DNA of 64,000 bases from the NCBI RefSeq assembly GCF_008039575.1, contig NZ_VDUY01000008.1:62001-126000 (forward strand), read 5' to 3'. The translations under genes and the position numbers were made by a program. Shown one piece after another: positions 1 to 64,000 of the stretch (position 1 is its first letter; every line of letters begins with the position of its first letter). Under the pieces are notes generated by a model that ran no database searches, was not told where the DNA came from, and worked only from the letters and a program-made list of their open reading frames with translations. This DNA comes from Zeimonas arvi (lineage in GTDB: Bacteria; Pseudomonadota; Gammaproteobacteria; Burkholderiales; Burkholderiaceae_E).

Positions 1-208
1 GCACGACCCGAACGCCGGCCGCGGCGCAGGCGCGCACGACTGCCGAGACCTCCTCGGTGCTGCCCGGCAGCACGACCGCCAGCGCCTCGCCGCCGTAGCG
101 GCCGCGCCAGTCGCGCGTGTAGGGCGCCGTGTCGTCGGCGCCGGCCAGCACGTGGGGGGCGCCGACGCAGTCGCGCAGGGCGACGATCAATGCCGCGGCG
201 TCGCTCAT
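1..208 (-). CDS. FAD-linked oxidase / D-2-hydroxyacid dehydrogenase, N-terminal fragment
   Basis: The first 69 codons of a flavoprotein run off the left edge of the window. The visible part has the start of an FAD_binding_4 (GlcD/PCMH-type) domain: a D-W-R-G-R-Y-G-G segment followed by A-V-V-L-P-G-S-T-E-E-V, typical of the strand-helix that precedes the pyrophosphate-binding loop. The family oxidises D-lactate, glycolate or D-2-hydroxyglutarate; the substrate cannot be told from this fragment. The ATG at 208 overlaps the stop of the upstream minus-strand reading frame by the ATGA pattern, so it is probably translationally coupled to it. Confidence 0.8.
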   Translation of the reverse strand, partial: MSDAAALIVALRDCVGAPHVLAGADDTAPYTRDWRGRYGGEALAVVLPGSTEEVSAVVRACAAAGVRVV

Positions 209-390
209 TGCGCGCCTCGCTCCCGCTCTGTGCCCCGCACGGTCTTGCGCGCCATGCGCCATCGGTGCACCGCGCTCGGGCCGTGGGAATCCTGGCGCGC
301 GTCGTTCTCGAACGGGATCGCCTGCCCGGCGATGAACTGGCGGGAGCGAACGCCCGGCGCGATCAGCTCGGGGGAAATCGGGAAGTCCAA
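205..390 (-). CDS. Small hypothetical protein coupled to the FAD oxidase
   Basis: A 61-codon frame that I do not recognise ends with a TGA sharing four bases with the ATG of the FAD oxidase, which is the main argument that it is translated. No ATG or GTG is available in frame after the previous gene; a TTG at 390 has a GGAG eight bases upstream and is the likely start. The product is polar and rich in Arg at its end (K-T-V-R-G-T-E-R-E-R). It may be an accessory to the oxidase, but no function is visible. Codon bias is similar to its neighbours. Confidence 0.4.
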   Translation of the reverse strand: MDFPISPELIAPGVRSRQFIAGQAIPFENDARQDSHGPSAVHRWRMARKTVRGTERERGAQ

Positions 391-445
391 GTCGGGTGCT
401 CCGTCGTTGGTGGGCGGACGCGCAGGCGAGCCGGATGACGCCCGG

Positions 446-736
446 TCAGCGCGCGGGATGCTTCCTTCCGGTGGCGGCGAGATCCTCGCGCAGTCGGGCA
501 GGGAGCCGATTGAGCATCCACCGGATCGCGGCCGGGACCAGCACCAGGTCGTCGACGAGACCCAGGAACGGAAGGGTGAGCTCCGGCAACAGGTCGATCG
601 GCGAGACCAGGTAGAGCAGCAGCAGTGCCGTGCCGGCCTTGAGCCAGAACGGCGCGCCGGGATGGCGTAGCGCGCGCCAGAGGGTCTTCGCGTCGCCGCG
701 CACCAGGAGCCAGAGGGCCGACAGTCGCTTCCACAT
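446..736 (-). CDS. YkvA family (DUF1232) membrane protein
   Basis: This 96-residue protein carries the DUF1232 signature: a hydrophobic segment at about 33-55 containing L-V-S-P-I-D-L-L-P-E, then a second hydrophobic stretch with G-L-V-D-D-L-V-L-V-P and a closing W-M-L. The family is common in bacteria and its role is unknown. It starts at an ATG at 736 and is followed on the same strand by a small frame and the FAD oxidase, suggesting one transcript. A second, unrelated-context member of the same family is encoded in the mobile element at 51566-51952. Confidence 0.85.
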   Translation of the reverse strand: MWKRLSALWLLVRGDAKTLWRALRHPGAPFWLKAGTALLLLYLVSPIDLLPELTLPFLGLVDDLVLVPAAIRWMLNRLPARLREDLAATGRKHPAR

Positions 737-808
737 GCCGCGAATTGTCGCATTCCGCTTCGGAAGCCGGAGACGGAGCGCCGCAGCGCAATCGGCTAGA
801 CTTCGAGG

Positions 809-1486
809 ATGAATCAGGACGAACTCAAGCGGGCCGCGGCCCGCGCCGCGCTCGACGAACTCGTCGACGGCGCCATCGTCGGGGTCGGCAGCGGGTCCAC
901 CGTCAACTTCTTCATCGACTACCTCGGCGAGCGGCGCGAGCGGATCGCGGGCGCCGTGTCCAGTTCGGAGAAGAGCAGCGCGCGCCTGCGCGAGCGCGGC
1001 ATCGAAGTCCTGGAGCTGAACGATGTCGTGGCTGCCGGCAGGCCCATCCCGGTCTACGTGGATGGCGCCGACGAGATCGACACCGGCCTGCGGATGATCA
1101 AGGGCGGGGGCGGGGCGCTGACCCGCGAAAAGATCGTCGCGGCGGCCAGCGGGTGTTTCGTCTGCATCGTCGATGCCTCCAAGCTCGTCGAGCGGCTGGG
1201 CGCCTTTCCGCTGCCGGTCGAGGTCATCCCGATGGCCCGCGAGCTGGTCGCGAGCCGGCTGCGCGAACTGGGCGGCAGGCCCGTCGAGCGGGCCGGCTTC
1301 GTGACCGACAACGGCAACCTGATCCTCGACGTGGCCGGGCTGGGCATCGACGATCCGGTCGCCATGGAAACCCGCATCAACCAGTGGCCGGGCGTCGTGA
1401 CCGTCGGCCTGTTTGCGAGCCGCCCTGCCGACGTGGTATTGATAGCAAAGCCGGACGGCATCGAGCGCAGGCCGTCGCGCGGCTGA
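809..1486 (+). CDS. rpiA: Ribose-5-phosphate isomerase A
   Basis: Interconverts ribose 5-phosphate and ribulose 5-phosphate in the pentose phosphate pathway. The 225-residue length is normal for RpiA. Diagnostic motifs are present: G-V-G-S-G-S-T-V near residue 28 (phosphate loop), D-G-A-D-E-I-D near 88, and [11 protein letters not shown] near 100, which contains the general base region. The ATG at 809 has a GAGG close upstream. It is transcribed away from the YkvA gene and leads into the methyltransferase gene 28 bases downstream, perhaps as a two-gene unit. Confidence 0.95.
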
Positions 1487-1514
1487 AGCCAAGAAAGACA
1501 GACAGGAGAGCCGC

Positions 1515-2165
1515 GTGTCATCTCGATCGCCGCGAACGGATCTGGCCGGAGACAACGAAACCATCATCCAGAGCGACCATGCGGTACGACCGCAGCGCGA
1601 CGAGAAACTGACCTTCCTGCAAGGCTTCCTGCGCGAGCCCAAGGGCGTCGGCTCGGTGATCCCCAGCTCGCGATTCATGGAGCGCAGGCTGGTCGAGGTT
1701 GCGGGCCTCGCCACGGCCGATTCGGTGGTCGAACTGGGGCCGGGCACCGGCGGCACCACCCGGGCCTTCCTGAAGGCCATGCCGGCCGGTTCCGCGCTGA
1801 TGGCGATCGAGCTCGACGGGCTCTTTGCCGACCATGTCCGCAGCGCCATTCATGACCCCCGCCTGGTGGTCCACCAGGGCAGCGCCGAGGACATCGTCGA
1901 GACCCTGGCCGCGTATCGCCAGAAGTCGCCGCAGGCGGTGATCTCCGGCATTCCGTTTTCCACGATGCCGGCCGACCTCGGCCTGCGCATCGTCGAGGGC
2001 GTGGGGGCGGCGCTCGCCCCGGGCGGCTGTTTCGTCGCCTACCAGTTTCGCGACGTGGTCGCGCGCCATGCGCGTCAGGTGTTCGGCGCGGCGGAGTACG
2101 AGCGCATGGAGTTCCTGAACATTCCGCCGATGCACGTGTGGCGCTGGCGCAAGAAGGGCGGCTGA
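1515..2165 (+). CDS. SAM-dependent methyltransferase, phospholipid N-methyltransferase-like
   Basis: Class I methyltransferase of 216 residues. The SAM-binding motif I is V-V-E-L-G-P-G-T-G-G-T-T around residue 70, with an acidic A-I-E-L-D about 25 residues later (motif II) and an S-G-I-P-F segment equivalent to motif IV. The N-terminal F-L-x-x-P-K-x-V-G-S-V-I-P-S-S-R motif is typical of bacterial phosphatidylethanolamine methyltransferases and of KsgA-like relatives, so a lipid head group is the likeliest substrate. The start is GTG at 1515, chosen because AGGAGAG lies six bases upstream. Confidence 0.8.
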   Translation: MSSRSPRTDLAGDNETIIQSDHAVRPQRDEKLTFLQGFLREPKGVGSVIPSSRFMERRLVEVAGLATADSVVELGPGTGGTTRAFLKAMPAGSALMAIELDGLFADHVRSAIHDPRLVVHQGSAEDIVETLAAYRQKSPQAVISGIPFSTMPADLGLRIVEGVGAALAPGGCFVAYQFRDVVARHARQVFGAAEYERMEFLNIPPMHVWRWRKKGG

Positions 2166-2849
2166 CGGCTTCTCGTTCGGGGCGCGGCCGCTTCTCTTCG
2201 TCGGGGCGGGCGCGAGGCCGGAATGGCGCGCGCAAGCGCGGGTGCGCTGTCCGCTTCGCGGAAACGCTTGGTCGCGCGGACGCTCAGCCCCGACCGCGGA
2301 ACGCAACTCGCCCGCCTGCGGCGGGCTCAGACAGCGTTCCGCTCTCGCTTCGCTCGCCGGGTCTTCGCTGCGCTCCCGCGCCAGCGCACACGCGCTTGCA
2401 GAAAGCCCGCCTCCCCCCGCCCGCCGGGACCCGTTTGCGCATGCGGCCGCGCCCCGCCCGCGAACGCGCATCAGCCAATGGTTGGCCAAAGGATCCGAGC
2501 GGCCCGTACGGCGTCGCGCGCGAGCGAGGCGAGCGCCCCGCGCAACGCGTGGCAGTCCGGAAGATCCAGGTCCGGGGGCTGGGGCGAGGGCTGGCGCCGG
2601 ACATTTCGGCAAGCCGCGTGCTGACGAAGGAACCGGCGATCAGGGAGGGCGCTGTCTGAGCGGGCCCACCGGGCCCGCGAGTTGCGCCCGACCCGCCGGT
2701 GACGAGGCAGACGCGGGAACCCCTCGCCGCAGGCGAGGGGCGCAGCCGTATGTCCGGCGCCAGCCCTCGCCCCAGCCCCTGGACCGGGCGCAGGAGCAGA
2801 CCCGTTGGTCCAGGGCGCTCGCGTTGTTCGCGCGCGACGAGACGCGCCC
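2166..2849. other. Long GC-rich intergenic region without a supported gene
   Basis: About 680 bases between convergent genes. Open frames occur on both strands, but they are Arg/Pro/Ala-rich and mirror each other, as expected from GC skew and inverted repeats, so I annotate no protein. It contains short CGAGCG/CGCTCG-type reiterations and one long inverted repeat annotated separately. Confidence 0.7.
2569..2785. repeat. 36-bp inverted repeat with 145-bp spacer
   Basis: The arm at 2569-2604 (ending in GGCTGGCGCCGGACAT) matches the reverse complement of 2750-2785 (beginning ATGTCCGGCGCCAGCC) at 35 of 36 positions. The spacer is 145 bases. Translated, both arms give the same peptide start (M-S-G-A-S-P-R-P-S-P) in opposite directions, which explains the overlapping spurious frames. 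This looks like an interspersed extragenic repeat or a small non-autonomous element rather than a terminator, because no T-run follows. Confidence 0.75.
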
Positions 2850-3122
2850 TCAGGCCGACGGCGGCACGTAGCCGGCGACCGCGTCGCCGCCATCGCCGAA
2901 GAAGTACTTCTCCATCTGCGTCGCCAGGTACTTTCGCGCCCGAGCGTCGGCCAGGTTCAGCCGGTTCTCGTTGACCAGCATGGTCTGGTGCCGGACCCAG
3001 CCTTGCCAGGCCTCCTTGGACACGCTCTCGTAGATCTTCTTCCCGAGCTCGCCGGGGTAGGGCGGGAAGTCGAGGCCTTCGGCCTCGCGTTGAAGCTTCA
3101 CGCAGAAAACGGTGCGGGACAT
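2850..3122 (-). CDS. yggX: YggX-family oxidative damage protection / Fe(II)-trafficking protein
   Basis: The 90-residue product matches the YggX family over its full length: [10 protein letters not shown] at the N-terminus with the conserved Cys at 7, [12 protein letters not shown] near 17, and [11 protein letters not shown]-x-N-E in the middle. The family protects Fe-S clusters and helps iron traffic. It lies 8 bases downstream of argA on the same strand, an arrangement seen in other betaproteobacteria, so the two are probably co-transcribed. Confidence 0.95.
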
Positions 3123-3130
3123 TCGATTCC

Positions 3131-4537
3131 TCAGAGTTGCTTGATCAGCACGCGCGAGCGGCGCTGCCAGTTGTACATGCTCTGCCGCTCCAGCGGCAAC
3201 TGTTCGACGGAAGCGAGCACGAAGCCGCGCTTCAGGAACCAGTGCATCGTGCGGGTGGTGAGCACGAACAGGCGCTTGAGCCCCGCGGCGCGGGCGCGCT
3301 GTTCGATGCGCTTGAGCAGGCGCTCGCCGTCGCCGCGGCTCTGCGCCTTCGGGTTCACCGCCAGGCAGGCCATCTCGCCGATCCGCTCGTCGGGGAAGGC
3401 GTAGAGCGCGGCGCAGCCGAAGATCACGCCGTCGTGCTCGATCACCGTGAAGTTCTCGACCTCGCGCTCGATCAGCGAGCGGTCGCGCTTGACCAGCGTG
3501 CCGTCTTCCTCGAGCGGTCGGATCAGCGCCAGAATGCCGCCCACGTCGTCGGGCGTGGCCTCGCGCAGCTCCTCGAGGGTTTCCTCGACCAGCATCGTGC
3601 CGACGCCGTCGTGCTGGAACAGCTCGAGCAGCACGCTGCCGTCGAGCTGCAGCGGGATGATGTGCGCGCGCGCCACGCCGCCGTCGCAGGCGCGCAGCGC
3701 GTGGCGCAGCAGGAAGGCGGCGTCGGGGGTCAGCAGTTCCGACCGGAGCAGGCGCTGCGCGTCGGCCTCGGAGATCTCGCGCAGGAGCTCGTCTTCGACC
3801 GCGGTCAGTGCCTCGGGTTCGGCCAGGAAGATCAGCTTGTCGGCGTCGAGCGCGACCGCGGTGCTCACCGCCACGTCTTCCATGGTCAGGTTGAAGGCCT
3901 CGCCGGTGGGCGAGTAGCCCAGCGGGGACAGCAGCACGATCGCGCCGCTCTGCATCGCGAAGCGGATGGTCTGGATGTCGATCTTGCGCACCAGCCCGGT
4001 GTGCTGGAAGTCGACGCCGTCGACGATGCCCACCGGGCGGGCGACCACGAGGTTGCCCGAAACCACCCGTACCGAGGAGTGGGCCATTGGCGTGTTGGGC
4101 AGGCCCTGCGAGAACGCCGCCTCGATGTCCAGGCGCAACTCGCCGGCGGCTTCCTTTGCGCATTCGAGCGCGGCAGGATCGGTGATGCGCAGGCCATCGG
4201 AATACTGCGGCTCCACGCCGCGCAGCCGGAGCTGTTCGTTGACTTGCGGGCGCGAGCCGTGCACGACCACGATCCTCATCCCCATGGCGTGCAGCAGGCT
4301 GAGGTCCTGCACCAGCGCGTTCAGCCGGCCGGCCTCGATCAGCTCGCCAGGCACGCCGACCACGAAGGTCTTGCCGCGAAAGGCGTGGATGTAGGGCGCC
4401 ACGGTGCGCAGCCAGGCGACGAACTGCTCCGGTTCGGGCAGGGCCGGCAGGTTGGAAGCCACCGGGGCGAGATCGCCGCTGGCGGATGGGACGTCGGCAG
4501 GGGCGACGTCGGCGGCGGCGCGGGGGGGCGTGTTCAT
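3131..4537 (-). CDS. argA: N-acetylglutamate synthase (amino-acid N-acetyltransferase)
   Basis: First enzyme of arginine biosynthesis, making N-acetyl-L-glutamate from glutamate and acetyl-CoA. An N-terminal amino-acid-kinase-like domain (about 45-295, with [10 protein letters not shown]) is followed by a GNAT domain (about 305-445, with [16 protein letters not shown] as acetyl-CoA loop). Length (468 residues from this start) fits the classical ArgA type. The ATG at 4537 was chosen; an in-frame ATG at 4561 would add eight residues and overlap the hrpA start. There is no good Shine-Dalgarno sequence, and the -10 box sits so close that the mRNA may be leaderless. Confidence 0.93.
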
Positions 4538-4543
4538 CCGCTC

Positions 4544-4551
4544 ATTATAAT
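4544..4551. promoter_or_regulatory. Overlapping divergent -10 boxes for argA and hrpA
   Basis: The octamer ATTATAAT reads TATAAT on the plus strand (4546-4551) and TATAAT on the minus strand (4549-4544). It lies between the hrpA ATG (4560) and the argA ATG (4537). A start site 6-7 bases past each box would fall 2-3 bases before the hrpA ATG and at or within a base or two of the argA ATG. No convincing -35 hexamers are visible at 17 bp on either side. This is the only AT-rich stretch in the intergenic space. Confidence 0.6.
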
Positions 4552-4559
4552 TTCGCGCC

Positions 4560-7500
4560 ATGTCTTCGCCCCAGCGCCCTCGCGCACAGCAGCAGGATTC
4601 GCCGCGGCCGGGCGCTTCCGCGCGGAAATCCGACCGCCGCCCCCGGCCCGGGCCGGCGCGGCGCTTCGAGCCGCGGCCGCTGCCGCCACTGAGCTTTCCC
4701 GAATCCCTGCCGGTCTCGGCCCGGCGCGAGGAGATCGCGGCCGCGATCCGCGCGCACCCGGTCGTGATCGTGAGCGGCGAGACCGGCTCGGGCAAGACCA
4801 CCCAGCTGCCCAAGATCTGCGCGATGGCGGGTCGCGGGCAGGCGGGGCTGATCGGCCATACCCAACCGCGGCGCATCGCCGCCACCGCGGTGGCGAGGCG
4901 CATCGCCGAGGAGCTCGGGTCGCCGCTGGGCACGCACGTGGGCTACAAGATCCGCTTCAACGAGAAGCTCGCCGCCGGCGCCTCGTTCAAGCTGATGACC
5001 GACGGCATCCTGCTGGCGGAGACGCTGTCCGACCCGTTGCTGCGCGACTACGACACGATCATCGTCGACGAGGCGCACGAGCGCAGCCTGAACATCGACT
5101 TCCTGCTCGGCTACCTGAAGCAGCTGCTCGAGGGGCCGCGGCGCGACGACCTGCGCATCGTGATCACCTCGGCCACGATCGATGCCGAGCGCTTCGCCCG
5201 GCATTTCGGGCGCGACACCGGACGCGTCGACGAGCACGGCAAGGCGATCGTCGAGCCCGCGCCGGTCGTCGAGGTGTCGGGGCGGCTCTACCCGGTGGAG
5301 ATCCGCTGGCAGGGCTTCGACGACAGCCATCGCGACGACGAGGACGAGGACGACCTCCCCTCGCGGATCGACGAGGCGATCGAGAGCCTGTGGCGCGAGG
5401 CGCCCGGCGACGTGCTGGTCTTCCTGCCGGGCGAGCGCGAGATCCGCGACGTGGCCGAGCACCTGCGCCGGCTCATCGCGCGCGCGAGCGCGCGCGGCGG
5501 GTCGGGCGGCGGATCCCACGGTGGCTCGCTCGGTGGATCCATCTGGGCGCGCGGGCCGGTCGAGATCCTGCCCCTGTACTCGCGACTGTCGGCCGCCGAC
5601 CAGCAGCGGGTCTTCTCGCCTTCGCGCGGCCGGCGCATCGTGCTGGCCACCAACGTGGCCGAGACCTCGCTGACGGTGCCGGGCATCCGCTACGTGGTCG
5701 ACTCGGGCCTGGCCCGGGTCAAGCGCTACCGCTACCGGAACAAGGTCGAGCAGTTGCAGATCGAGGCGATCTCGCAGGCGGCGGCCAACCAGCGCTCGGG
5801 GCGCTGCGGTCGGGTGTCCGACGGCATCTGCGTCCGGCTCTACGACGAGGCCGACTTCCTCAAGCGGCCGCGCTTCACCGATCCCGAGGTGCTGCGCTCC
5901 TCGCTGGCCGGCGTGATCCTGCGGATGAAGGCGCTGCGGCTGCCCGACATCGAGGCTTTCCCTTTCCTCGATCCGCCGCCGCGCAAGGCGATCGCCGACG
6001 GCTTCGCGTTGCTGCACGAGCTGGGCGCGGTCGACGAGCGCCGCGAGCTGACCGACGTCGGCCGCACGCTCTCCAGGCTGCCGCTCGACCCGCGCATCGG
6101 CAGGATGCTGCTGGCCGCCCGCGAGCTGGGCGCGCTGCGCGAGGTGCTGGTGATCGCCGCGGCGCTGTCCTCGCAGGACCCGCGCGAGCGCCCGCCCGAA
6201 TCGCAACAGGCGGCCGATCAGTCGCACAAGCGCTTCGCGGACGAGAGCTCCGACTTCGTCGGCTGGCTCGAGCTCTGGAACCACTGGCAGAGGGCGCAGG
6301 CCGGCAAGGAGTCGAACCGCCGGCTCGCGAACCAGCTCGAGCGCGAGTTCCTGTCGCCCCGCAAGCTGCGCGAGTGGGCCGACGTGCATTCGCAGCTGGT
6401 CGAGACGCTGGGCGAGATGCACTGGAAGGCCAACGACAAGCCGGCCACGCCCGAGGGGATCCACCGCGCGCTGCTGACCGGCCTGCTCGGCAATCTGGGC
6501 TTCAAGCCGCTCGACGAGCCGCTGTACGCCGGCACGCATCAGGTGAAGTTCGCGATCCATCCCGGGTCGTACCTGACGAAGAAGGCGCCGCGCTGGATCA
6601 TGGCCGCCGAGCTGGTCGACACCGGCAGGCTGTATGCGCGGACCGTGGCGAAGATCGAGCCGGAGTGGATCGAGAAGGCCGCCGATCACCTGATCCAGCG
6701 CAGCTGGTCGGATCCGGTGTGGTCGAAGAACTCGGGGCAGGTGGTCGCCCACGAGCGCGGCATGCTCTACGGGCTCACGATCTACGCGCAGCGGCGGGTC
6801 AGCTACGGTCCGCGCGACCCGGCGCTCGCGCGCGAGACGATGATCCGCGCCGCGCTGGTCGAAGGCGACTGGGACGGCAAGCTGCCCTTCTTCGTGCACA
6901 ACCGCAAGCTGATCGCCGAGATCGAGAAGCTCGAGCACAAGATCCGCCGGCCCGACCTGCTGGTCGACGACCGCTACCTCTTCGACTTCTACGACGCGAA
7001 GATCCCGGCCGAGGTCTGGTCCGCTCAGGCGCTCGAGCAGTGGTGGCGGGCGGCGTCGCACGACGACCCGAAGCTGCTGTTCCTGTCGCGCGACGCGCTG
7101 CTGAAGAAGGACGCCGGCGACATCGGCAGCGACGCCTTCCCGCGCCGGCTCGCGATGGCAGGCGTGGCTTTCGAGCTCGACTACCGCTTCGAGCCGGGCA
7201 CGGCCGACGACGGCGTGACCATGACCGTGCCGATCGCCGCGCTGAACCAGGTCGATCCGCTGCGCTGCGAGTGGCTGGTGCCCGGCATGCTGAAGGACAA
7301 GGTCCAGGCGCTCTACAAGTCGCTGCCGCAGAAGCACAGGCGGCACCTGGTGCCCTTGCCCGACAGCGCCGGGGCATTCGTGGGGCGGGTGGCGGCGCGG
7401 GCAGCGGATCCGGGATCCGCGGCCGGCGACTGGATTCCCGGCAAGCCGCTGATCGACGCGCTGATCGACGACCTGCACGATCGGCACGGCATCCGTCTGC

Positions 7501-8732
7501 TGCGCGAGGACTTCCGGCCGGAGACGCTGCCGGCGCACCTGTTCATGAACTTCCGGCTGATCGATGCGCACGGCGCGCGCATCGCCGCTTCGCGCAACCT
7601 GCCTCAGTTGAAGGCCGACCACGGTGCGCGCGCACAGACGGCTTTCCAGGCGGCGCTCGCCCAGCTGGGTGACCGGCTGAGGGTTTCGGCCGCGCCGGAC
7701 GAGGGGATCGGCGAGGCCGGGGCGGTTGCGGGCGGGGCCGCGGACGCGGGGCCGCACGCTGGCGCGGGCCCGGCCACGACGGGCACGGTGAGGGCGCCGG
7801 GCGCCGGGGCCGGCGCCGCGGCCGCCGGCCAGGGCGGGGCAGACGCCGCGGCCGGGCCGGCCGGCCTGTCGCCCGGCCAGCGCTTCACCGACTGGTCCTT
7901 CGGCAGGCTGCCGGAACTGCTCGAGATCCCGGGGCGTGGCCCCCGCGCGCAGGCGTTGATCGGGTTTCCGGCCGTCGTCGACGTCGGCGACGCAGTCGAG
8001 TTGCAACTCTTCGACGAGCCCGAGGCCGCCAAGGCTGCACAGCGCGCCGGCACGGTCCGCCTGTTCGCGCTGGCGCTGAAGGAGCCGATCAAGTTCTTCG
8101 AGCGCAACATCCCCGACTTCCAGAAAATGTCGCTGCAGTTCGCGAGTTTCGGCAGCGGCGAGGATCTGAAGCGCGAGCTGGTGGCGGCGCTGATCGAGCG
8201 CGCCTGCCTGGGCGAGCCGTCGCCCGACGACGCCGAGTCCTTTGTGGCCCGGCTGGCCGAGGCGCGACCGCGCGTCAACCTGATCGGCCAGGAGGTCGCA
8301 CGCACGCTGGCGGGGATACTCGCCGAGCACCAGGGCATCCTGCGCAAGCTGCAGGCCGCGCGCGCCCACGCGCAGGCCGCCGAGGACGTCGGCAAGCAGC
8401 TCGAGGAACTGTTGCCGAAGCGCTTCGTGTCGGCCACGCCGCCCGAGCGCTTCCGCCACCTGCCGCGCTACCTGAAGGCGGTGTCGGCGCGGCTGGACAA
8501 GCTGCGCACCGAGCCCGCGCGCGACGCCCAGAAGATGGCCGAGCTGGCGCCGCTGCTGCAGGCCTGGCGGCGGATCGCGATTCAGCGCCGCGGCCAGGCC
8601 GATCCGCGGCTCGAAGCGTTCCGCTGGCTGCTCGAGGAACTGAGAGTGTCGCTGTTCGCGCAGGAGTTGCGCACGCCGACGCCGGTGTCGGTCAAGCGGC
8701 TCCAGAAGGCGCTGGAGGCGCTGCGGGCTTGA
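4560..8732 (+). CDS. hrpA: ATP-dependent RNA helicase HrpA (DEAH box)
   Basis: Large DEAH/RHA-type helicase of 1390 residues. Seen in order: Walker A G-E-T-G-S-G-K-T-T-Q near 78, D-E-A-H-E-R near 170, S-A-T-I-D near 205, F-L-P-G-E-R-E-I-R-D near 290, N-V-A-E-T-S-L-T-V-P-G-I near 364 and Q-R-S-G-R-C-G-R-V (motif VI) near 412. The long C-terminal part matches the DUF3418 region of HrpA. HrpA rescues stalled ribosomes and processes mRNA in E. coli. A Gly/Ala-rich low-complexity insertion occupies about residues 1055-1100. Its 3' end overlaps the convergent transporter gene by 41 bases. Confidence 0.95.
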   Translation: MSSPQRPRAQQQDSPRPGASARKSDRRPRPGPARRFEPRPLPPLSFPESLPVSARREEIAAAIRAHPVVIVSGETGSGKTTQLPKICAMAGRGQAGLIGHTQPRRIAATAVARRIAEELGSPLGTHVGYKIRFNEKLAAGASFKLMTDGILLAETLSDPLLRDYDTIIVDEAHERSLNIDFLLGYLKQLLEGPRRDDLRIVITSATIDAERFARHFGRDTGRVDEHGKAIVEPAPVVEVSGRLYPVEIRWQGFDDSHRDDEDEDDLPSRIDEAIESLWREAPGDVLVFLPGEREIRDVAEHLRRLIARASARGGSGGGSHGGSLGGSIWARGPVEILPLYSRLSAADQQRVFSPSRGRRIVLATNVAETSLTVPGIRYVVDSGLARVKRYRYRNKVEQLQIEAISQAAANQRSGRCGRVSDGICVRLYDEADFLKRPRFTDPEVLRSSLAGVILRMKALRLPDIEAFPFLDPPPRKAIADGFALLHELGAVDERRELTDVGRTLSRLPLDPRIGRMLLAARELGALREVLVIAAALSSQDPRERPPESQQAADQSHKRFADESSDFVGWLELWNHWQRAQAGKESNRRLANQLEREFLSPRKLREWADVHSQLVETLGEMHWKANDKPATPEGIHRALLTGLLGNLGFKPLDEPLYAGTHQVKFAIHPGSYLTKKAPRWIMAAELVDTGRLYARTVAKIEPEWIEKAADHLIQRSWSDPVWSKNSGQVVAHERGMLYGLTIYAQRRVSYGPRDPALARETMIRAALVEGDWDGKLPFFVHNRKLIAEIEKLEHKIRRPDLLVDDRYLFDFYDAKIPAEVWSAQALEQWWRAASHDDPKLLFLSRDALLKKDAGDIGSDAFPRRLAMAGVAFELDYRFEPGTADDGVTMTVPIAALNQVDPLRCEWLVPGMLKDKVQALYKSLPQKHRRHLVPLPDSAGAFVGRVAARAADPGSAAGDWIPGKPLIDALIDDLHDRHGIRLLREDFRPETLPAHLFMNFRLIDAHGARIAASRNLPQLKADHGARAQTAFQAALAQLGDRLRVSAAPDEGIGEAGAVAGGAADAGPHAGAGPATTGTVRAPGAGAGAAAAGQGGADAAAGPAGLSPGQRFTDWSFGRLPELLEIPGRGPRAQALIGFPAVVDVGDAVELQLFDEPEAAKAAQRAGTVRLFALALKEPIKFFERNIPDFQKMSLQFASFGSGEDLKRELVAALIERACLGEPSPDDAESFVARLAEARPRVNLIGQEVARTLAGILAEHQGILRKLQAARAHAQAAEDVGKQLEELLPKRFVSATPPERFRHLPRYLKAVSARLDKLRTEPARDAQKMAELAPLLQAWRRIAIQRRGQADPRLEAFRWLLEELRVSLFAQELRTPTPVSVKRLQKALEALRA

Positions 8733-9777
8733 GCTTCCTGGCGATCTGCCGCGCCAGCCCGATGGCGGCCGTGGCCCACGTCGCCAGCGCCACCGGCAGG
8801 AAGACCTCCGGCACCCAGTGCAGGAACTCGAAGCCCATGGCCTCGGCCATCTCGCGGGTGCTTGCGGCATACATGCCCAGCGGGAAGATCGCGCCCCAGT
8901 AGAGCGGGTCGTAGCGCAGCGGATGGCGCTTGTAGACGTAGCGCCAGCAGGCGAGCACCAGCAGCATCGGGATCCACCAGGTGCCGGTGGCCCAGTAGAA
9001 CACGGTGAACCCCTTCAGGAAGGGCAGCAGCGATTGCAGGAAGGGGGCGTCGGGCGCGTTGTGGATGAGCAGCGAGCCGGCGAGCGTCGAGATCGCCATC
9101 GCGCCCATGTTGATCCAGTAGGGCGGCGCCAGGTCGCCCGGCGAAAAGCGGAAGAAGGTGTAGCGGTAGAAGATCAGCGACATCATCCAGATGTAGAGCA
9201 TGCCGCCCCACAGCCACATCGACAGCGCGAAGAAGTTCAGTTCCAGCCGCCAGGGCTGGCCGATGCGGGCGGCGATCAGTGCGCCGAGCACCGCGAGCGA
9301 TTGGGTGGCCACCACCGCCAGCAGCCAGCCGCCGCTGATGCCGCGGTCGAGCGGTGGCTTGTCTTCCTTGATCGTGAAGGCGGCGAACACGGTGTAGGTG
9401 AGCAGCAGCCAGAGCGCGAGCGCGCCGAACCACATTGCCACGCCGGTGCGCAGGTCGTCGGCCAGCAGCGTGAACTCCGAGCCCACGATCGCGGTGCCCG
9501 CCACCATCGTGAAGAAGCCGGGCCCGCGCAGGTGGTCCACCAGGTCCGCAAGGAAGCGGCGGCTGTGCCGCAGCAGCCGGAATGCGGTCAGCGTCCAGAG
9601 CACCAGCCAGGCCGTGACGTCGATGGCGAACATCGGCCGCGCGAGCGCGGCCCAGCCTTGCCGGTGCGCGGCCAGGGCGATGATGCCGGTGGCCATGACC
9701 ATTCCAAAGCTGGCGGGGGACAGATCCGCTGCGCCCTCGGCGATCCGGGCGAGCAGGCCTTGCGAGCGCGTCGCCAT
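8692..9777 (-). CDS. TDT-family (TehA/SLAC1-like) membrane transporter
   Basis: Integral membrane protein of 361 residues with about ten hydrophobic segments. The N-terminal S-P-A-S-F-G-M-V-M-A-T-G-I-I motif and central F-F-x-L-S-M-W-L-W-G are typical of the tellurite-resistance/dicarboxylate transporter (TDT) family, whose members act as anion channels or transport C4-dicarboxylates, malate or sulfite. Substrate cannot be predicted. The gene starts two bases after the stop of the AEC transporter gene, so both are in one operon. The 3' end overlaps hrpA in the opposite direction. Confidence 0.85.
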   Translation of the reverse strand: MATRSQGLLARIAEGAADLSPASFGMVMATGIIALAAHRQGWAALARPMFAIDVTAWLVLWTLTAFRLLRHSRRFLADLVDHLRGPGFFTMVAGTAIVGSEFTLLADDLRTGVAMWFGALALWLLLTYTVFAAFTIKEDKPPLDRGISGGWLLAVVATQSLAVLGALIAARIGQPWRLELNFFALSMWLWGGMLYIWMMSLIFYRYTFFRFSPGDLAPPYWINMGAMAISTLAGSLLIHNAPDAPFLQSLLPFLKGFTVFYWATGTWWIPMLLVLACWRYVYKRHPLRYDPLYWGAIFPLGMYAASTREMAEAMGFEFLHWVPEVFLPVALATWATAAIGLARQIARKLKPAAPPAPSGAA

Positions 9778-9779
9778 GA

Positions 9780-10733
9780 TCAGCGCAACCCCAGCAGCCA
9801 GATCGTCAGGCTGATCGTGAGCACCGAGAGCACGGTGCCGGCCGCGATCGCTGCGCTGATCGCCCCAGTGGGCACGCCGTAACGCTCGGCGATGATGAAG
9901 CTGTTGCTCGCGCCGGGCATGGCCGCGCAGAGCACGCCGATGGCGGCCACGAAGGGGTCGGGACGGAACACAAGGTACAGCGACAGGGCCACTGCCATCG
10001 GGTAGAGCACCAGCTTGGCGGCGACCAGCGCGCCGATCTCGCGGTCGATCCGCAGGCGCTGGCCGCCGAGCGCGGCACCGATCGCGAACAGCGCGCCGGG
10101 TCCCGCCGCGCCGCCCAGCAGCCGGGTGAAGTTGTCGACCACCGAAGGCAGCGACCAGCCGAACACGGAGACCACCAGGCCGGCGGCGATGGCCAGCACC
10201 AGCGGCGAGCGCGCCAGGCTGGCGAACACCGGCACCCAGGGAGAGGCCCGGCTGCCGGCGCCACGCTCCCGGCCGCGCTGCAGCTCCATCAGCACCATGG
10301 ACAGGATCACGATGACCACGATGTCCAGGATGATCGTCAGTGCCACCGTGGGCAGCGCCTTGGCGCTGACCTCGGCGATCAGCGCGATGCCCAGGTAGCC
10401 GATGTTGCCGTGGGTGATGTGCAGCGACAGCGCTGCGGCATGCGCGCCGTCGGCGGGCGGTCCGCCCAGCCGGCCCCGCCGGGCCATCCGGTAGACGAAC
10501 AGGTAGGCGCCGAGCGCCGCGAGGACGTAGCCGATCGTGTAGCGCCAGTCGATCAGTTCGCCGATCGGGCGCAGCGCCACGACCCGGAACAGCATCGCCG
10601 GCAGCGCGAAGCGGAACACGAAGGCATTGATGCCTTCGACCGCCTTCTCGGGCAGCATTCGTCGGCCCGCCGCGACATAGCCGCAGAAGACCAGCGCGAA
10701 CACCGGCAGGGTGACTTCGAGGACCGCGAGCAT
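9780..10733 (-). CDS. AEC-family transporter (auxin efflux carrier / MdcF-like)
   Basis: A 317-residue membrane protein with the two halves of five hydrophobic helices that define the auxin efflux carrier (AEC) family. Visible features are the N-terminal P-V-F-A-L-V-F-C-G-Y segment, F-V-F-R-F-A-L-P-A-M-L-F near 38, and the C-terminal A-A-M-P-G-A-S-N-S-F-I-I-A. Bacterial members export or import malonate, malate or other organic acids. It is first in a two-gene operon with the TDT transporter. Its start at 10733 faces the divergent beta-propeller gene. Confidence 0.88.
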   Translation of the reverse strand: MLAVLEVTLPVFALVFCGYVAAGRRMLPEKAVEGINAFVFRFALPAMLFRVVALRPIGELIDWRYTIGYVLAALGAYLFVYRMARRGRLGGPPADGAHAAALSLHITHGNIGYLGIALIAEVSAKALPTVALTIILDIVVIVILSMVLMELQRGRERGAGSRASPWVPVFASLARSPLVLAIAAGLVVSVFGWSLPSVVDNFTRLLGGAAGPGALFAIGAALGGQRLRIDREIGALVAAKLVLYPMAVALSLYLVFRPDPFVAAIGVLCAAMPGASNSFIIAERYGVPTGAISAAIAAGTVLSVLTISLTIWLLGLR

Positions 10734-10786
10734 GGCCCCCGAAGTGTATGCCGGTGTGGCATGATCTTCGGCCCGTTACGTTCCGG

Positions 10787-11917
10787 ATGTCTGTCCAGAT
10801 GGCGCTCTCCGGTTCCCTCCGATTCCGTTCCCCCCGCAAGCGCGTTCCCCCTGCCGGGCGCCGGCGCGCGCTCGCCGGCGCGCTGGCCGCCGCTTCGCTG
10901 CTGCCCGCCGCTTCGCTTCTGGCCGGCGCCGTCGGGCCGCGCGCGGCCTGGGCCAATGCGGCCGCGGCCGGCGCCGCGTCAGCAGGGCCGGCGCCGGCGA
11001 GCCCGTCGTCCGACTTGCCGCCCCTCTTCGTGCTGAACTCGCGTGACGCGAACGTCTCGCGGATCGACCGCAGGGCGCTGACCGAGGTCGAGCGCATCCC
11101 GGTCGGCAAGGAGCCGCATCACCTGTACCCCACGCCGGACGGCAGGTCGCTGATCGTGGCCAATGCGGTCAGCGACGAGCTGCACTACTTCGATCCGCTC
11201 ACCGGCGCGCTTCAGAAGCGCGTCCCCGGCATTCCGGATCCCTACCAGATCGGGTTCTCGCCGGACAGCCGCTGGTTCGCGGTGGCGGCGCTGCGGCTCG
11301 ACCGGGTCGACCTCTACCGCCACGAGCAGGGCGGGCTGCAGCCGGCGCGGCAGATCTCCTTGCCCAAGGCGCCCAGCCACCTCTGGTTCTCGGCCGACAG
11401 CGCCACGGTCTTCGTCACGCTGCAGGAGAGCGACGAGATCGCCGCGATCGACGTGGCGCGCGGCGAACTCCTCTGGAAGCTGCCCACCGGCCGGCAGCCG
11501 GCCGGCATCGTGGTCACCCCGGACGACCGCCGGCTGATGGTGGGTGCGATGGGCGAGGACTACGTTCACGTCATCGACTGGCGGAGCCGGGAGACGGTGG
11601 CCCGCATCGTCACCGGCAAGGGCGCGCACAATTTCCGCGGGCTGGGCGATGGCCGTCACCTGTTCGTGTCCAATCGTGTGGACAACACGATTTCCATCGT
11701 CGACATGCAGGCGCTTTCCGTCGTGGGCGCCATCCCGGTGCCGGGCGGTCCCGATTGCATGGACGTCACCGCCGACGGCCGCGAGCTCTGGGTTACCACC
11801 CGCTGGGCCAAGCGGGTTGCGGTGGTCGACCTGACCCAGCGCAAGGTGGTGCGCACGATTCCGGTCGGGCGCTCGCCGCACGGGCTGTACCTGCACGACC
11901 GGGCGCCCTTGCTCTGA
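10787..11917 (+). CDS. Exported YncE-like beta-propeller protein
   Basis: Repeated 40-45-residue blades of the YVTN/cytochrome-cd1-like type fill the mature part, for example R-I-P-V-G-K-E-P-H-H, V-T-P-D-D-R-R-L and R-T-I-P-V-G-R-S-P-H-G-L. The N-terminus has an Arg-rich region with R-R-R-A-L-A-G, then an Ala/Leu hydrophobic stretch ending near A-W-A, consistent with Sec or Tat export. Such proteins are periplasmic scaffolds or PQQ/quinone-linked accessory factors. The stop is certain; in-frame ATGs at 10748, 10787 and 10799 compete and none has a clear ribosome site. The next gene starts five bases after the stop. Confidence 0.78.
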   Translation: MSVQMALSGSLRFRSPRKRVPPAGRRRALAGALAAASLLPAASLLAGAVGPRAAWANAAAAGAASAGPAPASPSSDLPPLFVLNSRDANVSRIDRRALTEVERIPVGKEPHHLYPTPDGRSLIVANAVSDELHYFDPLTGALQKRVPGIPDPYQIGFSPDSRWFAVAALRLDRVDLYRHEQGGLQPARQISLPKAPSHLWFSADSATVFVTLQESDEIAAIDVARGELLWKLPTGRQPAGIVVTPDDRRLMVGAMGEDYVHVIDWRSRETVARIVTGKGAHNFRGLGDGRHLFVSNRVDNTISIVDMQALSVVGAIPVPGGPDCMDVTADGRELWVTTRWAKRVAVVDLTQRKVVRTIPVGRSPHGLYLHDRAPLL

Positions 11918-11922
11918 TCTCC

Positions 11923-12729
11923 ATGGCCGCGACGTCGCGACGAGAGACTCGCTTGCGGGCGGGCAGGGCGGGAGGCGCGCTGGCAGTGGCCGTTGCGCTG
12001 GCCGGCGCCGTTTCGTCGTCCGCCGCAGCCTGCCTCGGCACCGTCTACCTGACCTTCGACACCGGCAACATGCGCGATGCCGAGCGGATCGCCGCCACGC
12101 TGGCGCGGCACGACGTGCGCGCCACCTTCTTCCTGGCCAACGAGCGCACCACGCGCGGCGACCACGCACTGGACGACGGCTGGCGCGACTGGTGGCGGGC
12201 CCGGGCGGCCGAGGGCCATGCCTTCGGCTCGCACACCATGGACCACGTGTACTTCGCCGGCATGGCCGGCGGCCGGGCGCGGGCGAAGCCGCAGTTCGGC
12301 GAGCGGGCCGGGCGCGAGCAGCGCTGGGGTGCCGGCGAGGTCTGCGCCGAGATCGGCCGGGTCGATGCGCGCTTTCGCGAGCTGGCCGGACGGCCGCTCG
12401 ATGCGATCTGGCGCGCGCCGGGCGGGCGCCTGCCGAGGCCGGTCGAGCGCTTCGCGTCGGATTGCGGCTGGTCGCACGTGCCCTGGACGCCGGCCGGCTT
12501 CCTGGGCGACGAACTGCCCTCGGAGAAGTTCCCCAACGAGCGCTTGCTCGCGCAGCAGCTGAAGGCCATCGGCGACGGCGACATCCTGCTCGCGCACCTT
12601 GGCATCTGGTCGCGCAAGGAGCCCTACGCGCCGATGCTCGACCCGCTGATCGCGGGGCTCAAGGCCAGGGGGCTGTGTTTCGCGACGATCCCGGAGCACC
12701 CGCGCTGGCGGGCGGCGGGAGAAAGGTGA
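11923..12729 (+). CDS. Exported polysaccharide deacetylase-family protein
   Basis: A signal-peptide-like N-terminus (A-V-A-V-A-L-A-G-A-V-S-S-S-A-A-A) precedes an NodB-type domain. Motif 1 reads L-T-F-D-T-G-N, and the zinc-binding S-H-T-M-D-H motif is intact. R-A-P-G-G-R-L-P and a terminal I-L-L-A-H-L-G-I correspond to motifs 3 and 5. Family members remove acetyl groups from peptidoglycan or polysaccharides. The second Asp of the usual T-F-D-D-G motif is Thr here. The start at 11923 follows the propeller gene directly, and the next gene is 7 bases downstream, so this is an operon. Confidence 0.82.
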   Translation: MAATSRRETRLRAGRAGGALAVAVALAGAVSSSAAACLGTVYLTFDTGNMRDAERIAATLARHDVRATFFLANERTTRGDHALDDGWRDWWRARAAEGHAFGSHTMDHVYFAGMAGGRARAKPQFGERAGREQRWGAGEVCAEIGRVDARFRELAGRPLDAIWRAPGGRLPRPVERFASDCGWSHVPWTPAGFLGDELPSEKFPNERLLAQQLKAIGDGDILLAHLGIWSRKEPYAPMLDPLIAGLKARGLCFATIPEHPRWRAAGER

Positions 12730-12736
12730 GGCGAGG

Positions 12737-13693
12737 ATGTTCGAGACGGTGTCCGGCTGGATGATCGAGTTCGTGGCCGCGTTGCAGCAGTGGATCTTCG
12801 AGGGTTTCGTGCAGCCGCTGCTGTTCGCCGTGGGGCTGATGCGCTGGCAGGAGGACGCCTTCGACGCCACCGAGTGGTTCGTGATCGGTGTGCTCGAGGT
12901 CGGCCTGCTCGCCCTGCTGCTGGGCGGCGCGCAACGCCTGTGGCCGGCCGAGCCGATGACCGACCGCAGCGCGGTGCGCACCGACATCCTGTACACGTTG
13001 CTGCACCGGCTGGGTGCGATCCCGGTCGCGGTCTTCTTCCTGGTCACGCCGCTCTTCGACGCGCTCGAGGCCTGGCTTCGGCTCGCCGGCTTCTCGCGGC
13101 TGAACCTCGAAACGCTTCTGCCCTGGCTGGACGGCCGCCCGTTGATGGCCTTCCTGGCCTACCTGATCGTGCTCGATGCGGCCGATTACCTGATCCACCG
13201 CGCCCAGCACACCTGGCGCTGGTGGTGGACGCTGCACGCGGTGCACCACAGCCAGCGCCAGATGACCTTCTGGAGCGACAACCGCAACCACCTGCTCGAC
13301 GACCTGATCCGCGACGGCCTGCTGGCCCTGCTCGCGATCGCGATCGGCGTGGCACCCGGCCAGTTCGTGGCCCTGGTCGTGGTGTCGCGCGTGCTGCAGA
13401 GCCTGCAGCACGCCAACCTGCGCTGGCGCTTCGGCGCCGTCGGCGAGCGCCTGCTGGTGAGCCCCTCGTTCCACCGCCGCCACCACGCGATCGGCGTGGG
13501 TCACGAGGGGCGCCGGCATGGCTGTAACTTCGCGGTGCTGTTCCCGATCTGGGACGTTCTCGGCGGCACTGCCGACTTCCGGCCGGGCTGGGTGCCCACC
13601 GGCATCCGCGACCAGCTCGAGGGCCGGGACTACGGGCGTGGCTTCTGGTCGCAGCAGTGGCTCGCGCTGCGGCGCTGGGCCGGGCGGGCATAG
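12737..13693 (+). CDS. Sterol desaturase / fatty acid hydroxylase-family membrane protein
   Basis: Di-iron integral membrane oxygenase family. Histidine boxes are visible in order: H-R-A-Q-H near 154, H-A-V-H-H near 168 and H-R-R-H-H near 246. Several hydrophobic segments (about 15-35, 50-70, 90-115, 135-150, 195-220) anchor it. Substrate may be a lipid, carotenoid or hopanoid-like compound, which the sequence does not say. The 318-residue length is normal. It follows the deacetylase gene after 7 bases with GGTGAGG upstream of the ATG. Confidence 0.85.
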   Translation: MFETVSGWMIEFVAALQQWIFEGFVQPLLFAVGLMRWQEDAFDATEWFVIGVLEVGLLALLLGGAQRLWPAEPMTDRSAVRTDILYTLLHRLGAIPVAVFFLVTPLFDALEAWLRLAGFSRLNLETLLPWLDGRPLMAFLAYLIVLDAADYLIHRAQHTWRWWWTLHAVHHSQRQMTFWSDNRNHLLDDLIRDGLLALLAIAIGVAPGQFVALVVVSRVLQSLQHANLRWRFGAVGERLLVSPSFHRRHHAIGVGHEGRRHGCNFAVLFPIWDVLGGTADFRPGWVPTGIRDQLEGRDYGRGFWSQQWLALRRWAGRA

Positions 13694-13711
13694 GGGGCCG
13701 CGAGCGGACGC

Positions 13712-13750
13712 ACCGGCGCGCCCGGATCGAGCGCGTCCGGGCGCGCCGGT
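13712..13750 (+). repeat. 15-bp perfect inverted repeat before the EI24 gene
   Basis: ACCGGCGCGCCCGGA (13712-13726) is repeated inverted at 13736-13750 with a nine-base loop. No T-run follows on the plus strand, and the ATG of the next gene is only 12 bases away with TATCAT and no Shine-Dalgarno sequence between. It could be a transcript-end structure for the desaturase gene or a leader hairpin for the next gene. Confidence 0.65.
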
Positions 13751-13762
13751 ATCATCGTCGTC

Positions 13763-14512
13763 ATGCAAAGAGTGCTGAAGGCCTTCGGCCGTTCGATCGC
13801 GAGCCAGCTGCATCCGAAGATGCTGGGGCTGCTGGTGCTGCCCTTCGTGGTGTCCCTGCTGTTCTGGATCCTGGCCGCGTGGCTGGTCTGGACGCCGCTC
13901 ACCGACTGGCTCGCCGCCGCCCTGTTCGAGGGGGGCTGGCTGGGCAGTTTCTACGGCTGGGCGCAGGGCATCGGCCTGGGCGGCATCCGCGACTGGATTC
14001 CGGCGCTCATCGCGCTGCTGCTGGTGGTGCCGGCCAGCTGGGTGACCGCCATCGCGATCGTCTCGGTGTTCGCGATGCCGCTGGTCATGCGCTTCCTGGT
14101 CGCGCGCGACTACCCGGGCGTGGTCCGGCAGGGTACCGGCTCGCCGCTGCCGGGCCTGCTGAACGTGCTGGTCGCGATCCCGCTGTTCGCCGTCGGCTAC
14201 CTGCTCACGTTGCCGCTGTGGCTGATCCCACCGCTGGCGCTGGTGGTGCCCTGGTTCTGGTGGAGCTGGCTCACCGCCCGGGTCATGCGGATGGACAGCC
14301 TGGTCGAATACGCCGACCCCGGCGAGCGTCTCGCGATCGAGGCGCGCTACCGCAAGGAGTACCTGCTGCTGGCGATGCTCGTCAGCGCGCTGAACCTGGT
14401 GCCGCCGCTCTTCCTGGTCACGCCGGTGCTGTCGGCGCTGGCCTTCGGCCACTACTCGCTGGCCATGCTCGCCGAACGGCGCGCGGCGCCGCCGGTGCTC
14501 GCCCGGCCCTGA
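13763..14512 (+). CDS. EI24-domain (CysZ-like) membrane protein
   Basis: The 249-residue product has an amphipathic start (M-Q-R-V-L-K-A-F-G-R-S) followed by long hydrophobic segments at about 20-50, 75-105, 135-170 and 200-235, the pattern of the EI24/CysZ Pfam family. CysZ takes up sulfate in enterobacteria, but many betaproteobacterial members have no known substrate. No Shine-Dalgarno sequence precedes the ATG; a perfect hairpin lies immediately upstream. Confidence 0.8.
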   Translation: MQRVLKAFGRSIASQLHPKMLGLLVLPFVVSLLFWILAAWLVWTPLTDWLAAALFEGGWLGSFYGWAQGIGLGGIRDWIPALIALLLVVPASWVTAIAIVSVFAMPLVMRFLVARDYPGVVRQGTGSPLPGLLNVLVAIPLFAVGYLLTLPLWLIPPLALVVPWFWWSWLTARVMRMDSLVEYADPGERLAIEARYRKEYLLLAMLVSALNLVPPLFLVTPVLSALAFGHYSLAMLAERRAAPPVLARP

Positions 14513-14550
14513 GCCACGCCGCACGACCCATCCTCGAACCCGGAACCCTC

Positions 14551-15330
14551 ATGAACTTCGGACTGATCGTCATCGGCGACGAGATCCTGTCGGGCAAGCG
14601 ACAGGACAAGCACTTTCCCAAGGTGGTCGAACTGCTCGCGGCGAGGGGGCTTCAGCTGTCCTGGGCCGAGTACGTCGGCGACGATCGCGAGCGCCTGGTG
14701 TCCACGCTGCGGCGCAGTTTCGATTCCGGGGACGCGGTGTTCTCCTGCGGCGGCATCGGCGCCACGCCCGACGATCACACGCGCCAGGCGGCCGGCATCG
14801 CGCTGGGACTGGCGCTCGAGCTGCACCCCGAGGCGGCCTGCCTGATCGCCCAGCGCACCGCCGAGATGGCCGCCGAGGGGCGCGGCAGCGCCGACATGAG
14901 CCTGCCGGAAAACCGGCAGCGGCTGAAGATGGGCGAGTTCCCGGCCGGCGCGGGGATCATCCCCAACCTTTACAACCGGATTCCCGGTTTCGAGATCCGC
15001 AAGCACTTCTTCGTGCCGGGTTTTCCGGTCATGGCCTGGCCGATGATCGAGTGGGTGCTCGACAACCGCTTCGCCGACCTGTTCCACCGGGAGCGGCGGG
15101 CCGAGCGCTCCTTCCTGGCGTTCGAATTGCCCGAATCCGTGGTCACCCCGCTGCTCGAGGAGATCGAGCGCGACTTCCCGGGCATCCGGGTGTTCAGCCT
15201 GCCGTCGGTGGGCGACGACGGTAGCCGCAGGCACATCGAGCTGGGGGTCAAGGGGCCGGAGCACCTGGTGGCGCCGGCCTTCGAGCGGCTGGAGGCGGGC
15301 ACCCGGGCACTGGGCGCCGAGATCGGCTGA
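14551..15330 (+). CDS. CinA N-terminal / MoaB-Mog-type domain protein
   Basis: A stand-alone molybdopterin-binding (MoCF_biosynth) domain like the N-terminal half of CinA: F-G-L-I-V-I-G-D-E-I-L-S-G-K-R-x-D-K-H at the start and F-S-C-G-G-I-G-A-T-P-D-D-H-T near 70. CinA-type proteins act in nicotinamide-nucleotide metabolism or, historically, competence; the deamidase domain of full CinA is absent in this 259-residue protein, as in many proteobacteria. The ATG at 14551 lies 38 bases after the EI24 stop. Confidence 0.88.
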   Translation: MNFGLIVIGDEILSGKRQDKHFPKVVELLAARGLQLSWAEYVGDDRERLVSTLRRSFDSGDAVFSCGGIGATPDDHTRQAAGIALGLALELHPEAACLIAQRTAEMAAEGRGSADMSLPENRQRLKMGEFPAGAGIIPNLYNRIPGFEIRKHFFVPGFPVMAWPMIEWVLDNRFADLFHRERRAERSFLAFELPESVVTPLLEEIERDFPGIRVFSLPSVGDDGSRRHIELGVKGPEHLVAPAFERLEAGTRALGAEIG

Positions 15331-15429
15331 GGCGCGGCCGGCCAACCCGCGCTGGCGCCGCCGGCCGTCCGGCCGAAGTGCCGGCGCCGCTCGACCGAGA
15401 TGCCGCCGAGAGCTTCGCGATCTTTCGAT

Positions 15430-15452
15430 AATGTTCGTCAATGACGAACATT
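15430..15452. promoter_or_regulatory. Perfect 23-bp inverted repeat, probable IclR operator
   Basis: Two 11-base arms (AATGTTCGTCA and its exact inverse TGACGAACATT) flank a single base. The element sits five bases upstream of a -35-like hexamer and 63 bases before the IclR-type gene. Its symmetry and position suit binding by that regulator as a dimer or tetramer, for autoregulation and control of the downstream oxidoreductase. Confidence 0.75.
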
Positions 15453-15456
15453 CGTC

Positions 15457-15485
15457 TTGTTCCGTCTGGCCGGGCGCGTCATACT
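15457..15485 (+). promoter_or_regulatory. Putative sigma-70 promoter of the IclR-ferredoxin oxidoreductase operon
   Basis: TTGTTC at 15457-15462 and CATACT at 15480-15485 are separated by 17 bases. Transcription would begin about 25 bases before the IclR ATG at 15515. The inverted repeat lies just upstream of the -35 box. Confidence 0.45.
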
Positions 15486-15514
15486 CGGGTCTTCCTTGAC
15501 ATGGAACGACGCGG

Positions 15515-16273
15515 ATGCGCCAGATCGTCGACAAGATCGGCACGATCCTGTCCCTATTTTCCTTCGATCGCACCGAGCTGGGCGTCACCGAGCTGTCGAC
15601 CGAGCTGTCCTGGCCCAAGTCGACGGTCAGCGAGATCCTGTCGAGCCTGGCCGGGCAGGGACTGGTCGAGCGCACCCCCCGGGGCCGCTTTCGGCTGGGC
15701 TGGCGCTTCTTCGAGCTCAACCAGATGCTGCTCGAGGCCACGCCCATGGTGCGCGAGGGCCGGCGGGCGATGCAGGAGCTGGTCGAGCGTCATGGCGAGT
15801 CCAGCCACCTGATGGTGCTCGAGCGCCAGCACGCGGTGATCGTCGAGAAGGTGCAGGCCTCGTTGGCCACGCAGATCCTGATGTCGCGCGTCGGCCTGCG
15901 CCAGCCGGCCCACTGCTCGGCCTGCGGCAAGATGCTGCTGGCCTTGCGCCCCTGGGACGAGGTCTTCAGATTGTTCGACAATATCGAACTTAAACCTTTC
16001 ACGCCTGCCACGATCACCGAGCTGCCGGTGCTGCAGCGCGAGCTGGCGGCGATCCGCGAGCGCGACTTCGCCTTCGACCGCGAGGAGATCGTGCCCGGCC
16101 TGACCTGCGTGGCCGCGCCGATCCGCAACGAGGAAGGCAAGGCGATCGCCGCGATGAGCGTCTCGATCCCCACTTATCGCTTCGCCGACGGCGAGGCCGG
16201 CTATGTCGAGATGATCCGCGGCGCCGCGCTGCGGGTCTCGCGCAAGCTGGGCTTCATCGACGGCGCCCGCTGA
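15515..16273 (+). CDS. IclR-family transcriptional regulator
   Basis: A winged helix-turn-helix (about residues 5-65, with S-W-P-K-S-T-V-S-E-I-L-S-S-L as recognition helix) is followed by an IclR effector-binding domain (about 80-245). The effector domain shows H-C-S-A-C-G-K-M-L-L-A and E-I-V-P-G-L-T-C-V-A-A-P-I-R-N, which are the family hallmarks. It lies 59 bases upstream of the indolepyruvate oxidoreductase gene on the same strand and probably controls it, with an aromatic keto acid or related acid as effector by inference. Confidence 0.92.
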   Translation: MRQIVDKIGTILSLFSFDRTELGVTELSTELSWPKSTVSEILSSLAGQGLVERTPRGRFRLGWRFFELNQMLLEATPMVREGRRAMQELVERHGESSHLMVLERQHAVIVEKVQASLATQILMSRVGLRQPAHCSACGKMLLALRPWDEVFRLFDNIELKPFTPATITELPVLQRELAAIRERDFAFDREEIVPGLTCVAAPIRNEEGKAIAAMSVSIPTYRFADGEAGYVEMIRGAALRVSRKLGFIDGAR

Positions 16274-16331
16274 CGGCCCTCCGGGGCGAGCCACCGAACG
16301 ACACGCAACACCCGCAAAGGAGACCCCGACG

Positions 16332-19300
16332 ATGAACGCACCGGTCGATCCCGCCCTCAGGCAGGCCACCCTCGATGACAAGTACGAGGCCGGCGAAGGC
16401 GCGGTCTACATCACCGGCACGCAGGCGCTGGTGCGCCTGCCGCTGATGCAGCGCCAGCGCGACCTGGCCGCCGGGCTGAACACCGCCGGCTACATCTCGG
16501 GCTATCGCGGCTCGCCGATAGGCGGCTACGACCAAGCCCTGTGGAAGGCGCGCAAGCACCTCGAGAAGCACCATGTGAAGTTCGTGCCCGGGGTCAACGA
16601 GGACCTGGCCGCCACCGCGATCTGGGGTTCGCAGCAGCTCAACGAGTTCCCCGGCGCGAAGTACGACGGCGTGTTCGGCATCTGGTACGGCAAGGGGCCG
16701 GGCGTGGACCGCTCGGGCGACGCGCTGCGCCACGCCAACCAGGCCGGCAGCTCGAAGCACGGGGGCGTGCTGGCGATCGGCGGCGACGACCACGGCGCCA
16801 AGTCCTCGACGATGGCCGCGCAGACCGACTTCATCTTCAAGGCGGTGTCGATGCCGGTGCTCGCGCCGGCCACGGTGCAGGACTACATCGACCTCGGCCT
16901 GCAGGGCTTCGCGATGTCCCGCTTCTCGGGCCTGTGGGTCGGCTTCAAGGCGGTCACCGACACGATCGAGGTCGCGGGCATCGTCGACGTCTCGCCCGAC
17001 CGTCTGAAGCTGGTCACCCCCGAAGGCGTCGAAATGCCCGAGGGCGGTCTGAACCTGCGCTGGCCCGAGGAGCCCTTCCTGAAGATGGAAGAGCGCCTGA
17101 GCCGCTGGAAGATCCCGGCGGCGCTGGCCTGGGCGCGCGCCAACCGGCTCGACCGACACGTGCTGGGCCGCGCCGATGGCGAGCCCGCGCGGCTGGGCAT
17201 CCTGAGCACCGGCAAGAGCTGGCTCGACACGATGCAGGCGCTGGCCGACCTGGGCATCGACGATGCCACCGCGAAGGCGATCGGCCTGCGCGTCTACAAG
17301 GTGGCGATGCCCTGGCCGCTCGAGCCCGAGGGCGTGCGCGAGTTCTGCGCCGGCTGCGACGAGGTGCTGGTCATCGAGGAGAAGCGCTCGCTGATCGAGG
17401 CCCAGCTCAAGGAGGTCCTGTATCCGCTCGCGCAGCGTCCGCTGGTCACCGGCAAGCAGGACGAGCGCGGCGCGCCCATGCTCGCCGAGTGGGGCGAGCT
17501 GTCGCCGGCGATCTGCGCGCGCGCGATCGTGGCCCGCCTGCGCCGATTCGCTTCGGCGGGCGCCGACGCCCGCGGCGGTTCGCTGGCCGAGGTGCTGGCC
17601 CGCTGCGACGCGCGCCTGGGGCAGATCGAGGCCCGCGAGCAGGCGCTGGCCGTGCAGCCGCCGTCGATCGAGCGAATCCCGTACTTCTGCTCGGGCTGCC
17701 CGCACAACACCTCGACCCGCGTGCCCGAGGGCTCGCGCGCGCTGGCCGGCATCGGCTGCCACTACATGTCGATGTGGATGGATCGCAGCACCGCCACCTT
17801 CACCCACATGGGCGCCGAAGGTACCAGCTGGGTCGGCCAGTTCCCGTTCAGCGAGACGAAGCACGTCTTCCAGAACCTGGGCGACGGCACCTACTTCCAC
17901 TCCGGTTCGCTCGCCATCCGCCAGGCCGTGGCCGCGAACACGCCGATCACCTACAAGATCCTGTTCAACGACGCGGTGGCGATGACCGGCGGCCAGAAGC
18001 ACGATGGCCAGCTCTCGCCGCGGATGATCGCGCGGCAGGTGGCCGCCGAGGGCGTCGAGAAGATCGTCGTGGTCACCGACGAGCCCGAGAAGTACCCGGC
18101 CGGCTACTTCGAGTCGAGCATCCCGGTTCATCACCGAAGCAAGCTCGACGAAGTGCAGCGCGAGCTGCGCGAGTATCCGGGCGTGTCGGTCCTGATCTAC
18201 GACCAGACTTGCGCGGCCGAGAAGCGCCGGCGTCGCAAGCGCGGCGAGTTCCCCGACCCGCAGAAGCGCGTGTTCATCAACGAGGCGGTCTGCGAGGGCT
18301 GCGGCGACTGCGGCGTGCAGTCGAACTGCGTGTCGATCGAACCGGTGGAGACCGAGTTCGGGCGCAAGCGCAAGATCAACCAGTCGGCTTGCAACAAGGA
18401 CTACTCCTGCGTGAACGGTTTCTGCCCGAGCTTCGTGACCGTGCACGGCGGCAAGCTGCGCCGGGCGGCCGGCGCAGGAGCAGGCCAGGCGGCGGGCGTG
18501 CAGGGCGCCGCGCAAGCCGGCGCCGAGGCGCCCGCCACGTCCCGGACGCCGATCGCGCAGTCGCTGGCGGCCGGCCTGCCGGCGGCCTCGCTGCCAGGCA
18601 TCGATGGCTCCTATGCGATGCTGATCACCGGCATCGGCGGCACCGGCGTGGTCACCATCGGCGCGCTGATCGGCATGGCCGCGCACCTGGAAGGCAAGAA
18701 CGTGACCGTGCTCGACGTGGCCGGCCTCGCGCAGAAGAACGGCGCGGTGATGAGCTACGTGCGCATCGGCCGCGCCGGCGAACCGCTGTACGCGCCGCGC
18801 ATCGGCACCGCCGCGGCCGATGCGGTGCTGGGCTGCGACATCGTGGTCACCGCGGGCCGCGAGGCGCTGGCGCGGATGGTGCCGGGCCGCACCCGCGTGG
18901 TGGCCAACGTGGCCTCGACGCCCACGGCCGACTTCACCCGCAACGCCGACTGGAAGTTCCCGTTGGGCGAGATGGAGTCGGCCATCGTGGCCGCGATCGG
19001 CGACGAGAAGGCGGCCGATTTCATCGACGGCCAGCGGCTCGCCACGGCGCTGCTGGGCGACGCGATCGCCACCAACCTGTTCATGCTCGGCTATGCCTGG
19101 CAGCGCGGGCTGGTGCCGGTCTCGGCCAAGGCGATCGAGCGGGCCATCGAGTTGAACGAGGTGGCGATCGAGGCGAACAAGAACGCGTTCGCCTGGGGCC
19201 GCGTGGCGGCCGTCGACCTCGATCGCGTCGAGAAGGCAGCCTCGCCGGCCACCCCGATCAGCATCGTGCGCAAGCCCGCGCCGGTCTCGCTCGACGACTT

Positions 19301-19946
19301 GATCGCGCAGCGCGCCGAGTTCCTCACCGGCTACCAGAGCGGCCGCTACGCGAAGCGCTTCACGAGTTTCGTGGACAAGGTGCGCGAGGCCGAGAAGCGG
19401 GTGGTGGGCGAGGGCGCGCCGCTCAAGCTCACCGAGGCGGTGGCACGCTACTTCTCCAAGCTGATGGCCTACAAGGACGAATACGAGGTGGCGCGGCTCT
19501 ACACCGACGGGCGTTTCCTCGACAAGCTGAACCAGCAGTTCGAGGGCGACTTCACGCTCGGCTTCAACCTCGCGCCGCCCATGCTGGCCAAGCGCAACGC
19601 CAAGGGCGAGCTGGTCAAGGCGGAGTACGGCTCGTGGATGTTCAAGGCCTTCGGCCTCCTCGCGAAGCTCAAGGGCCTGCGCGGCACGCCGCTCGATCCG
19701 TTCGGGCGCACCGAGGAGCGGCGCGAGGAGCGGGCACTGATCGAGGCCTACCAGCGCACGATCGAGGGCCTGCTCGGCCGGCTCGATCGCGACAACCTGT
19801 CGGTGGCGGTGAAGATCGCCTCGATTCCCGAGGAGATCCGCGGCTACGGCCACGTGAAGGCGCGCAACCTGGCCGCGGCCAAGGCGCGACAGGCCGAGTT
19901 GCTGAAGGCCTTCGAGGCCGCGCGGCCGATGAAGGCGGCGGCCTGA
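16332..19946 (+). CDS. Indolepyruvate:ferredoxin oxidoreductase family, fused alpha-gamma-type enzyme
   Basis: A 1204-residue thiamine-diphosphate enzyme that oxidatively decarboxylates aryl-pyruvates to aryl-acetyl-CoA. The N-terminal part has the pyrimidine-binding region (G-Y-R-G-S-P-I-G-G-Y near 59); the middle has the C-S-G-C-P-H-N-T-S-T motif and the TPP-binding region (G-I-G-C-H-Y-M near 475); a ferredoxin-like cluster C-E-G-C-G-D-C near 655 follows; the C-terminal third is the gamma-like POR domain (I-T-G-I-G-G-T-G-V-V-T near 767). An Ala/Gly-rich linker sits near 720-745. AAGGAG precedes the ATG. Probably used for aromatic amino acid or phenylacetate-type catabolism, regulated by the upstream IclR protein. 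Confidence 0.93.
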   Translation: MNAPVDPALRQATLDDKYEAGEGAVYITGTQALVRLPLMQRQRDLAAGLNTAGYISGYRGSPIGGYDQALWKARKHLEKHHVKFVPGVNEDLAATAIWGSQQLNEFPGAKYDGVFGIWYGKGPGVDRSGDALRHANQAGSSKHGGVLAIGGDDHGAKSSTMAAQTDFIFKAVSMPVLAPATVQDYIDLGLQGFAMSRFSGLWVGFKAVTDTIEVAGIVDVSPDRLKLVTPEGVEMPEGGLNLRWPEEPFLKMEERLSRWKIPAALAWARANRLDRHVLGRADGEPARLGILSTGKSWLDTMQALADLGIDDATAKAIGLRVYKVAMPWPLEPEGVREFCAGCDEVLVIEEKRSLIEAQLKEVLYPLAQRPLVTGKQDERGAPMLAEWGELSPAICARAIVARLRRFASAGADARGGSLAEVLARCDARLGQIEAREQALAVQPPSIERIPYFCSGCPHNTSTRVPEGSRALAGIGCHYMSMWMDRSTATFTHMGAEGTSWVGQFPFSETKHVFQNLGDGTYFHSGSLAIRQAVAANTPITYKILFNDAVAMTGGQKHDGQLSPRMIARQVAAEGVEKIVVVTDEPEKYPAGYFESSIPVHHRSKLDEVQRELREYPGVSVLIYDQTCAAEKRRRRKRGEFPDPQKRVFINEAVCEGCGDCGVQSNCVSIEPVETEFGRKRKINQSACNKDYSCVNGFCPSFVTVHGGKLRRAAGAGAGQAAGVQGAAQAGAEAPATSRTPIAQSLAAGLPAASLPGIDGSYAMLITGIGGTGVVTIGALIGMAAHLEGKNVTVLDVAGLAQKNGAVMSYVRIGRAGEPLYAPRIGTAAADAVLGCDIVVTAGREALARMVPGRTRVVANVASTPTADFTRNADWKFPLGEMESAIVAAIGDEKAADFIDGQRLATALLGDAIATNLFMLGYAWQRGLVPVSAKAIERAIELNEVAIEANKNAFAWGRVAAVDLDRVEKAASPATPISIVRKPAPVSLDDLIAQRAEFLTGYQSGRYAKRFTSFVDKVREAEKRVVGEGAPLKLTEAVARYFSKLMAYKDEYEVARLYTDGRFLDKLNQQFEGDFTLGFNLAPPMLAKRNAKGELVKAEYGSWMFKAFGLLAKLKGLRGTPLDPFGRTEERREERALIEAYQRTIEGLLGRLDRDNLSVAVKIASIPEEIRGYGHVKARNLAAAKARQAELLKAFEAARPMKAAA

Positions 19947-19956
19947 GGCAAGGGCA

Positions 19957-20796
19957 TTGGGCAAGCTGACCGCCGAGCTGCTTGCATTGGTCGACCGCGC
20001 GGCGGCGCTCGGCCCGCTGCCGGCGGTCAGTGCCCTGCACCTGCCCACCCCCGCCGTCGAAGGCACGCGCGATGGCGAATTCTGCGCGGTGGAGCTGGAA
20101 GACGGTTCGCTGGGCCTGTCCTACCTGCTGCTCGGCGACACGCTGAAGGTGCTGCTGGCCAGCCGGCCGGGGGCCGAGCTGGCGGGCATGCCCGCGCGCG
20201 AGCTGGCCGGCTGGTATGCCGACCCGGATCCGGTGCGCCGCACCCTGGGCTTCGCCGCGGTCAACGCGATTTCGCAGCGTTTTCTGGAAGCCGCCGGCTA
20301 CCCAGTCGACTGGACCACCGACTCGATCGGCCTGCTCGATCCGCAACCGGGCGAGCGCATCGGGATGGTGGGACTGTTTCGCGGGTTGGTGGAGCGGATC
20401 GTCGGCAAGGGCGCGCACCTGACCGTGCTGGAGCTCAAGCCCGAGCTGGCGGGCGACTTCGGCGGCTGGCGCGTCACCACCGACCCGGCGGCGCTGGCCG
20501 GCTGCGCCAAGGTACTGTCGACCACCACGATCCTGCTCAACGACACGGTCGACTCGGTGCTGGCCGCCTGCGCCGGCGCCCGCTGGGTGGCGCTGGTCGG
20601 CCCGGGCGGCGGCTGCCTGCCGGATCCGCTGTTCGCGCGCGGCGTGACCGTGCTGGGCGGCAGCGCGATCGTGGACCGCGAGGGCTTCGTGGCGGCGATG
20701 ACACGCGGCGAGCCCTGGGGGCCGTTCGCGCGCAAGTACTGCATCGTGGCCGATCGGTATCCGGGCTTCGAGGCGCTGGCCGCACGCCAGGAATAG
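19957..20796 (+). CDS. DUF364/DUF4213 putative heavy-metal chelation protein
   Basis: The 279-residue product has an N-terminal DUF4213-like part (E-G-T-R-D-G-E-F-C-A-V-E-L-E-D-G-S-L-G) and a C-terminal DUF364 Rossmann-like part with L-S-T-T-T-I-L-L-N-D-T and A-L-V-G-P-G-G-G-C-L-P-D. Structures of this family suggest metal or small-ligand binding, but no reaction is known. The start is TTG at 19957, ten bases after the oxidoreductase stop, with GAGGCAAGGG upstream, so it belongs to the same operon. Confidence 0.78.
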   Translation: MGKLTAELLALVDRAAALGPLPAVSALHLPTPAVEGTRDGEFCAVELEDGSLGLSYLLLGDTLKVLLASRPGAELAGMPARELAGWYADPDPVRRTLGFAAVNAISQRFLEAAGYPVDWTTDSIGLLDPQPGERIGMVGLFRGLVERIVGKGAHLTVLELKPELAGDFGGWRVTTDPAALAGCAKVLSTTTILLNDTVDSVLAACAGARWVALVGPGGGCLPDPLFARGVTVLGGSAIVDREGFVAAMTRGEPWGPFARKYCIVADRYPGFEALAARQE

Positions 20797-20798
20797 AA

Positions 20799-20851
20799 GG
20801 CCCGGTCACCGACCGGGCCCCGAAAAGAAAAAGCCCGGTCAGTGACCGGGC
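20799..20851 (-). terminator. Rho-independent terminator of the phasin gene plus a duplicate hairpin
   Basis: Two near-identical hairpins lie in tandem. On the minus strand the stem at 20851-20833 (GCCCGGTCA with its inverse) is followed by TTTTTCTTTTC, a canonical terminator for the phasin transcript. The second stem at 20819-20799 (GGCCCGGTC, three-base loop) follows it and may back up termination. It also lies after the DUF364 gene on the plus strand but has no T-run in that direction. Confidence 0.85.
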
Positions 20852-20921
20852 CCAATGGCGCCGCCCGAGGAGGAGGAGCGGCGGCGCCAGGAGGAGATTG
20901 TCCTCCGGAACTTCAGAGCAC

Positions 20922-21461
20922 TCAGGCGGCCTTCTTGGCGGCGCGCACCGGCGAGCTCTTGGCAGCCGCGGCCATGTTGGCCTCGGCCAGTTCCACGACC
21001 TGCTTGGTGGCCTTGCTGACCTGGTCGAACGCGGTGTTCGCGGACGAGACGGCCTGCTTGACCATGTTCACGACGCCTTCGCTGCCGGCCGGGGCATTCC
21101 TGGCCATGGCGTCGATCGCGCTGTACAGCTGCTTGTTCGAGTCGGCGAACTGCTTCTCGACCAGCTTGACCAGTTCGGCGTTGGTGGCGCTGGTGATTTC
21201 GAAGACGTGCTTGGCGTAGGCCGCGAACTTCTCGGCGGCCGGCTGGGCGCCGGTGCTCGCCAGGTCGGCGAAGGCCTTGACGTCTTTCGCTTCGATCAGC
21301 GACTTGACGACCTCGGTCGACTCGTCGATCGAGGCGCGAGCGGCCTGCATGTTCAGCTCGGCCAGTTTCTCGATGCCTTCCATCGACGCCAGCGCGGCAG
21401 CCTGAAACGAGTCGAGAGCGGATTTGTGCAGCTGCACGAACTGTTCGGGAGTAGAGATCAT
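20922..21461 (-). CDS. phaP: Phasin family protein (polyhydroxyalkanoate granule-associated)
   Basis: Small amphipathic, mostly helical protein of 179 residues of the PHA granule-associated phasin family: M-I-S-T-P-E-Q-F-V-Q-L-H-K at the start, F-A-A-Y-A-K-H-V-F-E-I-T-S in the middle, and an Ala/Lys-rich tail ending V-R-A-A-K-K-A-A. Phasins coat polyhydroxybutyrate granules and limit their size. The ATG at 21461 is chosen because GGAGG lies six bases upstream. A strong promoter and terminator bracket it, so it is monocistronic and probably highly expressed. Confidence 0.93.
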   Translation of the reverse strand: MISTPEQFVQLHKSALDSFQAAALASMEGIEKLAELNMQAARASIDESTEVVKSLIEAKDVKAFADLASTGAQPAAEKFAAYAKHVFEITSATNAELVKLVEKQFADSNKQLYSAIDAMARNAPAGSEGVVNMVKQAVSSANTAFDQVSKATKQVVELAEANMAAAAKSSPVRAAKKAA

Positions 21462-21522
21462 GAGAGCCTCCATATAGGGCTGGACCTTGGGATCGATGCA
21501 TTTGTGCATCGCAACAAAACGA

Positions 21523-21550
21523 ATTGTAGACCGCTGTGGAGCGATGTCAA
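21523..21550 (-). promoter_or_regulatory. Sigma-70 promoter of the phasin gene
   Basis: TTGACA (21550-21545) and TACAAT (21528-21523) are 16 bases apart on the minus strand. The predicted leader of about 55 bases contains a GATGCA-N4-TGCATC palindrome (21495-21510), a possible site for a PhaR-type repressor by position; that is inference. Confidence 0.8.
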
Positions 21551-21779
21551 GAAAAATTTCCGCAGCGCAGCATACGACTTTGAAAGACCTCTTCCGGGGA
21601 TGGCAAGTCGATGATGCATAAGGGAGTTTTCAGGGCGATGACGATCCCGTCCGAAGTCGGGTGCTAGACTCGGTCGCCGCGCCGCGGGTCGCCGCGCCGC
21701 GGCCGCGCCGCGGCACCTCCTGCAGCGCACCACCCGCCCCGCCGAGAGCATCCTGGACGCCTTCTACAGCGATCGTTTC

Positions 21780-22730
21780 GTGCTGCCGTTGCCGGCCGGC
21801 CACCGCTTCCCGATGGCCAAGTACGGCCAGCTTCGCGAGCGGGTGGGCGAGGCCCTGCCCGGCGTGCGCCTGCGCGAGCCCGAGGCGGCGACCGACGGCG
21901 TGCTGGCGCTCGCCCACCATCCCGATTGGGTGGCCCGGCTGGTCGAGGGCCGGCTGCGGGCCGACGAGATCCGCGCGATCGGTTTTCCCTGGAGCCCGGA
22001 GATGGTCGAGCGCTCGCGCCGGTCGGCCGGGGCGAGCGTGGCGGCCGCGCGCAGTGCGCTGCGCGACGGCGCGGCCGCGAACCTGGCGGGCGGCACGCAT
22101 CATGCCTCGGCCGATCGCGGCGAGGGCTTCTGCTGCTTCAACGACCTGGCGGTGGCGGCGCGGCTGATGCAGGCCGAGCGCCGCGTACGGCGGGTGGCCA
22201 TCGTCGACCTGGACGTGCACCAGGGCAACGGCACCGCCGAGATCCTCGCGCGCGACGACAGCGTCTTCACGCTGTCGATCCACGGCGAGCGGAACTACCC
22301 GTTCCGCAAGGCGGTGGGCGACCTCGACGTGGCGCTTCCCGACGGCGCCGGCGATGACGCCTACCTCGAGGCGCTCGACCGCGCTCTGGCGGAACTGGCT
22401 CGCCGCTTCGCCCCCGACCTGGTCCTCTACCTGGCCGGCGCCGACGTCTACGAGGGCGACCGCCTGGGCCGGCTCTCCCTGACGCGGCCCGGCATCGCCG
22501 AGCGCGACCGACGGGTCTTCGCCTTCGCCCGCCGGGCCGGCCTGCCGGTGGCCGTCGCGATGGGCGGCGGCTATTGTCCGCGCATCGAGGACATCGTCGA
22601 GATCCATCTCGAAACGGTCCGGCAGGCCTGGTCGCACGCGCATGGCAGCATGTCGGCCATGCCGGAGAGCCTGGACGCTGCGCGAGCGGGGCAGGGGGCC
22701 GGCGCAAACCCTGGAACGGAGAACCGATGA
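21780..22730 (+). CDS. Histone deacetylase-family (acetoin utilization/acetylpolyamine amidohydrolase-like) hydrolase
   Basis: Arginase/deacetylase fold zinc hydrolase. The motifs are G-G-T-H-H-A-S near 103 (general-base histidines), D-L-D-V-H-Q-G-N-G-T-A (zinc Asp/His) near 147, Y-L-A-G-A-D-V-Y-E-G-D near 221 and M-G-G-G-Y near 277. Bacterial members deacetylate polyamines, acyl-lysines or small amides. The GTG at 21780 is the first standard start, but family-like residues (F-Y-S-D-R-F) are encoded just before it back to about 21753 without any ATG, so a CTG or ATC start near 21750 is possible. The stop overlaps the next start (ATGA). Confidence 0.88.
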   Translation: MLPLPAGHRFPMAKYGQLRERVGEALPGVRLREPEAATDGVLALAHHPDWVARLVEGRLRADEIRAIGFPWSPEMVERSRRSAGASVAAARSALRDGAAANLAGGTHHASADRGEGFCCFNDLAVAARLMQAERRVRRVAIVDLDVHQGNGTAEILARDDSVFTLSIHGERNYPFRKAVGDLDVALPDGAGDDAYLEALDRALAELARRFAPDLVLYLAGADVYEGDRLGRLSLTRPGIAERDRRVFAFARRAGLPVAVAMGGGYCPRIEDIVEIHLETVRQAWSHAHGSMSAMPESLDAARAGQGAGANPGTENR

Positions 22731-23254
22731 CCGACCCGAATCCCCGATCGACACAAGGGCTGCCCGACGCCGCCCGGGCCGGCGCCGCCCGGGCCGGCGC
22801 CGCACGGGCGGGCGCCGCCGCCGACCGCGAGGCGCGGCCCGGGCGCGGCGACTTCAGGCACTTCCTGCAGATCACCACCCGCTGGATGGACAACGACGTC
22901 TACGGCCACGTCAACAACGTCGTCTATTACAGCTACTTCGACACGGCCGTGAACCAGTACATGATCGAGCGAGGCGTGCTCGACTACGCGGCCGGCGAGG
23001 TGGTCCAGTTCGTGGTGGAGAGCGGGTGCCGCTATTTCTCGCCGATCGCCTTCCCGCAGACCGTGACGGCCGGGATCCGGGTCGCTCGCCTGGGCAACAG
23101 CAGCGTGCGCTACGAGATCGGGCTGTTCGCCGACGACGCCGACGAGGCGGCCGCGTTCGGGCACTTCGTCCACGTGTGCGTGGACCGCGCGACGCAGCGG
23201 CCGATCGCGCTGCCGGCGCCGCTGCGCGCCGCCCTCGAAGCGCTCGCGGCATGA
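22727..23254 (+). CDS. Acyl-CoA thioesterase (hot-dog fold, 4-hydroxybenzoyl-CoA type)
   Basis: The core from about residue 45 has the hot-dog thioesterase signature R-W-M-D-N-D-V-Y-G-H-V-N-N-V-V-Y-Y-S-Y, with the Asp/Asn position that activates water in this family. It hydrolyses a CoA thioester of unknown acyl group. The N-terminal 40 residues are low-complexity: a five-residue unit A-R-A-G-A repeated three times from 15-base DNA repeats. The ATG shares four bases with the preceding stop, and its own stop overlaps the nitroreductase start, so the three genes form a coupled operon. Confidence 0.87.
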   Translation: MTDPNPRSTQGLPDAARAGAARAGAARAGAAADREARPGRGDFRHFLQITTRWMDNDVYGHVNNVVYYSYFDTAVNQYMIERGVLDYAAGEVVQFVVESGCRYFSPIAFPQTVTAGIRVARLGNSSVRYEIGLFADDADEAAAFGHFVHVCVDRATQRPIALPAPLRAALEALAA

Positions 23255-23958
23255 GCGGCATGGACTATCCGCACAACTATCGGTACGTCGACGAGGCGAT
23301 CGTCGGCCGCCGCTCCATCCGGGCCTTCCTCGACAAGCCGGTGGCGCGGTCGATCGTGGAGGACATCCTCGAGGTCGCGGCCCGGGCGCCCTCGGGCACC
23401 AACACGCAGCCCTGGCAGGCGATCGTGCTCGCCGGCGAACCCAAGGCCGAGCTGAGCCGCCGCATCCTGGCCGCCTATCACGACCCGGTGGCCGCCGCCG
23501 CCCAGACTGCCGAGTACCACTACTACCCGAGCGAATGGGTGCCGCCCTACATCGATCGCCGTCGCAAGGTCGGCTGGGATCTCTACGGCCTGCTCGGCAT
23601 CGCCAAGGCCGACAAGGCGCGCATGCACGCCCAGCACGCGCGCAACTTCGGGTTCTTCGACGCGCCGGTGGGCCTGATCTTCACGATCGACCGGGTGATG
23701 CGCCAGGGCAGTTGGCTCGACTACGGGATGTTCCTGCAGAACGTGATGATCGCGGCCCGCGCCCGCGGGCTGGACACCTGCCCGCAGGCCGCCTTCACCC
23801 ACTTCCACCGGGTCATCGCGGAACACCTGGCGATTCCGGACGAACGGATGCTGGTCTGCGGCATGTCGCTCGGCTACGCCGACCCGCAGGCGCCGGAGAA
23901 CAGCCTGGTCACCGAGCGCGAGCCGGTCTCGGCCTTCGCACGCTTCGAGGGCTGGTGA
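23251..23958 (+). CDS. Nitroreductase-family flavoprotein
   Basis: FMN-dependent NAD(P)H oxidoreductase of 235 residues. The N-terminal R-R-S-I-R-A-F-L-D-K-P-V and A-A-R-A-P-S-G-T-N-T-Q-P-W segments bind FMN phosphate and ribityl groups; the D-Y-G-M-F-L-Q-N-V-M helix and the C-terminal G-M-S-L-G-Y-A-D-P are also typical. Natural substrates may be quinones or nitroaromatics. The start at 23251 is fixed by the ATGA overlap with the thioesterase gene. Confidence 0.92.
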   Translation: MSGMDYPHNYRYVDEAIVGRRSIRAFLDKPVARSIVEDILEVAARAPSGTNTQPWQAIVLAGEPKAELSRRILAAYHDPVAAAAQTAEYHYYPSEWVPPYIDRRRKVGWDLYGLLGIAKADKARMHAQHARNFGFFDAPVGLIFTIDRVMRQGSWLDYGMFLQNVMIAARARGLDTCPQAAFTHFHRVIAEHLAIPDERMLVCGMSLGYADPQAPENSLVTEREPVSAFARFEGW

Positions 23959-24149
23959 GGTCGCCGAGGAGTCTGCGAGGCGCCGCCGGTCCGTCTCGGG
24001 GCGCCGACCGGCGGCCGCTCCACGCGGCTTCCGAGATTCGGGCTCAAATTCCTTCGCTAAGCCTCTCTGTTTTATCGGGTTTTTTGGTTAGACTGTCGGC
24101 CAATCGGGCGCGAGTCCGAGTCGGCGCGAACGGGCGAGGGGGAATTCGG

Positions 24150-25385
24150 GTGAATCAGGCAGATGCTATCGGCGGGCAGGGCCGCCGGCTGCGCTTTCGG
24201 GCGACGCTATTCCGCAGACTGGCGCCGGGCGTGCTGGCTGCGTTTTTCGCGGCGTCGGCGAGCCTCGCGCTCATGATCTCAGCCGGCGAGGCCTGCGCGG
24301 CCTCCCCGGCGAAGTCCAGGGTGGCGGGCACGGGAACCAAGTCCGCCGCGAAACCGACCCGGGTGGCCGCCTCGGACACGGGCAAGCCTGCCGCGATCAA
24401 GCCTGCCGCGGGCAAGGCCTCGAAGCCGGTCGCCAGGAAGGGCAGCTCGCCCCGCAAGTCGCAGGTCGCGCGCAACCGGAAAGTCCTGCCGGCCAAGGCG
24501 CCTGCCCGTTCGACCGTGAAGGCTGCCGCGGTGGCCAGCGTGCCGGCAGCGCGCCTGTCCATCGGCCAGGCCATCGGCCTGCACGAGGCCTACGATCCGC
24601 TGTCGCTGCATTCGGCCGTCGCGCTCGCGGTCGACGCCGCCACCGGCGAGGTGCTGTTCGAGAAGAACGCGCGGGCGGTGCTGCCGATCGCGTCGATCAG
24701 CAAGCTGATGACCGCGCTGGTGGTGCTCGAAGCCGGACAGTCGCTCGACGAGCGGCTGACGATCAGCGAGGCCGACATCGACACCGAGAAGTTCACCCGC
24801 TCGCGGCTGCGGCCCGGCACGGTGCTGACCCGCGACGAGATGCTGCACCTGGCCCTGATGGCGTCGGAGAACCGGGCGGCCAATGCGCTCGGCCGGCACT
24901 ACCCGGGCGGGCTCGACACCTTCGTTGCGCGGATGAACGAGAAGGCGCGCGAGCTCGGCATGGAAAGCACCTGGTTCGTCGAACCCACGGGCCTGTCGAG
25001 CCGCAACGTTTCCAGCGCGATGGACCTGGCCCGGCTGGTGCGCGCGGCTTCGCGCTACCCGCTGATCCGCGAGTACTCCACCGCCGCGTCGCTCACCGTC
25101 GAGGCGGCCGGCGCCCGCACGGTCAGCTTCCGCAACACCAATCGCCTGGTGTCGCGCGACGACTGGGACATCGGCCTGCAGAAGACCGGCTACATTTCCG
25201 AAGCGGGGAACTGCCTGGTGATGCAGGCGCGCGTGGAAGGCCGTCCGGTGGTGCTGGTGCTGCTCGACGCCACCGGCAAGCTGTCGCGCTTCGGCGACGC
25301 GCAGCGCTTGCGCGACTGGATCGAGGCCCGGCCGCGCAGCGACGGCGCCCCGCACGCGGCCGCTCAGGTCTCGCGCGACTCGTAA
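24150..25385 (+). CDS. pbpG: D-alanyl-D-alanine endopeptidase (PBP7-like, serine peptidase S11)
   Basis: Penicillin-binding-protein-type peptidase acting on peptidoglycan in the periplasm. The three active-site motifs are S-I-S-K (S182, K185), S-E-N (239-241) and K-T-G (345-347). The N-terminus has an export signal (about 20-50, ending A-C-A-A-S) and a long Lys/Ala/Pro-rich linker (about 53-135) that could bind the wall or be disordered. The start is GTG at 24150, preceded by GAGGGGG. The last 22 bases overlap the convergent IclR gene. Confidence 0.9.
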   Translation: MNQADAIGGQGRRLRFRATLFRRLAPGVLAAFFAASASLALMISAGEACAASPAKSRVAGTGTKSAAKPTRVAASDTGKPAAIKPAAGKASKPVARKGSSPRKSQVARNRKVLPAKAPARSTVKAAAVASVPAARLSIGQAIGLHEAYDPLSLHSAVALAVDAATGEVLFEKNARAVLPIASISKLMTALVVLEAGQSLDERLTISEADIDTEKFTRSRLRPGTVLTRDEMLHLALMASENRAANALGRHYPGGLDTFVARMNEKARELGMESTWFVEPTGLSSRNVSSAMDLARLVRAASRYPLIREYSTAASLTVEAAGARTVSFRNTNRLVSRDDWDIGLQKTGYISEAGNCLVMQARVEGRPVVLVLLDATGKLSRFGDAQRLRDWIEARPRSDGAPHAAAQVSRDS

Positions 25386-26155
25386 CCCAGCGCGGACGAG
25401 ATCTGGGCCGCGGTCCGGCAGACCTGGTCGATCCAGGCATCCTGCACGAAGTCGGCCGGCGCCGAGATCGACAGCCCCGCCACCAGCTTGCCGGTGTCGT
25501 CGCGGATGCCGGCGGCAATGCAGCGCACGCCCAGCTCCAGCTCCTCGTTGTCGCGCGCGTAGCCGCGCGCCTTGACCAGCGCCAGTTCGCGCTCGAGCCG
25601 CGCGGCGTCGGTGATGCTGTTCTTCGTGTGGCCGGCCAGCCCGGTGCGGGTGATGTAGGCGCGCACGTTCTTCGGGTCGTCGAAGGCCAGGAACAGCTTG
25701 CCGACCGAGGTCAGGTGCAGCGGCGCCCGCCCGCCCACCGCGCGCACCACCTGCATGCCCGAGCGCTCGGACACCGCGCGCTCGATGTAGACGATCTCGT
25801 CGCCCTGCCGGATCGACAGGTTGACCGGCTGGCCGGTCGCGCGGTGCAGCTCGCGCATCGGCCCCTGGGCCGCGTCGCGCACGTTGAGCCTCGCCTTGAC
25901 CAGGTTGCCCAGTTCGAGCAGCCGGATGCCCAGCTGGTAGGTGCCCGGCTCGGCGCGGTCGACCAGCCGCGCGGTGACCAGGTCGTTGAGAATGCGATGG
26001 GCCGTCGACGGATGCAGCGCGGTGCGCCCCGACAGCTCCTTGAGGCTGACCGGGTCGGGCTGCTCGGCGAGCGCGTCGAGCAGCGAGACCATCCGCTCGA
26101 TTACCTGGATCGCGGTCTTCCCTTCTTCGTTGGTCGTGGTGCGGGGTCTGGCCAT
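25364..26155 (-). CDS. IclR-family transcriptional regulator, divergent from lutAB
   Basis: A winged HTH (about residues 15-75, L-H-P-S-T-A-H-R-I-L-N-D-L as recognition helix) precedes the IclR effector domain (about 90-255, with R-A-P-L-H-L-T-S-V-G-K-L-F-L-A and A-G-L-S-I-S-A-P). The 263-residue length is normal. It is transcribed away from lutA over a 134-base intergenic region and is the obvious candidate regulator of lactate use there. AGAAGGAG lies before its ATG. Confidence 0.92.
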   Translation of the reverse strand: MARPRTTTNEEGKTAIQVIERMVSLLDALAEQPDPVSLKELSGRTALHPSTAHRILNDLVTARLVDRAEPGTYQLGIRLLELGNLVKARLNVRDAAQGPMRELHRATGQPVNLSIRQGDEIVYIERAVSERSGMQVVRAVGGRAPLHLTSVGKLFLAFDDPKNVRAYITRTGLAGHTKNSITDAARLERELALVKARGYARDNEELELGVRCIAAGIRDDTGKLVAGLSISAPADFVQDAWIDQVCRTAAQISSALGYESRET

Positions 26156-26204
26156 GGTCGGTGCGGGCTCCTTCTGATGCGGCGGTGCAGCATCCGATCG
26201 GGAA

Positions 26205-26234
26205 TCTTATACCACCAAGTGAAATTCATGTCAC
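26205..26234. promoter_or_regulatory. Divergent regulatory region between IclR and lutA
   Basis: This is the only AT-rich part of the intergenic region. It holds a -10-like TTATAC and, at 26219-26234, GTGAAATTCATGTCAC, whose ends (GTGA/TCAC) and core (TGAAATTCA) are symmetrical. This resembles IclR-type operators in layout, but the assignment is by position only. Confidence 0.4.
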
Positions 26235-26289
26235 GGCAGTTGGCCCCGCGGCCGAGTGCGCCGATAATCCCGTGCCCGGAGGAGAATCC

Positions 26290-27015
26290 ATGAGAGTCGG
26301 ACTGTTCGTTACCTGCCTGGTCGACGTGATGCGACCCGAGATCGGCATGGCCGCCGTGAAGCTGCTCGAGTCGGCCGGCTGCACCGTCGAGGTGCCGATG
26401 AACCAGACCTGCTGTGGCCAGCCCGGCTACAACTCGGGCGACAGCGGCGCGGCCCGCGACCTCGCGCTGAAGTACCTGGCCGAGTTCGAGGGCTTCGACT
26501 ACGTGGTGGCGCCCTCGGGCTCCTGCGGCGGCATGATCCGCTGCCACTATCCTGACCTGTTCCGCGACGACCCCGACCTCCGCAACCGGATCGAGGCGCT
26601 CGCCTCACGCACCTGGGAGCTGACTTCCTTCCTGCACGACGTGCTGAAGATCGACTCGCTGCCCGGCCAGTTCGAGGGCGAGGTCACCTATCACGACTCC
26701 TGCAGCGGCCTGCGCGAGCTGGGCGTGCAGAATCAGCCGCGCGCGCTGATGGCGCTCAATCCGAAGATCCGGGTCACCGAGATGAAGGATGCGCGCGCCT
26801 GCTGCGGCTTCGGCGGCACCTTCTCGATCAAGTACGGGAACATCTCCACCGCGATCGTCGACGAGAAGATCGAGAACATCCACGGCGCCGGCACGAAGTG
26901 CGTGGTGCTCGGCGACCTGGGCTGCATGCTGAACATCGAGGGCCGCTTGCGCCGCCAGGGCGACGAGCAGACCCGCGTGCTGCACGTGGCCCAGGTCCTG
27001 GCAGGGGAGGCCTGA
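26290..27015 (+). CDS. lutA: L-lactate utilization protein LutA (CCG-domain Fe-S subunit)
   Basis: Two cysteine-rich CCG domains are seen: N-Q-T-C-C-G-Q-P-G-Y near 38 with P-S-G-S-C-G-G near 77, and Y-H-D-S-C-S-G-L near 135 with A-R-A-C-C-G-F-G-G-T near 172. LutA works with LutB and LutC to oxidise L-lactate to pyruvate. The 241-residue length fits. GGAGG seven bases before the ATG at 26290 fixes the start. lutB follows after 3 bases. Confidence 0.93.
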   Translation: MRVGLFVTCLVDVMRPEIGMAAVKLLESAGCTVEVPMNQTCCGQPGYNSGDSGAARDLALKYLAEFEGFDYVVAPSGSCGGMIRCHYPDLFRDDPDLRNRIEALASRTWELTSFLHDVLKIDSLPGQFEGEVTYHDSCSGLRELGVQNQPRALMALNPKIRVTEMKDARACCGFGGTFSIKYGNISTAIVDEKIENIHGAGTKCVVLGDLGCMLNIEGRLRRQGDEQTRVLHVAQVLAGEA

Positions 27016-27018
27016 GCC

Positions 27019-28530
27019 ATGCAGGTCCAGTCGATGCATTTCAAGCCGCGCAGCGGCCAGAAGCTGGCCGACGTGCGGCTGCAGAACAACCTGCGCAAGC
27101 TGTCCACCAAGTTCGTGGCCGGTCGCGCGCAGGCGATCACCGAGCTCGACGATTTCGAAGCCACCCGCGACGACGCGGTCGCGCGGCGCAACCTGGCGCT
27201 GGCCGATCTCGACGTCTGGATCGAGCGCTTCGAGAAGGCCGCCACCGCGCGCGGCACCACCGTGCTGTTCGCCGAGACCCCGGCCGAGGCCTCGCGCCTG
27301 GTCGTGGAGATCGCGAAGAAGCACGGCGTGCGCAAGGTGACCAAGTCGAAGTCGATGGTCTCCGAGGAGATGGCGCTGAACAAGGCGCTCGAGGCCGCCG
27401 GCATCCAGCCGGTGGAGACCGATCTCGGCGAGTACATCCTGCAGATCAACGACTCCGAGCCGCCTTCGCACATCATTGCGCCGGTGGTGCACAAGGACAA
27501 GGAAGAGGTCTCGGAGCTCTTCGCCAAGGTCCACGGCAAGCCCAAGCTCACCGACATCACCGAGCTGACCCACGAGGCCCGCGAGGTGCTGCGCCCGCAC
27601 TTCCTGTCCTCGGACATGGGCGTGTCGGGCGGCAACTTCGTGATCGCCGAGACCGGCTCGGTGGCCCTGTTCACCAACGAAGGCAACGAGGGCATGTGCA
27701 CCATCCTGCCCAAGGTGCACGTGGCGGTGACCGGCATCGAGAAGGTGCTGCCCACGCTCGACGACCTGGCGGCCATCGCGCGGCTGCTGCCCCGCTCCGC
27801 CACCGGCCAGTCGATCTCGAACTACTTCTCGATCCTGACCGGCACCCGCGGCGAGGGCGACAGCGACGGCCCCGAGCATTCCTATGTGGTGCTGGTGGAC
27901 GGCGGCCGCAGCGGCCTGATCGGCGGCGAGTTCCAGGACATGCTCCGATGCATCCGCTGCGGCGCCTGCATGAACCACTGTCCGGTCTACCAGAAGATCG
28001 GCGGCCACGCCTACGGCTGGGTCTATCCGGGGCCGATGGGCTCGGTGCTCACGCCGTCCTACGTGGGCATCGACAAGGCGCTCGACCTGCCGCAGGCCAG
28101 CACCCTGTGCGGCGAGTGCCACGTGGTCTGCCCGATGAAGATCCCGTTGCCCGACCTGCTGCGCAAGCTGCGCGAGAAGCAGTTCGATCGTCACCTGAGG
28201 CCGATGACCGAGCGGCTCGGCCTGGCGGCCTGGGCCTTCGCCGCGAAGCGGCCGGCGCTCTACCGTCCGATGGTGAAGGTGGCTTCCCGCGTGCTGCGCT
28301 GGATGGGCGGCGACCGTCACCGCCTGCGCTCGCTGCCGCTGGCCGGCGGCTGGACCGGCACGCGCGACATGCCGGCGCCAGCCACGGCGACCTTCAAGGA
28401 GCAGTGGCAGCAGCGCGCGCGCGGGCAGTCGCCCGGGGCGCCCGCTTCGTCGACGGCGCCCGCCCCGCAGGGTGAGACCCGGCCGGTCGCTTCGGACGTT
28501 TCGCCCGACGCGGATCAGCGGCGCGACTGA
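27019..28530 (+). CDS. lutB: L-lactate utilization protein LutB (iron-sulfur protein)
   Basis: Contains the LUD domain (about 70-300, with [10 protein letters not shown] and [11 protein letters not shown]) and two 4Fe-4S cysteine groups, [12 protein letters not shown] near 313 and C-G-E-C-H-V-V-C-P near 366, then a C-terminal tail of about 120 residues. It forms the electron-transfer core of the LutABC lactate-oxidising complex. No lutC gene follows: the next gene is on the other strand and overlaps the lutB end by 16 bases. lutC must be elsewhere or absent. Confidence 0.93.
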
Positions 28531-30026
28531 CGCTCCAGGCCCGCGCGTGCCGCCCGCGCGGCGCGTCCGGGCGCGGCCAGCGCGGCGTCCACCGCTTCCT
28601 GATCGGCCCCGGTCGCCTCGCGCAGCCATTGCCCGATCGACGTGCGCAGCCGCTCTTCGGACCAGCGGCCGGTTCCGTCGTCGCGCGCGGCCATCCAGTC
28701 GGCGAAGGCCATGAAGCGCCAGAAGGGCGAGGCGGGGAGGGGCGAATCGGGGACGGGCGAGGCGGGCCGAGCGCCGGCCCCGGTTCCCAGCATGGCCGCG
28801 AGCGCTGCGGCGTGCCGCCCCGAGTTCGCGATCCGGTCCCAGAGTTGCGCGAACAGCGCCATCCGCTGCATGGCTTCGAAGGGGATACGGTCGGTGGCCA
28901 GCACGTTGTAGGGCGGGTCGGGGTTGAAGCGCAGACCGCAAGCCTCGGTGTGCCGCGCGATCGGCGCGCCGCGCAGCCGCTTCAGGATGCCGAGCTGGAT
29001 CTCGTGCGGCCCGAGCGCCAGCAAGCGGTCGAAGCCGGCGCCGAAGCTGGCCAGGTCCTCGCCGGGCAAGCCCGCGATCAGGTCCACGTGCAGGTGCGCC
29101 TGCGTGTGCGCCACCAGCCAGCGGATGTTGGCCTCGGCCTTCGCATCGTCCTGCCGGCGGCTGATCAGCTTCTGCACCTCGGGGTTCCAGGTCTGGATCC
29201 CGATCTCGAACTGCAGCGCGCCGGCGGGAAAGCGCGCGATGGCCTCGCGCAGGCGATCAGGGAGATGATCGGGCACCAGCTCGAAGTGCGCGAACACCGG
29301 GTCGTCGGGCGCGGCCTCGATCCTGGCCAGGAAGAACTCGAGGATGCGCCGGCTGGTGTCCACCTTCAGGTTGAAGGTCCGGTCCACGAACTTGAAGGTG
29401 CGCGCGCCGCGCACGTGCAAGGCGTCGAGCTCCGCCAGCAGCCGGTCGGTGTCGAAGGGCACCGCGGTGCGGTCAAGCGCGGACAGGCAGAATTCGCATT
29501 TGAAGGGACAGCCGCGCGAGGCCTCCACGTACAGGTAGCGCTCGCGCAGGTCTCGATCGTCGTAGAGGCGATAGGGCAGGGCGAGCGCGTCGGGGTCCGG
29601 GGTGGCGCCGGCGATGATCTTCGGGGAGGTGCCGTCGCCGGCAAGCAGCTGCCCGCACAGCGCGGCGAAGGCCAGCTCGCCGGGCCCGGTGATCACGTGG
29701 TCGGCCTCGCGGCAGATGCGCTGCGCGTCGGTCTCGTGGCTCACTTCGGGGCCGCCGACCACGATCTTCAGCGAGGGCTCGATCGCGCGCAGCATCGCGG
29801 CCAGCCGCGCGGTTTCGTCCACGTTCCAGATGTAGACGCCGAAGCCCACCACGCGCGGCCTGCGCGCCAGGATCCGCTGCGCCATGGCCTCGGCGCGTGC
29901 GCCGGCCACGAACTCCAGGATCTCGCTGCGGGGCTCGAGTTCGCCGAGGTTGGCCTTCAGCCAGCGCAGCGCCAGCGAGGCGTGGCTGTAGCGCGCGTTC
30001 AGCGTCACGAGCAGGATGTCGGCCAT
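28515..30026 (-). CDS. B12-binding radical SAM protein (DUF4080 type)
   Basis: An N-terminal cobalamin-binding-like domain (about 1-140: [12 protein letters not shown] at the start and V-V-G-G-P-E-V-S near 92) is followed by a radical SAM domain with C-P-F-K-C-E-F-C (CxxxCxxC) near 170 and a C-terminal DUF4080 region. Such enzymes methylate or rearrange unknown substrates. The 503-residue protein has a Pro/Ser/Ala-rich insertion near residue 425 ([11 protein letters not shown]). The ATG at 30026 is followed directly by the M-A-D-I-L-L-V-T start common in the family. Confidence 0.88.
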
Positions 30027-30059
30027 CGCGCTATTCTCGCACCGAGGAGGAAACGTCAC

Positions 30060-30776
30060 GTGACAACGAGAACGAACATGGGTTCCGCGCCGGGCGCCGA
30101 CGCGGCGGCGGGCGCCACGCGAACAGGGGCGCACGGCGAGCCGGCCTCGCCCGTCGCGGTGCGGGTCAAGGCCATCGAGTCGCTGCTGGTCGCCAAGGGC
30201 TACGTGGACCCTGCCGCGATCGACGCGCTGCTCGACACCTACGAAAACCGCATCGGACCGCGCAACGGCGCGCGGGTCGTGGCGCGCGCCTGGACCGACC
30301 CGGAGTTCGACCGCTGGCTCGACCGCGACGCCACCGCCGCGATCGCATCCCTGGGCTACACCGGTCGGCAGGGCGAGCACATGGTGGCGGTGCGCAACAC
30401 GCCCACCGTGCACAACCTCGTGGTCTGCACGCTGTGCTCCTGCTATCCATGGCCGGTGCTGGGCCTGCCGCCGGTCTGGTACAAGTCCGCGCCCTATCGA
30501 TCGAAGGCAGTGGCCGATCCGCGCGGCGTGCTGGCCGATTTCGGCATCGAGCTGCCGGCCGGGGTCGAGGTGCGCGTGTGGGACTCCACCGCCGAGATCC
30601 GCTACCTGGTGATTCCGGTGCGCCCTGCCGGCACGGAAGGCTGGAGCGCCGAAGCGCTGGCCGAGCTGGTCACGCGCGACGCGATGATCGGCACGGCGCT
30701 GGTCCGGCTGCCCGGCAGCGAGGCGAGGATGCCGGCCGCGAAGGTGGGCACCTCGAGACAGGGAGCCGCACGATGA
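30060..30776 (+). CDS. nthA: Nitrile hydratase alpha subunit, cobalt type
   Basis: Converts nitriles to amides. The metal-binding claw motif V-C-T-L-C-S-C near residue 122 has Thr between the first two cysteines, which in this family marks the cobalt form (Ser marks iron). The flanking P-T-V-H-N-L-V and [14 protein letters not shown] are also characteristic. The start is GTG at 30060, preferred over the ATG at 30078 because GAGGAGG lies nine bases before it. The stop overlaps the beta subunit start (ATGA). Confidence 0.93.
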
Positions 30777-31429
30777 ACGGCGCGCAAGACCTCGGCGGCC
30801 AGCACGGCTTCGGTCCGGTCGCACCCGAGTCGAACGAACCGCTGTTCCACGACGAGTGGGAGCGCCGCGCGATGGCGCTCACCATCCTGATGGGACCGAT
30901 CGGCGGCTGGAACATCGACCAGTCGCGCGCCGCGCGCGAATCGCTGCCGCCGGTGCAGTACCTGTCGAGCAGCTACTACGAGATCTGGCTCGCGGGCCTC
31001 GAAAAGCTGATGGCCGAGCGCGGCATCCTGAGCGCCGAGGAGATCGCCGCCGGCAAGCCGCTCGCGCCCCGCGCCTCGATCCCGCCGGCACTGACCGCCG
31101 ACAAGGTCGGGCCGATGCTCGCCCGCGGCGGACCCACCGAGCGCGAGGCGAATCAGCCGGCGCGATTCAAGGTGGGCGATGCGGTGCGCACGCACGCGAT
31201 GAACCCGAGCGGCCACACCCGCCTGCCGCGCTACGCGCGCGGCAGGCGCGGCACCATCGCCATCGTCCACGGCGTGCACGTGTTCCCCGATTCCAGCGGC
31301 AACGGCCGGGGCGAGAACCCGCAGTGGCTGTACTCGGTGCGTTTCGACGCGCACGAGCTCTGGGGCCCGGACACCACCGCCTCGGCGGTGCACGTGGACT
31401 GCTGGGAGCCGTACCTGGAGCCGGCGTGA
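30773..31429 (+). CDS. nthB: Nitrile hydratase beta subunit
   Basis: A 218-residue subunit with [16 protein letters not shown] at its start, F-H-D-E-W-E-R-R-A near 27, and a C-terminal SH3-like domain (F-K-V-G-D-A-V-R near 134, H-V-F-P-D-S-S-G near 166, V-D-C-W-E-P-Y-L at the end). It pairs with the alpha subunit to form the active site. Coupled by 4-base overlaps to both neighbours. Confidence 0.94.
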
Positions 31430-31842
31430 GCGGCAGAACCGTGGAAATCGCGGGCAGGGCGCCCATGGCCGCTTCGGCGCCGGACCGCCCGATCCGCTCG
31501 ATCGCCGACGCGGTGGCCGCCTGCGGCCTGCCCGAGAGCACCGGCGCGGCCTTCGCCGAGCCCTGGCAGGCCCAGCTCTTCGCGATCACGCTGGCCATGC
31601 ACGAGGCCGGCCATTTCTCGTGGCCCGAGTGGGTGGGCTATCTGTCGCAGGCGATCCGCGGCGCGCAGGCCGCGGGCGATCCCGACCTCGGCGACACCTA
31701 CTGGCTGCACTGGCTCGCGGCGCTGGAACGGCTTCTGCACGACAAGGAACTGGCGGGCCCGCTGCAGCTCGCTTCGCACCGCGAGGCGATCCGCGCCTAC
31801 GCGCGGGTGGCGCCTTCGGCGAGCCTGCTCAAGGCGGACTGA
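31426..31842 (+). CDS. Nitrile hydratase accessory (activator/chaperone) protein
   Basis: Homologous to the N-terminal half of the beta subunit, as is usual for nitrile hydratase activators: F-A-E-P-W-Q-A-Q-L-F-A-I-T-L-A-M-H-E near 45 and F-S-W-P-E-W near 64, then Y-W-L-H-W-L-A-A-L-E near 95. It probably delivers cobalt by subunit exchange. The start is GTG at 31426 within a GTGA overlap with the beta subunit stop. The 138-residue length is typical. The convergent pyrD ends 2 bases away. Confidence 0.88.
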   Translation: MSGRTVEIAGRAPMAASAPDRPIRSIADAVAACGLPESTGAAFAEPWQAQLFAITLAMHEAGHFSWPEWVGYLSQAIRGAQAAGDPDLGDTYWLHWLAALERLLHDKELAGPLQLASHREAIRAYARVAPSASLLKAD

Positions 31843-31843
31843 T

Positions 31844-32878
31844 TCAGCCCGCCCGAGCCGCCTCGCGCAGCGCCTGCGCGCAGGCCCCCACCAGCGCCGG
31901 CCCCTCGTAGATCAGCCCGGTGTAGAGCTGCACGAGCGTCGCGCCGGCCTCCAGCTTGGCGCGCGCGTCGGCCGCGCTCATGACGCCGCCCACCCCCACG
32001 ATCGGGAAGGCCGCCGGCAGCCGTGCGCGCAGCATACGGATCACCCGGTTCGACAATTCGAACACCGGCGCGCCGGACAGCCCGCCGGCCTCGTCGGCGT
32101 GCGGCAGCCCGGCCACCGCCTCGCGCGAGATCGTGGTGTTGGTGGCGATCACCGCGTCGATGCCGTGGCGCGCGAGCAGCCCGGCGATCGCGTCGACCTG
32201 CGACTCGTCGAGATCGGGCGCGATCTTCAGCGCCAGCGGCACCTTGCGGCCGTGCCGCGCGGCCAGCGCCTCGCGCCGATCGACCAGCGCCCCCAGCAGC
32301 GCGTCGAGCGCGTCGCCGCCCTGCAGGTCGCGCAGGTTCTTCGTGTTGGGCGAGGAGATGTTCACGGTGACGTAGCTGGCGTGCGGATAGACCCGCTCGA
32401 GGCACAGCAGGTAGTCGCTGGCCGCGTCCTCGATCGGGGTGCTGGCGTTCTTGCCGATGTTCAGGCCCAGCACGCCCTGCCACCTGGCGCGCTCCACGTT
32501 GCGCACGAAGGCGTCCACGCCCTCGTTGTTGAAGCCCAACCGGTTGATCAGCGCGCGCCTGGCCGGCAGCCGGAACATGCGCGGCTTCGGATTGCCCGGT
32601 TGCGGCTTCGGCGTGACCGTGCCCACCTCGACGAAGCCGAAGCCCATCGCGCCGAAGGCGTCGATGTGCGCGCCGTTCTTGTCCAGCCCCGCGGCCAGGC
32701 CCACCCGGTTTCGAAAGCGCAGGCCCATGACCTCCACCGGATCCTCGACCGGCGCGCCGGCCACCAGCCGCAGCACGCCGCTGCAGGCCGCGCCGTCGAG
32801 GGCGTTCAGGGTCAGTTCGTGGGCGCGTTCGGGATCGAGCGAAAAGAGCAGCGGGCGGGCGAAGGGATAGGGGTTCAT
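31844..32878 (-). CDS. pyrD: Dihydroorotate dehydrogenase (quinone), class 2
   Basis: Fourth step of UMP synthesis, using the respiratory quinone pool at the membrane. An N-terminal membrane-associated helix (about 1-35) precedes the barrel. [10 protein letters not shown] near 60, N-R-L-G-F-N-N near 112, V-N-I-S-S-P-N-T near 174 (Ser as catalytic base) and G-V-G-G-V near 294 are typical of class 2. The 344-residue length is normal. Its ATG shares four bases with the bpt stop, so it is the last gene of a coupled four-gene operon. Confidence 0.96.
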
Positions 32879-33678
32879 GCGTCGGAGGAGGAGGCGGGCG
32901 GCGCGTCGGGCGCCGCGGCCGCCAGGGGGGAGGGCCCGGGGGCGGGCAAGACGTCCGGCATCGGTTCCCAGTTGCCTGCCACCAGTCGCTCGATTGGCCG
33001 GAAGCTCGCCTTGTAGGCCATCTTGGGGCTCTCGGCGATCCAGTAGCCCAGGTACAGGTAGGGCAGGCCCAGTTCGCGGCACTGTTCGATCTGCCAGAGG
33101 ATGTTCCAGGTGCCGTAGCTTGCGCGCGGCGTGTCGGGGTCGAAGAAGGTGTAGACCGAGGAGAGCCCGTCGTCGAGCACGTCGATGATCGACACCGCGC
33201 GCAACTCCGCGGCGGGGTCGCGGAACTCGACCAGCCGGGTGTTGACCTTGCTCTGCAGCAGGAACTGCGCGTACTGCTCGCGGCTGTCGTGGTCCATGCC
33301 GCCGCCGGCGTGCCGGCTCGACTGGTAGCGAAGGTAGAGCTCGTAGTGTTCGGCCGAAAAGCCCAGCCGCGTGACCAGCGGCTTCAGGTCGGCGTGGCGC
33401 GCCCAGGCGCGGCGCTGGCTGCGGGTGGACGCGAAGCGCGCCACCGGCACGCGCACCGGCACGCAGGCCTTGCAGCCGTCGCAATAGGGCCGGTAGGTGA
33501 AGATGCCGCTGCGCCGGAAACCGGCGCGCACCAGCTCGCCGTAGACGTCGGCGTTGATCAGGTGGTTCGGCGTGGCGACCTGGGAGCGCGCCTGCCGCCC
33601 GGGCAGGTAGCTGCAGGGATAGGGGGCGGTGGCGTAGAACTGCAGGGCCGCGAACGGCAGTTCCTTCGGGTGCGTCAT
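32875..33678 (-). CDS. bpt: Aspartate/glutamate leucyltransferase (N-degron pathway)
   Basis: Transfers leucine from tRNA to N-terminal Asp or Glu of proteins, marking them for ClpAP. The N-terminal cluster [10 protein letters not shown] near 22 and [11 protein letters not shown] near 66 are hallmark; the C-terminal GNAT-like half has Y-T-F-F-D-P and G-T-W-N-I-L. The 267-residue protein has a Pro/Ala/Ser tail of about 25 residues. It overlaps aat and pyrD by the ATGA pattern. Confidence 0.94.
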
Positions 33679-34412
33679 GCGTGAGGCAGCTCGATGCGCA
33701 TTGCCCGCCAGTCGGGACCGGGTTGCCGGATCAGGCCGGCCAGCTCGTTCAGGAAGGCCTCGCGCGGAATCTCGCGCGCGCCCAGCGAGGCCAGATGGCG
33801 GGTATTCTGCTGGCAGTCTATCACGCGGAAATCCTGCTTCTCGAGCGTGCAAACCAGCGCCGCGATCGCCACTTTCGACGCGTCGGTCACCCGCGCGAAC
33901 ATCGACTCGCCGTAGAACATCCGGCCGATCGCCACGCCGTACAGCCCGCCCACCAGGCGCGCGCCTTCCCACACCTCGACCGAGTGGGCGCGGCCCATCC
34001 GGTGCAGTCCCTGGTAGGCCGACAGGATCTGCGCGGTGATCCAGGTGCCGCCGTCTTCGTCGCGCGGGGCGGCGCAGGCGCGCATCACCTCGCCGAAGGC
34101 CTGGTCGAGCGTGACGCGCCAGCGCGGCGCTTCGGCCGCGCAGTTCTTCCGGATCGTCTTCGCGAGCGAGCGGTGCAGCCGGAACTCGTCCAGGTACAGC
34201 ACCATGCGCGGATCCGGCGACCACCACAGCACCGGCTGGCCGTCGGAATACCAGGGGAAGATGCCGCGCGCATAGGCCTCCAGCAGCCGCTCGGGCGACA
34301 GGTCGGCGCCGGCCGCGAGCAGCCCGTTGGGCTCGTGCCAGGCCAGCCGGGGATCGGGCAACGGTTCGTGCGCGCCGACCCAGGGCAGAGGGGTACGCAG
34401 GCGGCCGCTCAT
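33675..34412 (-). CDS. aat: Leucyl/phenylalanyl-tRNA--protein transferase
   Basis: Adds Leu or Phe to N-terminal Lys or Arg of proteins for N-end-rule degradation. Seen: [18 protein letters not shown] near 51, T-W-I-T-A-Q-I-L near 124, H-S-V-E-V-W and G-G-L-Y-G-V-A-I-G near 156, and F-Y-G-E-S-M-F near 168. The 245-residue length is standard. The start codon overlaps the stop of the Rieske gene by one base (TGATG), and the stop overlaps bpt. Confidence 0.95.
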
Positions 34413-35149
34413 CAGGCGCAGCGCATCAGCTGCCGGCAGTAATTCTCGATGGGCTGCACCAGGCAGCGCTCGCCGGCGGGCTGGCGCTCGCGCCCGCCGT
34501 GCTCGAGCGAGAGCTTCATCGCGAAGCGCTCGAAGAATCGGTCGAAGAGCTCGCCGCCCTGAGTGCCGGTGGCGTACAGCCGGTCGGTGGCCGGATCGTG
34601 CTCGAGCAGGACCGCCGCCAGGGGCTGGGTGGCCGGACCGGCCAGCACTCGCGCGCCGTCGGCCGGGTCGTACTGGCTGTGCTCGGCGCAGCAGTGGATC
34701 ACGTCGGCGCGCTTCGAAATGGGCGAGGCCTCGGCCCGAAAGCTGATGAAGCTGATCTCCTTGGCCGGGTAGGCCATCTGGTGGGCGCAGATCGCCGAGT
34801 AGGCCACGATCGAGCGCTTCGGGCCCACGCCGCCCGCCCAGGTGTAGCGGTCGCGGTCCTCGGTGCTCAGTGCCACCTTGCGCCGGGTCGGCTTGCCCAG
34901 GTCGAGCAGGAAGGCCGGCGTGCCCACGAAGGGGTAGTGGAAGAGCAGGTTGCGCCGCTCGGGCAGTTGCGAGGCCCTCAGCGGCTCGCCACTCTCGCCG
35001 ACCAGCAGCGCGCGATGCCAGGGCTGGGCTTCGCCGCCCGGGGCCTGCGCCGCCGCCTGGCCGATGGCCTGGGCCAGCGCGGCGGAGTCCGTCGCGCCGG
35101 CACCCGCGCCGGCGGCCGCGCATCCGATCAGGAATCCTCGACGATCCAT
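34412..35149 (-). CDS. Exported Rieske-type iron-sulfur protein
   Basis: The N-terminus [13 protein letters not shown] combines a twin-arginine motif with a lipobox-like L-I-G-C, suggesting a Tat-exported lipoprotein, although the n-region is very short. A Rieske-like domain in the second half shows C-A-H-Q (near 121) and C-C-A-E-H (near 153), giving a C-x-H plus C-x-x-H ligand pattern. Redox partner is unknown. It heads the operon with aat, bpt and pyrD; the link to N-degron transferases is unexplained. Confidence in the fold is good, in the role low. Confidence 0.8.
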
Positions 35150-35213
35150 GTCGCTGCCTCCTGCGTTCGTCTGTTGTCGCGCTTCCCCGGCGAACGGATC
35201 GGGCCCGCCAGGT

Positions 35214-35762
35214 TCAGCTGCCGGACCTGCGCGAGTAGCGCACCGCCCCGGTGTGCGTGCCGAAGCTGCCGTTGCGCCGGTCCTCGAAGTACCAGCGCAG
35301 GGTCTGCTCCACCGTGCGGAAGGCGATCTCGGGCCAGGGAATCTCCTCTTCCGAGAACAGCTTCGCCTCGAGGCTCTCCGGGCCGGGGTCCAGCTCGGGG
35401 CCCAGCATGTCGGCCCGGAAGAACACGTGCACCTGCTGCACCTGCGGCACGTCGATCATCGAGAAGAGCTCGCCGATGCGGATGCGCGCGCCGGCCTCTT
35501 CCGTCGTCTCGCGCTCTGCGCCCTCGGAGGTGGTCTCGCCGTTCTCCATGAAGCCGGCCGGGAGCGTCCAGTAGCCATAGCGCGGCTCGATGGCTCTCCG
35601 GCACAGCAGCACCCGGTTCTGCCACACGGGGATGGTGCCAAGCACCATGTTCGGGTTCTGATAATGGATCGTGCCGCAGCGTGCGCAGGAATAGCGGGGG
35701 CGGTTGTCCCCGGGCGGCACGCCCAGCGAGACCTCGTTGCCACAGAGCGAACAGAATTTCAT
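35214..35762 (-). CDS. Nudix hydrolase with zinc ribbon
   Basis: A zinc ribbon (C-S-L-C near 4 and C-A-R-C near 26) is followed by a Nudix box, G-F-M-E-N-G-E-T-T-S-E-G near 70 continuing to R-E-T-T-E-E-A-G-A, which keeps all metal-binding glutamates. This arrangement resembles short NudC-like or ADP-ribose-type hydrolases in proteobacteria. It hydrolyses a nucleoside diphosphate linked to another moiety. At 182 residues it is shorter than NudC (about 257). It lies 64 bases before the Rieske operon on the same strand. Confidence 0.9.
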   Translation of the reverse strand: MKFCSLCGNEVSLGVPPGDNRPRYSCARCGTIHYQNPNMVLGTIPVWQNRVLLCRRAIEPRYGYWTLPAGFMENGETTSEGAERETTEEAGARIRIGELFSMIDVPQVQQVHVFFRADMLGPELDPGPESLEAKLFSEEEIPWPEIAFRTVEQTLRWYFEDRRNGSFGTHTGAVRYSRRSGS

Positions 35763-35870
35763 GGGGTCGGATCGGGGTTCGGCGCAGTGTAGCAGCGCGC
35801 TCCCCGAGAGGGGGACACAGGCCCCGATTTGCGCAGCGCAGCGAAACGGTGCTATAGTCTCGTTCTCAGA

Positions 35871-37505
<1,635 letters not shown>

Positions 37506-37997
37506 GGGAGGACCTTCAGCGATGGCTACGCCCCAGTGTAGCCGCCGCGTTGCGAGGACGTCGCGGGCTTCGTTCACTGTCGGGGAGCTTCAGGCCGGCT
37601 GTCCGTGTCTCGCTGTGCCGCACTCCTCGCAGCATGATCGAGTCCGGGTCGGGGGTAACAATTTCGCGGGTTTCGGGGGTAAATTGCGTTGCAGCCCGCG
37701 CCGGTGCGCGCCTCGCTCGTGTGGATGTAGGCGCCGTGCGCCTGCCAGCCGCACGCGGGATCCGAATCGGTTCGATCGCACGTGATCGCCAGCACGCGCA
37801 ACCGCTACAATTAGTGCACATACGGCCTAACACGACCACATATAGTGGCGTAGGTCCGTTGCCAGTGACTCACTGGCCCCGTGGATTTATCCGCGACTTG
37901 CCGACGGGAACCAACAGGCTAAAAGCGTCGGCGCGATCTTCCCCGCTCGCGCGCAGACGTGCGGCTTACCCACGTCTGCGGGGGGAGGTTCCATGTC
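37506..37997. other. Divergent control region of the element
   Basis: Lies between the integrase (leftward) and AlpA-like gene (rightward). It holds a 10-bp direct repeat TCGGGGGTAA at 37649 and 37673 (24 bp apart), a TACAAT -10-like box at 37806-37811, and a perfect hairpin next to the ribosome site of the AlpA-like gene. I find no protein I can support here. Confidence 0.6.
37952..37988 (+). promoter_or_regulatory. Hairpin abutting the ribosome-binding site of the AlpA-like gene
   Basis: CGCAGACGTG (37952-37961) pairs with CACGTCTGCG (37971-37980) around a nine-base loop. The Shine-Dalgarno sequence GGGGAGG follows immediately and lies nine bases before the ATG at 37998. It may act as an operator in DNA or control ribosome access in RNA. 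Confidence 0.6.
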
Positions 37998-38267
37998 ATG
38001 TCCGTTCAGAGTTCTGGCGTTCACGCGCCGCGTAGCACCACCCGCAGTACCTATCGCGGCCGCCCGCTCACCGAGCGCGCGCTTCGCATCAACGACCTGC
38101 CCGCCTGCGCTCGCATCGGCAGCGCGGACATGTCGGCACTGCTCAACCTTGGCAGATCGGCGCTCTACAAATGGGTCCGCGAAGGACGCGCGCCTGCGCC
38201 GATAGCGCCGGGAGTGTGGCGCGCAGGTGACGTGCGCGATTTCCTCGCGCAGCAGGGGCAGCGATGA
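37998..38267 (+). CDS. AlpA/excisionase-like HTH DNA-binding protein
   Basis: An 89-residue protein with a MerR/AlpA-type winged HTH in its second half: A-D-M-S-A-L-L-N-L-G-R-S-A-L-Y-K-W-V followed by G-V-W-R-A-G-D-V-R-D-F-L. Such proteins act as excisionases or as activators of satellite and prophage genes (P4 AlpA is the model). An upstream in-frame ATG exists, but the ATG at 37998 has the Shine-Dalgarno sequence. It overlaps the primase start (ATGA), so both are made from one transcript. Confidence 0.85.
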   Translation: MSVQSSGVHAPRSTTRSTYRGRPLTERALRINDLPACARIGSADMSALLNLGRSALYKWVREGRAPAPIAPGVWRAGDVRDFLAQQGQR

Positions 38268-40777
38268 CGCCGAGGCCATCACCGTCGATCGGCGCTCTGC
38301 TCGCGAGGCAGCGCGCGCAGGCCCCGGCGCTGGCCGTCGTGCCCACGGTCGTCGACCCAGACGATCAGGCGCCGACCATCGCCAACATCCAGCCGCTACT
38401 CGACCGCGTTCGTCGAGGCGACCACTGGCGCAAACCCAACGGCAGCGGCCCGGTCCACACGAAGCTCCCGCTCGCGGACCTGACGATAGAGCGCGAGTGG
38501 GCCGCCGGCAACGGCGTCGGCGCCTGCCCGATCGAGCGGGGCGGCAGAACGACGCGCATCGCGGTGCTCGACCTTGATTCCCACAAAGGCGAGGCCACGT
38601 GGCCGGAGATGTGGGCCTGCGCCAAGCAGCTGATCGAGGTGGCCGAGGCGGTCTTCGACCTGAAGCTGATCCCCTTCCGCTCCACCGGCGGCCGAGGCAT
38701 CCACCTCTACGCGCTGTGGGCCGAGCCGCAGGACGCGCGCAGCGTACGCGTGGCGATGCGTGAGCTGCTCGCCAGCTGCCGGCTCAAGGACGGCGCAGGC
38801 AAGGGCGGGGTGAAGGGCGGCTTCGTCGAGGTCTTCCCGAAGCAAGACTCGGTGCCAACCGACGGGTGGGGCTCGATGTTCGTGCTGCCGGGCAGCGGCA
38901 AGTCCGCTGCGCTCGGCTCGGTGACAGGCGAGGTGATCGCGTGGGCATCGGTCGACTGGCGCATGTCGGGCGACGTGGAGGTGCTGCCGCCCGATGAGCA
39001 GCGCGACCCCGTCGAGCCGATCGAGGTGACCGACGCGTCGGTCGCGAGCATCCAGTCTGCGCTGGCGGCCATCGACCCGAATACGCTCGACTACGACGGT
39101 TGGCTGCGCATGCTGATGGCAGTCAGCCATGGCACCGGTGGCAGCGACGCCGGGCTGGCGATCTTCCACGAGTGGTCGAGCCGCGCCGGTGTCTACGACG
39201 AGGCGGAGACGGACAAGCAGTGGGCGTGGTGCGACCCCGCTCGCCCGGGCGGGGTGACGGTCGACACGCTCTTCGCGGTGGCCAAGAAGGCCGGCTGGCG
39301 CGACCCGCAGCTGCAGCAGCTGTTCGCCGCGAACGACGAGGCGCGGGCCGACGCGTTCCTCGCCGCGGTGCCGGGCTGGGAAGTGGCCGGGCTCGACGAG
39401 GCCGGCATCGCCCGCGCTGCCGAGCTGCCGGCGCCGGTGCGCGCGACCGTCGCCGATCGGGTCGGGGCGGCCGATGCTCGGGCGATCGCGCAGGCTGCCG
39501 AGGCGATCGAGGCGGTGCGGGCTAGCAAGACTGGCGCGCAGAGGAAGTTGCTGTCTTCGGTGGGTCTCACGGTCGAACTGCCGAGCGCGATCGCCTACAA
39601 CGACAAGCGTCGCGCGCTCGCCACCGCGCCCAACGTGGCGCTCGCTTGCCAGTCGCCGGACATGATCGGCTGTGTGATCGGCTTCGACTCCTTCCGCGAC
39701 GAGCTGATGTTGTCGCACGACGGGGGCCAGAACTGGGCGTCGTTCCGCGACGAGCACTACGCGCAGATCGAGGTGCGACTCGTGAACGAGCACCGGTTCA
39801 TGCCGATCCCGATGGAGTTGCTGCGCCGGCAGGTCTACGCGGCAGGGCAGCACAACTCCTTCGACTCCGCACAGAAATGGTTGGAGTCGCTCCCCCCTTG
39901 GGACGGAGTGCCCCGGGTCGACCGATTCTGTGCGACCTACCTTGGGGCCGAAGACCGCGAATACACGGGTGCGGTGAGCGCGTTCCTGTGGACTGCGGCG
40001 GCCGGGCGAGTGATGGTGCCCGGCATCAAGGTCGACATGGTGCCCGTTCTGGTCGGCGCGCAGGGCGCGCGGAAGTCGTCGTCTATCGCCGCGATCTCGC
40101 CCTCGCCGGACTTCTTCAACGAGATCGCCTTCGATACCAAAGACGCGGATCTGTCTCGCAAGCTCAAGGGTTTGCTCGTCGGCGAGCTGGCCGAGCTGCG
40201 CGGGCTGGGCACCAAGGAGATCGAGGCGATCAAGAACTTCATCACCCAGCGGCACGAGACATGGACCCCGAAGTTCAAGGAGATCCCGGTGAGGTTCGCG
40301 CGACGGTGCGTGTTCATCGGATCGACCAACGAAGAGCAGTTCCTTGCCGACAAGACCGGTGAGCGGCGGTGGCTGCCGGTCACGGTCGGTGAATGCCGGC
40401 CAGACCTCGTCGAGCGGGATCGACTGCAGCTCTGGGCAGAGGGGTTGGCTCGGTTCCGCGCGAACGGGATCGAGTGGCAACGGGCGGAGCAACTGGCCGC
40501 GGGTGAGCACGAGGCCTACAAGGCCCCGGACCTGTGGGAAGACCGGATCGTCAGTTTCCTCGACACCGCGGGTCTCGATGGGGTGCGACCGGGGGACAGG
40601 CCGTTCACGATGACCCAGATCCTCGTCAGCGCACTGGGCATCGACGTCGCAGACGCGACGAAGGTGAAACGCGCCGACGAGAACCGGGTCGGAAAAATCC
40701 TTCGCGGCCTCGGTTACGAGTCACTGCGTCGGCGGGTCGACGGTGTCCGCGGGCGTTTCTGGGAGAGAAAACGGTGA
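38264..40777 (+). CDS. Satellite-type primase-helicase (AEP-like, PriCT-2-like and VapE regions)
   Basis: Replication protein of 837 residues. The N-terminal third resembles archaeo-eukaryotic primases: L-D-L-D-S-H-K near 102 (metal Asp pair), G-G-R-G-I-H-L-Y near 142 and F-P-K-Q-D-S near 191. A PriCT-2-like helical region follows (about 258-345, D-Y-D-G-W-L-R-M-L-M-A). The C-terminal half is a VapE superfamily ATPase: L-P-P-W-D-G-V-P-R, a Walker A-like G-A-Q-G-A-R-K-S-S near 600, acidic G-E-L-A-E-L near 640 and R-R-W-L-P-V-T-V. It probably primes and unwinds the element's DNA during induced replication. Confidence 0.88.
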   Translation: MTPRPSPSIGALLARQRAQAPALAVVPTVVDPDDQAPTIANIQPLLDRVRRGDHWRKPNGSGPVHTKLPLADLTIEREWAAGNGVGACPIERGGRTTRIAVLDLDSHKGEATWPEMWACAKQLIEVAEAVFDLKLIPFRSTGGRGIHLYALWAEPQDARSVRVAMRELLASCRLKDGAGKGGVKGGFVEVFPKQDSVPTDGWGSMFVLPGSGKSAALGSVTGEVIAWASVDWRMSGDVEVLPPDEQRDPVEPIEVTDASVASIQSALAAIDPNTLDYDGWLRMLMAVSHGTGGSDAGLAIFHEWSSRAGVYDEAETDKQWAWCDPARPGGVTVDTLFAVAKKAGWRDPQLQQLFAANDEARADAFLAAVPGWEVAGLDEAGIARAAELPAPVRATVADRVGAADARAIAQAAEAIEAVRASKTGAQRKLLSSVGLTVELPSAIAYNDKRRALATAPNVALACQSPDMIGCVIGFDSFRDELMLSHDGGQNWASFRDEHYAQIEVRLVNEHRFMPIPMELLRRQVYAAGQHNSFDSAQKWLESLPPWDGVPRVDRFCATYLGAEDREYTGAVSAFLWTAAAGRVMVPGIKVDMVPVLVGAQGARKSSSIAAISPSPDFFNEIAFDTKDADLSRKLKGLLVGELAELRGLGTKEIEAIKNFITQRHETWTPKFKEIPVRFARRCVFIGSTNEEQFLADKTGERRWLPVTVGECRPDLVERDRLQLWAEGLARFRANGIEWQRAEQLAAGEHEAYKAPDLWEDRIVSFLDTAGLDGVRPGDRPFTMTQILVSALGIDVADATKVKRADENRVGKILRGLGYESLRRRVDGVRGRFWERKR

Positions 40778-40826
40778 AGGCTGTCCCGCTGACCCATCCT
40801 GTCCCTTCCTCTTCTATATGTGCGCT

Positions 40827-40876
40827 GAAAAAGGGAAGGAGTGAAGAGGAGAGAAGGGAGAAGCAGGGGGAGGGGA
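40827..40876 (+). repeat. Polypurine tract after the primase gene
   Basis: Fifty bases on the plus strand with only two pyrimidines (T at 40842, C at 40864), preceded by a short pyrimidine-rich stretch (CCCTTCCTCTTC). It lies in the only sizable gap (40778-40959) of the rightward operon. It is unlike the mixed GC-rich neighbourhood and could be an origin or a structured DNA element. Confidence 0.6.
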
Positions 40877-40959
40877 TTCAGCCTACATAGGGAAAAGGAA
40901 GGGTCAGGAAGGGACGACGGGACAGATCCGGTCGTCAGATCACAAGGAGGGAGAACAGC

Positions 40960-41232
40960 ATGAAATTCGTAAGCACAACCCAGACCGGTGAGCCGGTCGA
41001 ATCCAACTCGGGCACCGTGGCTCACCGCTACGTGGCCGCCGATGGCCAGCCCGTCGTCGTGAAGCGCGACGAGCGCGGGCGCCTTCTGCCGGGTTCTCGG
41101 CTGGTGTTGCTCCGGGCACCGGGCACCGGCCGGGAGCCGAAGAACGCGGACTCGGTGCGCAGGCGGGCGCTTGGCCTGCCGTCGCGCTGGGCCGCGCACA
41201 ACGCCAAGCGGCGCAAGGGAGGGGCCGAATGA
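40960..41232 (+). CDS. Small hypothetical protein of the element
   Basis: Ninety residues, basic at the C-terminus (R-R-R-A-L-G-L-P-S-R-W-A-A-H-N-A-K-R-R-K). I do not recognise a family. Strong ribosome site AAGGAGG nine bases upstream of the ATG marks it as the first gene of the rightward small-gene operon. Its stop overlaps the next start (ATGA). Confidence 0.75.
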   Translation: MKFVSTTQTGEPVESNSGTVAHRYVAADGQPVVVKRDERGRLLPGSRLVLLRAPGTGREPKNADSVRRRALGLPSRWAAHNAKRRKGGAE

Positions 41233-41726
41233 ACGCGCGCCAGCTTCACTACCTCGAAGTGCTCGCGAAGACCGGTTCGCAGGTGCAGGCCCGCAAGGCT
41301 GCGGGCGTCACCACGAAGACCGTGGGCAACTGGCGCGGCGACGAGGAGTTCCTCGGCGCGGTCGATGAGGCGATCGAAGCGGCCAACGACGCGATCCGCG
41401 CCAAGGTGCGCGAGATGGCGCTGGCCGGCGAGACCTCGATGTTGACCCTGTCGATGAAGGTCATCGAGCCCGCGCTGCGCCCCGCCGGCACCAACGTGGC
41501 GCTGCAGGTCAACACCACGCAGTCGGCCGTGCCCGATGTCGACGCTGTGCGGCTCGCAGACCAGCTGAACAACCTTCACGCGCAGCTCGCCAATCGCGTG
41601 CAGGGGCAGCTGCCGGTGCCGGTCGTCGATCCCGGCCCGCTCATCGAGGTGCCTGCGGCCGCTCAGGAGGCCGCAGGCGCGCCGATCGACTCGTCGGAAG
41701 GGGAAGGGCATGCAGACATCTGCTAA
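41229..41726 (+). CDS. Small-terminase-like helix-turn-helix protein
   Basis: The N-terminal 60 residues form an HTH of the type found in phage small terminase subunits: L-H-Y-L-E-V-L-A-K-T-G-S-Q-V-Q-A-R-K-A-A-G-V then T-T-K-T-V-G-N-W-R. A helical region follows and a Pro/Ala-rich tail. If it binds packaging sites, the element could redirect a helper phage's terminase, as known satellites do; that is inference from the family. 165 residues, coupled to the gene before it and overlapping the next by 17 bases. Confidence 0.65.
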   Translation: MNARQLHYLEVLAKTGSQVQARKAAGVTTKTVGNWRGDEEFLGAVDEAIEAANDAIRAKVREMALAGETSMLTLSMKVIEPALRPAGTNVALQVNTTQSAVPDVDAVRLADQLNNLHAQLANRVQGQLPVPVVDPGPLIEVPAAAQEAAGAPIDSSEGEGHADIC

Positions 41727-42309
41727 CGCGCTCCTGCGCCCGTTAAGCGGACAGGATATCCGCCAAAGTCTACAGCTGATCGGCCGCATCGGGCGCCGCC
41801 AACCCACACCAGACCCTCACCCCGTCGCCGAGGAACGCCAGATGCCCAGCCTACTGACTGCCAAGTCCCCGACCACCGTCGACGAGATGCTCGACGAGGA
41901 TCTCGCCTATCTCGTCCGTGTCAAGCCGGTGCTGTACGACCTCGCCAACGCCGAGCTGGCGCGCCGTACTGCCGAGGCCCCGGTCATCGTGCAGCCTAGC
42001 GCGGCGGTCGTGACCATCGACGGCGTGTCGGTGAGGAACACGGTGCCGATCTTCAGGGTGTTGGCGCAGATCGCGCACGATGGCTGGATGGCGCCTGAAA
42101 AATCGGTGCCGCAGCAACAGGTGCTGACCGACCTGCGGCGGGCCCGCGAGGCTATCTCGGACGCCTGTACGCGACTGGCTGACGCGATCTCCGTCGAGTG
42201 GGGCGGCACCGGACGCTGGCGCGTGCGCAGCGCCGTGCCGGTTTGGTTCGTGGGGCCAGTGATTCACCCAAAAACCGGCGAGGGGATCTGGCCCCGCGGT
42301 GAGGTGTAG
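41710..42309 (+). CDS. Hypothetical protein of the element
   Basis: A 199-residue frame overlapping the previous gene by 17 bases, with GGAAGGG before the ATG at 41710; an internal ATG at 41842 (M-P-S-L-L-T-A-K) with GAGGAAC upstream is an alternative and gives a more regular protein. The C-terminal half looks like a small winged-helix (I-F-R-V-L-A-Q-I-A-H-D-G-W, then L-T-D-L-R-R-A-R-E-A-I-S). No family recognised. Confidence 0.65.
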   Translation: MQTSANALLRPLSGQDIRQSLQLIGRIGRRQPTPDPHPVAEERQMPSLLTAKSPTTVDEMLDEDLAYLVRVKPVLYDLANAELARRTAEAPVIVQPSAAVVTIDGVSVRNTVPIFRVLAQIAHDGWMAPEKSVPQQQVLTDLRRAREAISDACTRLADAISVEWGGTGRWRVRSAVPVWFVGPVIHPKTGEGIWPRGEV

Positions 42310-42394
42310 GCGGATCGCACAAGGCCGCGCACTGCCACCAGTGATACTTCTGATACTCGAAGAAGATGTCCGGACACGATCACCGGAGCATCAC

Positions 42395-42892
42395 GTGAGT
42401 CAACTTTCAACCGCCGCCCAGCAAGCCGTCGAGCGTCTCGGCCTCGCCGACGCGCTGTACAGCCGCAAGCAGGTCGCCGAGTCACACCGTCGCGAGGCAG
42501 CGGAGCTGCGCGCCGCGATCGAGAAGGCCCGCCATGGCCTTCAGGGCGTGGTGATCAACCCGCCCAGCGAAGCCGATGCCGCGCAGGCCGAGTGCAAGGC
42601 CGCCGAGGCCCAGTCGATCGTCGACGAGCTGCAGGCCGCGCTCGACGCGCAGGTTGCAGCGCAGGAGGCCGCCGATGCGGCCACTGCGCAGCGCGCAGCT
42701 GCCGAGCTGCAGGCTGCCGAGGGCGCTGTCATCGAGGCCGCGCGCCAGCTCGACGTCGCCGTGCTCGCCCGGCTGGCCGCTGTCGACGACCCCAAGGCCT
42801 ATCGCAAGGCGCACGCCGCCGCCGAGGCCGCCAAGGCGGCGCTGGCCAAGGCCACGCGGCACCGCGATGAACTGGCTGGGGGTGCGCGATGA
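42395..42892 (+). CDS. Alanine-rich coiled-coil protein
   Basis: 165 residues, almost entirely helical with heptad-like Ala/Glu/Gln/Lys repeats (about 30-160), for example A-A-Q-E-A-A-D-A-A-T-A-Q-R-A-A-A-E-L. It resembles scaffolding or structural coiled coils encoded by phages only in composition. Start is GTG at 42395 with CGGAG six bases upstream. Its stop overlaps the next start. Confidence 0.7.
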   Translation: MSQLSTAAQQAVERLGLADALYSRKQVAESHRREAAELRAAIEKARHGLQGVVINPPSEADAAQAECKAAEAQSIVDELQAALDAQVAAQEAADAATAQRAAAELQAAEGAVIEAARQLDVAVLARLAAVDDPKAYRKAHAAAEAAKAALAKATRHRDELAGGAR

Positions 42893-43458
42893 ACGCGGCC
42901 GACACCATCTACGGCGGCGACAACGCCGACGCGTCGCACAAGGACACCAGCCACGTCGATGCGGCAACGAGCCGCTCTGCCGACGTGCTGTACGGCGCGA
43001 CCAAGCTGAACGTCGTGCGCAACGATCCGGCCAAGGCCGACCTCGGCGCCGCGCTCTTCGGGAACACGATCTCAGGCCCCGCCGCGGCCATCGGCACGCT
43101 GCTCGAAGAGCACGGCGTCGACCCCGAGCAGGCGACCGCGGCTGCGCGCAGCGTCGATGCCGAGATCAACGGCATCGGCGCCAATCTGTCGACCACCGAG
43201 CTGGTCAGCGCGCTCTCCCGGCCGCTCCCCAGCTCCCAGACCGAGATTGCCGACCTGAAGCGACAGTCGCTGACGCGGCTCGCCGACATGCACGGTGGCC
43301 GCGCCGCGGCGGAGAAGCTGCTGCGCGAGACCGACGGGTGGCTGCGCAAGACCGCGCCCGGTGTCCATGCCGCGCTGGGCCGCAGCTCTGCGGGTCTGGA
43401 CACGGGCGTCTTGGTCGGCCTCACGAATGCCTACTTGAAGCAGCGAGGCCGGTCGTGA
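42889..43458 (+). CDS. Hypothetical protein of the element
   Basis: 189 residues, no family recognised. The N-terminus is polar (D-T-I-Y-G-G-D-N-A-D); the centre and end are helical with E-I-A-D-L-K-R-Q-S-L-T-R-L-A-D and L-L-R-E-T-D-G-W-L-R-K-T-A-P-G. Coupled to both neighbours by ATGA and GTGA overlaps, which supports translation. Confidence 0.75.
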   Translation: MNAADTIYGGDNADASHKDTSHVDAATSRSADVLYGATKLNVVRNDPAKADLGAALFGNTISGPAAAIGTLLEEHGVDPEQATAAARSVDAEINGIGANLSTTELVSALSRPLPSSQTEIADLKRQSLTRLADMHGGRAAAEKLLRETDGWLRKTAPGVHAALGRSSAGLDTGVLVGLTNAYLKQRGRS

Positions 43459-43727
43459 TTGGCCACTGCCTCGATCCGCAGGCGGATCACGAGCCCGACT
43501 TCGCCACGGCGACGTCGATCAGCGAGCTGGCCGACATGGTCGCCATGTCGCCCAAGAGGACCGCCGTCGACTGGGCCGAGGGCGTGCGCGTCGCGAACCT
43601 CGCGAAGGCCGGCGAGCAGCTGCCGGTTGAGAGGCATGCGTTCCTGTACGGGATCGCCGCGATGAAGAACCGCAGCACCCAACGCGAACTCAATGAAGCC
43701 GTTCTGCGGCTGGAGGACCAAGCATGA
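43455..43727 (+). CDS. Small hypothetical protein of the element
   Basis: Ninety residues starting at GTG in a GTGA overlap. Contains L-A-D-M-V-A-M-S-P-K-R-T-A-V-D-W-A and ends in a helical E-L-N-E-A-V-L-R-L-E-D-Q-A. Family not recognised. Its stop overlaps the start of the next gene. Confidence 0.72.
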   Translation: MIGHCLDPQADHEPDFATATSISELADMVAMSPKRTAVDWAEGVRVANLAKAGEQLPVERHAFLYGIAAMKNRSTQRELNEAVLRLEDQA

Positions 43728-44002
43728 CCAAGACCACCACCATCACGACCGACGAGGTGATCGCCGCGCTCGTGAACTCGATCGCCACCGAGGTCGATCG
43801 GATCGACGCCGCCACCAAGCCGGCGCACAGCAAGCACCTGTCTCGCGCGCGCTACAGGCCGACAGCCTCGCTGCTGTCGCTCAAGGCTTTCATCGAGAAG
43901 GCCATCGGCTTCGCCTCGGCCGCCGAGCTTCGGGCAGCGGCTGCCGACCTGCGGTCGTTCGACGACGAGACCGCGGCGATCATCGAGAAGGCGCAGCGAT
44001 GA
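43724..44002 (+). CDS. Small hypothetical protein of the element
   Basis: 92 residues: Thr-rich start (M-T-K-T-T-T-I-T-T-D-E-V-I-A-A-L), a basic middle (H-S-K-H-L-S-R-A-R-Y-R-P) and a helical end. Not recognised. ATGA overlaps at both ends. Confidence 0.72.
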   Translation: MTKTTTITTDEVIAALVNSIATEVDRIDAATKPAHSKHLSRARYRPTASLLSLKAFIEKAIGFASAAELRAAAADLRSFDDETAAIIEKAQR

Positions 44003-44502
44003 CCCCAATGCAGGAGCGCAAGCTGTATGCCGAGTTGCGCGGTGCCCGCGAGCAGCGCGACGAGGTCCAAGGTCTGCTGCGCATGTCGGAGGCCGAGTTG
44101 GACGACACCCGCGGCGCAGTGGCCCGTCTCGAAGCCGAGGTCGCCCGCCTCGAAGCCGAGGTCGAGCAGCTGCAACAGGAGGCGGCGGTGAAGGACGAGC
44201 AGATCGACCAGCTCCACGAGACCATGTACGACAGGTGGGACGCTGCAGGCGAGCGCCTCCACGTGCTCGTCCACTACTGCGGGCAAATCGACAGGTTGTT
44301 CAACCTGCTGCTCCTCGCGGGCCAGTACGTGCGCGCCGGTCTCTTGACCCGCGACCCAGCCAATGACCACGAGCGGGCAATGGCGGGCGCGTTCGATCTC
44401 ACCTTGAGCCTCGCGGACGAGATCGCCGCGAAACACGACGAGCAGGAGATCGAGGCCCGGATCGGGCGCGGCGAGCTGGTCGTCGGCACCGAGGAGACCT
44501 GA
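43999..44502 (+). CDS. Coiled-coil protein of the element
   Basis: 167 residues with a clear coiled coil at about 10-75, including a duplicated R-L-E-A-E-V-A motif (from 21-base DNA repeats near 44125-44165). The C-terminal half is a mixed helical domain (V-L-V-H-Y-C-G-Q-I-D-R-L-F-N-L-L-L-L-A-G). No family recognised. Coupled to the gene upstream. Confidence 0.72.
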   Translation: MTPMQERKLYAELRGAREQRDEVQGLLRMSEAELDDTRGAVARLEAEVARLEAEVEQLQQEAAVKDEQIDQLHETMYDRWDAAGERLHVLVHYCGQIDRLFNLLLLAGQYVRAGLLTRDPANDHERAMAGAFDLTLSLADEIAAKHDEQEIEARIGRGELVVGTEET

Positions 44503-44505
44503 GCC

Positions 44506-44814
44506 ATGGCGAAGTTCACCTACGTCGAGCCGGCCTTCGTCGACGGCAAGCTGATCGAGCCGGGCACCACAGTCGAGTCGCCCACTCAACCTGCGAGCAC
44601 CGTCTCCGCGGGCGAGGCAGCCTCTCTCCCGAAGGCGGTCAAGATCGCGGCGGGCCAGTCGGGCGACTTCGTCAGGAACCGCACGTTGGCCGACAACAGT
44701 GCGCAGCGCGACTCGAACCGCAGCACGCACGACAAGGCCGGCGCCAGCCACGACCCGTCGGGCGGCAATGCCTACGCCGTGCGTCCGCGCTGGTCGGCTG
44801 CAGGGGGGCTGTGA
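44506..44814 (+). CDS. Small hypothetical protein, phage-structural-like start
   Basis: 102 residues. The start M-A-K-F-T-Y-V-E-P-A-F-V-D-G-K-L-I-E-P-G-T resembles small head-associated proteins of phages, and the rest is polar and low-complexity (N-S-A-Q-R-D-S-N-R-S-T-H-D-K). Stop overlaps the GTG of the next gene. Confidence 0.65.
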   Translation: MAKFTYVEPAFVDGKLIEPGTTVESPTQPASTVSAGEAASLPKAVKIAAGQSGDFVRNRTLADNSAQRDSNRSTHDKAGASHDPSGGNAYAVRPRWSAAGGL

Positions 44815-45050
44815 TGCGACCGAGCATCAGCTGTGCTTTCGTGCTCCACCGCGCGGCCCGCAACGCCCGCGCGGCGATCGCAGCGGCCCCGGGGCTGACG
44901 GCCGCGGAGATCGAGGTGATCGTGAGCGTGCCCCTGCTCGACGGCCACCGCCTGCGGGCTCGCGAGATGTGGGAGCAGGCCAACAAACCTGTCGGCAAGA
45001 CTCTGCTGTCGCCCGCTCGGCCGCCGCGCACGCCGGGCCGCTACGCATGA
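44811..45050 (+). CDS. Small hypothetical protein of the element
   Basis: 79 residues starting with GTG (ATG follows at once). Basic and Arg/Pro-rich at the end. Not recognised; included because of the GTGA and ATGA overlaps with its neighbours. Confidence 0.6.
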   Translation: MMRPSISCAFVLHRAARNARAAIAAAPGLTAAEIEVIVSVPLLDGHRLRAREMWEQANKPVGKTLLSPARPPRTPGRYA

Positions 45051-45280
45051 AGTCGCGGCGCGACCGGTGGGTGCTCGCCCAGCAGGCCATCCGCGAGCTG
45101 GACCGCCACGAAGGACCGGTCGTCGTGCCACCCGACACGAACATCCCGATCAAGATCGGGCGCCGCTACGAGCGTGGGCAGGCCGTCTTGAACCGAAGCG
45201 ATGCCCTCGCGTGGGTCTCGGACGTGTCGGCCTCGGCAGCATCGCCCGGTCACATCGCCACCCCGTCGATCTACCACTGA
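45047..45280 (+). CDS. Small hypothetical protein of the element
   Basis: 77 residues beginning M-K-S-R-R-D-R-W-V-L-A-Q-Q-A-I-R-E-L, with I-P-I-K-I-G-R-R-Y-E-R-G-Q in the middle. Not recognised. Start in an ATGA overlap with the previous gene. Confidence 0.65.
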   Translation: MKSRRDRWVLAQQAIRELDRHEGPVVVPPDTNIPIKIGRRYERGQAVLNRSDALAWVSDVSASAASPGHIATPSIYH

Positions 45281-45291
45281 AGGAGCACGTC

Positions 45292-45672
45292 ATGGCGCTA
45301 CAAGCCAAGCACACCAAGGCCTTGCGTGAGGCCGTCGACCTTGCACGCGAGCAGGGGCTCGACGGGCTGGCCTTCGACCTCGACGAGGTCTTCACCGAGG
45401 TCGCCGCGGCGGCCAGCCACTCGAAGCGCGTCGAGCAGAACGGCCAGCGCGATCGCGAAGAGGGCGATCGGCATCGCGGCGCCGCACAGCAGCTCGCTGG
45501 TGCGTGGTCGACCCTGCTCTACCTCGTCGAAAAAGGCGACCTCGCCGTGACCGCCGACGGCGAGCCCGTGCCCGCCGACCAGCTGCTGGCCACCGCAAAC
45601 CGACTGCTTGCTGATGCCCAGTCGCGTGAGGCCGAGAAGGCGGCGACCGGCGGCGCCACGTTACTGGGGTAG
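45292..45672 (+). CDS. Hypothetical helical protein of the element
   Basis: 126 residues, mostly helical (A-L-R-E-A-V-D-L-A-R-E-Q-G-L-D-G-L-A-F-D-L then a charged Q-R-D-R-E-E-G-D-R-H-R). AAGGAGC precedes the ATG by six bases. No family recognised. Confidence 0.7.
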   Translation: MALQAKHTKALREAVDLAREQGLDGLAFDLDEVFTEVAAAASHSKRVEQNGQRDREEGDRHRGAAQQLAGAWSTLLYLVEKGDLAVTADGEPVPADQLLATANRLLADAQSREAEKAATGGATLLG

Positions 45673-45675
45673 GCA

Positions 45676-45888
45676 ATGAAGCCGATGACCGATGCCCAGC
45701 GCGCGGCCTTCGGCTCCATCCGTTGGGCGCGAGGCGCGCTTACCGGCGTCGAGAGCCCGCACAAGGTGCAAGAGTTCACCGACGAGCAGCGGGCAATCCG
45801 ACGCGTGCGGCAGCGTATCGACGAGAGTCGAGATGCCGCGCTGCAGCTGCCGGACCCCGGCAGCGATAGCTGGTTCGGCCTGCGATGA
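45676..45888 (+). CDS. Small hypothetical protein of the element
   Basis: Seventy residues: M-K-P-M-T-D-A-Q-R-A-A-F-G-S-I-R-W, then a helical Arg/Glu-rich stretch (F-T-D-E-Q-R-A-I-R-R-V-R-Q-R-I-D-E-S-R-D). GGGGTAGG upstream. Its stop overlaps the next start. Confidence 0.68.
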   Translation: MKPMTDAQRAAFGSIRWARGALTGVESPHKVQEFTDEQRAIRRVRQRIDESRDAALQLPDPGSDSWFGLR

Positions 45889-46028
45889 AGCGGAAGCTCT
45901 CCGGCCACGTCGGCCGCCGCCGGCAGTTCTCCGGCCAGCCGCGTGATCGAGTTCGCAAGCGCAGAGAGGCAGTAGCGAGAATCGTAGCGCCCGCTACTCC
46001 ACACCGGGCAAGAGCTGCGGCAGCATGA
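45885..46028 (+). CDS. 47-residue basic micro-protein in the coupled chain
   Basis: A very short frame (M-K-R-K-L-S-G-H-V-G-R-R-R ... R-A-R-A-A-A-A) whose ATG lies in an ATGA overlap with the gene before and whose TGA lies in an ATGA overlap with the gene after. Being locked at both ends makes it likely to be translated in spite of its size. Strongly basic; may bind nucleic acid. Confidence 0.6.
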   Translation: MKRKLSGHVGRRRQFSGQPRDRVRKRREAVARIVAPATPHRARAAAA

Positions 46029-46222
46029 AGCATTCCACCACGGAGGTCACCATGTTGCTCGAAGCCCTGAAGAAGGCCGGCGTCCCCGACCCCGTCGCGC
46101 TGCTGGCCGACTACGCCGACGCCCATCCCGAAGACGAGGCCGCGCGCGTCGCGGCGATCGAGGCGATTCTCATCGAGATAGCCGACGCGCCGTCGCGCGA
46201 GCGCGCTTCTGAACCCGCTTGA
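46025..46222 (+). CDS. Small acidic hypothetical protein, last of the rightward chain
   Basis: 65 residues: V-T-M-L-L-E-A-L-K-K-A-G-V-P-D-P-V-A-L-L-A-D-Y then E-D-E-A-A-R-V-A-A-I-E-A. Helical, not recognised. Start in an ATGA overlap. Its last 53 bases overlap the convergent gene on the other strand. Confidence 0.65.
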   Translation: MKHSTTEVTMLLEALKKAGVPDPVALLADYADAHPEDEAARVAAIEAILIEIADAPSRERASEPA

Positions 46223-46481
46223 GGAGGCGCACCGCGTCGGGGTAGCGGCGAGCCGCGGTGGTGACGTCCCGGCGTTTCCGCCGCTCCAGCTCGCGGTCTG
46301 CCGCAAGCTCGGCGTAGAAGAGCACCACGATCTCGGGTAGGGGTGCCGCGCCGAACTGCTGCGCGAGGTGATCCCTGCTGTATCGCAGCGCGACCTCGAT
46401 CGGGGCGCCTCCGTAGGCGTGGACACGCGCATCGACTCGCGCAGACAACCTTGCCAACTGCTCGGGGGTGATCTTGCTCAT
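46170..46481 (-). CDS. Hypothetical protein of the element, minus strand
   Basis: 103 residues: M-S-K-I-T-P-E-Q-L-A-R-L-S-A-R-V-D-A-R, then a helical and very basic end (A-R-R-Y-P-D-A-V-R-L-L-K-R-V-Q-K-R-A-R). Not recognised. The start overlaps the stop of the gene upstream (TGATG), so the two are coupled. Confidence 0.68.
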   Translation of the reverse strand: MSKITPEQLARLSARVDARVHAYGGAPIEVALRYSRDHLAQQFGAAPLPEIVVLFYAELAADRELERRKRRDVTTAARRYPDAVRLLKRVQKRARATARRLSR

Positions 46482-46708
46482 CAGACGCCACGCGCGAGGT
46501 AGACCGCGACCACCGCGGCCTCGACGACCCCGGGTGCGGCCGCGTCGGCGCCGAGGAGCTGCCTCATCCTGTGGGGCACGCTGCGCAAGGCGCTGTCGAG
46601 GGGCAGGTGGTCGCGTAGCATCATCGCGTCCATCTCGGCCTGCGCGCAGGCCATCCAGCGCCGGTCGTCCATCGGCAGGGCGGGGCCGCTGAACTGGATC
46701 TTGATCAT
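46481..46708 (-). CDS. Small hypothetical protein of the element, minus strand
   Basis: 75 residues: M-I-K-I-Q-F-S-G-P-A-L-P-M-D-D-R-R-W-M-A-C, then M-D-A-M-M-L-R-D-H. CCGGAGAAG precedes the ATG at 46708. Not recognised. Heads a two-gene minus-strand unit that converges on the rightward chain. Confidence 0.68.
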   Translation of the reverse strand: MIKIQFSGPALPMDDRRWMACAQAEMDAMMLRDHLPLDSALRSVPHRMRQLLGADAAAPGVVEAAVVAVYLARGV

Positions 46709-47135
46709 CGTCTTCTCCGGTTAGCCGATGACGCCGGCAACGGGCAAATCCGCGTGCCGCCAACGGGCGACGAGGGGAGTGTAGCGGCGGGCTGCCTACC
46801 GTGCTACCCCGGCGAACCTTTGTCGGGGGCGGAGGTCTGGGCGGCGACGCATGCGTCAGTGCGGGGTGACTACATGTCCATGTACCCGGGTGTTAACAGA
46901 TGAATCGAACGAACTGAACTGCGGCGGTGGGGGTGAAGGCTGGGTCGCGCTGCGCGCTAAGTGCCGGCGAGAATGAGACGTTGTCTCTCATACCGCCCCG
47001 AGATCGTCACTTACCTCGGCTGGGGTCTGTCCCGCGACTCGCGGTGAAGGGGCGTGCATCGACGGGCGCGGTCAGGTGAAGGGTATAAGGTCATGAGAAT
47101 CTTGCCGGCGAGGAAGTCTGAACGGGACTATCAAC
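46709..47135. other. Gap before the cargo region
   Basis: No supported gene in 427 bases. It contains a small inverted repeat (ATGAGA-N7-TCTCAT at 46973-46997) and a TATAAG box at about 47086 that could serve the following gene. Base composition falls from here rightward, marking the start of cargo acquired separately. Confidence 0.5.
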
Positions 47136-47705
47136 ATGAAGGACAAGTTTGATCTTCGATATTTCACCGACGTGCTTATCGCGGACGTCGTAGCGAGTCA
47201 AAAGCGACTTGACGCCGAGGACTCCCCGCAGAATAGGCGAGACATAGTCCGAACGGCGATGTCAAGCGTCGAGGGCCTGATCTGGTTTCTAAAGGTCAGA
47301 GTCTTCGGGTTGCCAAGGGTCGAGTGGAAACTGACAGCGCACGAGTACGATGCATTGTTCGAGCGTAGCTACCACGTGGCTGCGAACGGCGTCGTCCGCC
47401 GGACAACGAGGCACTTGCCTACGGCGACAACTCTAAAGCTTGTCGCGCGAATCATACGCAGGCAGTTCCCTGAATTCACTGAGGACTTCTCGGGGGAAGG
47501 TTGGTGCCGCGTGCTTGCTGCCATAGAAGTGCGCCACAGGTTGACACATCCCAAGTCGGTCGAGGACCTTCAAGTGAGTGACCGCGACGTCCAATGCGCC
47601 GAGTACGCATTCCGCTGGACGCTCGCATTTCTACTTAGAGCGGCAGCGTATGGGGCTATGGGGGAGTTGCCTGAGGACCCCGGAGGGACTGGGGATTCGG
47701 GCTGA
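47136..47705 (+). CDS. HEPN-like domain protein (candidate RNase / defence cargo)
   Basis: 189 residues, all-helical pattern, with E-V-R-H-R-L-T-H-P-K near residue 132. This R-x4-H motif followed by a helix is the active-site signature of HEPN-type ribonucleases in toxin and defence systems. No obvious antitoxin partner is adjacent. Codon use is less GC-biased than the satellite core, suggesting separate acquisition. Function is inference; the motif is the only direct evidence. Confidence 0.55.
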   Translation: MKDKFDLRYFTDVLIADVVASQKRLDAEDSPQNRRDIVRTAMSSVEGLIWFLKVRVFGLPRVEWKLTAHEYDALFERSYHVAANGVVRRTTRHLPTATTLKLVARIIRRQFPEFTEDFSGEGWCRVLAAIEVRHRLTHPKSVEDLQVSDRDVQCAEYAFRWTLAFLLRAAAYGAMGELPEDPGGTGDSG

Positions 47706-47779
47706 CAATTGACTGGACATCGCCGGTTCGGCCGAAGCGGCACTAGCGGTATGCGGCTGTTCGCGGTCAGACGCGCCAG

Positions 47780-48208
47780 CTACCTCACTATGTCATGGCT
47801 TCGCGGCGGTCGCTTGAAGTACAGCAACACAAACGTACGGCGGCCAAACCACGCCAGGAACGCGATGGCAGCGGTTACCGAGAGCGCGGCGGTCTCCTCG
47901 CCCGCGATCTGATATGCCAGCCATGCGATCGAAGAAATGGCCAAGGCCAGCACTATTCCCAGAAAAGTGCCAGTTTTTACACCGGATCGGAGGCCTCGCA
48001 AGAAGTGATCGTTGTCGCGATGCTTCGTAGCGGTCTCCAGTCGAATCTTCTCTCGTTGATGGGCGTCTTCGGCCCTCGCCATCGCGCGCGCGACGCGCTG
48101 TTCGCATGGCATGCAAACGGTCTTCTGTGATCCCAGAGTGCCCTCGCCAAACTCTGAGGGTGGCCTCCGGAAGAGACACAGTTCGCATACATTCAAGAAC
48201 GTTTTCAT
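47780..48208 (-). CDS. Small membrane protein with N-terminal Cys pairs
   Basis: 142 residues. Two C-x-x-C pairs (C8/C11 and C32/C35) near the N-terminus could bind zinc; a charged helix (about 40-70) follows, then two hydrophobic segments (G-T-F-L-G-I-V-L-A-L-A-I-S-S-I-A near 77 and A-L-S-V-T-A-A-I-A-F-L-A-W near 107). The ATG at 48208 is preferred over an in-frame TTG at 48226. It lies 27 bases after a 36-residue gene and the GIY-YIG gene, so all three may be one operon. Confidence 0.65.
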   Translation of the reverse strand: MKTFLNVCELCLFRRPPSEFGEGTLGSQKTVCMPCEQRVARAMARAEDAHQREKIRLETATKHRDNDHFLRGLRSGVKTGTFLGIVLALAISSIAWLAYQIAGEETAALSVTAAIAFLAWFGRRTFVLLYFKRPPRSHDIVR

Positions 48209-48235
48209 GTTCCGTGGCGTCGTCAATGACGAGGG

Positions 48236-48346
48236 CTAAAGTTGTCGAGTCGGGGCCGTGAAGCTGCCCAGATCCTTCGAGTTCAATGTGACGAACCCCT
48301 CGCCGGTCCGCTTGTTGATGATGCAAGAGCCCGTTGTCGTGCTCAC
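48236..48346 (-). CDS. 36-residue protein coupled to the GIY-YIG gene
   Basis: Begins at a GTG that shares four bases with the stop of the GIY-YIG gene (GTGA) and reads V-S-T-T-T-G-S-C-I-I-N-K-R-T-G-E-G-F-V, ending at a TAG. The compact sequence with hydrophobic and Gly positions looks like a real beta-rich peptide, and the overlap supports translation. Not recognised. Confidence 0.5.
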   Translation of the reverse strand: MSTTTGSCIINKRTGEGFVTLNSKDLGSFTAPTRQL

Positions 48347-49893
48347 TTCTTCGTTCTGGATGGCTTGGAGAGTGCGTCCTCTAGCGACATGCCCGTCCGC
48401 ATTCGCTGGGCCACGGCCGACGGGGTGATGCCAAAGTACCTTGCCGCCTCCCGAATCGACGGGAAGGGCTGACCTTTCACGGTCACGCGCTTTCGGTTGT
48501 TCCCGCGCGCAGGTGGGCGCGGCTCGACCCCTAACGCTTGTTCCGTAGTCCATCCCAACTTGAGGCGCTTGAGGAACTGCTGGGGCGCGATCCCGTGCGC
48601 GTTTGCTGCATCGGAGTGGCTGGCGAAGACGCGCCCGGAAACCGTTACTTCGACGCCGTTCTTCTTCCCGGATGGCGGCGGTGGCGGCGCAAGGTCAAAC
48701 GCTTGCTCGACTGACCACCCAAGCTGCAGCCGCCCCGCGACGGTTCCGTAGTTTTTTCCTAGCGCCCTAGCAGCTGCCTTGACGCTCGAGTATGCCGAGC
48801 CCTGCAGTGCCAGTGCGTGCTCGTTTCCGAACGTCCGGTGTCGGGCGGGCGGTGGATGAATCCCGACAGCCTGCTCGGGCGACCAAGACAAGCGCAATCG
48901 CTTGCGCACTGTTCCGCTCGGTACCCCGAAGCGGCGGGCTGCCTCGGCGATCGTCTTGAACTGCACTCCTCCGATTACGAGACTCACCCCAGCTGGGACG
49001 CGCTTCGGAGGCGGTGCGCGGCCTAATGCTTGGTCCGTAGACCAGCCCAGCGCCAAGCGTGTCGCTAACGCCGATTCAGTAATGTTGTGCGCCTCTGCTG
49101 CGGCACGTATCGTCGGGTAGCTGCACCCGTCGGCCTCGATTGCCCGCCCCTTGTGCGTTCTGCGTGGTGCCGGTGCTACGCCGAGGGCCTGCTCAAGAGT
49201 CCACCCCTGAACTCGCATCCGCTGGTGGACAAGGTACTCCTCGACGCCGTGGTGGCGGGAGGCCGCATTGAGGCTGATGAAAGTCTTGCCGTTTACCGTG
49301 ACCGCCTTACCGACCATCTCGCCGGCCTTGCCGCCGCGCGTTTGGTTGTAGCCGTTTTCTACGGTCTGGTACTGCGCGACAAGCAGCTTCTCCAACTCGC
49401 CAAGATCCGACCGCGTTGCGGCGCAGGCGATGAACTGGAAGTCGAAGGTATCAGGACCATATCGGCGTATCTCGTCGTGGAGGAGATAACCGTAGTCGCC
49501 GCTCTTGGCAGACTGAAGGTGCTGTCGCCATCGGCTCTTAAGGCTTCGCTCGGTGACCCCTATGTACTGCTGCCCAGTTGCGGTGTTGGTGATCAAGTAG
49601 GCCTTAAACCGCGGCTCAGGCCCGAGGTTCGAGCAGATGCGTTCCAGCAAGGTCGATGCCTTGGCATCAGCGCTTGCGCTCTGGCGTGGCGGTGCGTCTA
49701 CCGGGAGGTGGCTACTCTTGCGAACCGTCGCGCCGGACTTCGCTCGCCGTAGGCGTTCGTAGTTCCGCAAGCATGCCCTGCACCAAGGATGAAGCCCGTT
49801 GCGACCCTGCCTGAACGGCGCGAAGTGATCGAGGGTGGCGGGCCTTGGCTCGCCACACTTGGTACAGGTCTTGTAGGCCGTTGGATCAGCCAT
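48343..49893 (-). CDS. GIY-YIG nuclease-like protein with six tandem HTH-like repeats
   Basis: About 516-523 residues depending on the start (ATG at 49893, or GTG at 49914). Numbered from the GTG: a zinc-finger-like region with C-T-K-C (17-20) and C-R-A-C (45-48); a GIY-YIG domain at about 103-195 (A-Y-L-I-T-N-T-A-T-G-Q-Q-Y-I-G-V, R128, E173, N190); then six units of 53-56 residues, each with a short beta hairpin (V-x-G-x-x-F), an A-A-R-x-x-G-V HTH core and a closing G-W-S-x-E-Q-A-L-G. The units resemble NUMOD-type modules of homing endonucleases. Sequence composition is less GC-rich than the element core. Confidence 0.78.
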   Translation of the reverse strand: MADPTAYKTCTKCGEPRPATLDHFAPFRQGRNGLHPWCRACLRNYERLRRAKSGATVRKSSHLPVDAPPRQSASADAKASTLLERICSNLGPEPRFKAYLITNTATGQQYIGVTERSLKSRWRQHLQSAKSGDYGYLLHDEIRRYGPDTFDFQFIACAATRSDLGELEKLLVAQYQTVENGYNQTRGGKAGEMVGKAVTVNGKTFISLNAASRHHGVEEYLVHQRMRVQGWTLEQALGVAPAPRRTHKGRAIEADGCSYPTIRAAAEAHNITESALATRLALGWSTDQALGRAPPPKRVPAGVSLVIGGVQFKTIAEAARRFGVPSGTVRKRLRLSWSPEQAVGIHPPPARHRTFGNEHALALQGSAYSSVKAAARALGKNYGTVAGRLQLGWSVEQAFDLAPPPPPSGKKNGVEVTVSGRVFASHSDAANAHGIAPQQFLKRLKLGWTTEQALGVEPRPPARGNNRKRVTVKGQPFPSIREAARYFGITPSAVAQRMRTGMSLEDALSKPSRTKK

Positions 49894-50096
49894 CGCGATT
49901 ACGGGTTGGCTCACACGGGTGGCCCCCGCCGCACTTCGTCGCGTTCTTGCGATGGTCTGGGCCCGACATCGTCGAAGGCGCCGTCGAGCGGCTGCCGGTT
50001 CTTGTGATCGGGGGATTCTATCGGCCGAAGGTGTTCCCGACCACCGTCGGAGTAGCCGGGCGGCTCACGCCGCCCGACCCCCACGCCGCGGGAGGC

Positions 50097-50240
50097 CTAC
50101 TTCTTCTTGGCCGGCTGCGGCTGCGACCGCGGGTTCGTCTCGCGGACGGTCGTCTTCGGATGTGTGGTGGCGTACCGCTCGGTGACGAAGCGGCCCGTCT
50201 CCGCACTCCGGTGCGAGACTTGCTTGCTGGTCTTGCTCAT
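50097..50240 (-). CDS. 47-residue basic protein of the 'HRSAETGRFVT' type
   Basis: M-S-K-T-S-K-Q-V-S-H-R-S-A-E-T-G-R-F-V-T followed by T-H-P-K-T-T-V-R-E-T and a Lys tail. Short proteins with this S-A-E-T-G-R-F-V-T...H-P-x-T-T-V core are widespread in proteobacteria and prophages and are of unknown function (some are mis-named as transporters). GGAGG nine bases before the ATG at 50240 supports it. Confidence 0.75.
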   Translation of the reverse strand: MSKTSKQVSHRSAETGRFVTERYATTHPKTTVRETNPRSQPQPAKKK

Positions 50241-50274
50241 GTCGAATACCTCCGCGATGAGCAGATTCTTGAAC

Positions 50275-50328
50275 CCACGCCTCGACGTTTCGCCGAGGCG
50301 TGGCGTAGACTAGCAAGTTGCCTAGTCT
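50275..50328. promoter_or_regulatory. Hairpin and inverted repeat upstream of the 47-residue gene
   Basis: CCACGCCTCG (50275-50284) pairs with CGAGGCGTGG (50294-50303); just beyond, AGACTAG (50307-50313) and CTAGTCT (50322-50328) form a second inverted repeat around CAAGTTGC. They lie in the leader or promoter of the small minus-strand gene. No T-run follows, so regulation is more likely than termination. Confidence 0.5.
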
Positions 50329-50423
50329 GATGAGGTCATGTGAGTTCTAGGCACACCCGAGCCCTCCTTGATCGCACACCATTGCGACCTATGGTCCGGC
50401 CTCCAACCGGAGTGGTTCACCCT

Positions 50424-50459
50424 GAAGCCCCAGTGCGCCAACACTGGGGCTTCGCCTTT
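50424..50459 (+). terminator. Strong rho-independent terminator, plus strand
   Basis: GAAGCCCCAGTG (50424-50435) pairs perfectly with CACTGGGGCTTC (50442-50453) around a six-base loop, followed by GCCTTTTT. No protein gene on the plus strand ends here, so it may terminate an untranslated RNA beginning after about 50310. Confidence 0.75.
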
Positions 50460-50553
50460 TTGGGGCCGTGCAAGGGTTGAGAAATTAGTCCCCCACCCCT
50501 TGAGCACCACTAGATACATAACCAGTGGTCGACCCGCCTGGAAATAATATCCC

Positions 50554-50619
50554 ACTCTCCGCGATCGGGGATTCGGTCGATTCCCGACTCTCCGCGACCG
50601 GGGATTCGGTCGATTCCGA
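50554..50619 (+). repeat. Two tandem 33-bp direct repeats
   Basis: The unit starting ACTCTCCGCGA at 50554 recurs at 50587 with one internal difference in the first 31 bases (T/C). Each carries GGGGATTCGGTCGATTCC, which is imperfectly palindromic. Could be a protein-binding iteron or a simple duplication. The remaining 50460-50742 sequence shows no supported gene. Confidence 0.65.
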
Positions 50620-50742
50620 GGATCTTGGCCGGCACCGATCTCTGGGCGGCCGCGCTGGCGGGCGTCTTGGAGGGATCCGCCCTCTGGGAGGCGGCCTCTC
50701 GCCGCTCGCAGCGGTGCGTAGTTCGAGGGTTTCGTCGATCGG

Positions 50743-50904
50743 CTAAACGAAGCAGTTGATCAGCGTGGGCGACCGCGGCTTCAGCGGCATGAACGGCCCC
50801 GAAGGCACCGTTATAGAAGGGAACAGCTTGAACTCGTCGCGGCCAAGTCGGGGCTCGTGGTTGGTGTAGACGAACTCCTCAACCGCCGCAGTCAGGAGGG
50901 GCAA
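50743..50904 (-). CDS. 53-residue hypothetical protein
   Basis: The frame reads E-E-F-V-Y-T-N-H-E-P-R-L-G-R-D-E-F-K-L-F then P-S-G-P-F-M-P-L-K-P-R-S-P-T-L-I, and ends at TAG 50743. Amino-acid composition looks protein-like rather than a GC artefact. The only start is TTG at 50904, overlapping the end of the next gene upstream by 13 bases. Last gene of a minus-strand set of three or four tiny genes. Confidence 0.5.
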   Translation of the reverse strand: MPLLTAAVEEFVYTNHEPRLGRDEFKLFPSITVPSGPFMPLKPRSPTLINCFV

Positions 50905-51131
50905 TCACCCAGTGCCGCAGAACAGGTCAGCGATGACGGGCCCGAACTGACCCTCTGAGGGAGGTCATCGTCGTCGTCATCGGCGCCCCGCTCTCGCTTC
51001 CAGAATGCGCATCCGCGCTCGGGCTGGGCAACGATCTGAATCTGGTCGCCGAGTCCGCAGACCGCGGCGCGCGACGGATCCCAGCGCAGCCAGTGTGCGC
51101 AGTGGCGGCAGGGCCGGTCGAGCGGGGTCAC
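50892..51131 (-). CDS. Small Cys-rich hypothetical protein
   Basis: 79 residues: T-P-L-D-R-P-C-R-H-C-A-H-W-L-R-W-D, C25 and C41, then an Asp run (D-D-D-D-D-D). The four Cys and nearby His suggest metal binding. Starts at GTG in a GTGA overlap with the upstream gene. Similar small 'CxxCAHW' proteins occur in phages; function unknown. Confidence 0.65.
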   Translation of the reverse strand: MTPLDRPCRHCAHWLRWDPSRAAVCGLGDQIQIVAQPERGCAFWKRERGADDDDDDLPQRVSSGPSSLTCSAALGDCPS

Positions 51132-51289
51132 TGCGCCGACTGCAGGATCTTGGTCTTGATCGACCCGTCCTCGTACAGGTGAGCTTCGACCAGCTCGCCG
51201 TTCTCGTCGGTGAACGTCAGCACGGCGGCGCCGTCGGGCGCCCAGAGGACCTGCAGCCAGTCGTCGTCAGGAAAGTCCGGTGTTTGCAT
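51128..51289 (-). CDS. 53-residue acidic hypothetical protein
   Basis: M-Q-T-P-D-F-P-D-D-D-W-L-Q-V-L-W-A-P-D-G-A followed by F-T-D-E-N-G-E-L-V-E-A. Beta-rich, acidic. Not recognised. Coupled to the Cys-rich gene by a GTGA overlap. The ATG at 51289 has GGA but no strong ribosome site. Confidence 0.55.
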   Translation of the reverse strand: MQTPDFPDDDWLQVLWAPDGAAVLTFTDENGELVEAHLYEDGSIKTKILQSAQ

Positions 51290-51374
51290 GCGGGCGACGC
51301 TACCCCCGCGCACCAGCGTGGGGCGATTACCCCTACTGGGGTTGGGCTCGCTCCGGCGCAGGGTTTGACCTACG

Positions 51375-51530
51375 TCAACTCGGCCGTGGCACCACCTCGA
51401 CCGACGTCGTGCCGTCCGGCTCGATCCGGGTGCGCTGCAGCTGGCCGTCGGGAAGCTGCTCGATGACGAGCACCGCGCCGTCGCCGAGGCGCAGGATTGC
51501 AGGGGCAGGGGGTTCGTCCATGCCGGGCAT
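51375..51530 (-). CDS. 51-residue hypothetical protein
   Basis: M-P-G-M-D-E-P-P-A-P-A-I-L-R-L-G-D-G-A-V then Q-L-P-D-G-Q-L-Q-R-T-R-I-E-P-D-G-T. The alternating hydrophobic pattern resembles the neighbouring 53-residue protein (D-G-x-x-x-L/V-x-x...D-G-S/T), which could indicate duplication. No clear ribosome site; an internal ATG at 51521 is an alternative. Confidence 0.4.
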   Translation of the reverse strand: MPGMDEPPAPAILRLGDGAVLVIEQLPDGQLQRTRIEPDGTTSVEVVPRPS

Positions 51531-51565
51531 GATGCCGGTCCCGCCACGGACCTACAATCCCGGCC

Positions 51566-51952
51566 ATGCGGATGACCGAGATGCTGCGAGAGTGGGCGAG
51601 GCGGGTGAAGCGCGACGGAGTCACCCTCTGGTTTGCTCTCCGGCATCCGGCCACGCCATGGCCGGTGAAGGCGATCGCCGCGGTCGTCGTGGCCTACGCC
51701 CTGAGTCCGATCGACCTGATTCCCGACTTCGTCCCGGTGCTGGGCTACGTGGATGACGTACTGCTCCTGCCGGGGCTCATCTGGGCCGCCGTCCGCTTCT
51801 TGCCCGACGCGGTCTACGCCGAGTGCCGCGACCGGGCGGAAGGCTGGCTGCGCGAGCGGGGGGCCAAACCTCGAACGCTGTGGGGTGTGGTGCTCGTATG
51901 CAGCGTCTGGGCCGCCGTCGCGTGGCTCGTCTGGTGGTGGTGGACAGGGTAG
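51566..51952 (+). CDS. YkvA family (DUF1232) membrane protein in the element
   Basis: 128 residues. DUF1232 signature A-Y-A-L-S-P-I-D-L-I-P-D-F-V-P-V-L-G-Y-V-D-D-V-L-L-L-P sits at about 42-70, and an extra C-terminal hydrophobic segment rich in Trp (V-A-W-L-V-W-W-W-W) ends the protein. It is the gene nearest attR. A chromosomal paralogue is at 446-736. It may be cargo or a captured host gene. Confidence 0.85.
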   Translation: MRMTEMLREWARRVKRDGVTLWFALRHPATPWPVKAIAAVVVAYALSPIDLIPDFVPVLGYVDDVLLLPGLIWAAVRFLPDAVYAECRDRAEGWLRERGAKPRTLWGVVLVCSVWAAVAWLVWWWWTG

Positions 51953-52018
51953 GTCACGGCCGACAGCACGGAGGCGCTACTACGCGAATCGCAGTTGATG
52001 CCTCCAATACAGTGTGCG

Positions 52019-52032
52019 TGCCCCCGCAACCA
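52019..52032 (+). repeat. attR core (14 bp)
   Basis: TGCCCCCGCAACCA, identical to the tRNA 3' end at 35934-35947, and followed by the native tRNA terminator. Marks the right end of the integrated element. Confidence 0.88.
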
Positions 52033-52041
52033 GTTTCAAGG

Positions 52042-52080
52042 AACGCCGGCTTCGAGAGATCGAGCCGGCGTTTTTCTTTT
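52042..52080 (+). terminator. Native terminator of tRNA-fMet, displaced by integration
   Basis: CGCCGGCT (52044-52051) pairs with AGCCGGCG (52063-52070), followed by TTTTTCTTTT. Its distance from the attR core matches that of the element-borne copy from attL, so it was the original tRNA terminator before insertion. Confidence 0.8.
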
Positions 52081-52156
52081 CTGGCGCGCGACGGCTCAGC
52101 CGATCCGGCGGTCACCTCGGGGCTGCGCATTGCGCAGAAGTGGCCGGACTCACACC

Positions 52157-53476
52157 TCACCAGACCCGAGGCGCCTCGATTGCCGAAGCGACCATCAGCG
52201 CATCCGCGATCAGCGCCGCATCGCTGCCCGGGCGGCCGCAGAGCATGACACCCAGCGGCAGGCCATTCGTCGAGAGCGACACGGGAAGGGTGGCAATCGG
52301 ACCGCCCAGGGCGGTGAAGGGGATGATGTAGCGCGGGTCCCCGGTGGGCATCCCTGCCGGTGCCGTATCGGGCGCTGCCGGCACCAGCAGGAGATCCCAG
52401 TCGGCCCATGCGGCCCAGCAAGTCTTCTGGGCCTGCTGGATGCGATTGCGTGCGGCCAGGTGATTCTCGTCGGGGATGCACAAGCCACGCTCGATCGCGG
52501 CCAGCCAGCCGGGCGACAAGACTGGCGCGTGCTCGGTGACGAGTTCCCCATGCAGCCGCGACAGCTCGTAATCGAGCACGGTCCTGTGCGCGGCGATCGC
52601 GTCGTCTAGCGCCACGGGCGCTGGAGTCCGTCCGATGCGATGCCCCGCGCGAGCGAGGGCCTGCACCGTGCGGTCCAGACTGTCCATCACGGCCGGACTG
52701 GCATCGGCAAACAATGCGTCTTCGGGCAAGGCAACGCGCAGGGCATCCGGCCGGTCGGGCGCGAGGAAGCGCTGCGCATGCAGCGCCGCGCCGATGGCCG
52801 CCACATCGCTGAAGCGGTGACCGAACCAGCCGAGCGTATCGAAGGCCGGCGCGAGCGGCACCACGCCGTGCGTGCTCATGTTCTGGCCGGTCGGCTTGAA
52901 CGCCGCGATGCCGCAGTAGGCGGCGGGGCGCACCACCGAGCCTGCGGTCTGCGTGCCCAGGCTGGCGGGCACCATGCCGGCCGCGACCGCCGCTGCCGAG
53001 CCCGCGCTGGAGCCGCCCGGCGTGTGCCCCGTGTGCCAGGGGTTGCGCGTGGGCGGCACGCCGTCGAAGTAGGCGAACTCGGTCGTGTGCGTCTTGCCCA
53101 GGATCACCGCGCCCGCGGCACGCAGCGCGCGGACGACATCGGCATCGCGTGCCGCCGGTCCTTGCCCGGTCCGGGCGCGGCTGCCCGCCCGGGTGGGGAA
53201 GCCCGCGACGTCGATGACGTCCTTGACGGCCACCGGAATGCCGTGCAGCGGGCTGCGCCGCTCGCCCTGTTTCAGCGAATCGCGGGCGTGCCTTGCCTGC
53301 CGCAGCGCGCCCTCGCGATCCACCGATGTCCATGCGTGCACATGGGGATCGACTTCGTCTATGCGACGCAAAAGGGACTCGAGGAGCGCCACCGGGTCGG
53401 ACTCGTCGGCGTCGAATGCGGCCTGGACTATAGCGATGTCGCCGGGATCCTGCTGGAAGGAGGTGAACGAAGGCAC
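52157..53476 (-). CDS. Amidase (amidase signature family)
   Basis: 439 residues of the Ser-cisSer-Lys amidase family. Lys in P-V-A-V-K-D-V-I-D near 81, the cis-Ser region [10 protein letters not shown] near 172 and the Gly/Ser-rich [12 protein letters not shown] near 150 are intact. Substrate may be any amide; related proteins act on aryl- or alkyl-amides, and the nitrile hydratase 20 kb away makes a possible partner pathway. The last gene before attR in the original chromosome order. Confidence 0.88.
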
Positions 53477-53807
53477 GCGAACTCCTTTCGTCTCGATGCG
53501 GCTGAAGGTGAGGGTTGGGCATCATCGCCCATGCCCCATTACCGCACGAACGACAGCGCCAGAGTCTGAAACAGCGCCAGCAGGATCGTCCCTCCCGCCT
53601 GCGGCATGACGAACCCGCACGATGTCACGCGCCGGGCCGGTCATCGCGGTTTGATTCATCAGGCCGAGATCCGCTTGGCCGATGCCGTTCGTACGCATGC
53701 CGGTAGGCCGGAGGGCCGAGTGCAGCGCGCTTACCTCGAGGGTGGATTTGTCTTTGTGTCCTCCTGGGAAATCCTCTGAAAGAAATATCAACCGATGATA
53801 TATTGAG
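53477..53807. other. Intergenic region with a possible decayed coding remnant
   Basis: On the minus strand two short frames read like parts of a membrane protein: G-Q-A-D-L-G-L-M-N-Q-T-A-M then, in another frame, [20 protein letters not shown] before a TAA at about 53552. This may be a frameshifted transporter remnant. I cannot name a parent gene with confidence. Confidence 0.25.
53785..53801. promoter_or_regulatory. Operator-like inverted repeat of the toxin-antitoxin operon
   Basis: ATATCA (53785-53790) and TGATAT (53796-53801) flank five bases; TATATT follows as a possible -10 box, and the toxin ATG is at 53808. The placement suits autorepression by the downstream HTH antitoxin. The start codon lies so near the -10 that the message may be nearly leaderless. 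Confidence 0.55.
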
Positions 53808-54173
53808 ATGCCTCGCGACACCGGAATCGACACGCTGCTCGACCTCAACGGGACCCTTCTGGACCAGGAGAGCGGCTACTGGGTGAAGATTGAGGCATGG
53901 CGAGTCGACGTCTCGGGAGTGGTTCCGCACGGCATTCGGTATTCGCTGACGCTTCATGAGCCGAGTGGGGCACGCGTCCTGGGCTACGACAATGCGCATG
54001 GAGTCAAACCGGGAGGCAGATTCAGGTATGCAGGGCGAGTTCTGCCTTTCGACCACAGACACAGGCACGCACTCGATGACGGCCTTCCCTATGAATTCGA
54101 GAGCGCGCATCGATTACTGGTCGACTTCTTTGCCGACGTCGATCGCATTCTTCGAGAGGTACGGCAAGAATGA
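53808..54173 (+). CDS. tumE: TumE-type toxin (DUF6516)
   Basis: 121 residues of the DUF6516/TumE toxin family: L-L-D-L-N-G-T-L-L near 11, G-Y-W-V-K-I-E-A-W-R-V near 23, R-Y-S-L-T-L-H-E near 44, and an F-D-H-R-H-R-H near 81 followed by L-L-V-D-F-F-A-D-V-D-R. The biochemical target is not settled for most members. Order is toxin first. Its TGA overlaps the antitoxin ATG. Confidence 0.8.
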   Translation: MPRDTGIDTLLDLNGTLLDQESGYWVKIEAWRVDVSGVVPHGIRYSLTLHEPSGARVLGYDNAHGVKPGGRFRYAGRVLPFDHRHRHALDDGLPYEFESAHRLLVDFFADVDRILREVRQE

Positions 54174-54520
54174 AGCCCATCGTCATAGGCATCATGGCGC
54201 AGGAAAGGATACGGGAACGGGTGTTGGCGATCGCGCGGGGCGACTACAAGCCCCGACCGGGCGAGCCGAAAGTGTGGTTCACTTCGATGCGCTCGCTGGC
54301 CGAAGTGCTGAGCGACGATAACCGTGCGCTGCTGCGGCTCATTGCCGAGGCCAGGCCGGTGTCGATTTCCGCATTGGCCGAGATCTCTGGTCGCAAGCCG
54401 GGGAACCTCTCGCGCACGCTGAAGACGATGAGCCGATATGGGATTGTCGAGCTCGAGCGCGAAAGAAACCAGGTGCGGCCGGTGGCGAAGGCCACGGAAT
54501 TCAGGATCCTGGCTGCGTGA
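54170..54520 (+). CDS. tumA: TumA-type HTH antitoxin / transcriptional regulator
   Basis: 116 residues with a MarR/ArsR-like winged HTH: A-L-A-E-I-S-G-R-K-P-G-N-L-S-R-T-L-K-T-M near 66 then Y-G-I-V-E-L-E-R. This is the standard partner of DUF6516 toxins and should repress the operon through the upstream inverted repeat. ATGA overlap with the toxin; an internal ATG nine codons in is an alternative start. Converges on ehuA with 3 bases between stops. Confidence 0.8.
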   Translation: MKPIVIGIMAQERIRERVLAIARGDYKPRPGEPKVWFTSMRSLAEVLSDDNRALLRLIAEARPVSISALAEISGRKPGNLSRTLKTMSRYGIVELERERNQVRPVAKATEFRILAA

Positions 54521-54523
54521 CCC

Positions 54524-55303
54524 TCACCCCGCCGCCATCACCGCACTCAGGAACTGCCGCGTCCGCTCGTTCCTCGGCTCGGCGAACAGTTCCTCGGGCG
54601 CCCCCTGCTCGGCGATCTTCCCCTGGTCGAAGAAGCACACCCGGTCGGCGAATTCGCGCGCGAAGCCCATCTGATGGGTCACCATCAACATGGTCAGGTC
54701 GTGCGCGGCGCCGAGTTCGCGGATCACCGCCAGCACCTCGCCGCACAGCTCGGGATCGAGCGCCGAGGTCACTTCGTCGAACAGCATGACCCGCGGGCGC
54801 ATGGCCAGCGCCCGGGCGATCGCCACGCGCTGCTGCTGGCCGCCGGAGAGCTGCGCGGGGTAGTGGTCGAGCTTGTCGCCCAGTCCCACCATCGCGAGCA
54901 GCTCGGCGGCGCGGGCGTAGGCTTCGTCGCGGCTGAGCCCCAGCACGGTCATCGGCGCTTCCATGCAGTTCTTCACCGCGCTCATGTGCGGGAACAGGTT
55001 GAAGTGCTGGAACACCATGCCCACGTTGGCGCGCATCCGCTTGAGGTGGGCGCGGTCGGCGCGCATGAGCTGCCCGTTGCGCGGCGTGTGGGTGAGCGGC
55101 TCGCCGTCGATGTAGATCACGCCTTCGTCCACCGGCTCCAGCGTCATCAGCATCCGCAGCACGGTGGTCTTGCCCGAGCCCGAGGGGCCGATGATCGCGA
55201 CCTTCTCGTTGGCGGCGATGTCGAGCTCCAGCGCGTCGAGCACGGTCAGCGGGCCGTAGCGCTTGCTCACCTTGTCGAAGCGGACCATCGGGGTTTCGTT
55301 CAT
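54524..55303 (-). CDS. ehuA: Ectoine/hydroxyectoine ABC transporter, ATP-binding protein
   Basis: 259-residue polar amino-acid-type ABC ATPase: Walker A G-P-S-G-S-G-K-T-T near 39, L-S-G-G-Q-Q-Q-R-V-A-I-A-R signature near 153, Walker B V-M-L-F-D-E-V-T-S-A-L near 174 and the His switch T-H-Q-M near 210. Energises uptake of ectoines together with ehuBCD. Its ATG overlaps the ehuD stop, placing it last in the ect-ehu operon. Confidence 0.9.
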   Translation of the reverse strand: MNETPMVRFDKVSKRYGPLTVLDALELDIAANEKVAIIGPSGSGKTTVLRMLMTLEPVDEGVIYIDGEPLTHTPRNGQLMRADRAHLKRMRANVGMVFQHFNLFPHMSAVKNCMEAPMTVLGLSRDEAYARAAELLAMVGLGDKLDHYPAQLSGGQQQRVAIARALAMRPRVMLFDEVTSALDPELCGEVLAVIRELGAAHDLTMLMVTHQMGFAREFADRVCFFDQGKIAEQGAPEELFAEPRNERTRQFLSAVMAAG

Positions 55304-55974
55304 CGGCGGGCTCCGGCGCGCGCGCCCAGCCGCCGCTCGAGGCGCCGGATCAGGACGGCCGACAGCAGGCTGAACAGCAGGAAGAAGGCGCCGACCAGCG
55401 TGATCGGCTCGGTGTACTGAAAGCTCTCCGAGCCCAGGATCTTGGCGGTCTGCATCAGCTCGAGCACCGCGATCGCCGACAGCAGCGGCGTTTCCTTGAA
55501 CAGGGCGATCAGGTAGTTGCCCAGCGCCGGCACCACCGGCGGGATCGCCTGCGGCAGCACGATGTCCTTGAAGGTGGTCCAGGGCGAGAGGTTCAATGCG
55601 ATCGAGGCCTCCCACTGGCCCCTGGGCACGTTCTCGAGGCCCGAGCGGTAGACCTCGGCGCAGTAGGCGCCGTAGTGCAGGCCCAGCGCCAGCACGCCGG
55701 TGCTCATCGCGCTCAGGCTCAGGCCCATGCCGGGCATCATGTAATAGAGGACGAAGATCTGGATCAGCAGCGGCGTGGAGCGCACGAACTCGACCGCCGC
55801 GCTGGTCGCCGATCGAAGCCAGACGGGCCCGGCCATCCGGCCGACCGCGAAGGCGAGGCCCAGCACCAGCGCCAGCGCGAAGCCCGCCAGCGTGACCTGC
55901 ACCGTCAAGATCGAGGCCTTGGCCAGGATCGGCAGGATCTCCAGCGCGTACGCCCAGTCCCAGATCGCGGTCAT
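55300..55974 (-). CDS. ehuD: Ectoine/hydroxyectoine ABC transporter permease EhuD
   Basis: 224-residue His/Glu/Gln-type permease with about five membrane segments. The N-terminal half has F-V-R-S-T-P-L-L-I-Q-I-F near 65; the EAA loop region reads H-Y-G-A-Y-C-A-E-V-Y-R-S-G near 103 to G-Q-W-E-A. The start M-T-A-I-W-D-W-A at 55974 is typical of EhuD. Coupled to ehuA by ATGA. Confidence 0.9.
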   Translation of the reverse strand: MTAIWDWAYALEILPILAKASILTVQVTLAGFALALVLGLAFAVGRMAGPVWLRSATSAAVEFVRSTPLLIQIFVLYYMMPGMGLSLSAMSTGVLALGLHYGAYCAEVYRSGLENVPRGQWEASIALNLSPWTTFKDIVLPQAIPPVVPALGNYLIALFKETPLLSAIAVLELMQTAKILGSESFQYTEPITLVGAFFLLFSLLSAVLIRRLERRLGARAGARR

Positions 55975-55987
55975 CGGCGACGCCTCG

Positions 55988-56704
55988 TCATGGGGTCCGT
56001 CCTCGCGCAAGCCCGCGCGCGGCGCGCCGTTCCAGCGCCCGCATGCCGGCGGTGATCGCCAGCGAGATCGCCAGGTAGATCAGCAGCACCAGCCCGAAGA
56101 TCTCCGCGGTGCGAAGCGTGTTCTGGTTCAGTTGCTGGGCCTTGAAGGCCAGGTCGGACAGCGTGATCAGCGACACCAGCGAGGTCGCCTTCAGCAGCTC
56201 GATGAACAGGTTGCCCCAGGGCGGGATCATCCGCACGAAGGCCTGCGGCAGCGCGATGCGCCGCAGCGCCTGCATGTGATCCATGTTGAGCGCGGTGGCG
56301 GCTTCCCACTGCCCGGGGGGCACCGCGCCGATCGCGCCGCGCACCACCTCGGCGCCATAGGCGCCGATGTTGAGCCCCAGTGCGACGATGCCCACGGTGA
56401 GCGGGGCGAGCGTGATGCCGAAGTGGGGCAGCACGAAGAAGAGCCAGAAGAGTTGCACCAGCGCCGAGGTGCCGCGGAAGGTCTCCACGTAGGCCACCGC
56501 CAGCCAGCGCAGCGGCGCCGGGCCGTAGAGACGGGCCAGCGCGGCGACCAGCGCCGCCGCCACCGCGAGCAGCGCGCCGCCGGCCGCGACCTGCAGCGTG
56601 ACCAGCGTGCCGCGCAGCAGCTCCGGGAGGAACTCGCCTGCGCCGGCGAGCAGCGCCAGCGCGAAACCCGCCGTCAGCGCCGCGGCGACCAGCGCGACCC
56701 TCAT
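55988..56704 (-). CDS. ehuC: Ectoine/hydroxyectoine ABC transporter permease EhuC
   Basis: 238 residues with five hydrophobic segments. E-T-F-R-G-T-S-A-L-V-Q-L-F-W near 73 and the EAA-type N-I-G-A-Y-G-A-E-V-V-R-G-A near 112 to G-Q-W-E-A-A-T-A-L-N-M are diagnostic of this permease class. Its ATG at 56704 overlaps the ehuB stop (ATGA); 13 bases separate its stop from ehuD. Confidence 0.9.
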   Translation of the reverse strand: MRVALVAAALTAGFALALLAGAGEFLPELLRGTLVTLQVAAGGALLAVAAALVAALARLYGPAPLRWLAVAYVETFRGTSALVQLFWLFFVLPHFGITLAPLTVGIVALGLNIGAYGAEVVRGAIGAVPPGQWEAATALNMDHMQALRRIALPQAFVRMIPPWGNLFIELLKATSLVSLITLSDLAFKAQQLNQNTLRTAEIFGLVLLIYLAISLAITAGMRALERRAARGLARGRTP

Positions 56705-57567
56705 TTGCCGGCGCAGTGCTGGGCGGCGGTCTTCTCGGGAAGATTGGACTTGTCGAAGCCGAAGGGCGCGATCATCGCCAGGTGCTCGTCGGTGCCGATG
56801 AACTTCTTCAGCTCGGCGTTCACCGCGTCGCGCAGTTCGGTGTCCTCGGGCCGGAAGCCGAAGGATCCTTCGCCGCGATAGCGCTTGCCCTTGTGGGTGA
56901 AGGTGAAGGGCTCGGCGCGCTCGATGCCCTCGTCCTTGGCGGCCAGCTCGCCGGCCGTCAGCGAGGTCAGCGCCGCCGCCGACGCTCGGCCTGCCTTCAC
57001 CGCCGCGATGGCCGCGGCGAAGTCGGGCACGATCAGCTGCTGCTTGCGGGTCATGCCGGCCATGCGGCCGTGCTGGATCTCCGCCGTGCCGGCCACGAAG
57101 GCGATCTTGCGCTTCTTCCGGACGGCGTCGGCATAGTCGCGCAGGCCATCGGGATTGCCGGCCTTCACGATCAGCGCCTCGCCGATTCCGTAGGTCGGGT
57201 CGGCGAACACGATCTGCTTGCAGCGCCTGGGCGTGATGTACATCGAGGCCACGATCGCGTCGAAGCGCCCGGCCTTCAGGCCCGGGATCAGCGCGCCCCA
57301 TTCGGTCAGCACGCCTTCCACCTTGTTCACGCCGAGCTGCTTCATGACGTGGCGGAACACCGTGGGCGACTCGCCGGTCAGCTCGCCCGTCGAGTCCGCG
57401 TAGGCGTAGGGCGCCTCGTTGGCAAAGCCCACGCGGATGCTGCCTTCCATTCGGATGCGCTCCAGCGTGGACTCCGCCTGGGCGAATCCGGCCGACAGCA
57501 GCGAGCCCGCGCCGAGCAGGATCAGCAGGGCCATCGTCGCTCTGCGAATCGCGAATCCGGGTTTCAT
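56701..57567 (-). CDS. ehuB: Ectoine/hydroxyectoine-binding periplasmic protein EhuB
   Basis: 288 residues. Signal peptide at 1-31 (M-A-L-L-I-L-L-G-A-G-S-L-L-S-A-G-F-A-Q-A). The mature part is a SBP_bac_3 solute-binding domain with I-R-V-G-F-A-N-E-A-P-Y-A-Y near 44 (aromatic ligand-binding residues) and D-A-I-V-A-S-M-Y-I-T near 103. ATG at 57567 chosen for the GAGAGG eight bases upstream; a GTG three codons earlier is possible. Confidence 0.9.
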   Translation of the reverse strand: MKPGFAIRRATMALLILLGAGSLLSAGFAQAESTLERIRMEGSIRVGFANEAPYAYADSTGELTGESPTVFRHVMKQLGVNKVEGVLTEWGALIPGLKAGRFDAIVASMYITPRRCKQIVFADPTYGIGEALIVKAGNPDGLRDYADAVRKKRKIAFVAGTAEIQHGRMAGMTRKQQLIVPDFAAAIAAVKAGRASAAALTSLTAGELAAKDEGIERAEPFTFTHKGKRYRGEGSFGFRPEDTELRDAVNAELKKFIGTDEHLAMIAPFGFDKSNLPEKTAAQHCAGK

Positions 57568-57639
57568 GGCAGGCACCTCTCGTTGATCGTCGTGTCGTGG
57601 GGTCGGCGTGGCGGCGAAGCGCCGCTCCGGACCGCCGCC

Positions 57640-58587
57640 TCAGCGGTCTTTCGCCAGCTCCGCCGCCGGCGTGAAGTCCTCGCGCTCCGCGATGAAGTTC
57701 GGCCGCGGCTCGAGCCCGCAGAAGGGCGCCACCGGTTTGTTCTCCACGCTGTTGTAGACCACGAACAGGTTGCTGCGCGGCATCGGCGTGATGTTGGAGT
57801 TCGAACCGTGCATCGCGTTGCACTCGAAGAAGGTCACCGAGCCGGCCGGCCCGATGGGCGCTGCGATGCCGAACTCGTCCACGAGCTGCGTGAGGCTCGC
57901 GTCGTCGGGCACGCCGACTTCCTGGCGCTTGAGCGAGGACTTGTAGTTGTCGTCGGGGGTCTCGCCAACGCAGGACACGTAGCGCTGGTGCGAGCCGGGC
58001 ACGATCATCAGCGGCCCGTTGTGCGAGGTGTTGGGCGTGAGCGCGATCGAGCAGCTCACCATGCGCATCGCCGGCACGCCGTCCTCGACGTGCCAGGTCT
58101 CGAAGTCCGAGTGCCAGTAGAACTCCTTGCCCCGGAAGCCGCCCTTGTAATTGATGCGCGACTGGTGGATGTAGACCTCGCTGCCCAGCAGCTGGCGGGC
58201 GATCGCCACCAGTCTCGGATGGCCGCACAGGCGGCGCAGCAGCGCGCTGCTCTTGTGGATCGAAAAGACCGAGCGCAGCTCGCGGCTTTCCGGCTCGATC
58301 ACCGCTTCGGGCGAGGCCTTCACCGCGTCGTCGGTGCGCAGGCGCTGCAGCTCGTTCAGGCAGGCGGCCAGGTCGTCGGCCGACAGCAGGCCATCGAAGC
58401 TCAGGTAGCCGTTGTCCTGGTAGAAGCGCAGCTCGCTTTCCGAGAGCGGGCCGTCGCCGGCGCGGCCGTAGACCACCGGATCCTTGCGGTCGGTGATCGT
58501 GGCCTTGGTGGCCACCCGCGACGGATAGCGGTCCTCGCCGGGCGCCGGGGCGCGGGCCCGCGCGGCGGTCGTGGATGTCGTGGTCAT
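57640..58587 (-). CDS. ectD: Ectoine hydroxylase
   Basis: Fe(II)/2-oxoglutarate dioxygenase that converts ectoine to 5-hydroxyectoine. The 315-residue length is usual. The EctD signature F-Y-W-H-S-D-F-E-T-W-H near 157 supplies the H-x-D iron ligands; the distal His is in N-A-M-H-G-S-N-S-N near 265. P-M-P-R-S-N-L-F-V-V-Y-N-S follows. It lies between ectC and ehuB in the same direction. Confidence 0.95.
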   Translation of the reverse strand: MTTTSTTAARARAPAPGEDRYPSRVATKATITDRKDPVVYGRAGDGPLSESELRFYQDNGYLSFDGLLSADDLAACLNELQRLRTDDAVKASPEAVIEPESRELRSVFSIHKSSALLRRLCGHPRLVAIARQLLGSEVYIHQSRINYKGGFRGKEFYWHSDFETWHVEDGVPAMRMVSCSIALTPNTSHNGPLMIVPGSHQRYVSCVGETPDDNYKSSLKRQEVGVPDDASLTQLVDEFGIAAPIGPAGSVTFFECNAMHGSNSNITPMPRSNLFVVYNSVENKPVAPFCGLEPRPNFIAEREDFTPAAELAKDR

Positions 58588-58603
58588 CGTGTCCTGCCCT
58601 CCT

Positions 58604-58993
58604 TCATTCGGTGAGGGGGTAGGCCCCGGTGGCGTCGTGGACCTCGCGGCCGGTCAGCGGCGGGTTGAACACGCAGACCATCCGCATGTGCGAGCCCTTG
58701 TTGGCGCGCAGGACGTGCCTGTCGTGATTGTTCAGCGCGTACAGCGTGCCGGGGCGGATGTCGTGGGTCTCGCCGCTTGCCAGGTCGGTGATCTGGCCTT
58801 CGCCTTCGATGCAGTACACCGTTTCCAGGTGGTTCTTGTAGTGCATCGTGAGCTCGGCGCCCGGCTTGATGAGGGTGTCGTTCACCGAGTAGCCCATGCC
58901 GGCGTCCTTGTAGATCAGGCGCCGGGCGGTCCAGCCTTCGGTGTCGACGTCCGCCGCGGTGCCGATGACGTCGTCGAGGTGCTTCACGATCAT
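58604..58993 (-). CDS. ectC: L-ectoine synthase
   Basis: Cupin of 129 residues that cyclises N-gamma-acetyl-diaminobutyrate to ectoine. Start [12 protein letters not shown], then [16 protein letters not shown] near 51 (iron-binding Glu/His region) and [13 protein letters not shown] near 81. Length and motifs are standard. Confidence 0.96.
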
Positions 58994-59075
58994 GTTCTGT
59001 TTCTCCGGAGTTCGTTCGTGGATGCGCGCGGCGAAGGAGACGATCGCGCCGCGCACTCGGGAATGGCCGGCGCGT

Positions 59076-60341
59076 TCAGGCCGCCTTGCGGACGGCGCGG
59101 CCCAGGACCGCCTCGAGGCTCGCCTCGATGATGTCCAGGCCCTTCTTCAGGTCGGCCTCCTCGATGGTCAGGCTGGGCAGCAGCTTGAGCACCTGGTCGT
59201 CGATGCCTGCGGTCTCGAGGATCAGGCCGCGCTCGAAGCAGGCGGCCGAGACCTTGCCGGCGATCGACGCATCGGCGAAGTCCACGCCGTAGATCAGCCC
59301 GCGTCCGCGCACGGTGGCTTGCGCGCCCAGGCGCCTGACCATCTTCTCCAGGCGCTCGCGCACCAGCGCGCTCTTCGCCGCGACCGAGCGGGCCAGCGTG
59401 TCGTCGGTCCAGTAGTCGAGTGCCGCGGTGGCGGTGACGAAGGCCGGACAGTGGCCGCGGAAGGTGCCGTTGTGCTCGCCCGGCGCCCACTGGTCGAGCT
59501 CGGGCTTGATCAACACCAGCGCCAGCGGCAGGCCATAGCCGGACAGCGACTTCGACAGCGTGACGATGTCGGGCACGATGCCGGCTTCCTCGAAGCTGAA
59601 GAACCTGCCGGTGCGGCCGCAGCCGACCTGGATGTCGTCGACGATCATCACGATGCCATGCTTCGCGGTGATCTCGCGCAGCCGGCGCAGCCATTCCACG
59701 CTGGCGACGTTGACGCCGCCCTCGGCCTGCACCGTTTCCACGATGACCGCCGCCGGGACTTCCAGGCCGCTGCCGTTGTCGACCAGCATCGCCTCGAAGT
59801 AGTCGAGCGTGTCGGTGTCCTGGCCCAGGTAGCCGTCGAAGGGCACTGCGGACGTGTGCGTCAGCGGCACGCCCGCGCCGGCGCGCTTGAAGCCGTTGCC
59901 GGTGACCGACAGCGAACCCAGCGTCATGCCGTGGAAGGCGTTGGTGAAGCCGACGATCTCCTGGCGGCCGGTCACCTTGCGCGCGAGCTTCAGCGCGGCC
60001 TCGACCGCGTTGGTGCCGGTGGGGCCGGGGAACTGGAACTTGTAGGACAGCCCGCGGGGCGCCAGGATGACTTCATCGAAGCGCCGGATGAAGGCCTCCT
60101 TGGCCTCGCTGTACATGTCCAGCGTGTGGGTGATGCCGTCGCGTTCGATGTACTCGAGCAGGGCCTGCTTCATCCGGTCGGGGTTGTGGCCATAGTTCAG
60201 CACGCCGGCGCCTGCGAAGAAGTCGAGATGGCGCTTGCCCTTCTCGTCGGTCATCCAGGCGCCCTTGGCCGATGCGAAGACCGCGGGGAAGCTGCGGCAA
60301 TAGCCGCGGACCTCGGATTCGTGTTTCTCGAAGGTGTTCAT
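59076..60341 (-). CDS. ectB: Diaminobutyrate--2-oxoglutarate transaminase
   Basis: 421-residue class III PLP aminotransferase making L-2,4-diaminobutyrate from aspartate semialdehyde. [11 protein letters not shown] near 107 binds PLP phosphate; [13 protein letters not shown] near 234 and the lysine in L-S-K-S-L-S-G-Y-G near 267 complete the site. The [10 protein letters not shown] start is typical of EctB. 82 bases before ectC. Confidence 0.96.
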
Positions 60342-60471
60342 GGATCCCCCTCTGTGATGTTGTCCGGGACGCCGCCTCGGGCGGCGCTCGCCGAGCGCAT
60401 GGCCGGGCCGGGAGCACCGGCTCCGGCCTGTGGCCGAAGGCCGCGCGAAGCGCGCGCGGCCCTGGGTGCCG

Positions 60472-61062
60472 TCAGGAAGCGTCCTGTGCGGCGAGTTCGC
60501 GACGCTGCCGGTCCTGCCGCGACGCTTCTGCGCGGGAGCCGGCCTTGCGATCGATCGGCCCGATCCGCAGCAAGGGCTCGGCCGGGTGCGGATTCGGAAA
60601 CTGCTCGGGCATGAACAGCGGCGACACCGTGCATTCGGCGCCGTGCCGGCGCGCGAATCCGCCGAACAGGGCGCGCGAGGCGCGGTTGTCCTCGTCGACC
60701 GTGGCGGTCACCCAGCGGCACGCGCGGTTGGCCGGAAGCGCCAGCCACCGGTCGAGGAGGCGCTGGCCGAGCCCCTGGCCGCGCAGCGCGGGGAGCACGC
60801 CGATCTGCCAGACGAAGGCGGTGTCGGCTTGCCGGGGAGGGTGGTAGCCGATCACGGCGCCGACGACCTCGCCGTCGCGTTCGGCAACCAGGCATGTGTC
60901 GCCGAAATCGCTGGCGAACAGCAGGTAGAAATAGGCGGAGTTCAGTTCCAGCTGGCCGGTGGCTTTCACCAGGCGCCAGAGGGCGGCGCCATCGGTCTGG
61001 CGCGCGGGTCGGAATCGGATCGGGTCGGAGGTCGCGGTCTTGCCTGGGTCCGTATCGGTCAT
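60472..61062 (-). CDS. ectA: L-2,4-diaminobutyrate acetyltransferase
   Basis: GNAT enzyme of 196 residues. [14 protein letters not shown] near 18, [13 protein letters not shown] near 44, [11 protein letters not shown] near 60, and the acetyl-CoA loop [12 protein letters not shown] near 89 match EctA. First gene of the ectABCD-ehuBCDA operon. No ask_ect or ectR homologue is visible next to it. Confidence 0.95.
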
Positions 61063-61192
61063 GCGGTGCTGGGTCGGCGGCCCGATCTCGCGCCCGGCGC
61101 GGCGATCGGACCCGACCGGCAGGGCGCTGCATGCGCGCCTCGGCGGTCTGCCCCGGCTTGGGGACCGACTTTCGAACTGTGAAAGAGGCGAA

Positions 61193-61220
61193 ATTCTAGC
61201 ATAAATATTTGGACAAATAT
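61193..61220 (-). promoter_or_regulatory. AT-rich promoter and inverted repeat upstream of ectA
   Basis: On the minus strand TAGAAT (61198-61193) is a -10-like box; just upstream, ATATTTG-GA-CAAATAT (61205-61220, 7-bp arms) is a perfect inverted repeat overlapping the expected -35 area, about 145 bases from the ectA ATG. This sharply AT-rich segment in GC-rich DNA fits an osmotically controlled promoter with a dimeric regulator. Confidence 0.6.
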
Positions 61221-61278
61221 ATTTGACGGCGAGGCCGCGGCGGGCCAGCCCGCAGGATCTCGAGCCAGGGCAACCGCG

Positions 61279-61818
61279 CTACCCGCGTTCGGGGTCCTCG
61301 AGCGGGACCTCCATCGATTGCAGGAAGCGCGACACGCAGACGTAGAAGCTCGCGGTGAGCGTGAGCTCGACGATCTGCGCTTCGTCGAAGCCCTGCTGCT
61401 TCAGCGCGTCGATCGCCTCGGCCGAGGCTGCGGGCCCCTCGGTGACCTCCTGCGCGAGTCGAAGCACCGCCTTTTCCTGCGCGTCGAACAGCGCCGAGCT
61501 TCGCCAATCGGCGAGCGCGTCGATCTGCGCCTGCGTGACACCGGCCGCCAGCGCCATCGTCGTGTGGTGCACCCACTCGTAGTGGGCGCCCGACACTTGC
61601 GCGCCACGCAGGATCAGCAGCTCCCGTAGCCGGCGCGAGGACTTCGCCTCGAGCCGCAAGGGCCAGGCGAAGTCCAGCCAGGCGCGCAGCATTGCGGGGG
61701 CGTGCCCGATCACGCGGTACAGGTTCGGCACGCGCACGCCGCGCGCCCGAACCTCGTCGAACATCGCCGCGAGCGCTGGGTCCTCGGGCTGCGGCGGGAG
61801 CATCTTCAGACGGGACAT
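61279..61818 (-). CDS. Carboxymuconolactone decarboxylase / AhpD-like family protein
   Basis: 179-residue helical protein of the CMD family: E-L-L-I-L-R-G-A-Q-V-S-G-A-H-Y-E-W-V-H-H near 66 and E-L-T-L-T-A-S-F-Y-V-C-V near 150. The C-x-x-C thiol pair of true AhpD is absent, so a peroxidase role is unlikely; gamma-lactone or catabolic decarboxylation or a structural role remain open. It follows the Bug-protein gene on the same strand after 22 bases. Confidence 0.85.
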   Translation of the reverse strand: MSRLKMLPPQPEDPALAAMFDEVRARGVRVPNLYRVIGHAPAMLRAWLDFAWPLRLEAKSSRRLRELLILRGAQVSGAHYEWVHHTTMALAAGVTQAQIDALADWRSSALFDAQEKAVLRLAQEVTEGPAASAEAIDALKQQGFDEAQIVELTLTASFYVCVSRFLQSMEVPLEDPERG

Positions 61819-61840
61819 GGGGCGGGCTCCGCGAGGACGC

Positions 61841-62827
61841 TCAGTTGACCTTTGCGCCCGAGGCCTTGACGATCGGACCCCAGCGCTCGTACTCGTCCTT
61901 GATCATCGCGGCCATCTGTTCGGGCGTGCCGCCCACGATCTCGTAGCCGAGGTCGTTCATGCGCTTGACGAAGGCGGGCGACTGCACGGCCTTCTGGCCC
62001 TCCGCGTTGAGCCTGGCGATGATCGCGGGAGGCGTGCCGGTGGGCACCACCAGGCCGAACCACGCGCCGGACGCGTAGCCCTTCACGCCGGACTCGTCGA
62101 TGGTGGGCAGCTCGGGCAGCGACGCGGCGCGCTTGGCGCCGGTGGTGGCGAGCGCGCGCAGCTTGCCGGCGCGGATGTGCGAGATCGCCGAAGGGATGTT
62201 GTCGAACATCATGTCGACCTGTCCACCGATCAGGTCGGTGACCGCCGGCGCGCTGCCCTTGTAGGGCACGTGCGTGATGTCCAGCCCGAGCATGTGCTTG
62301 AACATCTCGCAGGACATGTGGATCGACGATCCGGCGCCGCTCGAGGCGCAGGTGAGCTTGCCGGGGTTCGCCTTGGCCAGCGCGATCAGTTCCTGCACCG
62401 AATTGGCCTTGACGGTCGGGTTCACCACCAGCACGTTGCTGAACTGGGCGAGAACGATCACCGGAGCGAGGTCCTTGTTCGGGTCGTAGTTCAGCTTCGT
62501 GTACAGGAAGGGGGTGATGCCGTGCAGGCTGCTCGCCGATACCAGCACGGTGTAGCCGTCGGGCGCGGACTTCGCGGCCATCTCCGAGCCGAGGTTGGCG
62601 CCGGCGCCGGGTCGATTGTCGACGACCACCGGCTGCCCGAGCGTTTTCGTGAGCTCCTCGGCCGTGGCTCGGCCGATGATGTCGGTCGCGCCGCCGGGTG
62701 CGTACGGCACGATCAGCCGGATCGATTTCTCCGGATAGGACTGCGCCTGCGAAGTCTGCGGCGCCAGTGCTGCCGACGCGGCCAACACGATCGCCGCGGC
62801 GATCGTGCTCGTTGCGGATGTCCACAT
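61841..62827 (-). CDS. Bug-family (tripartite tricarboxylate transporter) solute-binding protein
   Basis: 328 residues. Signal peptide at 1-29 (I-A-A-A-I-V-L-A-A-S-A-A-L). The mature part has the Bug signature: P-E-K-S-I-R-L-I-V-P-Y-A-P-G-G-A-T-D near 32, V-D-N-R-P-G-A-G-A-N-L-G near 68 and H-V-P-Y-K-G-S-A-P-A near 186. Betaproteobacteria carry many such orphan binding proteins without adjacent permease genes, as here. Substrate unknown. Confidence 0.92.
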   Translation of the reverse strand: MWTSATSTIAAAIVLAASAALAPQTSQAQSYPEKSIRLIVPYAPGGATDIIGRATAEELTKTLGQPVVVDNRPGAGANLGSEMAAKSAPDGYTVLVSASSLHGITPFLYTKLNYDPNKDLAPVIVLAQFSNVLVVNPTVKANSVQELIALAKANPGKLTCASSGAGSSIHMSCEMFKHMLGLDITHVPYKGSAPAVTDLIGGQVDMMFDNIPSAISHIRAGKLRALATTGAKRAASLPELPTIDESGVKGYASGAWFGLVVPTGTPPAIIARLNAEGQKAVQSPAFVKRMNDLGYEIVGGTPEQMAAMIKDEYERWGPIVKASGAKVN

Positions 62828-62917
62828 CGTTCTGTCTCCTCTCGGGTGATTGTTCGGTGCGATCGATAGTACCGCGGAGATCGCGCGGGAAAACACGGGG
62901 GGACAGAGGCGTCCGCC

Positions 62918-62944
62918 AAAAAAAAGGCGCCCCGCCGGGCGCCT
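62918..62944 (-). terminator. Rho-independent terminator of gdhA
   Basis: On the minus strand AGGCGCCC and GGGCGCCT form a short-loop stem followed by eight T. It lies about 40 bases after the gdhA stop and about 90 bases before the Bug-protein start on the same strand. Confidence 0.9.
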
Positions 62945-62985
62945 GTCGTGGGCATCGATGCGGCCGGGTCGGCCGCGTCCTGCGC

Positions 62986-64000
<1,015 letters not shown>

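Follow-up and report, generated by a model that had tools for sequence, protein, structure and literature searches.

The gene analysed here lies on the reverse strand of the window (the whole 64,000-nucleotide stretch of DNA that was studied) and encodes a putative GIY-YIG nuclease followed by six HTH units. Its ORF starts with GTG and is uninterrupted by stops over 523 aa. The features of the gene are:

48343..49914, minus strand: GIY-YIG nuclease with six HTH units, 523 aa (ORF, Pfam, repeat analysis, predicted model)
49771..49866, minus strand: N-terminal CxxC-x24-CxxC zinc-ribbon-like stretch, residues 17-48 (sequence; weak endonuclease VII-type match)
49339..49608, minus strand: GIY-YIG catalytic domain, residues 103-192 (Y106, Y117, R128, H132, E175, N190)
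49171..49314, minus strand: HTH unit 1, residues 201-248 (repeat analysis, predicted model)
49012..49155, minus strand: HTH unit 2, residues 254-301 (repeat analysis, predicted model)
48853..48996, minus strand: HTH unit 3, residues 307-354 (repeat analysis)
48685..48828, minus strand: HTH unit 4, residues 363-410 (repeat analysis, predicted model)
48520..48663, minus strand: HTH unit 5, residues 418-465 (repeat analysis)
48358..48501, minus strand: HTH unit 6, residues 472-519 (repeat analysis, predicted model)

The GIY-YIG domain was matched by Pfam PF01541 at residues 106-190 (36.0 bits, cut-off 22.6). Its Tyr, Arg, His, Glu and Asn residues, which we take to be catalytic (Y106, Y117, R128, H132, E175 and N190), do not vary among the 11 aligned GIY-YIG proteins, one of which is the window protein. 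Fold, profile and these conserved residues place the protein in the GIY-YIG nuclease superfamily, in agreement with the GIY-YIG core named in a preliminary description of this DNA; the catalytic Arg and Glu flagged there as the residues to look for in homologues (R128 and E175) are missing from none of the 11. The N-terminal Cys4 stretch (C17, C20, C45 and C48), absent from that description, is poorly determined in the predicted model (block pLDDT <60), and weak matches to two endonuclease VII-type families were found at this end of the protein (phrog_1035 at residues 12-110, E 7.6e-7; phrog_2633, E 3.9e-4).

The six-fold repeat that follows is real: the anchor-to-anchor spacings are 53, 53, 56, 55 and 54 residues, pairwise identity among the units is 29-45% (15 pairs), and the mean local alignment score of the 15 pairs is 76.5 (minimum 62) compared to 19.8 for shuffled units, the highest set mean in 300 shuffles being 22.9. 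The six tandem repeats of 53-56 residues and the Pro-rich linkers between them were thus correctly described. The G-W-x-x-E-Q-A-L-G-like motif said to end each unit stands in part: it opens with GW in units 1, 2, 4 and 5, but not in units 3 (SWSPEQAVG) and 6 (GMSLEDALS). A predicted beta-hairpin (VTVxGxxF), previously overlooked, precedes every HTH, so that the unit comprises approximately 44 residues plus a linker.

The closest known counterpart of these units is the DNA-binding domain of I-TevI. The window protein is matched by PF20987 (I-TevI_DNA-bd; 42.5 bits, cut-off 27) and by TIGR01453 (grpIintron_endo; 61.1 bits, cut-off 56.05, a threshold that the relatives L003 and L058 do not reach, with 42.3 and 51.9 bits), and a profile built from 23 units matches the I-TevI-type structures 1i3j/1t2t with an E-value of 5.6e-4, a thin margin compared to VPS28 (0.0016). 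The profile, the alignment and the predicted model, given a second look with VIA-align, indicate that the units are predicted to consist of a beta-hairpin plus an HTH resembling the I-TevI domain; this supports the HTH-like modules originally proposed, the predicted fold being of a DNA-binding kind. Other module families gave partial matches. NUMOD1 (PF07453) scores 44.2 bits over the whole protein (cut-off 22.8), its best stretch covering only profile positions 15-28 of 37; the homing endonuclease family PHROG_314 covers the GIY-YIG domain and the start of the array (residues 106-294 only, E 4e-23); and PHROG_1065, a 192-position profile of unknown function, matches the array in four stretches (E 2.3e-44). 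T5orf172, MUG113 and DUF723 did not appear among the 24 Pfam matches of the protein up to E 1. TALE chains topped the list obtained with the 23-unit profile (E down to 1e-13); kinship was rejected, since the four alignments inspected consist of stretches of 11-12 residues scoring -1 to 4 bits, with i-Evalues of hundreds or more, and the high score comes from adding up many near-identical TALE repeats. The TALE repeat, at 34 residues, also differs from the window unit in length and predicted fold.

The nuclease gene is carried by an island inserted at a tRNA-Met gene, whose other main features are:

35934..35947, plus strand: left attachment repeat, the 3' end of the tRNA-Met gene (35871-35947)
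35904..37577, minus strand: large serine recombinase (PF00239, PF07508)
38264..40777, plus strand: primase / VapE-like helicase (PriCT-2/VapE; PF05272, PF08707; phrog_256)
41229..41726, plus strand: terminase-small-subunit-like (TerS-like) protein (phrog_4044, E 5.1e-9; no Pfam match)
52019..52032, plus strand: right attachment repeat, a 14-bp exact copy of the tRNA-Met 3' end

A same-genus genome (G007) aligns outward from position 51999 with 95% identity over 1530 bp. Judged from its genes, the island is satellite-like: it has an integrase, its own replication gene, attachment repeats and a TerS-like protein, and the 16 island ORFs scanned with PHROGs include none with a confident match to a capsid, portal, tail or large-terminase family (for the coiled-coil ORF at 43693-44502, 'major head protein' stands among 12 comparably weak matches, at E 0.0072). 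The satellite-cargo setting suggested initially is therefore upheld by the serine recombinase, the primase-helicase, the TerS-like gene and the tRNA-Met repeats. GC content is 63.2% in the nuclease gene and 57.7% and 57.9% in its neighbours (47136-47705 and 47780-48226), compared to an island mean of 66.6% and 70.6% in the host stretch 1-35000; these low values are as expected for accessory cargo.

Several other elements of this region were recorded. The 189-aa protein encoded at 47136-47705 (plus strand) went unmatched in Pfam, PHROG, NCBIfam and PADLOC at E 0.01 and occurs in 4 of 300 genomes surveyed in the order (its own included); it carries an RHRLTHP motif (RxxxxH) that we assume to be HEPN-like. 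The small protein at 47780-48226 (minus strand), just downstream of the nuclease, combines CxxC...CxxC with hydrophobic segments and has no family match. A 37-bp island stretch (50732-50768) has copies of 86-94% identity in many related genomes and no tRNA or Rfam match, and a TumE-like toxin with an HVO_A0114-like HTH partner (53808-54520, plus strand) lies beyond the right attachment repeat, some 1.8 kb away.

This context raises the possibility, which we consider unlikely, that the protein is a domesticated anti-phage nuclease, satellite cargo that would cut the genome of a helper or competing phage at a long specific site, the reverse of the case of phage-encoded Odn, which cleaves the origin of the PLE satellite. 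Such a role would suit the satellite-like gene content and the lack of confident virion matches among the 16 ORFs scanned, as well as the location of the gene close to the right attachment site, where it shares an accessory stretch of low GC content with the unmatched 189-aa protein with the HEPN-like motif; homing-derived nucleases and DNA-binding domains have been described in phage-satellite conflict (PMC8263062, PMC10448857). However, homologues also occur in prophage-like, lytic-phage and plain chromosomal loci, which a selfish gene fits better than a satellite function, and PADLOC returned a generic homing-endonuclease model (E 5.2e-12) with partial matches to mad1 and UzuA.

Relatives were pooled from phage records (298 with matches, four loci taken around them), plasmid records (38 with matches, six loci taken), one genome-contig scan, two viral scans (one contributing the best 80 of 332 confirmed loci) and genome searches, so that the set is selected by similarity and is no census; a viral scan with the window protein alone as query found no relative. 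Counting identical proteins once and skipping L001, L005 and L031, which duplicate the window or L003, this similarity-selected set holds at least 41 distinct GIY proteins, each with at least two units (5 run off a contig end): GIY+2 (n = 2), GIY+3 (n = 12), GIY+4 (n = 14), GIY+5 (n = 4), GIY+6 (n = 3, window included), 3+GIY+3 (n = 3), 4+GIY+3 (n = 1), 1+GIY+2 (n = 1) and 2+GIY (n = 1). The nuclease may thus stand before, inside or after the array. The search for homologues with different repeat numbers, recommended in the preliminary description, was successful (two to seven units with GIY). The norm of one to three modules given there is contradicted by this set, in which 7 of the 41 proteins have six or seven units and others have four or five after the nuclease, and by the repeated-bead homing endonucleases described in PMC10448857.

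At least another 17 distinct array proteins, with up to 11 units, had no GIY match by a four-sequence profile; in some the profile missed a nuclease-like part (VfO3K6 ORF8; a GIY-like stretch seen by eye in L012), and L029 is cut. They include a 760-aa protein of the Alteromonas mediterranea plasmid pAMCP48-600 in which 11 units but no nuclease domain were detected (L006:3065-5347), and six neighbouring ORFs of the Butyrivibrio proteoclasticus plasmid pCY360 (L007), with three to eight units each and no GIY-profile match. Such plasmid arrays (5-11 units in Alteromonas and Butyrivibrio), in which no nuclease was detected, are what might be expected if the window protein were a DNA-binding regulator, its nuclease vestigial or conditional and its six-unit array mainly a repressor. 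I-TevI itself can act as a repressor, as does the PLE protein CapR, whose origin lies in homing-endonuclease DNA-binding domains (PMC10448857). We nevertheless hold a regulator to be improbable: the catalytic residues are intact in all 11 aligned proteins, suggesting that the nuclease is maintained.

The 3+GIY+3 proteins (same-genus G003, Rubrivivax albus and Thiobacillus sp.) resemble the window protein in combining a GIY-YIG domain with six like units, but carry the nuclease mid-array instead of N-terminal to it. Compared unit by unit with G003, the order is kept for 6 of 6 units in Thiobacillus and for 5 of 6 in Rubrivivax; no clear one-to-one order of units was seen between these proteins and the window. 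In a GIY-YIG tree, which left out domains more than 90% identical and kept 15 domains from proteins without units, the window, the 3+GIY+3 group and L058 fall on separate branches, support near the window being weak (49-80), and a tree constrained to join the window with the 3+GIY+3 group is slightly better than the free tree. Independent origin of the six-unit arrays is not claimed, a single clade being unrejected by the AU test (p 0.087). Unit number also varies at a single phage locus beside a RecE-like exonuclease (L058; phrog_434, E 1.2e-23), where the flanks are approximately 90-92% identical and the nucleases differ: 6 versus 4 units (L058, L073) and 5 versus 3 units (L049, L075). The GIY identity in these pairs, only 46% and 55%, points to replacement of the gene and not to simple unit loss.

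A homing-like footprint was found in phage BcepSaruman, where a 1+GIY+2 homologue directly precedes thymidylate synthase and is missing from the same region of BcepSauron: the upstream sequences are 99.3% identical until 80 bp before the nuclease gene, then match no further, and the thymidylate synthase (L014/L140) is a mosaic, with its first ~190 residues divergent (amino acid identity of 64, 42, 41 and 72% in successive segments) and the rest identical. This homing-like pattern is what co-conversion beside a homing event would leave. Elsewhere, small ORFs separate the Rubrivivax homologue from a nearby terminase large subunit gene (phrog_979, E 2.5e-34), the Thiobacillus homologue adjoins a type II topoisomerase gene (read as gyrB), and the G003 3+GIY+3 gene (L046:6850-9031) is near an HNH gene. 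The G003 locus is a variable spot between two copies of a ~86-bp repeat (84% identical). It was discarded as an empty site: G000 shares the outer flanks yet has other ORFs in the 4.4-kb interval between them. Part of the Thiobacillus locus has a DNA match in 55 of 56 genomes and the nuclease gene itself only in the locus's own genome; the flanks lie on different contigs in other genomes where both are listed (e.g. G443, G418). For the window copy, the relatives searched, also with the primase, showed only short matches to the island interior and no empty site, and no related or second island copy was found among them; homing is therefore supported via relatives and not from the window copy itself.

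The gene is sparse: 3 of 150 relatives and, within the order, 4 of 349 genomes have a match, the own genome being counted both times. One match in each survey is broken by stops; in the family-level relative G050 a stop falls inside the matched stretch. Rarity, patchiness among relatives and the broken G050 copy would suit a decaying passenger, a recently acquired homing gene whose target is gone and which is neither harmful nor useful. As the window ORF is intact, with its six units and catalytic residues preserved, such a passenger seems quite unlikely.

The best explanation of the locus is probably a free-standing I-TevI-like endonuclease that would read an extended site with six HTH beads, a homing-type selfish gene resident in a satellite-like island. 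It draws on the domain make-up, the I-TevI relationship, the conserved catalytic residues, the satellite-like context and the homing-like footprint in a relative, which the analysis shows. We regard it as quite likely that the protein is a sequence-specific nuclease of the I-TevI class; homing as its current role is somewhat favoured. For the window copy we infer DNA binding, cleavage, site length and homing as follows. The GIY-YIG domain near the N-terminus would cut at one end of the site, after the manner of I-TevI, and the six HTH units, on flexible Pro-rich linkers, would lay the protein along one long DNA site, presumably tens of bp and longer than that of I-TevI. The second helix of each unit would insert into the major groove, specificity being the sum of six weak contacts. 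Copies of the locus, or of a helper-phage gene, that are without the gene would be cut, and repair would copy the gene in.

Unit conservation was analysed across the GIY proteins, whose 148 units reduce to 91 non-redundant ones. Columns Gly7, Phe/Tyr10, Arg30, Gly34, Trp35 and Ala40 are strongly conserved, and of the six columns with the least information, four (24, 25, 28 and 29) belong to the second HTH helix. Among 14 orthologue pairs, several of them from the same contigs, differences amount to 62/269 in the second-helix columns 23-25, 28 and 29 versus 242/1764 in all other columns (Fisher p 1.5e-4). Selection on the second helix for changing specificity was considered and set aside, as other exposed columns are equally variable and several pairs share contigs; the pattern is compatible with an unchanging scaffold whose recognition face is free to vary, short of proving selection for new specificity. 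We tentatively suggest, as a possibility rather than an expectation, that nature uses these units as exchangeable DNA-reading modules, each with the I-TevI-type scaffold kept constant and the second helix free to vary, in arrays of 2-11 to which a GIY-YIG or T5orf172-type nuclease is attached before, inside or after. If so, long sites would be read additively and new targets reached via unit gain, loss and shuffling, giving a prokaryotic modular DNA-reading system parallel but unrelated to TALEs. Should the units bind independently, the family would show, in nature, how a GIY-YIG nuclease recognises an extended site module by module, and the phage locus whose alternative nucleases differ in unit number offers ready-made comparisons; if phage DNA is cut, a satellite-borne long-site nuclease would be added to phage-satellite conflict.

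Compared to known systems, the window protein differs from I-TevI, the phage T4 td intron endonuclease, in its six HTH units, versus one HTH match in the I-TevI fragment, and its gene shows no sign of an intron setting, in contrast to I-TevI in the td intron. I-TevI reads a site of approximately 37 bp with a single HTH. The Cys4 stretch of the window protein lies N-terminal to its nuclease (residues 17-48), whereas in the I-TevI class a zinc finger sits in the linker between nuclease and HTH (PMC10448857). ORF8 (Vpf497) of the Vibrio filamentous phage VfO3K6/f237, a PCR marker of pandemic Vibrio parahaemolyticus (PMC2631806), has approximately seven like units, two of them partial, in an array 27.5% identical to that of the window, with a nuclease-like domain at the C-terminus. 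Its C-terminal stretch (L002:5528-7021) is T5orf172-like, at 19.7 bits just below the cut-off of 20. With I-TevI-type HTH units plus this stretch, ORF8 looks homing-endonuclease-type; nothing linking filamentous phage ORF8 to GIY-YIG was found among the openly licensed papers searched. 'Hypothetical' plasmid and phage proteins, this ORF included, are thereby tied to the I-TevI DNA-binding module. GIY-YIG homing endonucleases with differing NUMOD patterns C-terminal to the nuclease have been described (PMC1564403), and no report of NUMOD/HTH arrays with GIY-YIG like those presented here was found among the openly licensed papers searched. A published parallel is provided by the T5orf172 homing endonucleases, which, like the window protein, join a GIY-YIG-superfamily nuclease to repeated DNA-binding beads; they carry several zinc-finger domains, termed beads on a string, with recombination between repeats, domain shuffling and a tie to phage-satellite conflict (CapR, Odn) (PMC10448857). 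Homing endonucleases with repeated DNA-binding beads are therefore known, in the form of T5orf172 with CapR/DUF723-type zinc fingers (PMC10448857), and the variant found here combines a nuclease of another subfamily, PF01541, with a bead of another type, the I-TevI-type HTH unit, in six copies.
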